Source: a virus. From it: 37,740 nt of DNA. This document shows positions 1 through 37,740 of this stretch, piece after piece. Where the stretch lies: positions 1-37,740 of IMG/VR virus record IMGVR_UViG_3300017782_000068. One strand, 5' to 3'. Below the pieces are notes generated by a model, which had not been told where the DNA came from, did not search any database, and worked only from the letters and a program-made list of their open reading frames with translations. The translations under genes and the position numbers were made by a program. Numbering within the stretch: the stretch's first letter is position 1; every line of letters begins with the position of its first letter.

Positions 1-239
1 TCAGCAGCATCAACAGCATAAGAAGCACCAGAAGCAAAATAAGCAGCAGAAGCAGCCTCAGCACAAGTAGCCATGTAAGCAGCATAAGCAGCCCTATAAA
101 GAGCATAAGCAGCAGCAGCATCAGTAATATCATTAGTACGAGCAGCTTCATAATTACTCTTCAACTCTTTTTGGTTCACTAAGTCATTGTTTTGTAGCCA
201 TTGTATTACTGGTAGGATGTGTGGATTAAGTTTATTCAT
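1..239 (-). CDS. Alanine/tyrosine-rich small protein, C-terminus cut by window edge
   Basis: This is an open minus-strand frame of 79 codons running off the left edge. It starts at the ATG 237-239, preceded by a TGGAG ribosome binding site about 6 bases upstream. The first 35 residues are ordinary (MNKLNPHILPVIQWLQ at the start). From about residue 36 the protein becomes a low-complexity run of Ala with Tyr, Ser and Arg, for example AAAAYALYRAAYAAYMA. Such Ala/Tyr-rich tails occur in small unannotated phage proteins. I do not recognise a function. The composition suggests a long amphipathic helix or repeat, but that is inference. Its leader shares a 14-base sequence with the leader of the first late gene (4586-4599). 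Confidence 0.6.
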   Translation of the reverse strand, partial: MNKLNPHILPVIQWLQNNDLVNQKELKSNYEAARTNDITDAAAAYALYRAAYAAYMATCAEAASAAYFASGASYAVDAA

Positions 240-247
240 TGTTAACT

Positions 248-284
248 CCAGTTGAACTTGAGAAGCCAACTGGATAAGCTGGCT
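248..284 (-). promoter_or_regulatory. Two mutually exclusive hairpins at the ribosome binding site of the Ala-rich gene
   Basis: CCAGTTG (248-254) pairs with CAACTGG (267-273), a 7-bp stem with a 12-base loop. On the minus strand the gene-proximal arm covers part of the TGGAG ribosome binding site. An alternative 5-bp stem, AGCCA (264-268) with TGGCT (280-284), shares bases with the first and would release the site. The pairing is read from the sequence; a switching role is inference. Confidence 0.35.
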
Positions 285-343
285 ATGTTATGGGTTAGAA
301 TAAGGGTTAGGTATGGTTTGGCATTTGAGGCGTTATAGCAGCA

Positions 344-649
344 TTATTTTTGCCAAATGTAAAAATCAGGTAAATAGTCCAAAGTCAGAGAAAAGTCTTC
401 TTTAAACTTATACTCAACAGCAATTACATCCTTGCCTACGTAAGCGCCACTAGCTCTATTTCTGTTACAAGCATCAGCATTGAAGGTTACAACTTCTATA
501 TCCTCATCCCGTATATGCTTGTTAGGGAAGTCCTTCTTAATCTCGCTAGCTAGATGGTTCATCAGCTCTATGCTCATTACTAGCTCTACAGTACATACTG
601 TGACTTTATTACGAGCAGGTGAGAAGTACTTGTGTAAAGATACATTCAT
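344..649 (-). CDS. Small hypothetical phage protein, 101 aa
   Basis: The start is ATG at 647-649 with a GGGAG ribosome binding site about 9 bases upstream, which also spans the stop of the preceding gene. Only 6 bases separate the two genes, so they are probably co-transcribed. The protein is a mixed alpha/beta-looking, slightly charged polypeptide with no signal peptide or membrane segment. The middle contains DFPNKHIRDEDIEVVTFNAD and the end is aromatic (LDYLPDFYIWQK). I do not recognise the family. It belongs to a run of four small minus-strand genes of the kind phages use for early host take-over, but no function can be read from the sequence. Confidence 0.6.
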   Translation of the reverse strand: MNVSLHKYFSPARNKVTVCTVELVMSIELMNHLASEIKKDFPNKHIRDEDIEVVTFNADACNRNRASGAYVGKDVIAVEYKFKEDFSLTLDYLPDFYIWQK

Positions 650-655
650 GGCTCA

Positions 656-874
656 TTACTCCCAATCTTTGGTTAGGAAAGCAAACATAACCTCATCAAG
701 TGTTCTGACGTTGAGTTCAGTACCATCCCACAACTCAGTTACTGTAACAGGATGTCCTTCGTAGACAGTTAGGCTTAGTTCACTACGTGGGTCTTCTGCG
801 TTTACATCATAAGTCTCAAGATACATTCTTCTTAAATGTGCTTCATTAACGTGTGTTTCATTAGCGTGTTTCAT
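656..874 (-). CDS. Small acidic hypothetical protein, 72 aa
   Basis: The start is ATG at 872-874. The leader is a 25-base sequence repeated exactly in front of the next upstream gene (1168-1192). The ribosome binding site is probably AAGAGAA, some 7-8 bases before the ATG. The protein is acidic, with no membrane segment, and the middle (LSLTVYEGHPVTVTELWDG) looks like beta strands. The previous gene's stop codon lies inside this gene's leader, so the genes are tightly coupled. I do not recognise the family. Confidence 0.6.
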   Translation of the reverse strand: MKHANETHVNEAHLRRMYLETYDVNAEDPRSELSLTVYEGHPVTVTELWDGTELNVRTLDEVMFAFLTKDWE

Positions 875-896
875 GATAGGTTCTCTTAGTTAGTTG
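872..896 (-). repeat. Repeated gene leader, copy 1 (25 bases)
   Basis: Bases 872-896 are identical to 1168-1192. Both copies end exactly at the ATG of a minus-strand gene and carry the ribosome binding site AAGAGAA. One mismatch beyond the 25 bases, similarity continues for about five more. In this copy the leader also supplies the last codons and stop of the gene at 886-1170. Confidence 0.8.
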
Positions 897-1170
897 GTTG
901 ATGTCGTATTACGTTGATAACGTCCATAGATTTTTTAGTTAATAAGCTTAGGTCTTGCAGCTTTTGCAAGAACTCAGTCATGAGACTATGCTCAGTAAGA
1001 GTAAGCTCAAGGTCTTTTGCTGCTTCGCTTAAGCGCAGTCTGTTATTGTTGCTGATGTAGACTTGGTTCTTTGTGCTAACAGTAAGCTCACCTAAGTCTA
1101 GGTTTAATTGCTCTTTGAATTTTGCTTTAAATAAAGAGTGTAAGTGGATAACAGTGGTAGTAGCAGTCAT
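886..1170 (-). CDS. Small hypothetical protein, 94 aa
   Basis: The start is ATG at 1168-1170, directly after the second copy of the 25-base leader. The protein looks mostly helical, with a Leu-rich middle and end (LELTLTEHSLMTEFLQKLQD). It has no membrane segment or recognisable motif. The last codons (Pro-Thr-Asn-stop) fall within the leader repeat of the next gene, as if a gene-plus-leader unit had been inserted or duplicated here. A 134-base gap with three hairpins lies upstream. The function is unknown. Confidence 0.6.
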   Translation of the reverse strand: MTATTTVIHLHSLFKAKFKEQLNLDLGELTVSTKNQVYISNNNRLRLSEAAKDLELTLTEHSLMTEFLQKLQDLSLLTKKSMDVINVIRHQPTN

Positions 1171-1192
1171 GATAGGTTCTCTTAGTTAGTTG
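1168..1192 (-). repeat. Repeated gene leader, copy 2 (25 bases)
   Basis: This is identical to 872-896 and has the same position relative to an ATG. See that entry. Confidence 0.8.
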
Positions 1193-1203
1193 ATTGATAC
1201 CTC

Positions 1204-1296
1204 ATGCCCGTTAGGGCATTTGTATGGCTATATGAGAGGCTATCTCATAGGTGTGATTGTAAGGTAAGCCATTAGCTCTACCCGTCAAGGTAGAGC
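1204..1296 (-). promoter_or_regulatory. Three tandem hairpins in the 1171-1304 gap
   Basis: Three perfect inverted repeats sit in series. The first is ATGCCC/GGGCAT (1204-1209 with 1214-1219, loop of 4). The second is TATGAGA/TCTCATA (1231-1237 with 1243-1249, loop of 5). The third is GCTCTACC/GGTAGAGC (1275-1282 with 1289-1296, loop of 6). None is followed by a convincing U-tract on the minus strand, so simple terminators are unlikely. The gap lies between the end of the gene at 1305-1577 and the start of the one at 886-1170. It could be a structured leader, a processed spacer or a promoter region. Confidence 0.55.
1207..1259 (-). promoter_or_regulatory. Duplicated leader element, copy 1
   Basis: The left border (plus strand) is CCCGTTAGGG and the right border is TATCTC(ATA)GGTGTGATTG. 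A diverged copy lies at 1623-1673. Both copies sit about 35-100 bases upstream of the ATG of a minus-strand gene. The CCC-GTTA-GGG border forms a small hairpin in both. Position and duplication suggest a shared promoter or leader. A link to the vRNAP is inference. Confidence 0.45.
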
Positions 1297-1304
1297 CGTA
1301 TAGG

Positions 1305-1577
1305 CTAGTTGTTTAGTTCATTTATTAAGAGAGAGTTGAGTTTGTCTGTAATGAGCTTTTTGGTCTCTGCGCTTACATCCAGATCTTCCGCATCTTGTAT
1401 GCGACTAAGTATCTCATCGACTTTGGTTGTATTAAGCACTTCATTAAGTTCATCCTTGGCCTCTTTAGTTGCTTTAGAGTATCTGTCGAAGTCTGCAGCA
1501 AAGTGAGAGATGATTGAATTGACTAGAGTGGATAATGTAACTAGTGATTTTAAGGTGGCTGTGACAGCTTTGAGCAT
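1305..1577 (-). CDS. Small hypothetical helical protein, 90 aa
   Basis: The start is ATG at 1575-1577, with an AAGAGGA ribosome binding site about 8-9 bases upstream. The first 28 residues are moderately hydrophobic (LKSLVTLSTLVNSIISHFAA), possibly an amphipathic or weak membrane helix. A charged, coiled-coil-like stretch follows (residues about 30-80). I do not recognise a family. It is the first small gene after the fibre genes on this strand, preceded by its own copy of the duplicated leader element, which suggests it begins a separate transcript. Confidence 0.6.
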   Translation of the reverse strand: MLKAVTATLKSLVTLSTLVNSIISHFAADFDRYSKATKEAKDELNEVLNTTKVDEILSRIQDAEDLDVSAETKKLITDKLNSLLINELNN

Positions 1578-1622
1578 TGGTTAGTCCTCTTGCTAATAGG
1601 TTGGTTAAGTTTAGTCCCAACA

Positions 1623-1673
1623 CCCGTTAGGGTAGCGTACAGAGAGCAGGGGGGGGGTATCTCGGTGTGATTG
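1623..1673 (-). promoter_or_regulatory. Duplicated leader element, copy 2, with a G9 tract
   Basis: It has the same borders as 1207-1259: CCCGTTAGGG at 1623-1632 and TATCTCGGTGTGATTG at 1658-1673. Between them is an uninterrupted run of nine G (1649-1657) that the other copy lacks. It lies about 46-96 bases upstream of the ATG at 1577. An AT-rich stretch with TATA-like hexamers follows at about 1685-1725 and might hold a host-type promoter, though no good -35 is seen. Confidence 0.45.
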
Positions 1674-1777
1674 GCTAGGTGTGCCCTATATTAGACCTAT
1701 ATCCATATTATATAAAATTTACCAACCTTTTCCCTGAATGCGGTATCTATTGCTGAGGCGCATAATAACAGCACTTG

Positions 1778-1806
1778 GCTCAAGCGTAAAGCTCATCCTT
1801 GAGCTT
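1778..1806 (-). terminator. Possible terminator or alternative hairpins after the fibre gene
   Basis: AAGCTCA (1789-1795) pairs with TGAGCTT (1800-1806), a 7-bp stem with a 4-base loop. An overlapping alternative, GCTCAAG (1778-1784) with CTTGAGC (1798-1804), excludes it. They lie 20 bases beyond the stop of the minus-strand gene at 1826. On the minus strand the first stem is followed only by TTTACG, a poor U-tract, so the terminator call is tentative. Confidence 0.35.
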
Positions 1807-1825
1807 CAGGTACAACCTACGTCCT

Positions 1826-3439
1826 CTAAGGTGTTGTATTGACGTCTACTAGTCCCATAGCAGTAAGTGCAGAGATTAAAGAAGAAAGTGCCGTACCATC
1901 AGTCAGGGAGCCAGTTACGGTAGGTTTGCTAGTAGGAGCACTACCGTTGAACCCTATTGAACCAGATAAACTAATAGTACCGTCAGCCTGTACTGCAAAA
2001 GTTTCTTGGTTAGCTATATTTAGGATTGAAAGTATTTTTTCTGTATCAAGCGCTCTATCATTTTTAAGCTGAAGTTCGCCAAGTGAGTCAGTTACGCCAA
2101 TTTGTGGTTGCATGCTATTTTGATAAGCAGCACCTAATGTTGTTGTTGATGAAGTAGCCCCAGATGCTGCACTCTCGCCGAATTTACCAGCAGGTATAAA
2201 TTTAGCTCTTGTTGAGTCCTTTAAAGTAGATGTATTACCCCCTCTAACTACTAAGTAGCAACGTAATAAGAAACCAGTTAGGTCATCCGACTTATCAAAA
2301 GCTTCACTGAAAATAGCACCTTCAGCTTCAGCTAGACTATTATATCTGTCTTGGCCAAAGTGTATTGCGAATGTGCCGCTTGATCTTTCAATGTACACTC
2401 TTTGTATTTGCCATCTATTGCCAGCAACTGCACCATTAGGACCAGCAGCAGTGCTAGTAACGCCATCATCATAAACATTTGCAATAATTGTATCTGTGAA
2501 AGTGTTAAAGAAGCCACCTGCAGGGTTTCGCCATACGTAAACAAATGTAAATCCAGTAACAGGCAAGGCTTCTATAACGTTAGGGTTTTTACTGTTAGAT
2601 TGGCTACTAACACCGCCAAAGGATACTGCGCCACCAGATATATCAAGTTTCATGTTAGCGCCATTAGGCGAAATGACGTTACCTGATATATTCATAGTGC
2701 CAATAGCAACATATAAATCATAGACACTCGCCGCTAAGCGAGAATTTAATACTGTAGTAAAATCATTAAACGCCGTTATGGTTGTTAGGTCTGGATGACC
2801 AACACTACCAATGACAGCAACGTCTCTTGCTGCTTCATAGAAAAATGGCGTATTAGACTTAACTACTTCCCCGTTTATATCTATGCCTACAGCCGTAATT
2901 AGCTGACTACCTAAGTTAAGGGGGTCTTCGCCAACAGAACCAGCAAAGTTAATGCGTTTAATTCTAGGGTTCTCTAAGTCAGTGTAATCTGCAACATCAA
3001 CTACACCCGGCGCAATATCAAATTTTGCTGCGTTATTTGCGTTAATGGTTTTTTCGCAGCCACTTACCCAGCAGCTAGAGAGTGAGCCAATAAGTGAATT
3101 TATAAATGGTTCGCCAATCCAATTTTGCCCATCAAGCCTAAAAAAGACTACGCTACCTATTTGAATAGAGATGTTATTTACTACAACTATGTTGGTAGAG
3201 TCAGGCGTAAGTGAAACAAAAAAAGAAGTTGCTCCATTAGTAGGCAAAGCTATTTCTTGGCTATTGCCTGTTGCGGTTGTAGTAATAGCAACGCCTGAGT
3301 AGGCATTAACAGTTTCTTGTGTGGTTGCAGCATCTTGCGCAGGGTCCGTAATAGCCCAAACTCTAGTTACTCTGTTTAATGCCTGACTCTGGCTTGACGT
3401 TAGGCCTTCTCCTTTTACTGGAGGTAATTGATAAGTCAT
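1826..3439 (-). CDS. Fibre-like phage structural protein, 537 aa
   Basis: The start is ATG at 3437-3439, overlapping the stop of the preceding gene (TAATG), with GAGGTAG as ribosome binding site. The sequence is rich in Ser, Thr, Asn, Gly and Val with many short beta-like stretches and few charges, typical of trimeric phage fibres or spikes. The C-terminus (about residues 495-537: GFNGSAPTSKPTVTGS, then LSSLISALTAMGLVD, then Asn-Thr-Thr) resembles a C-terminal motif I know from several phage head-fibre or tail-fibre proteins. It is likely a virion surface protein, but whether it sits on head or tail cannot be read. It is encoded outside and opposite to the late operon. N4 likewise encodes its head decoration protein gp17 away from its other late structural genes, so a capsid decoration role is one option. 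Confidence 0.6.
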   Translation of the reverse strand: MTYQLPPVKGEGLTSSQSQALNRVTRVWAITDPAQDAATTQETVNAYSGVAITTTATGNSQEIALPTNGATSFFVSLTPDSTNIVVVNNISIQIGSVVFFRLDGQNWIGEPFINSLIGSLSSCWVSGCEKTINANNAAKFDIAPGVVDVADYTDLENPRIKRINFAGSVGEDPLNLGSQLITAVGIDINGEVVKSNTPFFYEAARDVAVIGSVGHPDLTTITAFNDFTTVLNSRLAASVYDLYVAIGTMNISGNVISPNGANMKLDISGGAVSFGGVSSQSNSKNPNVIEALPVTGFTFVYVWRNPAGGFFNTFTDTIIANVYDDGVTSTAAGPNGAVAGNRWQIQRVYIERSSGTFAIHFGQDRYNSLAEAEGAIFSEAFDKSDDLTGFLLRCYLVVRGGNTSTLKDSTRAKFIPAGKFGESAASGATSSTTTLGAAYQNSMQPQIGVTDSLGELQLKNDRALDTEKILSILNIANQETFAVQADGTISLSGSIGFNGSAPTSKPTVTGSLTDGTALSSLISALTAMGLVDVNTTP

Positions 3440-3828
3440 TATGCTACCTCGCTGCTTGAGTTAATTTCGACTCTATAATGGCTTGCGCCAGATACACCGT
3501 TGAAAGTAACTTTTATGTATCTGAGGGGTATGGTAGTGTTTGGTCTAGGGTAAACAGGGTTACCTAGAGTAATGGTGCCGTCAGATAGTTCGGCATAGTC
3601 AACATTATTTTCGCTACCTTCTACTGTAACAGTGCCAGTCATACTAGCTAAAGGTACAGTGGCATTACCATTTGCATCATTTGCAAAACTCATATTAACA
3701 AAAGTATTGTATTTGACGTCATGGCTGCTTTTTACAATTGCTTGTGTTTCTGTTGTGTCGCTGACGGGATTGAATTTAGGGTTACCTTCAATTTGGGTAG
3801 GTATGTGTACTGGGTTATCTTTTTGCAT
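3439..3828 (-). CDS. Small beta-rich structural companion, 129 aa
   Basis: The start is ATG at 3826-3828. Its stop overlaps the start of the fibre-like gene by one base, so the two are translationally coupled and probably act together. The sequence looks like one beta-sandwich: repeated valine/threonine strands (TGTVTVEGSENN), a proline turn, and an end reading GVSGASHYRVEI. This resembles jelly-roll or discoidin-like domains of phage attachment or decoration proteins, an impression rather than a family assignment. There is no signal peptide. It could be a base or adaptor for the fibre, or a capsid decoration protein. Confidence 0.5.
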   Translation of the reverse strand: MQKDNPVHIPTQIEGNPKFNPVSDTTETQAIVKSSHDVKYNTFVNMSFANDANGNATVPLASMTGTVTVEGSENNVDYAELSDGTITLGNPVYPRPNTTIPLRYIKVTFNGVSGASHYRVEINSSSEVA

Positions 3829-3880
3829 AATAGGCCTTCACCTTGTCCTGTTAAAATGGCATGAGATAACATAAGTCTAC

Positions 3881-3886
3881 ATTATA
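3881..3886 (-). promoter_or_regulatory. Possible -10 box for the fibre pair
   Basis: The minus strand reads TATAAT at 3886-3881 in a very AT-rich stretch about 55 bases before the ATG at 3828. No convincing -35 hexamer lies 16-18 bases upstream, so this is only a candidate. Confidence 0.25.
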
Positions 3887-3924
3887 TTTATATACTCTTC
3901 TATTTAATTTGGTTCAGTTAAAGT

Positions 3925-3941
3925 AGCCCCCGTTGGGGGCT
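3925..3941. promoter_or_regulatory. GC-rich hairpin with three-base loop
   Basis: AGCCCCC (3925-3931) pairs perfectly with GGGGGCT (3935-3941) around the loop GTT (AAC on the minus strand). It lies between the Tad2 gene and the fibre pair, both minus strand. The following minus-strand bases, ACTTTAACTG, are a weak U-tract, so it may be a terminator. The shape (7-bp stem, 3-base loop with a central purine on the minus strand) also fits what is known of N4 vRNAP promoter hairpins. Confidence 0.5.
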
Positions 3942-3959
3942 TATTTGATATGGTTTAAA

Positions 3960-4448
3960 TTAAGCAGTTACGCACCAGTCTTCGGCTAGTATATCTGTCT
4001 GGCTAGCAACCCACGGAACAAAGCAGTTATCGGCAGTTTTCATGCCTAACCAAGCTCTTTTGTTATTGGCTGCATCAAGTACTGCAGGAGTATTTACATC
4101 GTAGCAGTTCTCATCTACTAAAGCCACGCACATGTTTTTGCCGTTCCAGCCTTTACGTGCGATGCATAAGCCTTGCTTAGCTAGCTCAATGGCATGACCA
4201 AAAGATAACTTGCCTGATTTACGATAAGCTGCTTCAAATACTTCTATAGGCGACCAAGAAATATAATTTTTATGGTTAGGGTGATTAGGTTTACCGCCAT
4301 CAAGGTATTCAACTAAATAGCCTTTTTCGTAACCGTCTTCATTGCAAGGTAACTGCCAATCGCGATAATCGCAATACTCTTGTTTTGTCATTGCTATAGC
4401 TTTAAGTTGTTTAGTGCCAATATAGCTGTTCATATTATTTGGATTCAT
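3960..4448 (-). CDS. tad2: Tad2 (DUF2829) anti-Thoeris protein with an extra N-terminal domain, 162 aa
   Basis: Residues 81-162 match the DUF2829/Tad2 family: LSFGHAIELAKQG, then ARKGWNGKNM (97-106), and the terminal signature WVASQTDILAEDW (146-158). Tad2 proteins bind and sequester the cyclic ADP-ribose isomer made by the Thoeris sensor ThsB, so the effector ThsA is not activated; they act in the host cytoplasm. Residues 1-76 form a separate domain (MTKQEYCDYRDWQLP, GYLVEYLDGGKPN, YISWSPIEVFEAAY) that I know from many phage proteins, often joined to other domains, and whose role I cannot state. The start is ATG 4446-4448 with GGAAAA four to five bases upstream. It is the first gene of the minus-strand block, next to the divergent promoter region. 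Family assignment is firm; activity is inferred from the family. Confidence 0.85.
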   Translation of the reverse strand: MNPNNMNSYIGTKQLKAIAMTKQEYCDYRDWQLPCNEDGYEKGYLVEYLDGGKPNHPNHKNYISWSPIEVFEAAYRKSGKLSFGHAIELAKQGLCIARKGWNGKNMCVALVDENCYDVNTPAVLDAANNKRAWLGMKTADNCFVPWVASQTDILAEDWCVTA

Positions 4449-4537
4449 AGTTTTTCCAGAAAGGTGAGTTTGTGTTAGTAAGGTGTGTTTTAATAGAGTG
4501 CGTTAGGTAAGTGTAGTACATAAGTTTTATCCTTTAG

Positions 4538-4567
4538 TTGTCAGCGGCTTGAAGAATACCATATAAT
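4538..4567 (+). promoter_or_regulatory. Sigma70-type promoter for the late operon
   Basis: TTGTCA (4538-4543) and a perfect TATAAT (4562-4567) are separated by 18 bases. Transcription would start near 4574, some 23 bases before the first late ATG. N4 late genes are transcribed by host RNA polymerase, helped by the phage single-stranded DNA-binding protein, so a host-type promoter here is expected. It is the best promoter seen in the window. Confidence 0.65.
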
Positions 4568-4596
4568 ACCCATAAATCAAATGCTTGGAGTTAACA

Positions 4597-5301
4597 ATGG
4601 TTCAACTAACGGAAGATCAATTTAAAGCCGCCTTACCTACAGGTATGCGCAAGAAAGTAGACCCTACCATATTGAATAATATAAATAGGGTATTAGCTAA
4701 TTCTGCTGTCGCAGAAGAACTCAGAGAAAACATAGTAGGTTTTTCCAGTGTACTTAGAGAAGGCAAGTATAAACTAGAGTCGTACATTAATGCGGTTAAA
4801 TACGTATCTTACCGTATGATGGGGGATACACAAAAGCAGAGTTATGCTAAAACATTCCCTGCTAAAATGGGCCGCTTTAAAGTAGTAAACGCTAGCGACA
4901 AGGAAATTAGTAAATACGTAAATATATATAACAAAAGTAAGTTAGTACAGGCAGTACATGAGCAATCACTTATTCCTACCCATATTCTTAATGCAGACGT
5001 TTACCAAAGAGCCATCAATGTTCAAGTGTCTTTGATGGAAGATTTGAAAGTAAGCCCCAAAGTAAGAAGTGATGCTGCTAATAGCTTACTTAATCATCTA
5101 AAGCGCCCAGAGGCGCAAAAGGTAGAGCTAGATATTGCAGTAGACAACACTTCTATTATTGCAGGCTTAAAAGAAGTCACGGATAACTTAGCTCTTCAAC
5201 AGCACCAAGCTATTACGCACGGTATAAACAATGCTAAAGATATAGCCCATCAGCGCATTATTGACGTTACTCATAAGGACATTACTAATGAGCAAAGTTA
5301 G
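4597..5301 (+). CDS. N4 gp69-like protein upstream of terminase, 234 aa
   Basis: The start is the ATG at 4597, because TGGAG lies just upstream and overlaps the in-frame TTG at 4585 that would give four more residues. The protein is mainly helical, charged and cytoplasmic-looking, with the start MVQLTEDQFKAALPTGM and no membrane segment. Its position immediately before, and overlapping by 14 bases, the large terminase gene is that of gp69 in N4. Small terminase subunits often sit here, so a DNA-recognition role in packaging is possible, but I see no clear helix-turn-helix. It is the first gene after the late promoter. Confidence 0.6.
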   Translation: MVQLTEDQFKAALPTGMRKKVDPTILNNINRVLANSAVAEELRENIVGFSSVLREGKYKLESYINAVKYVSYRMMGDTQKQSYAKTFPAKMGRFKVVNASDKEISKYVNIYNKSKLVQAVHEQSLIPTHILNADVYQRAINVQVSLMEDLKVSPKVRSDAANSLLNHLKRPEAQKVELDIAVDNTSIIAGLKEVTDNLALQQHQAITHGINNAKDIAHQRIIDVTHKDITNEQS

Positions 5302-6874
5302 TACATTAGAAGATTTAATTAATGAGGTTAATTATAGTTATCTTAATAACGAATATAAGCCTTCAGTAGCTGCACTACAGTTTCTTAATTTCATTAAACT
5401 AGTAAATGGCTCAGAAGGCGAAGAGAATAAATCGCCAGTTATCCATTTAGATATGATTGATCATGCTGCTACATATGATGATAATCTTTTTGTTAGTTTT
5501 AGGGGTAGTGCAAAAACTACTGCCTTACATGAGTACATGTATCTCTACTTAGCCACCTATGGTACGTTTTTTGATTTTGGTCGGGTTGATGTAGCTATGT
5601 ATATATCAGACACCATTGATAACGGTGTTAAGAGTATGCGTAAAAATCTGCAGTTTCGTTGGGAAAATTCAGAATTTCTACAGCAATATGTGCCCGAAGC
5701 TAAGTTTACTGATGTAAGGTGGGAATTTATTAATGCAGATGGCAAGAAGTTTTGTGTTAGAGGTTTTGGGGCAAGTACAGGAGTAAGGGGTTTTAAAGAG
5801 TATGGTCAAAGACCTACTTGGTGTGGCTATGACGACTTAATGTCTGATAAGAACTCAGAGTCTCCTACCATAACAAGAGATATCAAAAATATTATTTACA
5901 AGGCTGCTAGGCAAGCCATGCACCCTAAAAAACGTAAAATAATTTGGACGGGTACCCCCTTTAATAAGAAAGATCCTCTCTATTCTGCAGCAGGTTCAGT
6001 AGGCTGGCATACTAAAGTTTATCCTATCTGCGAAAGGTTTCCTTGTACTCGCGAAGAATTTAAAGGTGCTTGGGAAGATAGATTTTCTTTTGATTTCGTA
6101 AAAAAAGAGTATGATACTTTACTTGCCAACGGTGAGATAGCATCATTTAACCAAGAATTGATGCTTAGGATTGCTTCTGAAGAAGATAGATTGATAGCTG
6201 ATGCGGATATAAATTGGTTTAGGCGAAGTAATTTACTTGCCAACAGACATCAATACAATTTTTATATTACAACGGACTTTGCTACAAGTGAAAAAGAGTC
6301 GGCTGATTATTCTGTTATTAGCGTATGGGCCTATAACAATAAAGGTTTCTGGTTCTTAGTTGATGGCGTATGTAAGCGCCAGAAAATGGATAAGAATATT
6401 GATGATTTATTTAGGCTAGCACAAGAGTACTCTCCGCAGGCAGTCGGTATTGAAGTATCTGGGCAACAGGGAGGATTTATCTCTTGGATACAAAGAGAAA
6501 TGCTTGACAGGAACCAATGGTTTTCTCTTGCTTCTAATGGTAATAACTCAGAGCCGGGTATAAAACCAAACACTAATAAATTAGTAAGGTTTCAGACAGT
6601 AGTTCCTTGGTTCAAAAAAGGTCAATTCTTCTTCCCTGTTGAATGGAAAAATGAGCATGAGTTAATGATTGAAATGGAAGAAGAGTTATCTAATGTCACG
6701 CTACAAGGATTTAAGTCTAAACATGATGATGCAGCGGATACAGTATCTATGTTAGCTCTACTTGATACATGGAAACCTTCAGAAGCTGCTTTACAAAAAC
6801 AAGATAGCAGTGGCTTATGGGAAGATGAAGTAGAAGAAGATGTAAACGATAGACTCAGTTCTTACATAGTATAA
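5288..6874 (+). CDS. terL: Terminase large subunit (packaging ATPase/nuclease), 528 aa
   Basis: The enzyme docks on the portal, pumps DNA into the head using ATP and cuts the concatemer. The N-terminal ATPase domain has a Walker A-like loop at residues 72-78 (RGSAKTT), preceded by LFVSF, and a Walker B segment ending in Asp182-Asp183 (WCGYDDLMSD). The RNase H-like nuclease domain shows Asp330 (YITTDFATSEKES) and the late cluster Asp480, Asp481, Asp484 (HDDAADTVSM), as in TerL proteins. The length is usual for N4 gp68-type terminases. The start is ATG 5288 with AAGGA nine bases upstream; nine earlier codons from a TTG at 5261 are possible but unlikely. It overlaps the preceding gene and is followed closely by the adaptor gene. 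Confidence 0.92.
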   Translation: MSKVSTLEDLINEVNYSYLNNEYKPSVAALQFLNFIKLVNGSEGEENKSPVIHLDMIDHAATYDDNLFVSFRGSAKTTALHEYMYLYLATYGTFFDFGRVDVAMYISDTIDNGVKSMRKNLQFRWENSEFLQQYVPEAKFTDVRWEFINADGKKFCVRGFGASTGVRGFKEYGQRPTWCGYDDLMSDKNSESPTITRDIKNIIYKAARQAMHPKKRKIIWTGTPFNKKDPLYSAAGSVGWHTKVYPICERFPCTREEFKGAWEDRFSFDFVKKEYDTLLANGEIASFNQELMLRIASEEDRLIADADINWFRRSNLLANRHQYNFYITTDFATSEKESADYSVISVWAYNNKGFWFLVDGVCKRQKMDKNIDDLFRLAQEYSPQAVGIEVSGQQGGFISWIQREMLDRNQWFSLASNGNNSEPGIKPNTNKLVRFQTVVPWFKKGQFFFPVEWKNEHELMIEMEEELSNVTLQGFKSKHDDAADTVSMLALLDTWKPSEAALQKQDSSGLWEDEVEEDVNDRLSSYIV

Positions 6875-6891
6875 ATTACAAAGGTAAATAT

Positions 6892-7590
6892 ATGTTGTTA
6901 TCTAGAATATTTGACCAACTTGCTACTGGTGAGTTGGCCCAACACAAGTACGGTAAGTCTGGTACAATTGAGTCAGCGGATTACCCTGCTTTAATTAGAC
7001 ATACTAATATGGCTTTAACAGAGCTACATAAAAGATTCCCCTTAAAAACTAAAGAATTAAAAATAGCTCAGTTTTCAGGCATTAATTTGTATCGTTTAGA
7101 TATTAAACATGCTATTAGTAATACTGGCTCTAATGAAACTAAGTACATTGTTGATAGTGAGGATGATCCTTTTTTAGATGACTTAATTAAAATTGATGCT
7201 GTTTACGATGACCATGGCGAACCAGTGCCTTTGAATGATGAGGCATTAGATAGGTCAGTATTTATGGCAGGATATGATACAATACAGATACCGTTCTCAG
7301 TAGATGGTTTAAATATTTACGTAATATATCGTGCAAAGCATGCTGATATAAGCACAGCTAGTTTACCCGGCGAAACTGAAGTGGACATTCCTAGTACGCT
7401 ATTAGAACCTTTATTGAGTTATATTGCTGCTAGATGTTATTCAACATTAAATAGCCAGTTAGGCAATACAACTAGTTCTTTTTATTTTAGTAAGTTTAAT
7501 TTATATTGCGGGAAGATCACCGAAGATAATGTCCTCAATGAGGCTAGATCAATGACCAATAACAAATTGCACTATAAGGGGTTTCCTTAA
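6892..7590 (+). CDS. Head-tail adaptor, N4 gp67-like, 232 aa
   Basis: The start is ATG 6892 after AAAGGT. The protein has an N-terminal helical part (LIRHTNMALTELHKRFPLKTKEL), a central beta region and a C-terminal helical part (LLEPLLSYIAARCYSTL). This layout is usual for podovirus adaptor proteins that form a ring between portal and tail. It directly follows the large terminase, the place of gp67, which in N4 is a virion tail/connector protein. There is no enzyme motif and no signal peptide. Its stop overlaps the next start (TAATG), so the two are co-translated. The family is inferred from gene order and protein style rather than from a diagnostic motif. Confidence 0.65.
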   Translation: MLLSRIFDQLATGELAQHKYGKSGTIESADYPALIRHTNMALTELHKRFPLKTKELKIAQFSGINLYRLDIKHAISNTGSNETKYIVDSEDDPFLDDLIKIDAVYDDHGEPVPLNDEALDRSVFMAGYDTIQIPFSVDGLNIYVIYRAKHADISTASLPGETEVDIPSTLLEPLLSYIAARCYSTLNSQLGNTTSSFYFSKFNLYCGKITEDNVLNEARSMTNNKLHYKGFP

Positions 7591-8147
7591 TGCTACCATC
7601 AACAGCCACACCAAGTAACGTATTAACTGTGTCAGAACAGAGCGATGTATCTAAAGTAGCTGACAATATAAGTAAAGTCACTAATGTATCTGCTGCCATT
7701 GATGCAGGTAAAATTGACCAGATTATCGCAGAAATTTCTGCTATTGCTGACGTATCTTTAAATATGGCTAACGTACAGCAAGTAGCTCAAGTAAAAAATG
7801 CTGTAGACACAGTAGCAGACAACTTAGCTACCTTAGAATCTGTAACTGCTGAGCTAGGAGCCATTGGCAACGTATCTATAAATATGGGCGCTTTGTTGTT
7901 AGTGAAATCCCGTATTAATGACTTAGTTAATATTGCCGCTAGCCTTTCAAATATTGACTTAGTTGGTGATAATATGGCTGGGGTATTGTCAGTAAAAGAA
8001 GCCATACCTGAGATTACAACAGTACTTGCTAATTTAGATGAAATTAGGGATGCAGCTTCTATTATAACAGGCGAAGATGCTGCTAAAATAAAAACTGCTA
8101 ATTCGCTTATTAGAACGCAACTCTTAATTATCCAGCTAAACCCATAA
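7590..8147 (+). CDS. Tail appendage/fibre base protein with N-I-x-x-V repeats, 185 aa
   Basis: The start is ATG 7590, overlapping the previous stop, with AAGGGG upstream. The protein is almost free of aromatic residues and consists of short hydrophobic repeats such as VADNISKVTNVSAAI and MANVQQVAQVKNAVDTV, spaced in octad-like fashion. Phage fibre N-termini of many families use such 'VADNI-V' repeats to form trimeric stalks or attach to the tail. It ends just before the larger fibre gene. It is probably part of the N4 gp66-type appendage, split from or partnering the next protein. The exact position in the virion is inference. Confidence 0.55.
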   Translation: MLPSTATPSNVLTVSEQSDVSKVADNISKVTNVSAAIDAGKIDQIIAEISAIADVSLNMANVQQVAQVKNAVDTVADNLATLESVTAELGAIGNVSINMGALLLVKSRINDLVNIAASLSNIDLVGDNMAGVLSVKEAIPEITTVLANLDEIRDAASIITGEDAAKIKTANSLIRTQLLIIQLNP

Positions 8148-8156
8148 GGACTCATT

Positions 8157-9806
8157 ATGTCAACAGAACAAGAACTGGCGGAATTAACTGCCAGTACCAC
8201 AGCCCTAACAGTAGAGGTTGCGGGAAAATCCGCAGCACTGACTGCAAAGGTAGACGCTGCTTCTGCTTCTGCTAATGCAGCCAGCACGTCAGAGTCTATT
8301 GCAGACCAGCACCGTATAGATGCACTAGCCGCTAAAGATGCTTCATTAGTCAGTGAAGTTGCAGCAGAGCAGTTTAAAAACGAATCTAAAAACTATAGGG
8401 ATGAGTCTTTATCTTATCGTGACCAAGCGGAAACTTTTAAAGACCAAGCCGAAATATTTAAGGATGATGCTGAATTAGCTGCCCAAACCTTTTTGCCTAC
8501 GTTACAAGACACCTACGATAACGGAACCTCAATTTCTATTAATGATGCAGATGGCAGCGTAGTTTTGAAAAGTTCTAGGAGCTCAAATAGTTTAGAAATT
8601 TTTTCTTTGAAGGATACTGCAGGCTTGCAGCAACTTGCCATAACAGGTGGCGGAGATATACTTTCAAATTCGTCAGGTAAAGAGATCTTTAAAGGGATTG
8701 GAAACAATAGCCTAGCCATTGCAGATGCTGCATCTACGGTAATCATAAACGGAAACTTAGTTGTGTCCGGCACAACTACTACGCTGGACGCAGAAAATGT
8801 CAGTGTAAAGGACAGAGTAATCACCATAAACAGCGGTGATGCTGGTCCGGGAGTGACAGGCGGCAGTGCAGGCATTGAGGTATACAGAGGACCTACAACC
8901 CCTAAGTATACGTTCACATATGAAGAGAGTACTCAGTCTTTCAAAATAGGTGAAGAAGGTAATCTGCAGCCTGTAGCTACCCGTGAAGGAAGTCCTCTAA
9001 ATAACGCGGTAGCTACTTGGGACGCAGTAAATAGCAAGTTCCGTACAGATGCAGGCCTAACTTATCAAAGCGGAGAGCTAGATGTTTCTGGTAACGCTGT
9101 AGTAGGGGCAAGGCTTGTTGGGGGAGTAGGGGCATCAGAGACAGGAGGAGTTTTAGACTGGAACGATGCTTCAAATTCAACGTCAGGGAGTGGAAATACT
9201 CTTTTGAGCAGCACTGCTGCAAACAAACCCCCCAGCAGTGTATTTTTCCATCCATTTACTTTTGAATACTCGTCAAAAGATGGGACAGGGAACGTAACAC
9301 AATTCGCAATACCTTATGGATACAATGTGGGTATCAACGAAGGGATTTATTTCAGGGGAAGATTTGAAGGCACATGGTCTTCGTGGGCTAAATTAGTGTC
9401 GGAAAACCTTTCTGGAAATGTAGGCATTGGAGTAATAGGTGCTGACAGCAAGCTACATGTGCAAAGTGGTAACGCTGGCACCGTCTCAGCTATAGGCAGC
9501 ACAACCCTTACTCTAGAGAGTTCTGCCTCTAACTATTTAAGCATGCTTTCGCCAGATGGTAGCGGTAGAGGGATAGTTTTTGGTAGCCCGTCAAATAGTG
9601 CACAAGCAGGCATCTACTACACAGGCACATCTTCGGATGAGCTTCAGTTCAGAAACTCAGGAAACCAAACTAAGATGTCTTTGACCTCTGAAGGTAACTT
9701 GGAACTGCTGACAGGAGGAAAAGGTGTGGTGCTTAAATCCCCTAATGGAACACGGTACAGATTAAGTGTGGATGATTCAGGCAACTTAGTTACAACGGCT
9801 GTATAA
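8157..9806 (+). CDS. Tail fibre / appendage with pyocin-knob-like domain, 549 aa
   Basis: The start is ATG 8157 with AAGGA upstream. Residues 1-110 are an Ala/Glu/Asp-rich coiled coil (RDESLSYRDQAETFKDQAE) typical of a fibre stalk. Residues about 195-245 contain a module common in phage fibres (NLVVSGTTTTLDAENVSVKD and SAGIEVYRGPTTPKY). Residues about 335-415 look like a pyocin-knob receptor-binding domain (IYFRGRFEGTWSSWAKLVSE). Then comes NVGIGVIGADSKLHVQ, a familiar fibre repeat, and a beta-rich C-terminus. It probably binds the host surface as a trimer. No intramolecular chaperone or depolymerase active site was recognised. It sits among tail genes, where N4 has its appendage gene gp66. 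Confidence 0.75.
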   Translation: MSTEQELAELTASTTALTVEVAGKSAALTAKVDAASASANAASTSESIADQHRIDALAAKDASLVSEVAAEQFKNESKNYRDESLSYRDQAETFKDQAEIFKDDAELAAQTFLPTLQDTYDNGTSISINDADGSVVLKSSRSSNSLEIFSLKDTAGLQQLAITGGGDILSNSSGKEIFKGIGNNSLAIADAASTVIINGNLVVSGTTTTLDAENVSVKDRVITINSGDAGPGVTGGSAGIEVYRGPTTPKYTFTYEESTQSFKIGEEGNLQPVATREGSPLNNAVATWDAVNSKFRTDAGLTYQSGELDVSGNAVVGARLVGGVGASETGGVLDWNDASNSTSGSGNTLLSSTAANKPPSSVFFHPFTFEYSSKDGTGNVTQFAIPYGYNVGINEGIYFRGRFEGTWSSWAKLVSENLSGNVGIGVIGADSKLHVQSGNAGTVSAIGSTTLTLESSASNYLSMLSPDGSGRGIVFGSPSNSAQAGIYYTGTSSDELQFRNSGNQTKMSLTSEGNLELLTGGKGVVLKSPNGTRYRLSVDDSGNLVTTAV

Positions 9807-9866
9807 CAAGACACTTCATCGACGAATTAACTACTTAGTTGAATAACTCAGTCCTGTTACGTATAC

Positions 9867-9898
9867 TGCCCCTAAACGCAATTACATGTCTAGGGGCA
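9867..9898 (+). promoter_or_regulatory. Hairpin covering the ribosome binding site of the membrane-anchored gene
   Basis: TGCCCCTA (9867-9874) pairs perfectly with TAGGGGCA (9891-9898), an 8-bp stem with a 16-base loop. The right arm contains the AGGGG ribosome binding site of the ATG at 9905. Bases TTTATT follow, so it might also act as a weak terminator. The 98-base gap 9807-9904 holds no other feature. Confidence 0.5.
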
Positions 9899-9904
9899 TT
9901 TATT

Positions 9905-10285
9905 ATGGCAGATCCAATAAGCAAAAAAAGAAATAATACTAGTAATACAGTGGCTGAAAACAGCATAGCTATAGCCCAACTGGCACGATCAGTAAGTGAA
10001 CTAGCTGCACAAAACAAAGAAATGAATGATAGCTTGCGTGAAGTAATTTTATCTAACAAGTTAATAGAACAAGAATCTATAAATAGATTAGATTCCTTAA
10101 CCAAAACAACCGAAGCAATAAATGAGCAAAATGTAATATTCTCGGGTAGATTAGATCTTTTAGAAAGAGCAGAAGAAAGGCGAGTTGGTGCTGAAACTGC
10201 TAGATCCAACGGACTAAAAAAAGGTTTGGGTATTCTTACCGTAGTGCTATCTACAATTGCACTAACACACAACATATTTAAATAG
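9905..10285 (+). CDS. Coiled-coil protein with C-terminal membrane anchor, possible lysis protein, 126 aa
   Basis: The start is taken as ATG 9905, nine bases after AGGGG; an in-frame TTG at 9839 would add 22 residues but has no binding site. Residues about 15-105 form a charged coiled coil without Cys, and residues about 107-125 (GLGILTVVLSTIALTHNIF) form one membrane helix followed by a final lysine. This layout resembles XhlA-type holin partners or some spanin components. In N4 the lysis genes (gp60-63) lie between the tail genes and the portal gene, a comparable place. No endolysin is adjacent, so the lysis role is only a suggestion. The hairpin over the ribosome binding site suggests controlled translation. 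Confidence 0.55.
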   Translation: MADPISKKRNNTSNTVAENSIAIAQLARSVSELAAQNKEMNDSLREVILSNKLIEQESINRLDSLTKTTEAINEQNVIFSGRLDLLERAEERRVGAETARSNGLKKGLGILTVVLSTIALTHNIFK

Positions 10286-10302
10286 CAGGCAGTGAGAAAG
10301 GT

Positions 10303-13300
10303 ATGGTAACAGTCACAGGACAACTTACAGACCCTATAGGTAATAACATACCTAATGCACAAATACGTTTTACTGCACAAAAATCAGCAGGCAATACACC
10401 TAAAACTTCTGAGGGTGTGTTTGTAACAGATGCGTCAGGCAATTATAACTTTACCTTAGAAGAAGGCACGTATTTACTTGAATGTAATGTCACGGACTAT
10501 TTTGCTATAACGGGCGTTGTGATAGTAGATAGTGGCACACCTGACCCACTAGATTTGATAGCCCTAACTAAGTACTCTACTTCTGTTGATACGCCAACCG
10601 TAATACCTGAAGATCCTTCATGGATCAGCTTACATTCTGCTGCTAGAGCGGAAGAGCAAAGAAGTAAAATTGACCAGTTATCCCATACCACCAACTACGT
10701 AAATGACACTAAACATCTATGGGGAACCAGCATGGCAGAAGGGAATGTCATGCATAATGTCGGGGCAACCTCAAGGGTGAACCAAATCAATGTGTATGAG
10801 GACCCTAACCTAAATCAGTCTATTCAACAGACCCATCTTGGTTCAACTAAGAATGCTTCTTTAGTCAACAGCAATGAGTTGTATGATGCATCTAATGGCA
10901 ATGTTCTATTCGACAGCGTTTATGAATTTACTGGACCAAACGGCTCGTACAAAGACAACACTAGTTTTACTAGCGGGTTATCCTTGTCAGAGAGAGAAAC
11001 ATTGTATGGTGCAAATGGCCATACAGAATCAACAGTGGCAGATGGTATAACAATTAATTCAAGCAAAGTCACATCACTGGCCGAAGGCCAGTACACAATA
11101 GAACGCAAAGAAGATGTTTCTCTTGAGCTGGAGTATAGAAACGATTCCAACGCTTTGGTTAACAAGCCTAACATAACCTTTGATAACTTTAGTGAACTTA
11201 ATGCAAATATTCATTATGGTAAGTTATATGAAAAAGGGCATCTACTACTAGATGCTAACGATGAAGCTCAATCTGAGTATGAACGAGGCATCACTGTTTA
11301 TAGCAAGAATGTGTATGAACGCCATACTAATAACGGCTTTTCTACTAGCATAGAAAAAAATCCTGACATATATAATATTCTTAGTGCTAACGGTGACCCA
11401 GTATTTGAAGTAGACACCGTTAATAAAGAAGTTACCCTTAATGCAAAGCTTGTAGTAACTAACCCTGAAGATTTTAGAGGCGAAGATGGGGATACCATTT
11501 TTGAGGTGTTTCAGTACTCTGCAGATAATGGCGTAGCTGATCCTTGGCATGATGTGTTTATACCTAACGTGGATAAATGGAGAAGATTCGCTATTAGTAC
11601 TAATGGTGTAATTGGGCCTTGGTCTGTAGGCATTAATCTATTTGCTGAAGATGGTGCAGACGGTGACACCATCTATATTGCTTATCAATATAATACTGTC
11701 GCTGCTGCCGATGATCCGGGTTGGCACGACATATTTGTTGATGGTGATATTTGGAGAAGAGAGCGAACTATCAAGAATGGTAGTCCAATTTCTGGCTGGT
11801 CTTCGGCAGGTAGAATTATTGGTAGCGACGGTGCAGACGGTGAAATAACTGCCATTGCTTATGAATATTCTATTGATGGCCTGTCTATTTGGCATAGCAA
11901 TTTTTCTACTGGCGATCACTGGAGAAGAGAACGAGTAGAGTATTTTTACACTGTCCAAGACAAGCTAAATGGTATTCCTTACTTCACTACCCCATGGAGT
12001 GCAGCAGCTCAAATAGTGCCAATTAATGGAGTAGATTACGGCTATAAGAATGCAACTATAACTCTATACCAAAAAGTGAATAGTAGTCTAACCGCACCAG
12101 CAGGACCTACAGGAGAAATTGATTATAACTTTATTACCTTGGCGCTAACTGAAAAAGATGCAGGTGCATTTAATGGGTGGAGCCCTTCAGTTCCTAGCGG
12201 ACAAGACAGTTTATGGGTAGCGGTAGCATCCGTTTATTCACTTTCAGATAATGACGTTGTAGCAGCAAACGAGTGGGTAATAGAATTACTTGCTGCTGTG
12301 GGCACTGATGGAGCTACAGGCACCTATACATCGTATATTTTTATAAATTCATCCAGTACTCCCCCGAGTACTTTATTTGCTCCTGGTTCTTATGACGGGG
12401 TTTCTGAGGTTTATCCTCAAATTAGTAACGGGGTTTTTTATACGGATGATCCTACTCCAACAAACCCCGGCGAAACTACTTATGTACGTATAGGGAAATA
12501 CCTGCATACACCAGCAACAGAACAAGCTCCTGAGTCGTGGGATATTGATACTTCAGTGCATACCTCTGGTTGGAGTCCTGCAGTGCAATTCTCTGGCAAT
12601 GATGGTTTAGACGGTAACTACCCTAGTTTTGTATACCGTAACTCAGTAAACCAACCTACAGATATTGATGCAGACTCTGCTGTGGTTAATAAAGGCAGTT
12701 ATGATGGCACTAATGAAGTTGAGCCGGACCTATGGACAGATAATAATGTATCTCCTGTTGCGCCTGAAGTAACTTGGGTAAGTAAAGCTACTTACTACAA
12801 AGAAGATGGTGTAGTTCAATGGCAACGTGTGAATGGTTGGAGTACGCCCGTTAAATGGACTGGCGATCATGCGTGGAATACTAAAACAGTATTTCTATAC
12901 TACGTTGGTACTTCAGCCATAGCCTTACCAGACAACCCAATCACATACACTTTTGCAACAGGCGCCTTATCAGGAAGTTTAGACGGATGGAGTGAAACAA
13001 TACCTGAGAATATTGTTGCAGGAGGTAAAATATGGGTGACTTTTAATACTGCTTTGAGCCAAGGTGCTACAGATGTCTTAGATGTTAATAACTGGGCTAC
13101 TCCAGAAGTATTTTCTCAGAATGGTATTGATGGTGAAGATGGTATTGACGGAGAGCAAGGTGATCATGGCTCAGGCAGCTATATAATATTTACTTCTGCG
13201 AATGAAACTACGACTAGAGGCTTTAACCATACAAACAACTTTATAGCTGTAGCGGGAAGATCGCCTCAAAATAGAGATATCCTCAGTTATGTAAATGAAA

Positions 13301-14169
13301 CTGCAGCACAGTCCTTAAGGTTCCGTTTAGACTTTCTTTATGATGGTTCAAGTTGGACTGAGTTCGCCAATGTAATTAATGGCAACCAAATTGTGCACGG
13401 TACTATTGCCGCAGTGCATATAGCCACTGGCTCAATAACTGCAAATAATATAGCTGCAGGCACTATAACCGTGGATAAAATAGACTCAAACATAACATTT
13501 GAAGAAAGTGCTACTTTTAAAGGCAATGTTACTTTAATTGGCAGTTCACATATGAGAATATCGTCAGCTACTTCTTTTGGCAGTTCGAACCAATTCATAG
13601 AATGGTTTGGTTTAAAAAACGTAGATAGTAACGGAAATCCTATTACTAGCTCATTAACTGAATCTAATGCTATAACGTATTTAAAGGCCAATGGGGATGC
13701 TTATTTTGGCGGCTCACTCTCGGCAGGAACTCTCAAAAACGCTGCTACAAATACTCAATTAACGCCTTATGGGGCTAATTCCCATCCTGTTGAAATTGGG
13801 CCCTTTAGTACTAATGGTAATCCTAAAAACGTGATAATATCGTGGGTATTAGAAGCGTATGCTGAGACTCCGGGTACTTGCCCAGCGTCAGTTACACAAC
13901 CTAGCCTAGCATGGACACTCGAAAGATCTATCGCTAGCGGGGCTTGGCAAGTGGTTACTAACGGTTCGTTTACGGGCAGTACTACTACAGAGCAAGAAGT
14001 AGGCATATGTGTTTCAGAAGAATTTGCTAGTGGTTCCGCTACTTACACAGATAGTACAGCTTCGACTGCTAATTTTTCGTACAGAGTTCTTATAACTAGC
14101 TATTCTCGTTACCACGGGACATCTGGCGTAAATACGCAAAAGCTTACTATCCTATGCACAGAAGAGTAA
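10303..14169 (+). CDS. Large modular tail protein, N4 gp65-like position, 1288 aa
   Basis: The start is ATG 10303. The binding site is poor: AAAGG lies only about two bases before it. Residues 1-90 look like a carboxypeptidase-regulatory-like beta-sandwich (MVTVTGQLTDPIGNNIPNAQ, then SGNYNFTLEEGTYLLE). From residue 393 three modules of about 60 residues follow, each opened by a short collagen-like Gly-Asp repeat (GEDGDT, GADGDT, GADGEI) and carrying W-R-R-(F/E). Two further pairs of duplicated beta modules occupy about 580-950. Residues about 1027-1060 (VHGTIAAVHIATGSITANNI) match the C-terminal motif of lambda J-type host-specificity proteins. It is probably the tail sheath or tail-tip receptor-binding protein, since gp65 of N4 is a tail sheath of about this size. 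The assignment rests on order and modules. Confidence 0.65.
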   Translation: MVTVTGQLTDPIGNNIPNAQIRFTAQKSAGNTPKTSEGVFVTDASGNYNFTLEEGTYLLECNVTDYFAITGVVIVDSGTPDPLDLIALTKYSTSVDTPTVIPEDPSWISLHSAARAEEQRSKIDQLSHTTNYVNDTKHLWGTSMAEGNVMHNVGATSRVNQINVYEDPNLNQSIQQTHLGSTKNASLVNSNELYDASNGNVLFDSVYEFTGPNGSYKDNTSFTSGLSLSERETLYGANGHTESTVADGITINSSKVTSLAEGQYTIERKEDVSLELEYRNDSNALVNKPNITFDNFSELNANIHYGKLYEKGHLLLDANDEAQSEYERGITVYSKNVYERHTNNGFSTSIEKNPDIYNILSANGDPVFEVDTVNKEVTLNAKLVVTNPEDFRGEDGDTIFEVFQYSADNGVADPWHDVFIPNVDKWRRFAISTNGVIGPWSVGINLFAEDGADGDTIYIAYQYNTVAAADDPGWHDIFVDGDIWRRERTIKNGSPISGWSSAGRIIGSDGADGEITAIAYEYSIDGLSIWHSNFSTGDHWRRERVEYFYTVQDKLNGIPYFTTPWSAAAQIVPINGVDYGYKNATITLYQKVNSSLTAPAGPTGEIDYNFITLALTEKDAGAFNGWSPSVPSGQDSLWVAVASVYSLSDNDVVAANEWVIELLAAVGTDGATGTYTSYIFINSSSTPPSTLFAPGSYDGVSEVYPQISNGVFYTDDPTPTNPGETTYVRIGKYLHTPATEQAPESWDIDTSVHTSGWSPAVQFSGNDGLDGNYPSFVYRNSVNQPTDIDADSAVVNKGSYDGTNEVEPDLWTDNNVSPVAPEVTWVSKATYYKEDGVVQWQRVNGWSTPVKWTGDHAWNTKTVFLYYVGTSAIALPDNPITYTFATGALSGSLDGWSETIPENIVAGGKIWVTFNTALSQGATDVLDVNNWATPEVFSQNGIDGEDGIDGEQGDHGSGSYIIFTSANETTTRGFNHTNNFIAVAGRSPQNRDILSYVNETAAQSLRFRLDFLYDGSSWTEFANVINGNQIVHGTIAAVHIATGSITANNIAAGTITVDKIDSNITFEESATFKGNVTLIGSSHMRISSATSFGSSNQFIEWFGLKNVDSNGNPITSSLTESNAITYLKANGDAYFGGSLSAGTLKNAATNTQLTPYGANSHPVEIGPFSTNGNPKNVIISWVLEAYAETPGTCPASVTQPSLAWTLERSIASGAWQVVTNGSFTGSTTTEQEVGICVSEEFASGSATYTDSTASTANFSYRVLITSYSRYHGTSGVNTQKLTILCTEE

Positions 14170-14188
14170 TTTATTTTAAGGGGACATT

Positions 14189-14476
14189 ATGACCATACAA
14201 GTAACAGGCACACTTACTAATCCTTTGGGTTTGTCAATACAAATAGGTATACGAGTCACAGCAATTAATAGTGAAGTTGCCGTACAGGGCACTCAAGGAA
14301 TTTTAACTACTCAAGTAGACGGCACTTATAATTTTAATTTAGTTGAAGGTATGCATAGCATAGAAATACGTAATGCAGGAGAATACGAAAAGAAAATTAA
14401 TATTATAGTTACTTCGCAAACACCTAGTGTTATTGACTTGCCTACTCTTTTGGCTGATCATACTGTTATAATTTAA
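14189..14476 (+). CDS. Stand-alone copy of the tail protein N-terminal domain, 95 aa
   Basis: The start is ATG 14189 with AAGGGGA upstream. The whole protein is one domain resembling residues 1-90 of the preceding 1288-residue protein. Compare its VTGTLTNPLGLSIQIGIRVTA and DGTYNFNLVEGMHSIEI with VTGQLTDPIGNNIPNAQIRF and SGNYNFTLEEGTYLLE there. It is a carboxypeptidase-regulatory-like beta-sandwich without catalytic residues. Lying between the tail protein and the portal gene, it may plug, cap or compete for the same docking site on the tail. The duplication is seen in the sequence; the role is inference. Confidence 0.65.
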   Translation: MTIQVTGTLTNPLGLSIQIGIRVTAINSEVAVQGTQGILTTQVDGTYNFNLVEGMHSIEIRNAGEYEKKINIIVTSQTPSVIDLPTLLADHTVII

Positions 14477-14487
14477 GGAGCCAAAAG

Positions 14488-16620
14488 ATGCATGACTTAG
14501 TTCAGCCAATTGATATAGACACTGGGTGGGAAAATCCACCTAAAATAGCGCAATTAAAAGAAGATTACACAGCTACTGAAAGCAGTCATGCGGTTATGGT
14601 GAGTAAAGTTGACGGATGGTTACACAATCTAAACCCTATTAACTCTAACCAAGCCAGTTCTAGCAAACATCAACCTTTTAATGTCATTAAGCCTAGTAAA
14701 AATGATGGTCGTTCTAAATTACAACCAAAGCTTATACGTAAACAAGCTGAGTGGCGCTATACTTCTTTATCAGAGCCTTTTTTAAACACCCCTGACATCT
14801 TTAAGGTATTGCCTGTAACTGCAGAGGATGTGCACTCTTCAAAACAAAATCAATTAGTATTAAATAACCAGTTTAATAACCAACTAAACAAAGTAGCCCT
14901 CATTGATAAGATGGTTAGAACAGGTGTAAACGAAGGAACCGTAATTCTCAAAGTATCATGGGAAAGCATTACTACCAAGGTAATGAAAGAGTATCCCATT
15001 TATGAGCTGGTTCCTGCACGCACTCAAGAAGATGTGCAACTACTACAAGAAGCTTCTCAAACTGACCCTAGCCAACTGCCTGCAGAATTACTTGCGGCAG
15101 TAAAAGAGTCTCAGTCAAGTGGTAAAGGTTATGTGCCAGTGCCAACAGGCCAGATGGAAGAAGTAGAAGAGGAAGTTCAACTAAAGAACCAGCCTGCTGT
15201 GGAAATTTGTGACTATCGTAATGTCAGGGTTGACCCTACATGTAACGGTGACATCGATGCTGCAGAGTTTGTTATATACTCCTACGAAACAAATTATGCC
15301 AATTTAGAAAAGGCAGGTATATACAGCAACTTAGAGCATATTAAAGATGATAAGGTCAATTCTGTCATTGGCTCACCTGACCATGAATCTTCTTGGGCAA
15401 AGGAAGGCTTTAAATTTAGTGATGCTCCGCGTAAAAAGTTTGTTGTAACTGAGTACTGGGGTTATTGGGATATTGACGGTACAGGGGAAACTAAGCCTAT
15501 CGTTGCTGCTTGGGTTGGTGATGTCATAATCCGTCTTGAAGAAAATCCTTATCCAGACCAAGAACTACCTTTTGTAATTATTCAGTATTTGCCAGTTAAA
15601 AATGCTATACATGGGGAGCCTGATGGCGAACTTTTGCTAGATAATCAGAAAGTCATTGGAGCGTTGACCAGAGGCATGATTGACTCTATGGGCAAGTCTG
15701 CTAATGGTCAAACAGGGGTAAGAAAAGGTTCGCTAGACGTCGTAAATAAACGCAGATTTGAGGCAGGAAAGGACTATGAGTTTAACAGTGCAGGTGATGC
15801 GCAACAAAGTATTTACCAGCATCAATTTCCAGAAATACCCATGTCAGCCTATACTCTACTCAACATGCAAAATAACGAAGCTGAGAGCCTGTCAGGGATT
15901 AAATCTTTTTCTAATGAAGGCATATCAGGAGCAGGCTTAGGAGCAACTGCAGCAGCAGCTAACGGTGCTTTAAGCGCCGCTGCAAGAAGAGAAATGGGCA
16001 TATTAAGGAGATATGCAGAAGGGGTTAAAGCAGTAGGTCGTAAAGTAATTGCCATGAATGCTGAATTTCTCTCTGAAGAAGAAGTTGTGCGTATAACTGC
16101 TGAAGAATTTGTGCCTGTAAGACGTGACGATTTAGCAGGTAAATTTGACCTAGAGTTACGTATCTCTACTGCGGAAGCTGATGAACAAAAAGCACAAGAA
16201 CTTTCCTTTATGCTTCAAACTACTGGCCAAGCTTTTGGGCTAGAGTTTACTAAAATTATACTTGCTGAGATTGCTGAGTTACGTAAAATGCCTCAGTTGG
16301 CCAAACAAATAAAAGAATTTTCTCCGCAGCCTGATCAGCACCAGCAATTAATGCAACAGTTGGAATTGCAAGAGAAACAGGCTGAAATTGCTAAAATTAA
16401 GGCAGATACGCAAAAAATACTTGCAGATGCTGCTTTATCGGGGTATAAATCTGATAATATGCAGGCTGACACTGACAAGAAGAATTTAGACTTTGTTGAG
16501 CAGGAAGCTGGTGTAACTCAAGAAAGGGATTTACAGAAACAAAGTGCACAAGCACAAGCTAATATAGATTTGGAAGCCTTTAAAGTTTTAACAACTCCAG
16601 AAACACAAACAGCCCAATGA
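14488..16620 (+). CDS. Portal protein, N4 gp59-like, 710 aa
   Basis: The portal is the dodecameric ring at one head vertex through which DNA enters and leaves. The length (N4 gp59 is about 760 residues), the position upstream of scaffold and capsid, and the protein style support this. There is a helical N-terminal clip region (KLQPKLIRKQAEWRYTSLSE), a central EYWGYWDIDGTGE beta segment, then LLLDNQKVIGALTRGMIDSM and an Ala/Gly-rich helical region (AATAAAANGALSAAARREMG). A Gln/Glu/Lys coiled coil (about residues 615-690) forms the barrel-like end. The start is ATG 14488 with GGAG eight bases upstream. No odd features were seen. Confidence 0.88.
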   Translation: MHDLVQPIDIDTGWENPPKIAQLKEDYTATESSHAVMVSKVDGWLHNLNPINSNQASSSKHQPFNVIKPSKNDGRSKLQPKLIRKQAEWRYTSLSEPFLNTPDIFKVLPVTAEDVHSSKQNQLVLNNQFNNQLNKVALIDKMVRTGVNEGTVILKVSWESITTKVMKEYPIYELVPARTQEDVQLLQEASQTDPSQLPAELLAAVKESQSSGKGYVPVPTGQMEEVEEEVQLKNQPAVEICDYRNVRVDPTCNGDIDAAEFVIYSYETNYANLEKAGIYSNLEHIKDDKVNSVIGSPDHESSWAKEGFKFSDAPRKKFVVTEYWGYWDIDGTGETKPIVAAWVGDVIIRLEENPYPDQELPFVIIQYLPVKNAIHGEPDGELLLDNQKVIGALTRGMIDSMGKSANGQTGVRKGSLDVVNKRRFEAGKDYEFNSAGDAQQSIYQHQFPEIPMSAYTLLNMQNNEAESLSGIKSFSNEGISGAGLGATAAAANGALSAAARREMGILRRYAEGVKAVGRKVIAMNAEFLSEEEVVRITAEEFVPVRRDDLAGKFDLELRISTAEADEQKAQELSFMLQTTGQAFGLEFTKIILAEIAELRKMPQLAKQIKEFSPQPDQHQQLMQQLELQEKQAEIAKIKADTQKILADAALSGYKSDNMQADTDKKNLDFVEQEAGVTQERDLQKQSAQAQANIDLEAFKVLTTPETQTAQ

Positions 16621-16645
16621 TATAATCACGGCAATAGGAAACATA

Positions 16646-16981
16646 ATGATGCAGCATGAAAACGAAGCACAAGAAATTGAAATTAGCATTGAAGAACTTA
16701 AATCAAAAATTGCACTGGCTGATCACTTAGAAGAGCTAGGTAAGAATACCGCGTTTAAAGCATTAATTGATCAAGGTTATTTTGAAAATGAGGCCATAAA
16801 ATTAGTGGCGCTAACTGCACATCCGCTTAACGAAGTGCACCAAAAAAGCCTGCAAAACAAAATGTTGGGTATTTCTTCTTTAAAGATTTACCTCAGTAAT
16901 GTTTATAACGAAGGCCAATCAGCTAAAGCAGCTCTAGCTGAATACGAGCAAGAGCTTGATGTAGCGAATCAGGAGCGCTAA
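16646..16981 (+). CDS. Small helical virion-morphogenesis protein, 111 aa
   Basis: Two consecutive ATG codons (16646 and 16649) are available after AGGA; the first is given. The protein is acidic and almost wholly helical (EISIEELKSKIALADHLEELG; SAKAALAEYEQELDVANQ), with no Cys and no membrane segment. It lies between portal and scaffold, two bases before the scaffold ATG, the position of N4 gp58. It may help portal or head assembly, but no motif proves a role. A TATAAT at 16620-16625 precedes it without a matching -35. Confidence 0.6.
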   Translation: MMQHENEAQEIEISIEELKSKIALADHLEELGKNTAFKALIDQGYFENEAIKLVALTAHPLNEVHQKSLQNKMLGISSLKIYLSNVYNEGQSAKAALAEYEQELDVANQER

Positions 16982-16982
16982 T

Positions 16983-18137
16983 ATGGCCGATCGTTTATTA
17001 GACCTGTCCGATGAAGACTTTTTAAAGTCTTCTGTCGGCGACTTTACTGCTGAGGCTCCTAGTGAGCCAGCAGATGCTAGTGAAACAGAAAAAGATCAAG
17101 CTCCTACAGATGCACAGCCTGAAGAAAAAACTGAGACAGAGTCTTCTGACGATGAGAGTGATGACGTAGATTCGGACGAAACTTCTGGTGCTGATGCTGA
17201 AGACAGTGAAGAGCCTTTAGAAGAGGCAGATGAAGCAGATGAAACAGAAGAAGCAGACGCAGTAGAAGAAACTGAGTCAGAGCCTTCTGACGATGGCACT
17301 GAAGAATCTGAAGAGCTTAACGACGAATCTTTAGAAAGTGCTGGTATGCTTGCCGAAATTATGGCTCCAATCAAAGCTGGCGGCAGAACGATTACTCCGA
17401 GTAATCCTAATGAAGTTCGTCAGCTTATTCAGATGGGCGTGGATTACAGCGATAAAATGCGAGCCATGAAGCCGCACCGAAAAGCATTAAAAATGCTAGA
17501 AAATAATGATTTACTTGATGAAGGTAAATTGAATTATGTAATTGATTTAGTAAAAGGCGATAAAGGAGCTATTGCCAAATTAATGGCGGACAGTAAAATT
17601 GATGCCGATAGTTTAGAAGAGGTAGACCTTAGTCAGTACACTCCTAACGAGCACACTGTTAGTGATAATGTTGTGGCACTGGATGATGTTGTTGATCGTA
17701 TACGTAATACAGAATCATTTTCAACCACAATGGCTGAAGTCACCAATAAATGGGATGAAGCAAGTAAAACTGCGGTAGTAGAAAATCCTGTTTTACTCGA
17801 ACAAATTAATACTCACGTTTCCAATGGCACTTATAATAGTGTAATGAATGAAGTTGAGAAAGCAAGGCTACTAGGCGGACTTACTGGATTGTCTGATTTA
17901 GAAGCGTATAACAAAGTAGGCAGTATGATGCAAGACCGTGGCGACTTCAATGTTCAAGAGACACAAGCCGCTCCGTCTAAAGTATCAACTAAACCGAAAA
18001 GTGTTAGTACTACGGCTACGCAGGCTAAAAAGCGAAGAGTTAGCCCTGCCAAAAAAGCCAGTCCTGTCGCTAGCAACCCAAACACAAAGTCTGTGATTGG
18101 TTTAAGCGATGATGAATTCATGAAAAAATATGGTTAA
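16983..18137 (+). CDS. Capsid scaffolding protein, 384 aa
   Basis: Scaffolds line the procapsid, guide coat assembly and leave before or during DNA packaging. Residues about 20-120 are extremely acidic, made of Glu, Asp, Ser and Ala (SSDDESDDVDSDETS). Residues about 120-330 are helical (GRTITPSNPNEVRQLIQMG onwards). The end is basic (AKKRRVSPAKKASP), then a short acidic/aromatic tail. The acidic-helical-basic layout directly upstream of the capsid gene is classical for podovirus scaffolds. The first residues (LLDLSDEDFLKS) and the last (IGLSDDEFMKKYG) share one motif, perhaps two contact points for coat or portal. The start is ATG 16983, with AGGAG upstream. Confidence 0.82.
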   Translation: MADRLLDLSDEDFLKSSVGDFTAEAPSEPADASETEKDQAPTDAQPEEKTETESSDDESDDVDSDETSGADAEDSEEPLEEADEADETEEADAVEETESEPSDDGTEESEELNDESLESAGMLAEIMAPIKAGGRTITPSNPNEVRQLIQMGVDYSDKMRAMKPHRKALKMLENNDLLDEGKLNYVIDLVKGDKGAIAKLMADSKIDADSLEEVDLSQYTPNEHTVSDNVVALDDVVDRIRNTESFSTTMAEVTNKWDEASKTAVVENPVLLEQINTHVSNGTYNSVMNEVEKARLLGGLTGLSDLEAYNKVGSMMQDRGDFNVQETQAAPSKVSTKPKSVSTTATQAKKRRVSPAKKASPVASNPNTKSVIGLSDDEFMKKYG

Positions 18138-18150
18138 ACGGGAGTAAATT

Positions 18151-19368
18151 ATGCCACTAAATGATAATGGCCAAGTACGTTATAACGACCCTTTAGGGGG
18201 CACACCATCTGATTTTGGTCCACAGGTCCGAACAGATTACTGGCATAAAAAAGCATTAGTTGAAGCAGTGAAAGAGCAGTATTTCACTCAGCTAGCTTCT
18301 ACTAAAAATATGCCTAAACATTACGGCAAGAAAATTAAAGTGTATCACATAATGCCTTTACTTGATGATCGTAATATTAATGACCAAGGTATTGATGCTG
18401 CTGGTGTTGTCAGTGCCAATGGTAATCTATATGGCTCAAGCAAAGACATAGGTACCATCACTGGCAAAATTCCTTCATTGACTGAAACAGGCGGTCGAGT
18501 TAATCGGGTAGGTTTTACTCGTATTTTAATTGAAGGCGAGATTGAAAAACAAGGTTTCTTCATGGATTTTTCTCAAGAAGCTTTGGATCTCGATTCGCAA
18601 GATGATTTATACGAGCATCTTTCACGTGAGCTTATCAATGGTGCTAATGAGATCACCGAAGATATGCTGCAGATAGATTTGCTTAATGCTGCTGGTGTTG
18701 TGCGTTTTGGTGGCGTTGCCTCACAAGACAGTGAAATTATTGGCGAAGGTCCGGACATCTCTGAAATCAGTTATAACGACTTACAGCGTATGTCGATAGA
18801 TTTAGATAACAATCGTACGCCTAAGCAAACTCAGATCATCACTGGTTCGCGTATGGTAGATACCAATACTATCAATTCTGGCCGTATTCTCTACTGTGGC
18901 TCTGAAATGATTCCTACATTTACTCGCATGACTGATTTTCACGGTAATGCTGCTTTTGTCAGTGTTGAGCACTACGCTCATGCTAATGACTACAAAAAAG
19001 GCGCGAATATGATTCACGGTGAAATTGGTAAAGTAGGTGATTTTCGTATTGTTGTGGTTCCTGAAATGATGCATTGGGAAGGGGCTGGTGCAGCAGTAAG
19101 TAGCAACGGTGGCTATAACGCTACTGGTTCTAATTACGATGTCTTTCCTTTGCTTTGTGTTGGTAGCGAATCTTTTACTACTATCGGCTTTAAAACATCG
19201 GGTGAGATGGTTAAGTTTAAGATTATCACCAAAATGCCGGGGACTGCAACTGCAGACCACAATGACCCTTACGGTGAAATTGGTTTTAGTTCTATCAAAT
19301 GGTGGTATGGTTTTATGGCTTTACGTCCTGAGCGTATTGCTGTAGCTAAATCAGTTGCACGTATTTAA
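18151..19368 (+). CDS. Major capsid protein, N4-gp56 family, 405 aa
   Basis: This forms the icosahedral shell with the HK97 fold. The length (N4 gp56 is about 400 residues) and sequence fit the N4-gp56 family. The N-terminus (YWHKKALVEAVKEQYFTQL, KNMPKHYGKKIKVYHIMPLL) is typical of that family. So are the segments VGFTRILIEGEIEKQGFFMD and TEDMLQIDLLNAAGVVRFGG. The end is IAVAKSVARI. The start is ATG 18151 with GGGAG upstream. Codons look well adapted (many GGT, CGT, GCT), as expected for a highly made protein. A clear terminator follows, so transcription downstream is probably reduced. Confidence 0.92.
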   Translation: MPLNDNGQVRYNDPLGGTPSDFGPQVRTDYWHKKALVEAVKEQYFTQLASTKNMPKHYGKKIKVYHIMPLLDDRNINDQGIDAAGVVSANGNLYGSSKDIGTITGKIPSLTETGGRVNRVGFTRILIEGEIEKQGFFMDFSQEALDLDSQDDLYEHLSRELINGANEITEDMLQIDLLNAAGVVRFGGVASQDSEIIGEGPDISEISYNDLQRMSIDLDNNRTPKQTQIITGSRMVDTNTINSGRILYCGSEMIPTFTRMTDFHGNAAFVSVEHYAHANDYKKGANMIHGEIGKVGDFRIVVVPEMMHWEGAGAAVSSNGGYNATGSNYDVFPLLCVGSESFTTIGFKTSGEMVKFKIITKMPGTATADHNDPYGEIGFSSIKWWYGFMALRPERIAVAKSVARI

Positions 19369-19388
19369 TAATTACAGCCTAATATGAC

Positions 19389-19412
19389 AAGCTCTCTTAT
19401 TGAGAGCTTTTT
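19389..19412 (+). terminator. Rho-independent terminator after the capsid gene
   Basis: AAGCTCTC (19389-19396) pairs with GAGAGCTT (19402-19409) around the loop TTATT, and the stem runs into TTTTT (19408-19412). It lies 20 bases after the capsid stop. A smaller hairpin (TAGGT/ACCTA, 19412-19427) follows. It would lower expression of downstream genes relative to the capsid. Confidence 0.85.
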
Positions 19413-19456
19413 AGGTAAAAACACCTAGATAATGAATCCCCTTAAGGATATATATA

Positions 19457-19987
19457 ATGACTGATGAAGTTGAAGTATTTAGTGAATTAGATTCGCTTAA
19501 ACAAATTGCCACTAACATAGGCATAACCTATTCCGGTAATATCGGCGTGGAAACGTTAAAGAAAAAAATTGAAGAAGCCAAAAGTAAGGTTGCAAACGAA
19601 AAAAGTTCTTCAATGATTAGCCAAGTTAATGCCCGGCACGCTGATGTAAGAAGCGAAAGCACTAAATTAGTACGTGTACGAGTAGCTAATATGAACCCCG
19701 CAGATAGAGCACAAAAAGGTGTTTTAATCACAGTTTCTAATGCAGCAGTAGGCACTTTAAAGAAGTTTGTGCCATTTAACGTAGATTTTCATATTCCGCA
19801 GATTATGTACAATGTTATGAAAGCTAAAAAGTTTCGCGTAACCGAAACTGAAAAAACTTCTTCAGGCCGAAAAGTTACTCGAAATATTTTCCAGCATGCT
19901 TATAGCATTGAAAAGTTGACTCAGTTAAGCAGCAAAGCATTGAGTAACTTAGCCGATGACCAAATGAAACGCGGAGCAATTGACTAA
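19457..19987 (+). CDS. N4 gp55-like protein, 176 aa
   Basis: The start is ATG 19457 after AAGGA. Residues about 5-42 (SLKQIATNIGITYSGNIGVE, then LKKKIEEAKSK) look like a HeH/SAP-type helix-extended loop-helix fold found in phage proteins that touch DNA or capsid. The rest is basic and mixed (TKLVRVRVANMNPADRAQKG; FHIPQIMYNVMKAKKFRVTE). The position just after the capsid gene is that of gp55 in N4. Other phages often carry a similar HeH-bearing protein in the head region. I cannot say whether it is in the virion. Confidence 0.65.
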   Translation: MTDEVEVFSELDSLKQIATNIGITYSGNIGVETLKKKIEEAKSKVANEKSSSMISQVNARHADVRSESTKLVRVRVANMNPADRAQKGVLITVSNAAVGTLKKFVPFNVDFHIPQIMYNVMKAKKFRVTETEKTSSGRKVTRNIFQHAYSIEKLTQLSSKALSNLADDQMKRGAID

Positions 19988-20013
19988 ACTTAAATACTGC
20001 ACCAAGTCATCTA

Positions 20014-20039
20014 GGTGAGTCAATGTGCGTTGGCTCACC
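20014..20039 (+). promoter_or_regulatory. Ten-base-pair hairpin in the 19988-20059 gap
   Basis: GGTGAGTCAA (20014-20023) pairs with TTGGCTCACC (20030-20039), with one T-G wobble and a 6-base loop. No U-tract follows, so it is not a standard terminator. It may be an RNA stabiliser or processing site ahead of the neck-fibre genes; the AAGGGA binding site lies ten bases beyond it. Confidence 0.5.
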
Positions 20040-20059
20040 CTACCTACAAGGGATTCATT

Positions 20060-21622
20060 ATGGCCACCCAAATTTCAATCAATCAAATAACTGATACTAC
20101 CGTAGATGGCACAGGAACATTTGATGTCCTTATGCGTTCTATGAAAGCTCATCTTAGTGAAGAGTTTGACGCAGGTCGTATTGTGGGCGATGAATACGCC
20201 AAGGTTTACATGAGCATGCTTAATAGCACCATGTCTCAAGCTATCCAGTTTGAGCTTACTAAAGTTCAGGCAGGGTTTGCTGCAGATATTGCAGAAGAGC
20301 AGGCTAAGCAAGCTGAAGCACAAACTAACATTATTACAGCTACGCAAGATGAGCAGATAAGTCTTGCAGAAGAAGCATTAAAGCAGTCTGTGAACCATAC
20401 TGATATAACTGGGGAACAGAAATTACAAGCAGTACAAAATACAATTTCTACTACTAAACAAGCATTAATTAATACTGCTCAAGAAGCAATTGCTACAGCT
20501 ACTGTTGCAGACCAGATAGCTAGCGTGGGTAACCAGAAAAAAATTGGAGATGCTCAGGTAACGCAGGCAGAGCAAAATGCGATTATAGCCACGAACCAAG
20601 CTGAAGTATCTGGCGGCACTAAAGCTAACTTAATCACGTTATCTACAGAGCAGTTGAGCCAAGCTGAAGCACAAGGCAGCATATTAGACCAGCAATTATT
20701 GTTGGCCACAGCACAGCAGACAGTAGCTACTGCAACTACAGATGAGCAAATAGCCCTAAGGGAAGAAGACCTTAAACAGGCTATCGACAACACAGATATA
20801 GTTGCCCAGCAAAAGCTACAGTCAGTACAAAAAACTACTATAGCGACTAAGCAAGCATTACTTACTACAACTCAGGAAGAAATTGCCAGCGCTACTAAAG
20901 CAAATCAAATTGCCATGGTAGCGGAGCAGGTAGTACAGCAACAAATTCAAGGTGACTTGCTAGATGAACAGAAAACCCAATCTATCAATGCTTCTTCAAT
21001 TAGTGGAATAGAATCTGATATAGCTACGGCTACTAAGGCGGACAGGATTGCCATGGTAGCGGAGCAGGTAGTACAGCAACAAATTCAAGGTGATTTGCTA
21101 GATGAGCAAAAAGCGCAATCTGTTAATGCCACCTCAATTAGTGACGTGCAGTCTAGTATAGCTACTGCTACTCAAGTAGCTCGTACTTCCTTGGCAATAT
21201 CACAGACTAACTTATCGCAGGCTGAAGAGTCAGTGTTGGCTCAACGTATCTTGGTAGAGACGCAGAATGCAGTACAAGCAAGTAAACAAACTGACCTCAT
21301 CACAGACCAATCTGATATTTCTACTGCTACTAAAGCCAACCGTATAGCTATGGTAGCAGAGCAAGTTGTTCAGCAAGCAGTCCAAGGCAACATATTAGAC
21401 GAGCAAGCTATACAAGCTTCCAATGCCTCTGTAGTAAGTGCGAACCAAGTTGATATATCAACGGATACTAAAGCAGATACTATTGCTATGGCAGCAGCAC
21501 AGACTGATGTAGCGGAAGAACAAGTCACCACACAAACTAATCAAACTGCGCAGGTAGTTGCACAAACTCAGAATATAGTTGCAAATACTGCCGTGTTACA
21601 GGAAAGAGGGGGATTTAGATAA
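20060..21622 (+). CDS. Long repetitive neck-fibre-like protein, N4 gp54 type, 520 aa
   Basis: The ATG at 20060 with AAGGGA is chosen over a TTG at 20015 that overlaps the hairpin. Residues 1-75 form a domain (ITDTTVDGTGTFDVLMRSMK, then DEYAKVYMSMLNS) shared with the next gene. The rest is a Gln/Ala/Thr-rich coiled coil. An approximately 60-residue unit occurs at 97 and again at 228 (DEQI-L-EE-LKQ). A 46-residue unit is tandem at 284 and 330 and partly repeated at 429 (IAMVAEQVVQQ). There is no Cys or Trp and almost no aromatics after residue 75. By order it matches N4 gp54, a neck protein. It is likely a long thin trimeric rod; its actual length and location are inference. Confidence 0.65.
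   Translation: MATQISINQITDTTVDGTGTFDVLMRSMKAHLSEEFDAGRIVGDEYAKVYMSMLNSTMSQAIQFELTKVQAGFAADIAEEQAKQAEAQTNIITATQDEQISLAEEALKQSVNHTDITGEQKLQAVQNTISTTKQALINTAQEAIATATVADQIASVGNQKKIGDAQVTQAEQNAIIATNQAEVSGGTKANLITLSTEQLSQAEAQGSILDQQLLLATAQQTVATATTDEQIALREEDLKQAIDNTDIVAQQKLQSVQKTTIATKQALLTTTQEEIASATKANQIAMVAEQVVQQQIQGDLLDEQKTQSINASSISGIESDIATATKADRIAMVAEQVVQQQIQGDLLDEQKAQSVNATSISDVQSSIATATQVARTSLAISQTNLSQAEESVLAQRILVETQNAVQASKQTDLITDQSDISTATKANRIAMVAEQVVQQAVQGNILDEQAIQASNASVVSANQVDISTDTKADTIAMAAAQTDVAEEQVTTQTNQTAQVVAQTQNIVANTAVLQERGGFR
20909..21093 (+). repeat. Tandem coding repeat, 138-base unit
   Basis: Bases 20909-20955 (47 bases) are identical to 21047-21093, offset by 138 bases (46 codons), inside the neck-fibre gene. 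The rest of the unit is diverged but similar. A third, weaker copy starts near 21344. The exact DNA identity suggests a recent duplication or recombination. Confidence 0.8.
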
Positions 21623-22500
21623 TGTCTTTAAGCGTAAGAGAACTCACTACAGGGGAAGTAGAAGGTTCTGGTATATTTGATGAATTGATGCGTACAGTCA
21701 AGTCGCATATTGATGAGCAGTTAAGCACAGGGAACATAACTCAACAAAACTACGCTACGGTTTATTTAGGTAGCTTAGAGCGAGTATTGCAGGTGTCTAG
21801 CGATTATTTATTAAAACTTGAGCAAGTTAATCAACAAGTACTTTTGCAGCAAGAACAAGTCCTACAAGCTAAAAAACAAAATGAGTTGCTTGAGCTGCAA
21901 AAGATTCAGGCAACCACAAATAATGCAATTGCCCAATATAACCTAGATAATCTATTACCAGAGCAACTAGCATTGGCTGTAGAACAGCGAGAATTGGTTA
22001 CTCAACAAAAAGCTCAGTCTGTTGCTCAAGCTAATTTAATTGTAGAGCAAAAAGCTCAAGTAACAGCACAGAAGAATCTAACTACCAAGCAAGAATCTTT
22101 GGTTGATGCTCAGATACTTGACGCAGAAGATAAAGTTAGGAGTACGCCAACAACTGGCTTAAATTTGGCTAATTACGATAAGACTGTTGCCGAGAAGAAT
22201 TTAATCGCCGCCAGAAAGCAAACTGAAGACGCTCAGACTGTAGGTACGTTAACAGATAATAACGGCATACTTACCAATACTGTAGGCGGTGTGTTAGGCA
22301 AGCAAATGGAACTTCTTTACACGCAGAAAGAAGGTTTCTTGCGAGACGCAGAGCAAAAAGCAGCCAAGATACAAAGTGATGCCTTTAGCGTTGCTCACTC
22401 AATTGAGCCTGCTGGCCATGCACCTACAAGCTATGGCTTTGGTCCTGTCGCATCTTCCAGCGTAATGGCCAAACTTAATGCTGGTATAAACGTAACGTAG
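21622..22500 (+). CDS. Second neck-fibre-like protein, gp54 paralogue, 292 aa
   Basis: The ATG overlaps the previous stop (TAATG). Residues 1-70 (LTTGEVEGSGIFDELMRTVK, then QNYATVYLGSLERV) are a paralogue of the start of the preceding protein. A coiled coil of Gln, Leu and Ala follows, and then a distinct C-terminal part (residues about 225-292: NGILTNTVGGVLGKQMELLY, ... HAPTSYGFGPVASS). This one is of the usual gp54 size, so it is probably the true gp54 equivalent, and the longer upstream gene an expanded duplicate. Both would attach by the shared N-terminal domain. Confidence 0.65.
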   Translation: MSLSVRELTTGEVEGSGIFDELMRTVKSHIDEQLSTGNITQQNYATVYLGSLERVLQVSSDYLLKLEQVNQQVLLQQEQVLQAKKQNELLELQKIQATTNNAIAQYNLDNLLPEQLALAVEQRELVTQQKAQSVAQANLIVEQKAQVTAQKNLTTKQESLVDAQILDAEDKVRSTPTTGLNLANYDKTVAEKNLIAARKQTEDAQTVGTLTDNNGILTNTVGGVLGKQMELLYTQKEGFLRDAEQKAAKIQSDAFSVAHSIEPAGHAPTSYGFGPVASSSVMAKLNAGINVT

Positions 22501-22509
22501 GGTGCTGAT

Positions 22510-24585
22510 GTGTCACTTTTTAGTCGAACCAAAACAACTTACCAATCATCAACTGTATTAATATTTGATGATAAAAAAGGTCTGGTTAAATCTACTGTAT
22601 TGGCATCCACAATCCAGAACCAGAACATAGCAGAAGCTCTGCAGACTAACTTAATTAATGGTATTATGGCTCAAGGAAGAGCCATGTATGCCTACGGTAA
22701 GAGAGGTGACGTAAACCCAGCAAATGGCTATTACTTAGGCTTACCTTCAGGTAGTAAAGCTTATATACCTACAGGCATGCAGTCTACCATTAAGCTCATT
22801 ATAGAGGCTGAAATAGGTAGTAAAATATCACTTATAAATTCTTTCCTTGATAAAAATAATGCTGCTCACTATGCCCATGAGTATATGCAAACCAACTATG
22901 GTTGGGATGCTGGTTCAAATATTGTGTCTAATCCTCCGTTTAATTCAGGAGGTGCAACGGTTACTTTTGATTATGCTGAAGTAGTAGCAGACGACATTAT
23001 CAAAATATTCTATGCGTATGGCTCCCAAAGGCATGAGCAAGAATTATCTGTAACAGGACTGAGCGAAGAAAAACTCTATTATTATGCTACTTACTACTTA
23101 GTAGATAATCGCGGTCAAGTTACAGGAGAACCCCTTTATTGGAGATACAAAGAAGATACTGAAGTACATTACCAGTTAAATGTGGAAGATCCGTTAGAAG
23201 ATTTAGTTTCTCCTTACTACCCTATAGTGCCACTAAGACAAGATAAAGTTGACTTGACTTTGCCTGCTACACGCAATGAAGCGGAATACCAAAGCAGTAA
23301 ACAATGCTTACGTTATATAGGCGTAAACATAGATGACTTAGTAGATAGCGTAAATGATAGCCCCGACATTGGGTCTGTAGACCATGCCTACGTTATGCTG
23401 GGCATTGATGTAGCAAGTGAAAAAGAAAACTCTAAGCTATATTTATTTGAGTTTTTTAACGACTTACGTAGCACCTCCAGTACATATAAAACTGATTATG
23501 ATTATTGGTTTGCGCACGAGCAAAATAATACTACACCGCCAGTAAATACTTTAGTAGTGGCTGATGCTAAATATCGTATGGAACTATCGTGGAACTATAT
23601 TAGCAGAGACTTGATGAGCGGTAATATTGCTGCAGTTGGTTCAGTGGTAACAGCCATAGCCTCAGGTAGTTCTATTAATAATCCTTTGTATAGTTACCCA
23701 ACTTCCACCTTAATAATACGCAAGCAGATTGATACAGGTAACTATATAGAGTTACAAATTAAGGGGTTACAGCACCTTAATTATGTCTACGGTAGTAATG
23801 CGGTAATGACTACGCTGGAAGAAGCTTTTAGCGGTGATGATGAAAAACAGAATTTTATTATTCCACTCAATCAGTTTATTGCTCGTAACTTAGGTACCAT
23901 AAAATCTTACGATTTAATGTATGATGCGATAAGAATAGTATTTAATAGCAAAATAGTTACTAAATTGAAGTGGTATCAGACCAACTTTTTTAAGCTTGTG
24001 GTTACTATTGTAGCTATAGCTATTGCAGCTTACGGTTACGTTAAAGGAGGTATGGGTTTACTTGCTGCAATAGGCATTGCAACCATTGAGTCGCTTATTT
24101 TAAGTGCAGTGCTTAATAAGGTAACTGTGCAAGTTGCTGACTTGATAGGTGAAGAGCTGGCGTTAATACTGGCGATAGTAGCTACTGCTTACCAAGTTAC
24201 AATTAGCATTGAAGGTATTACAGCCACTGGAACATCTACTTTAAGTATGTTGAATGCTGCTTTATATGGCACAACAGGTTTAAGTAGCCTACGTGCACAG
24301 GGTAAGCTAAGAGACTTGCAGAGAGAGATGGATGCATTGAAAACTGAGCAGGAAGAGTTTGATGCGCTGTATGAGACTCTACCTGAAGATCCTTTAACTA
24401 CCTATGGTATTGGTTCAGAATATACTTTTTCTTTTGATGTTGTTGCAGACAGCCCAACGAGTTATTATACCCAAGCTATTCACACGGGTAATGTTGGTAT
24501 TTTATCAGTAGCTGCAACAGAATATTATGTAGCTAGTCAGCTTAGACTAGACTTACCTTATAACCCTATACGAACACGAGTCTAA
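22510..24585 (+). CDS. Virion protein with hydrophobic membrane-type segment, N4 gp53 position, 691 aa
   Basis: The start is GTG at 22510 (MSLFSRTK), nine bases after AGGG; the overlapping ATG at 22508 is in another frame. Residues 1-480 are mixed and aromatic-rich, soluble-looking. Residues about 493-566 hold three hydrophobic helices (FFKLVVTIVAIAIAAYGYV; GLLAAIGIATIESLILSAVL; ELALILAIVATAYQVTI). A charged helical stretch (LRDLQREMDALKTEQEEFDAL) and a short end follow. It lies among the genes that in N4 encode ejected or internal proteins next to the vRNAP. A plausible role is to enter the host inner membrane and form a conduit for vRNAP and DNA, inferred from the hydrophobic segment and position. 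I do not recognise a named family. Confidence 0.55.
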   Translation: MSLFSRTKTTYQSSTVLIFDDKKGLVKSTVLASTIQNQNIAEALQTNLINGIMAQGRAMYAYGKRGDVNPANGYYLGLPSGSKAYIPTGMQSTIKLIIEAEIGSKISLINSFLDKNNAAHYAHEYMQTNYGWDAGSNIVSNPPFNSGGATVTFDYAEVVADDIIKIFYAYGSQRHEQELSVTGLSEEKLYYYATYYLVDNRGQVTGEPLYWRYKEDTEVHYQLNVEDPLEDLVSPYYPIVPLRQDKVDLTLPATRNEAEYQSSKQCLRYIGVNIDDLVDSVNDSPDIGSVDHAYVMLGIDVASEKENSKLYLFEFFNDLRSTSSTYKTDYDYWFAHEQNNTTPPVNTLVVADAKYRMELSWNYISRDLMSGNIAAVGSVVTAIASGSSINNPLYSYPTSTLIIRKQIDTGNYIELQIKGLQHLNYVYGSNAVMTTLEEAFSGDDEKQNFIIPLNQFIARNLGTIKSYDLMYDAIRIVFNSKIVTKLKWYQTNFFKLVVTIVAIAIAAYGYVKGGMGLLAAIGIATIESLILSAVLNKVTVQVADLIGEELALILAIVATAYQVTISIEGITATGTSTLSMLNAALYGTTGLSSLRAQGKLRDLQREMDALKTEQEEFDALYETLPEDPLTTYGIGSEYTFSFDVVADSPTSYYTQAIHTGNVGILSVAATEYYVASQLRLDLPYNPIRTRV

Positions 24586-24598
24586 TGAGGAATATTTT

Positions 24599-25156
24599 AT
24601 GCCTTATAATTTTTTACAGTCAATCATGCCAATGAACACTCTAGCGCAGCCTACAACAAAGAGCACAAACTTTTTAGGCATGCCTAGTGCAGCACAAAAT
24701 ACTGGCATGTTCCAAGGCTATACTGGCCCAGATTTTAATTATTATTCGCTTGATCAGGGCAACAATTTTTTAGCTAGTAATCAGGCAGCACCTCAAATAC
24801 CTTCACCGCCTTCAATAGGCGGGATGCCTGATACAATGCGTTTTGCAAATACCAGTAATTATGCTGCGCCAAATTTTAGTTACCCTTCGTTTGACCAAGG
24901 TAATGATTTCTTGGGCGGTAATAAGCCAACACCCCAAACAGATTTCTTCGGTAACATTACAGGCACGGATGTAATGAACTTTGGTTTTGGTGCAGCTAAG
25001 ACTGCATTAGGAGCTTATATGCAAAACAAGCAAATCGGTCTTGCAGAAGACAACTTAGCGCTTAATAGGGATAAGTTTAATGATGTTAAGCAAGAGCGTC
25101 AGCTTATCAGAGATTCCATTTCTGAAGCCCGTAGAAAACAGGCAATGGGAGGTTAA
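24599..25156 (+). CDS. Asn/Pro-rich virion protein, N4 gp52 position, 185 aa
   Basis: The start is ATG 24599 with TGAGGA upstream. Residues 1-115 are disordered-looking and rich in Asn, Gln, Pro, Gly and Phe. One unit of about 25 residues occurs twice, 47 residues apart (GPDFNYYSLDQGNNFL near 43; APNFSYPSFDQGNDFL near 90). Residues 120-185 are helical and charged, with an Ala/Gly-rich start (DVMNFGFGAAKTALGAYMQN) and a basic end. Small proteins of this kind near internal virion proteins are often ejected with the DNA. There is no enzymatic motif. Confidence 0.55.
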   Translation: MPYNFLQSIMPMNTLAQPTTKSTNFLGMPSAAQNTGMFQGYTGPDFNYYSLDQGNNFLASNQAAPQIPSPPSIGGMPDTMRFANTSNYAAPNFSYPSFDQGNDFLGGNKPTPQTDFFGNITGTDVMNFGFGAAKTALGAYMQNKQIGLAEDNLALNRDKFNDVKQERQLIRDSISEARRKQAMGG

Positions 25157-25161
25157 TAGCA

Positions 25162-26532
25162 ATGGCTAGACCTATTACATTAGACAGCGTATTACAAAAT
25201 AACTTGTTAGAGCGTCAAAAAGCAACGGGGGAGTTACTTGCGCCTACTACTAATGCTGCACCTGCAGTAGCAAGTAATCCTATCAGCTTACTTTCTAGCG
25301 GGCTGAACCAAATGCAGCAAGGGGTAGGCGGACAGTTTACTAGAGCTGAGAACCAAAATGCCCAAGATACTTTAAACAGACTGGCTCAATTGGACGCAGC
25401 AGAGCAAGCAGAGCAAACTCAATATAATAGAGGATTGGATACTTTTAACCAAGAAAGTTCTCTTGCTGCACAGGCCTTAGCCAAAGCAAAGTTTGCTCAG
25501 CAAAATAAAACTCAAAGCTTATCTGATGCCTCCCAAAAAGCAAGAATTGATAGTATTAAGCAAGGCACAGCTTTGACAAGAAGAAAGTTTGACCAAGAAC
25601 AAAGAGAAAAAAAGGAAAATTTAGTAAAGGCTAATTTTAACGCAGACTTAGATAATAGGTTGTATGACCTTGTTAATCCTTTGCGTAATGCTCGTGCAAG
25701 CAATCAAAAATTAGCTCAACAAGCAGAGCAGTTAGGTTTAATATATGACACTAATACTAAGCAATTTGCAGATCCTACAGGCAACACTGCACCTGCACTT
25801 ATCGGTAGTATTAACTCTAGCCTAGTTCAAAATGATTTGACTGGTGCAGGCGTAAAAGCAAATCTGGCAAATCAGCTTGATGCTTTAGAAAAAGCAGGTA
25901 GAAGCACATTTACTACAACGGATGACCTATCTTTAGCTGATAGAAATAGGCTCAGCGAGCAACTAGTTAGTGAGATAAGCTCGACTTACCAGTTAGATGC
26001 TAATGAAGAAAAAGTACTAGCAGGTAAGATGGGAGGTATAGAAGCTAAAAGATCATCTGCTCTTAAATCTGCAGGACTAGACCAAACAACTCAATTAATG
26101 AATGAACTGCAAACTTTTAAATCTATGGTGGAAGAGGGTAAAACAGTGCCTAATCCTATTGTAGAATTTGTAAAAGGTTTGCCTGAAGAAGTATCAAATA
26201 GAGGTTATGTGCAGGAGCAAGTAAAAGATGCTATAAATACTTTTAAAGATACTAAAAATGGTCGTGATTTACCAGAGAATTACTTAAATGTTTTGCTTCA
26301 TAAAGTACTCCCTACTGCCTCTGTAGGGCAAACTCCATGGTACTGGAATGATGTTAATAACAACGAATTGGACAAAGGAAAGCTTCTTAAACGTATGCAA
26401 GATGAAAGCGTTCGTATACAAGCAGCGCTAGATAAGTTTAATCAACGAGATAAAATAAATAGGAAATATGACACAGAAGCACAAACAGAGCAATTGAGGG
26501 TATTCGCTAAGTCAGGTATCATAAGGAAATAG
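25162..26532 (+). CDS. Helical internal virion protein, N4 gp51 position, 456 aa
   Basis: The start is ATG 25162 with GGAGG ten bases upstream, inside the end of the preceding gene. The protein is nearly all helical, rich in Gln, Ala, Leu and Lys, with a strongly charged coiled coil at about residues 115-160 (FDQEQREKKENLVKANFNAD). There is no membrane segment, signal or catalytic motif. By order it equals gp51, a virion protein encoded just before the vRNAP gene in N4. It may package or escort the vRNAP in the head. The C-terminal third (residues about 380-456) is more globular with WYWNDVNNNELD. Confidence 0.6.
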   Translation: MARPITLDSVLQNNLLERQKATGELLAPTTNAAPAVASNPISLLSSGLNQMQQGVGGQFTRAENQNAQDTLNRLAQLDAAEQAEQTQYNRGLDTFNQESSLAAQALAKAKFAQQNKTQSLSDASQKARIDSIKQGTALTRRKFDQEQREKKENLVKANFNADLDNRLYDLVNPLRNARASNQKLAQQAEQLGLIYDTNTKQFADPTGNTAPALIGSINSSLVQNDLTGAGVKANLANQLDALEKAGRSTFTTTDDLSLADRNRLSEQLVSEISSTYQLDANEEKVLAGKMGGIEAKRSSALKSAGLDQTTQLMNELQTFKSMVEEGKTVPNPIVEFVKGLPEEVSNRGYVQEQVKDAINTFKDTKNGRDLPENYLNVLLHKVLPTASVGQTPWYWNDVNNNELDKGKLLKRMQDESVRIQAALDKFNQRDKINRKYDTEAQTEQLRVFAKSGIIRK

Positions 26533-26562
26533 TCAACTTAATAATTAAGGACCTTTGTCCAA

Positions 26563-29500
26563 ATGAGCACTGATTTTCTTACTTTAACCTCTAGCATAGA
26601 TACCGCACAAAATGAATTTATTGATGACCCTTCATCTTTATTAGATTCTAAAAGAGAAGCAGTTAAAAATGCTGCTGTAGATAAACAAAGCCGACTTCAA
26701 GGAAGTGAGTCGGTATTCTCACTCGCTGAATTCGATAAGCGATTTCCTTTTGCTACTGCAGCTCAACGAATGGAATTCAACCAAGAGAACAACCTCAGGC
26801 AACAAACACTCAATCAAAGTAACATAGTTCAGGATGGTTTAGTTGGCGCAGCTCAAATGGGAGTATCTATTGCTGAGACAGCACCTGCCTTGGCTAAAGC
26901 ATTTACTAGTCCTGCGGATATCGTCAGGGGTGGTCGTAGTGGTTTTCAGTGGGTAGCAGATAAGCTAGGTTACGGAGATAGCTTTCGTGAAGCCGTTACG
27001 CCAGAAGAAGGCGGTTACATTGATAAACTGAGTAAAGACCTTGATTCCATGGCTCAAAACGACCCCACAGTAAAAGCCATCAATACAGTACTGGACCCTA
27101 TACTTGCAGTAGGAAGCAGTATTAAGAAAGGACTTGGTACTCTAAAAAGCGATGAAGGTAATGCACGTAAGGTTCAAATAGCAAAAGACATAGCTGCTTA
27201 TGAGCAAGGCATTGATGACGCTTTGCCAGATAATGCTACCCCAGCTCAAATACGTTCTGCCGAGTTCGCTAAAGCCAAATTTGCCGTAGGACACACAGGA
27301 GTTAGTGGGGTAGTAGAAAGTGCTATTGAAACAATACCTTTAATTCTTAAGGTAGCTTCTACCGCCAGCAAGGTTAAAGAACGAGAAATTGAAACTGCAG
27401 GCCCTATAAGCAGTGAAGCGCTAGAAAAACGTATTGATAAAAAAGTTGGCGCTGCTACTTCAACTGAGATAGGTAAGATTGAAGGCGCATCTAACTTCAC
27501 TCAGTCTTACGATGAAGTCATGTCTTTGAGCCAAGAAGATTTAGACAAATCACCTGAGTATCAAAAGCTACGTTTAACTATGAGCAAAGAAGATGCCCGT
27601 AAAGCCTTAGCTAGTAAAGTAGCTACTCAGGTAGGCAGTGGCTCAGCACTCTTAGGTAAAGCTGCTGCTAAAGTATTTGGTGTAGGGCTAGAGAAGATTG
27701 CGGGCGGGGTTAAAACTAAGGCTGCTGGCAGTAAATTAAAGCAAACAGCTATTTCTTCTGTAGGGGAATTCTTAGAGGAAGGTGTGCAGTCTGGCGGAGG
27801 CAAAGCATTATCTAACCAAGCCATTAAAGAGAATATTGATAAAGATTTAGACACGTCTAAAGGCGTATCTAGTGCTACTGCTGTAGGGGCAGTAACTGGC
27901 TTAGGTAGCTCTTTAATGACAGCAGGAGGCATTAACTTACTTAATTCAGCAGCAGAAAAAAGCTCGGCTAAAGACGCCGAAGGCGTTAACCTAGAAAAAG
28001 AGTTGAACAGTACATTAGTGCAAGGCAACCAAGCAGTAGAGCAGGCCCCTAAAAATGCAGATGGTAAAGTAAATCTTAGTGCAATGAGCAAAGAACAAAA
28101 AATTGCTTATGCCAAAGCTAAGTTAGCTCAGTTAGATGAAGAAGCTAAAATAGATTTACTTGAGCAAGAAGGTAAGCAATCACCTGAAGTAATTGAACAA
28201 GCAAGGGCTAAGCTAGATGCAGCTAATGCAGCTAATTCTTTATTGGGCCAAGACATCATAACTAAGTCTACTGATTCAGATATAGTAGAGCTGAACGAAA
28301 AAGCCAAAAATGAAAATCAACTAGTTAAAGATTTTTTGGGCGACTTATCCTTACACTTAAGCAATGAAGATAGTGGTAACGCTATTTCAGTTGAAAGTTT
28401 AACTTCTGCCCGTAATACAGCTAAAGAACTTGGAGCTAAAGAAAGTGAACTGGCGTTAATTGATGAGTTAATAGCCGTACGTAAAACTTCGAAAGAGGTA
28501 TCCGAAGATATTATCATTGGTTCTGAAGAATGGAGAGGTGGCGGGACTTACTTAAATAATGTTTTGCGAGGTATAGCTAATAATGCTCCTGCTTATGTAG
28601 CTAAACAAGTAGCAGAAGTGGAGCGGTTCATTAGCCATATGGACAATAAAGTAGCTGCTTTCCAAAAAGCTTTAGAAGAGTCATCAGCTACGGGCGAAGT
28701 AGTTACTCCTTTAAATCCTGAAGGTGTGCCATATAAGCAAGTTAATGGTACGGGTGATATGTGGGTCAAGGCAGGTACTTCTGAAAACGTAATTGCTACT
28801 ATGCAAACTGACGCAAATTCGCTTAAACAAATCGGCGCTACTATCAATGCTGCTGTAGCAGATACTTCTTTAAAAGATACTGTAGAAACTGTAGTTAGTA
28901 ATTTGAGCGAAACTGTTGAAGAAGATGTGCCTTCTCAGGCAGAAGAGTTAGCCAACCAAATAAGTACATTCCCTAAACCGGATAACATCCCTAGTAAAGA
29001 GTTTGCAGATATACAAAAAAGCTTCTTAGACGCGACTAAAGAGGCTAGCGACATACCTGCGGCAATTGAGCCAGTGTTGCAGAAAATCCAGCAGGAGGGG
29101 AGCACAGAAGCTTTGGCGGTAGCAAATGAACTAGCTGTTAGCTTGGGCGTATCTCCCGTAGAAAAAGTTGTTGAATTCACTGGTAGTGCAGAGCGTGTTG
29201 CTCAAAGAGTACAAAACCTAATTAACTTGCCTAAAGGAACTGATAGCGAATTCCTTGCCGAGCCAGAGGCAATAGCACCTTTTATTGCTAGGGCCAGAGA
29301 AGGGGCTAGTAGTAGGGCACTATCAGATGCTGTGAATGACCTAGGTAAAGTGCTTACTGGTGGTTTGGCTGCAGAGGAGTTTATAGACCAGACTCCAGCT
29401 AAGCTATTAGATGGTGCTACTGAGCTGCTAGGTAATGCCATTGATGATGAGAACTTTGGTCAGAAAGAGATAACTACTGGGTCAGAGCGTGTTGCTAGTG

Positions 29501-32500
29501 GATTCAGAAAATCATTTTTTGCTGGGCCAATTACAGGAGGTTTAGCGTCAAAACCTGTGAATGCTCAGTGGTTAACTCAGTACAATGAATTGGCCGAAGA
29601 AGGTTCTATAAATAAAGCATCTCTTGTAGGTAATTCCACAAATGAAGATTTAACAGATAATTTTCTAGGCAAGGTAAAAGACAAAGTTAGTAGCCTAGGC
29701 CTTTCTTCTGCCGAAGCAGAGCAGTTTACTGGCATGGTAGACGCTTTAGGTTTAGATGGACTAGAAAATGATATATCAGATTTTCTTTATAAGAATGTTT
29801 TGAATAAGCTGGCCACTAAAGGCAAGAACGACAAAAAAGCTACCGTTAAGAATACTCCGTATAACAAAGCTAAAAGCGGCTTTAGAGCACTATTCCTGTC
29901 AAATGACCCATTGACTAAAGGCATGGATAAAATGCTCAGTAAGGCCTCTGTGTTGTCTATGACAGAGTTTCTTATGACTAAGTCTACAGGACTAACAAAA
30001 CAATCAGTTATAGCCATAAGCGGATTAGATCGTAAAGCTTCCCCATCAGGCCAATTAACAGACTATTTAGATGAAACTGGGGTAGGTTTTTCAAAAAATA
30101 ATGCTACCCAGGATCTAGGTAATAATGCTATTGCCATTGCTGGGATAGAATTTAGCGGTAAGCATGCCAATACTAAAAATAGAGTTAGAGATGCCCTTGG
30201 CTCAGTAATATTAGATTACATGGTTGATGCTGGCGTATTTAAAGAAGTAAAAATTTCGCGTAATAAAATGTTTCGTTTTGGTGCAAAGAATCCAATTAAA
30301 GGCATGCCTAACGTTATTAAATTAAATCAATTTCCAAGAAAAAAAGTTAGTTCAGGTAATAATCTTATTGAGTACAACGATGTACTTTACGTATGGAAGC
30401 CTTCAAATAATGCAAATAGAGGCTACTACACCATTGCTACTTTTGAAAATGCTGATAAACATACACAGTTTAAGTCTGTAGATGCTTTGAATACGTACAT
30501 ACCCAACAGAGAACATCCTCTTGTTAAATCCGTTTCTACAAAAGGAGAAGGCTTAAAAAGCAAATCAGGTTTATTTAGCAAGGTATTCGATACTGATTAT
30601 AATAAGTCAACTCCGTCTATAGGCAAGCCACATAAGGCAGTAAATAAAGCCATAAAAAATGGCGTTAACACTTTAAGTAAGCAAATGCAAAGTGTCGTAG
30701 AGAAGGCCAATAAGACACCTTTTTACCTAAATAAAACTATGGCTCAGCATATAGCTGCACTTGGCTCAGACAATTTAGGGCTTATGCTAGGTATGTTGCC
30801 TGAGGCAGGTGAAACTATTTTAGACGCAACCAAGGCATTAAATAAAAGTAAAAATCTAACTATAAGACAAGGTATTGATAACTATTATACTTTCTACAGA
30901 GATATGGTAGAGACCGTTAAAGATACTGGTATAACGTCTTCGTTATTCGATACGCCTATATTTTTTAACCATAGGGTCATTAGTAATTACCGTCTAACTG
31001 TTGATAGTAAAACTTTAAACTATCAAAGTAATAAACAGCTTCACCGCTTTGCGATAAATCTTGAGCCAAGGAAGTTAACTAAAAGCCCTGCAGGTAATAC
31101 TAAAGAGGAAGTATTATTTATGCTGGGTGTTGCTCAGGCATTAGATATAAGCGTAGATAAATTATCCCCAGAAACTGCTTTATTGCGTGTGCATGAAGAG
31201 CTTGATAAGCAGGAAATAAAGGAAATACTAGAAGTAGTACGTAAGCTAAACAAAGGAGAACAGGCAGATAACCTAGATTTATACGTTAATTATGTAAGAG
31301 ATCTTCAACTAGCAGGGCATCCTGCTATGCATACAGCCATGGGATTAGCTGAATATGTGAAGTATTTAGATGCAGTAGGTAAAGTGGAGGTAAGCTTGCC
31401 TATTGAACTTGACGGGGTAAACAATGGACCTATAACTGCATTAGTTAATTCAGTTAAAGATGCTGACCAACTAAAAACTTATCTTTTAAAAGGCGGTATC
31501 AGTGATGCTACGGATAGAAGAACTCATGCCCAAAGACTTGAAGCTGGCGTAGTTACTGGTTTATATGAAGAGACGCAAGAAGTCATAAATACTGCTTTAA
31601 ATAATACTTTGCTTACTGCCAGCGGCACAGATAAACAAATACTTTTAGCTCAGCTACGTTTAAAATCTTTGGGTAAATTAGTTGCTCTAGACAGTGAAGC
31701 TCTGACAGTAAGTGTTCATCGCAACGAGACTAAGTCTATTGTGACTGAAGCGTTTTATGGTGCAGGCACTAATTCGCTTGTACGCTCTGACATGGCGCAA
31801 ATAAAGGCTAATTTCTATGATCAAATGCAGAATATACGTACTAGCCATACTGACGAAAAAGGGCTAACTGACCATGGCGCAGCATTACTCAACTCCCTTA
31901 AATCAGATATTCTTGCAATGTCTGCGACGACTGAGTTGGTTGAATATGGTGAAGTAGTTAGAACATTTACTCAAGAGGAGTTAAGAGCAGAAGCTATTAA
32001 GAACAAAAAACTTATTGATCGTGCTATTCAAGAAGATAGGGCTAAAAATCCTGAGCATTTTGGTTTAGGGTTTACTTTACCTGAAGAATTAGAGCCGCAG
32101 ATGTTTATTAACCTTAAGAGTGGTTTTGGTTATTCAGGGGCTAAAGTAGGTGCTTTTAATGCGCATTATTCAGACGCTGTAGCGCACTTTACTTTAATTA
32201 GAGAAATGATGAATGCTGTTGCTCCGTTTGCTCGCCAAACTTATGAAAAAGCTTACCAAGAAGCTCTAGACAAAGCAGGCTATTCTGACTACCAAAGCTT
32301 ATCGACTACAGAAGAAAAAGCTGTACTCAAGTCTGTTATGAAATCTATGCCTACTCTTTCTTTAAATATTCATGACGATAAAGTGGATTACTCCGATGCG
32401 ATACCTCAATTTAAATGGGCGCAACCAGATGACATTGAATCAGCTTCTATAAAAAGACATTCTCTATCTACTGACCCTTCAGGCATTGTGTCAGGAGGCC

Positions 32501-35500
32501 AGACTGTTACACCTATTGCATCAGGGGCATTACCTTTGAGTACGCAAGGCATTGCAGATGCTTCAATGATTGCTGGTACTATTGCTAGCGGCCAAGATAT
32601 CATGCACGTATTTGACGGTATTTTATCTAATACACTGGATCAAGATGGACTGGCGCAAGTAAGTAACTTGGCCTACTTTGAATCTATTTTAAATAATCCC
32701 CAATTGCAACTGCACGTAGATGCAATGAAAAGAACATTGGGCGAGGATACCCAGTGGAAAGAAAGCATAGCAACGTTATCTGCAGTAGGCAAAGCAACTA
32801 TAGTGGATAACATAAAAGACGTGTCTACTGCTTTAAAAGACGCAGAAGGTAACACGTTAAGTTCGTGGGATATAAGCAAAGCGCTAAATACAAAAACTGT
32901 AACTAGAAATAAGCAAGTAGTTGCTAGTCCAGAGCTGGAATTACGCAAGTTAAATAAAGACTTAGACATGGCAGAAGTAGATGCTCTAATTGAGCGTTAC
33001 ATACCTACTTTAATTAGTAGAGCGGAAGATGCTGCAGCTCAAATAAGTCTAGTAGAGCAGCTAACTAAAGGTGATATGGCAGTGGATCAGATGGGCAACT
33101 TATCAGGCAATCCTACTGTAATATCCGCCGAAGACGGCATTAAAAATTCTGTATTTGCTAGTGCGCCTGATGTAACTAAATCATTGGATGAACAGGCAAC
33201 TAATACGCCTAATGATTTATTTTTTCCTCACACTAAAGATGACGGACTATCAGAGCACATAACTGCCCTTACTGATAGAGGCACTGGTAAAAATAGATCT
33301 GCTACCTCCCGTAGGCTTAATAAGCTCATAGATGCAAGTAATGCCACTCAGGCTTATAAAGACTTCCTTAAAAAAGTTTTAGTGACCTCTGTGTTATCCC
33401 CTGCATTCACGACTAAAGGCAGATTCCCTAGGATAGTAATTCAAGACAGTAATGTTACTTTGGCCATGGTTCAGCAGAAAGAAGGCAAAGAATTAAATGA
33501 ACAAGAACTGAAAAAATTAGAAGGTATTCGCAGAAGTAAGGGTATGTTTGACCCTTCGACTGGCACTATATATTTGCATGAAAATAATGGCGGTATAAAC
33601 ATTGAAACCTTGATGCATGAAATGGTGCATTCTGTATTAGATACTGGCTTAGTTGCTGAGATGAAAAACAACAAGGAGTTTTCTAAATTAATCACTCAAT
33701 TACAGGCAGATGCTACTAAGGAGATACAAGTAGAGTACATGCCTGAACATGGTTACACCCCTATAAGGTTTTCAGCCAAAGAGCTATTTGCATGGGGCTT
33801 AACTAATTTTAAATACGTAACTGCATTGGCAGAGAATAAAAATGAATCTGTAACAGCAGCTAGAGAAACTTTCGCTAAAAAGCTGTTAGCGGCCATCCGA
33901 AGAGTTATACGTAAAGTACTTGGCAAGACTAAGTTCCATGAAAATTCTATATTAAGTTTTCTTGTAGAAGCCTCATCAACTATTGCTAAAAACTCTACTG
34001 TTGAACCTGATGAAGCTAGCCAACATAAAACTCAAATTTCTTTGCAAGAAGTTGCTGTCTTAGACCCGGAAAGCACTTTTAATGGTCTTTTAGCAATGAG
34101 CAACAATACCTCTAAACATGCGGATGAATTATCAAGAATATTTAGAGAAGAAATATTACATCTCCAAACTAGCAAGAATGCTTTACTAAAAGATAAAGCA
34201 ACTAATGCGATGGAGACCTTAAGGGGGCTGGTGGAGGAAGGTGAGTCAAGTGCTCCTACTAGAATGGATACAGCTTTTGTTATGTCGCCAGCAGAGTCGT
34301 ACATGTACGATAACTATAAGCACATTATTCAAGTTGGTTTAGATAGCTTTAATATCAAGTCCCAAGAGCTAACTAAGTTATTCAATACTGCAAAAGCTAG
34401 AATTACCCCTACAGATTTTCTTACTGAAGGCGATACTAGTCCTGAAGCTATGGCGATAGCGCAAGAAAAATGGGATGCTCTATTTAATTCAGCAATAGCA
34501 ACAATTAAAAAAGTGCCACGTATTAACAAATTTGGTGCTAGTTACGTACGCACAGAATCTGAGTACTTATCTGAATTTGTTGCCATGACTAAAACTAACG
34601 AAGAAGTACGCCAAGTATTAGATAAACGTCTTGACCCTGTTAAAGAAGGTCGTTCAAACAACAAATTATCTAATGTAATTTTTAAGATTATTGATAAGGT
34701 GCATGCTGTACTTACGCAATCATTAACTGGCGCCAAAGGCAACCTTGCACGTAAGGTAGATATAGTTTCCAAGCGGCTGCTGTTAAGTGAATTCAGAGCT
34801 AAAAGTAAGTTAGAGCAGCGTGCAGTAGGTATGGTAGGCCAACTAGACAATACGTATACCACATACGCTAGCTGGGCTGACGCAGCATATAAAAAAGTGC
34901 TTGAGTCTTCTACTGTAAGCGGGATTAAAAGTGCTGCTAAGTCTACTGCCATGGGCGTTGCTACTACTATCAAAGGGACCAGTAATGCTAAGCAGGCTGA
35001 AGCATATAGCAAAATATTTCATGAACTACATCACGGGTATGGTTCTTTTATTCCTAGAGTAATTGAAGAAATAAGCCTTACCAATGACAACAATAAGTTT
35101 ATACGTCGTTTATTCATGGCTAAGAACAGGGCTATTGCTGGTTCAAGGGATGGCGCTATTAAGGCGGTGAGCAATAAAATACATGCAGAATTAGGGTCTT
35201 TACTGACTAAAAGCAACTCTGCTCATTACACTGAAGCAGTAGTAAATACAGATTTGTCCGCAATAACAAATGAATTTGATTTACAGCAAATAAGGGATTT
35301 ATATACAAATCCTGCGAAGTTAAATGAGGCAATTGCCAATTTAGAATCTAGGCTTACTGGTTCAAAAGCAAGTACTGCTTTGATTGATCATGCCCATAGC
35401 ATGGGCTGGTTAGCCATACATCATAAAGGCACTGAAAACACTACTTTTCCTAATGCAATATCTGCGGTAACTAAATTAAGCAGGGTATTTAAAGTTAATT

Positions 35501-37476
35501 TACTTGGGCTTGAAAAAGATGTCGATAAGCTAGCAACTTTGGTAGCTATCCAGCAGACTAGTCAAGGAGCCAAGGAGACTTTAGTAGAAGCTATTAAAGT
35601 TAATCCTAATGCGATTGCATCACTTATTAATATGCAGGCCGTACAGCGTCAGCAGGAGCTAAAGGATAAGTATCGTGGGGATAAATACGCACAGCTTAAG
35701 GGAGGTATTAGTGAAATACATGACCCTTATAGAGATGTACGTATCGTACCTGCGAAAGCTATAGAAGCATTAAGGCATGATGGTTACACTTCATTAGGGG
35801 AAATGCCTAGAAACCCTAGTGATACAAATAAAGACAAAATGTACATAATGTACTCCGACATAGGCGGGGCTGGTACTTACCAACAAGGGGCAGTCTCAAC
35901 AATTATTTCGGATACTCGTGGTATTGATAACTTAGACGGCAGAGGCATAACTGACGGGATTGATGATTACGCAAAAATAAATAAACACGCTAAAACCACA
36001 AAAGAAAACTACGAAAAAAGTATGAAGAGTACATCTTCTGTCCGTGGCATTAAGCGAGCTATTGTACAGTCTGGTACGTCTGCTGTAGTAAATAGTAAAG
36101 GCGATGTTACGGCGTATAAATACTCTATCTCTGCAGCCCAGAAAGAGACTATGCTTAACGCAGATAGGCGTATTGAGTCTGTGTTGCCTCACATGTACGG
36201 AAGAACCATAGAAGCAAGTCACAGTGATAACTATAACAAGTTGGTTAATGACGCTTTGGTCAACACGTATAAGCAAGACTTGGCTCAAGGTAATACAAAT
36301 GATTATGTGCAAATAGGTAAAAAGGCTAATACCAAAAGAGGAAGGGAAGCGTGGAGAATGTTACCTCCAAAAGCTAGAGCAGATTTGGCAGATAAATGGG
36401 GGGATACAGCTTACGTTAGAAGTAGCTTAATGGACCAAGTATTTGGTTATCGTAAAGCTTCTTTAGCCAATGTATTGCGAGCAAATTCAGATTCGCCTCA
36501 ATGGGCAAAATCAGTAATAAGAAATACTCTTGGTTTATTTATTTCGGATAAGGATTTAATTAGGGGCATTGTAAAAGGCGAGAAGGCTTTGACAGAGATT
36601 TCTTCTTACATAAAAGATTGGATTGTAGTCAGGGGACTGGAGGTATTGATAGGCAATGTACTGTCTAACACTGTTCAGTTAGTGCTAGAAAGCGAAGGTA
36701 TGTCTGTACGTAAAGCTATAGCTTATCAAATGGAAGGGTTGAAGTTAGCTAAAGTTTATCAAGAGAATCAGACTAAAATACGTAGGCTGGAATTTGATAT
36801 AAGCACTTCACTAGGAGACACTACAGCCATGCAGAATACACTAGCACAAATGCGCACAGAGCAGACGAAGAATGCTGCATCTGTACTTATTGATGCTGGC
36901 CTACTTACTGCTATTGTAGAGGATGTTGAAGTAGACACTAACCCTTACAACTCTATTACTAAATTAGGTGATAAAGCCAATTCTTTGAATAATAAATTGC
37001 CTGAAAGTGTTCAGTGGGTAACACGCAACTTAGCAGCCAGTAAAGAGTCGGAATGGTATAAAACAGCTTACCAGTTTACTCAGATTGGGGACTTTGGTGC
37101 TCGTTATGCTATGTACAAAAACTTAAAAGAACGTAACCAGATAACAGAAAATTCATTAGGTAATGTGATGGATTCCTTTGTTAACTATGATTTACCTTCA
37201 AATAAATATCTGCAGTACTTAGGTGACGTTGGTCAAGTATGGTTCTTAAAATACTTTATGCGGATACAGGCTGTTATAATCAAGAACACAGTGAATTCGC
37301 CCAGAAAAGTAATGGAACTTATGGCAGCTATTGGAACTTTAGGCGTAGATTTACCTACTTATTATGATGCCTTCTTCTTGTTTAATTCAATCACCAATAA
37401 ACTTGGATTAATGAATTACGCAGAAAAAGGCATTGATTCTATGCCTGTTTCTCATGTGGCAGAAACGTTGCTTTAG
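26563..37476 (+). CDS. Virion RNA polymerase (N4 gp50-like) fused to a zinc metallopeptidase domain, 3637 aa
   Basis: The giant vRNAP is packed in the head, injected with DNA and transcribes early genes; N4 gp50 is about 3500 residues. Residues about 1060-2180 are the polymerase. The T/RxxGR-like region is FFNHRVISNYRL (Arg1477). Motif A is LPIELDGVNNG (Asp1617). Motif B is RNETKSIVTEAFYG (Arg1720, Lys1724, Tyr1732), matching T7 spacing exactly. Motif C is DIMHVFDG (His2015, Asp2018). The spacings Arg-Asp 140, Asp-Lys 107 and Lys-Asp 294 are close to those I recall for N4 (135, 111, 281) and unlike T7. Next comes an HExxH metallopeptidase: TIYLHENNG, then MHEMVHSVLD (His2352, Glu2353, His2356) and AKELFAWG (Glu2407). 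The N-terminal 1000 residues are helical. The C-terminus (FVNYDLPSNKYLQYL, VWFLKYFMRIQAV) looks like vRNAP packaging ends. The start is ATG 26563. Confidence 0.9.
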   Translation: MSTDFLTLTSSIDTAQNEFIDDPSSLLDSKREAVKNAAVDKQSRLQGSESVFSLAEFDKRFPFATAAQRMEFNQENNLRQQTLNQSNIVQDGLVGAAQMGVSIAETAPALAKAFTSPADIVRGGRSGFQWVADKLGYGDSFREAVTPEEGGYIDKLSKDLDSMAQNDPTVKAINTVLDPILAVGSSIKKGLGTLKSDEGNARKVQIAKDIAAYEQGIDDALPDNATPAQIRSAEFAKAKFAVGHTGVSGVVESAIETIPLILKVASTASKVKEREIETAGPISSEALEKRIDKKVGAATSTEIGKIEGASNFTQSYDEVMSLSQEDLDKSPEYQKLRLTMSKEDARKALASKVATQVGSGSALLGKAAAKVFGVGLEKIAGGVKTKAAGSKLKQTAISSVGEFLEEGVQSGGGKALSNQAIKENIDKDLDTSKGVSSATAVGAVTGLGSSLMTAGGINLLNSAAEKSSAKDAEGVNLEKELNSTLVQGNQAVEQAPKNADGKVNLSAMSKEQKIAYAKAKLAQLDEEAKIDLLEQEGKQSPEVIEQARAKLDAANAANSLLGQDIITKSTDSDIVELNEKAKNENQLVKDFLGDLSLHLSNEDSGNAISVESLTSARNTAKELGAKESELALIDELIAVRKTSKEVSEDIIIGSEEWRGGGTYLNNVLRGIANNAPAYVAKQVAEVERFISHMDNKVAAFQKALEESSATGEVVTPLNPEGVPYKQVNGTGDMWVKAGTSENVIATMQTDANSLKQIGATINAAVADTSLKDTVETVVSNLSETVEEDVPSQAEELANQISTFPKPDNIPSKEFADIQKSFLDATKEASDIPAAIEPVLQKIQQEGSTEALAVANELAVSLGVSPVEKVVEFTGSAERVAQRVQNLINLPKGTDSEFLAEPEAIAPFIARAREGASSRALSDAVNDLGKVLTGGLAAEEFIDQTPAKLLDGATELLGNAIDDENFGQKEITTGSERVASGFRKSFFAGPITGGLASKPVNAQWLTQYNELAEEGSINKASLVGNSTNEDLTDNFLGKVKDKVSSLGLSSAEAEQFTGMVDALGLDGLENDISDFLYKNVLNKLATKGKNDKKATVKNTPYNKAKSGFRALFLSNDPLTKGMDKMLSKASVLSMTEFLMTKSTGLTKQSVIAISGLDRKASPSGQLTDYLDETGVGFSKNNATQDLGNNAIAIAGIEFSGKHANTKNRVRDALGSVILDYMVDAGVFKEVKISRNKMFRFGAKNPIKGMPNVIKLNQFPRKKVSSGNNLIEYNDVLYVWKPSNNANRGYYTIATFENADKHTQFKSVDALNTYIPNREHPLVKSVSTKGEGLKSKSGLFSKVFDTDYNKSTPSIGKPHKAVNKAIKNGVNTLSKQMQSVVEKANKTPFYLNKTMAQHIAALGSDNLGLMLGMLPEAGETILDATKALNKSKNLTIRQGIDNYYTFYRDMVETVKDTGITSSLFDTPIFFNHRVISNYRLTVDSKTLNYQSNKQLHRFAINLEPRKLTKSPAGNTKEEVLFMLGVAQALDISVDKLSPETALLRVHEELDKQEIKEILEVVRKLNKGEQADNLDLYVNYVRDLQLAGHPAMHTAMGLAEYVKYLDAVGKVEVSLPIELDGVNNGPITALVNSVKDADQLKTYLLKGGISDATDRRTHAQRLEAGVVTGLYEETQEVINTALNNTLLTASGTDKQILLAQLRLKSLGKLVALDSEALTVSVHRNETKSIVTEAFYGAGTNSLVRSDMAQIKANFYDQMQNIRTSHTDEKGLTDHGAALLNSLKSDILAMSATTELVEYGEVVRTFTQEELRAEAIKNKKLIDRAIQEDRAKNPEHFGLGFTLPEELEPQMFINLKSGFGYSGAKVGAFNAHYSDAVAHFTLIREMMNAVAPFARQTYEKAYQEALDKAGYSDYQSLSTTEEKAVLKSVMKSMPTLSLNIHDDKVDYSDAIPQFKWAQPDDIESASIKRHSLSTDPSGIVSGGQTVTPIASGALPLSTQGIADASMIAGTIASGQDIMHVFDGILSNTLDQDGLAQVSNLAYFESILNNPQLQLHVDAMKRTLGEDTQWKESIATLSAVGKATIVDNIKDVSTALKDAEGNTLSSWDISKALNTKTVTRNKQVVASPELELRKLNKDLDMAEVDALIERYIPTLISRAEDAAAQISLVEQLTKGDMAVDQMGNLSGNPTVISAEDGIKNSVFASAPDVTKSLDEQATNTPNDLFFPHTKDDGLSEHITALTDRGTGKNRSATSRRLNKLIDASNATQAYKDFLKKVLVTSVLSPAFTTKGRFPRIVIQDSNVTLAMVQQKEGKELNEQELKKLEGIRRSKGMFDPSTGTIYLHENNGGINIETLMHEMVHSVLDTGLVAEMKNNKEFSKLITQLQADATKEIQVEYMPEHGYTPIRFSAKELFAWGLTNFKYVTALAENKNESVTAARETFAKKLLAAIRRVIRKVLGKTKFHENSILSFLVEASSTIAKNSTVEPDEASQHKTQISLQEVAVLDPESTFNGLLAMSNNTSKHADELSRIFREEILHLQTSKNALLKDKATNAMETLRGLVEEGESSAPTRMDTAFVMSPAESYMYDNYKHIIQVGLDSFNIKSQELTKLFNTAKARITPTDFLTEGDTSPEAMAIAQEKWDALFNSAIATIKKVPRINKFGASYVRTESEYLSEFVAMTKTNEEVRQVLDKRLDPVKEGRSNNKLSNVIFKIIDKVHAVLTQSLTGAKGNLARKVDIVSKRLLLSEFRAKSKLEQRAVGMVGQLDNTYTTYASWADAAYKKVLESSTVSGIKSAAKSTAMGVATTIKGTSNAKQAEAYSKIFHELHHGYGSFIPRVIEEISLTNDNNKFIRRLFMAKNRAIAGSRDGAIKAVSNKIHAELGSLLTKSNSAHYTEAVVNTDLSAITNEFDLQQIRDLYTNPAKLNEAIANLESRLTGSKASTALIDHAHSMGWLAIHHKGTENTTFPNAISAVTKLSRVFKVNLLGLEKDVDKLATLVAIQQTSQGAKETLVEAIKVNPNAIASLINMQAVQRQQELKDKYRGDKYAQLKGGISEIHDPYRDVRIVPAKAIEALRHDGYTSLGEMPRNPSDTNKDKMYIMYSDIGGAGTYQQGAVSTIISDTRGIDNLDGRGITDGIDDYAKINKHAKTTKENYEKSMKSTSSVRGIKRAIVQSGTSAVVNSKGDVTAYKYSISAAQKETMLNADRRIESVLPHMYGRTIEASHSDNYNKLVNDALVNTYKQDLAQGNTNDYVQIGKKANTKRGREAWRMLPPKARADLADKWGDTAYVRSSLMDQVFGYRKASLANVLRANSDSPQWAKSVIRNTLGLFISDKDLIRGIVKGEKALTEISSYIKDWIVVRGLEVLIGNVLSNTVQLVLESEGMSVRKAIAYQMEGLKLAKVYQENQTKIRRLEFDISTSLGDTTAMQNTLAQMRTEQTKNAASVLIDAGLLTAIVEDVEVDTNPYNSITKLGDKANSLNNKLPESVQWVTRNLAASKESEWYKTAYQFTQIGDFGARYAMYKNLKERNQITENSLGNVMDSFVNYDLPSNKYLQYLGDVGQVWFLKYFMRIQAVIIKNTVNSPRKVMELMAAIGTLGVDLPTYYDAFFLFNSITNKLGLMNYAEKGIDSMPVSHVAETLL

Positions 37477-37477
37477 A

Positions 37478-37636
37478 TTATTTATCTTCGTCAGGGTACG
37501 CTATAAGTGCCTTGACAATAACGAACGCTACAATGATTGTTGCAAATGTACTTATGACCATAAGCATCACAGGAAGCATAAAAATAAAACCTACTAGCAA
37601 TATGGTCACAAAGACAGCTTTTATATCTACCCACAT
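37478..37636 (-). CDS. Small two-pass membrane protein, 52 aa
   Basis: This is a complete minus-strand frame, ATG 37634-37636 to TAA 37478-37480, with a good AAGGG ribosome binding site nine bases upstream. Residues 7-43 are almost wholly hydrophobic (AVFVTILLVGFIFMLP, then VMLMVISTFATIIVAF), readable as two membrane helices around a Leu-Pro turn. The N-terminus (MWVDIK) is near neutral and the C-terminus acidic (AYPDEDK). Its stop is one base from the vRNAP stop, so the genes converge. Size and topology would suit a small holin, a superinfection-exclusion protein or another inner-membrane effector. No family is recognised. Confidence 0.6.
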   Translation of the reverse strand: MWVDIKAVFVTILLVGFIFMLPVMLMVISTFATIIVAFVIVKALIAYPDEDK

Positions 37637-37645
37637 AGTAAAGAC

Positions 37646-37673
37646 CCTTTACATAAAGAATTCTACGTAAAGG
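37646..37673 (-). promoter_or_regulatory. Hairpin covering the ribosome binding site of the small membrane protein
   Basis: CCTTTAC (37646-37652) pairs with GTAAAGG (37667-37673), a 7-bp stem with a 14-base loop that itself contains the palindrome AGAATTCT. On the minus strand the gene-proximal arm includes the AAAGG part of the ribosome binding site. The pairing is certain on paper; a regulatory effect is inference. Confidence 0.4.
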
Positions 37674-37676
37674 TTA

Positions 37677-37740
37677 TTAATTGAAGATTTCTGCTGCAGT
37701 TCTTGGCGGAGGGTTGTCTGGCTCTTCGCTTTGAATATCA
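37677..37740 (-). CDS. Possible C-terminal end of a further minus-strand gene (cut by window edge)
   Basis: On the minus strand a frame open from the right edge ends at TAA 37677-37679 with the residues DIQSEEPDNPPPRTAAEIFN, acidic and proline-rich. A second overlapping frame is also open to a stop near 37653, so the reading is uncertain. Spacing to the next ribosome binding site is natural for an operon with the small membrane protein. Confidence 0.35.
   Translation of the reverse strand, partial: DIQSEEPDNPPPRTAAEIFN

Follow-up and report, generated by a model that had tools for sequence, protein, structure and literature searches.

The window encodes an N4-like virion RNA polymerase

The window, the whole 37,740-nucleotide stretch of viral DNA analysed here, is a 37.7-kb virus record that is probably a fragment. 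It contains an ORF for a 3637-residue protein orthologous to gp50, the virion RNA polymerase (vRNAP) of phage N4 (Table 1). In keeping with an N4-like vRNAP, the polypeptide is very large, contains the polymerase motifs A, B, and C, and is preceded by N4-like portal, major head, and terminase genes. Asp2018, which a preliminary description of this DNA had taken as the last catalytic residue, is the motif C aspartate and aligns with the FDG of N4. A megablast search with the region matched no phage record. In several phage records the vRNAP gene is labelled DNA polymerase or translation initiation factor 2, or its function is given as unknown.

The three genes directly upstream were assigned by their position. 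The first matches PHROG 2220, a family of unknown function, and its place suggests a gp53-like gene with, presumably, a corresponding function. The two ORFs that follow had no match in the PHROG search and may be the counterparts of the N4 ejection proteins gp52 and gp51, which would reproduce the N4 order gp53-52-51-50.

Table 1. Positions of the vRNAP gene, its putative neighbours, and the features of its polymerase and C1 domains in the window.
Feature	Position (nt)	Strand	Evidence
N4 gp53-like gene by position, 5' of ejection-protein genes	22510..24585	+	PHROG 2220, E=1e-113
Two ORFs (24599-25156 and 25162-26532) at N4 gp52/gp51 ejection-protein positions	24599..26532	+	Position only
Virion RNA polymerase (N4 gp50 orthologue), 3637 aa	26563..37476	+	PHROG 2206, E=0; co-linear with N4 vRNAP
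Polymerase motif A aspartate, D1617	31411..31413	+	Invariant 25/25
Polymerase motif B region, K1724 and Y1732	31732..31758	+	Invariant 25/25
Polymerase motif C aspartate, D2018	32614..32616	+	Aligned with N4 FDG; invariant 25/25
Variable stretch between polymerase and C1, ~residues 2181-2262, position of N4 linker 2102-2123	33103..33348	+	No conserved motif; dN/dS 0.16
C1 zincin-like metallopeptidase domain and trailing helices, ~residues 2263-2480	33349..34002	+	Profile of 46 relatives vs N4 PDB chains; AF2 core model
Edge strand TIYLH, residues 2335-2339	33565..33579	+	Strand in both AF2 models
HEMVH, residues 2352-2356	33616..33630	+	H, E, H invariant 25/25, and 66/66 in wider set
KELFAWGLTN, residues 2406-2415, holding Glu2407	33778..33807	+	E2407, L2413, N2415 invariant

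A zincin-like domain follows the polymerase

The preliminary description had placed a gluzincin-like HExxH...E domain in this protein, with a TIYLH strand, the HEMVH motif, and a distal glutamate. All of these elements are found in the ORF, and Glu2407 (codon at nt 33781–33783) lies 51 residues C-terminal of His2356. HEMVH is predicted to provide two zinc ligands and the general base Glu2353, and Glu2407 the third ligand. This corresponds to the gluzincin layout of an HExxH and a third-ligand glutamate in a downstream helix, as Glu2407 is invariant and lies in a predicted helix. Shuffled copies of the vRNAP protein contain 0.043 HExxH motifs on average. By itself, an HExxH is weak evidence, and a second one, HELHH, occurs at residue 2820; it is shared with the 90%-identical relative L002, is unconserved elsewhere, and was treated as chance. 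HEMVH is significant because it is conserved across vRNAPs. None of the curated Pfam metallopeptidase families (SprT-like, DUF6782, M91) reached its cut-off, the best being DUF6782, whose 16.5 bits fall short of the required 27.

When the window protein was aligned with the vRNAPs of N4 and of three Vibrio phages, HEMVH coincided with HELVH of N4 (residue 2228) and KELFAWGLTN with NEFMAWGLAN. A profile of 46 relatives matched the N4 PDB chains across the whole domain (E ~1e-103). One phmmer alignment, of window residues 2459–2546 to N4 2014–2104 (4 bits), was discarded as spurious, since the flanking alignments are co-linear. The N4 domain, C1 (residues 2124–2375; PDB 9pnr, 9pnt, 9pnw, 9pnq, 9pnv, 11gp), likewise sits directly after the polymerase domain and is followed by a co-linear C2 region. 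Over C1 the two proteins share ~23% identity, and the distance from the first histidine to the distal glutamate is 55 residues here and 82 in N4.

Containing an HExxH, C-terminal to the polymerase, and orthologous to N4 C1, the domain is of the zincin-like MPTase type of Iyer et al. (2017; PMC5512222), to which it adds a new sequence from a divergent phage. A metallopeptidase domain in N4-like vRNAPs is thus already known, and the phage analysed here is a new, divergent member. The preliminary description implied that no protease role had been described for N4 vRNAP, which does not hold. At the equivalent place in N4-like vRNAPs, Iyer et al. (2017; PMC5512222) had recognised a zincin-like metallopeptidase. 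They found the zincin-like MPTase of polyvalent proteins to be always fused to N4-like RNA polymerases, linked it to the lethal factor fold by HHpred, and, like the preliminary description, suggested that it might process the vRNAP itself or cleave a host protein. The C-terminal domain (CTD) is resolved in a cryo-EM preprint on N4 from 2025 (PMC12633501), which places C1 with its conserved HExxH within that structure. The literature searched reported no zinc, peptidase activity, or substrate for vRNAP C1. New relative to these publications are the invariance of the motif residues in 25 vRNAPs, the dN/dS comparison, the predicted core model, and the homologous module in phiKMV-type ejection proteins.

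Conservation of the C1 domain

The vRNAPs of named phages were gathered by using as query the N4 segment that runs from the polymerase end through C1, the motif not being required; the resulting set of 25 also takes in one probable Alteromonas prophage locus, located by motif patterns in a scan of genome contigs. All 25 vRNAPs retain H2352, E2353, H2356, and E2407, in an alignment that is partly anchored by the same motifs whose conservation is counted. The random loss among relatives that would have spoken against the domain did not occur. Only 47 of the 3637 positions are invariant in this set, six of them in C1, including these four, and the mean pairwise identity of the C1 domain is 0.26 (22 distinct phage sequences). 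The four residues are no less strictly conserved than the catalytic residues of the polymerase. A wider set also showed all four in 66/66 sequences; because it was partly retrieved by motif patterns and is biased, the conservation claim rests on the 25 vRNAPs.

Compared with L002, dN/dS is 0.056 for C1, 0.058 for the polymerase, and 0.16 for the variable stretch between them. Purifying selection on C1 is equal to that on the polymerase (dN/dS ~0.06).

In the Alteromonas sp. BMJM2 contig (L079), a bacterial genome record, an ORF resembling vRNAP spans at least 3351 residues and contains HELLH and KELLAWGLTN; the locus is probably an N4-like prophage.

Predicted fold of the C1 core

An AF2 model of the C1 core (170 residues, mean pLDDT 78.8) shows the order helix, strand, helix, helix, strand, strand, HExxH helix, helix, and Glu helix, a predicted zincin secondary structure with zincin-like topology. 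A Foldseek search of this core against the PDB gave no match at E <= 0.001. The nearest solved folds were all zincins, namely anthrax lethal factor (prob 0.85), jannalysin, and selecase, with E values of 0.08 or worse. The lethal factor catalytic domain and the minigluzincins jannalysin and selecase are, like C1, Glu-type zincins; the likeness is at the level of the fold, and neither the sequence nor the structure scores are significant. Against the viral library, the core scored best with the SBP1 vRNAP (E 2e-5); polyvalent-protein and SprT-like entries ranked lower. When the full-length domain was modelled, its low-confidence tail led to meaningless matches with folds such as 14-3-3, and trimming to the core removed them. 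Together with the orthology to N4 C1 and the strict conservation, the predicted zincin-like fold supports the gluzincin-like reading of the preliminary description. In such a fold, H2352, H2356, and E2407 would most likely bind one zinc, and E2353 may act as the general base.

A related module in phiKMV-type ejection proteins

The profile of relatives also matched PDB 9sfn_G, a 1337-residue internal virion protein (E 6e-11), whose matching segment is identical to gp37 of LKD16 (L078; Autographiviridae). Further matches with an HExxH were found in Xanthomonas phage GF2 and Variovorax phage VAC_51 and, weakly (E 0.002), in Pantoea phage LIMElight. An alignment of vRNAP C1 with the Autographiviridae internal virion proteins (L078, L080, L081, L082) shows a common HExxH, distal glutamate, and trailing helices; in LKD16 gp37 these include HEAVH and KELVAWGLT. 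Pfam reported no peptidase at the module in any of the four proteins. Unlike the vRNAPs, LKD16 gp37 is annotated as an internal virion protein with an endolysin domain, and no polymerase is annotated; the non-polymerase status of the phiKMV-type proteins rests on this kind of annotation and on Pfam.

The phiKMV gp37 protein is a gp16-class ejection protein (PMC8954989). Neither peptidases nor proteases are mentioned in that review, and Iyer et al. (PMC5512222) refer in their main text to neither phiKMV nor internal virion proteins; a link between vRNAP C1 and phiKMV-type gp37 was not found in the literature searched.

Possible roles of C1

Residues ~2263–2480 thus form a C1 zincin-like metallopeptidase domain orthologous to that of N4 gp50, probably a one-zinc enzyme acting after ejection. 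The four catalytic-type residues are as invariant as the catalytic residues of the polymerase, which makes an active role likely. C1 would be carried in the virion within the giant ejected protein, delivered with the ejectosome as an active zinc peptidase, and would work after ejection. We tentatively favour a substrate in trans over self-cleavage; it could be a protein of the host or another member of the ejectosome. That the module is shared with phiKMV-type proteins suggests that it serves ejection or takeover rather than the release of the polymerase. It may even serve podovirus ejectosomes in general (Schitoviridae vRNAPs and phiKMV-type gp37) as a metallopeptidase that, after ejection, cuts a host or envelope protein in trans and not the polymerase, a broader view that we regard as doubtful.

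Self-processing, in which C1 would cut the vRNAP after ejection, either in the linker before C1 or in the linker after the N-terminal membrane domain, and so free the polymerase from the autoinhibitory CTD or from its membrane anchor, appears rather unlikely. Such self-release is attractive because the N4 CTD lowers transcription by the polymerase, an autoinhibitory role, and a flexible 22-residue linker sets it apart from the polymerase (PMC12633501). Moreover, P1 DdrB, which bears a similar domain, is processed, and self-processing was proposed by Iyer et al. (PMC5512222). However, recombinant full-length N4 vRNAP gave no evidence of degradation (PMC12633501), N4 vRNAP is packaged unprocessed (cited in PMC5512222), and the linker is unconserved among relatives in both sequence and length, with no common cleavage motif seen in it. 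The idea of freeing the polymerase is further weakened by the occurrence of the module in ejection proteins that carry no polymerase annotation.

A pseudo-enzyme or structural zinc site that holds the fold of the CTD without cutting would agree with the regulatory role of the CTD (PMC12633501) and with the literature searched, in which no activity is reported. The general-base Glu2353 would be dispensable for a purely structural site, yet it is invariant in 25/25 vRNAPs, which makes this explanation improbable. Distinctly improbable is a maturation protease acting on capsid or ejection proteins before or during packaging and silent later: Iyer et al. (PMC5512222) list head processing as a possibility and the domain region is cited as needed for encapsidation, but that requirement may be structural, and the unprocessed packaging of N4 vRNAP argues against such a protease as well. 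Most improbable is an HExxH enzyme other than a peptidase, for example an alpha-ketoglutarate HExxH oxygenase. The N4 authors cite radical SAM and alphaKG-HExxH proteins beside zincins by motif (PMC12633501), but the nearest solved folds are zincin peptidases and the invariant distal glutamate in a later helix fits gluzincins.

The C2 region

No Pfam family scored above its cut-off in C2 (residues 2501–3637, window positions 34063–37473), which probably has a conserved function. It holds 23 positions invariant in the 25 vRNAPs, many of them charged or polar, for example R2862, D2897, D2988, K3046, R3297, E3340, and D3510.
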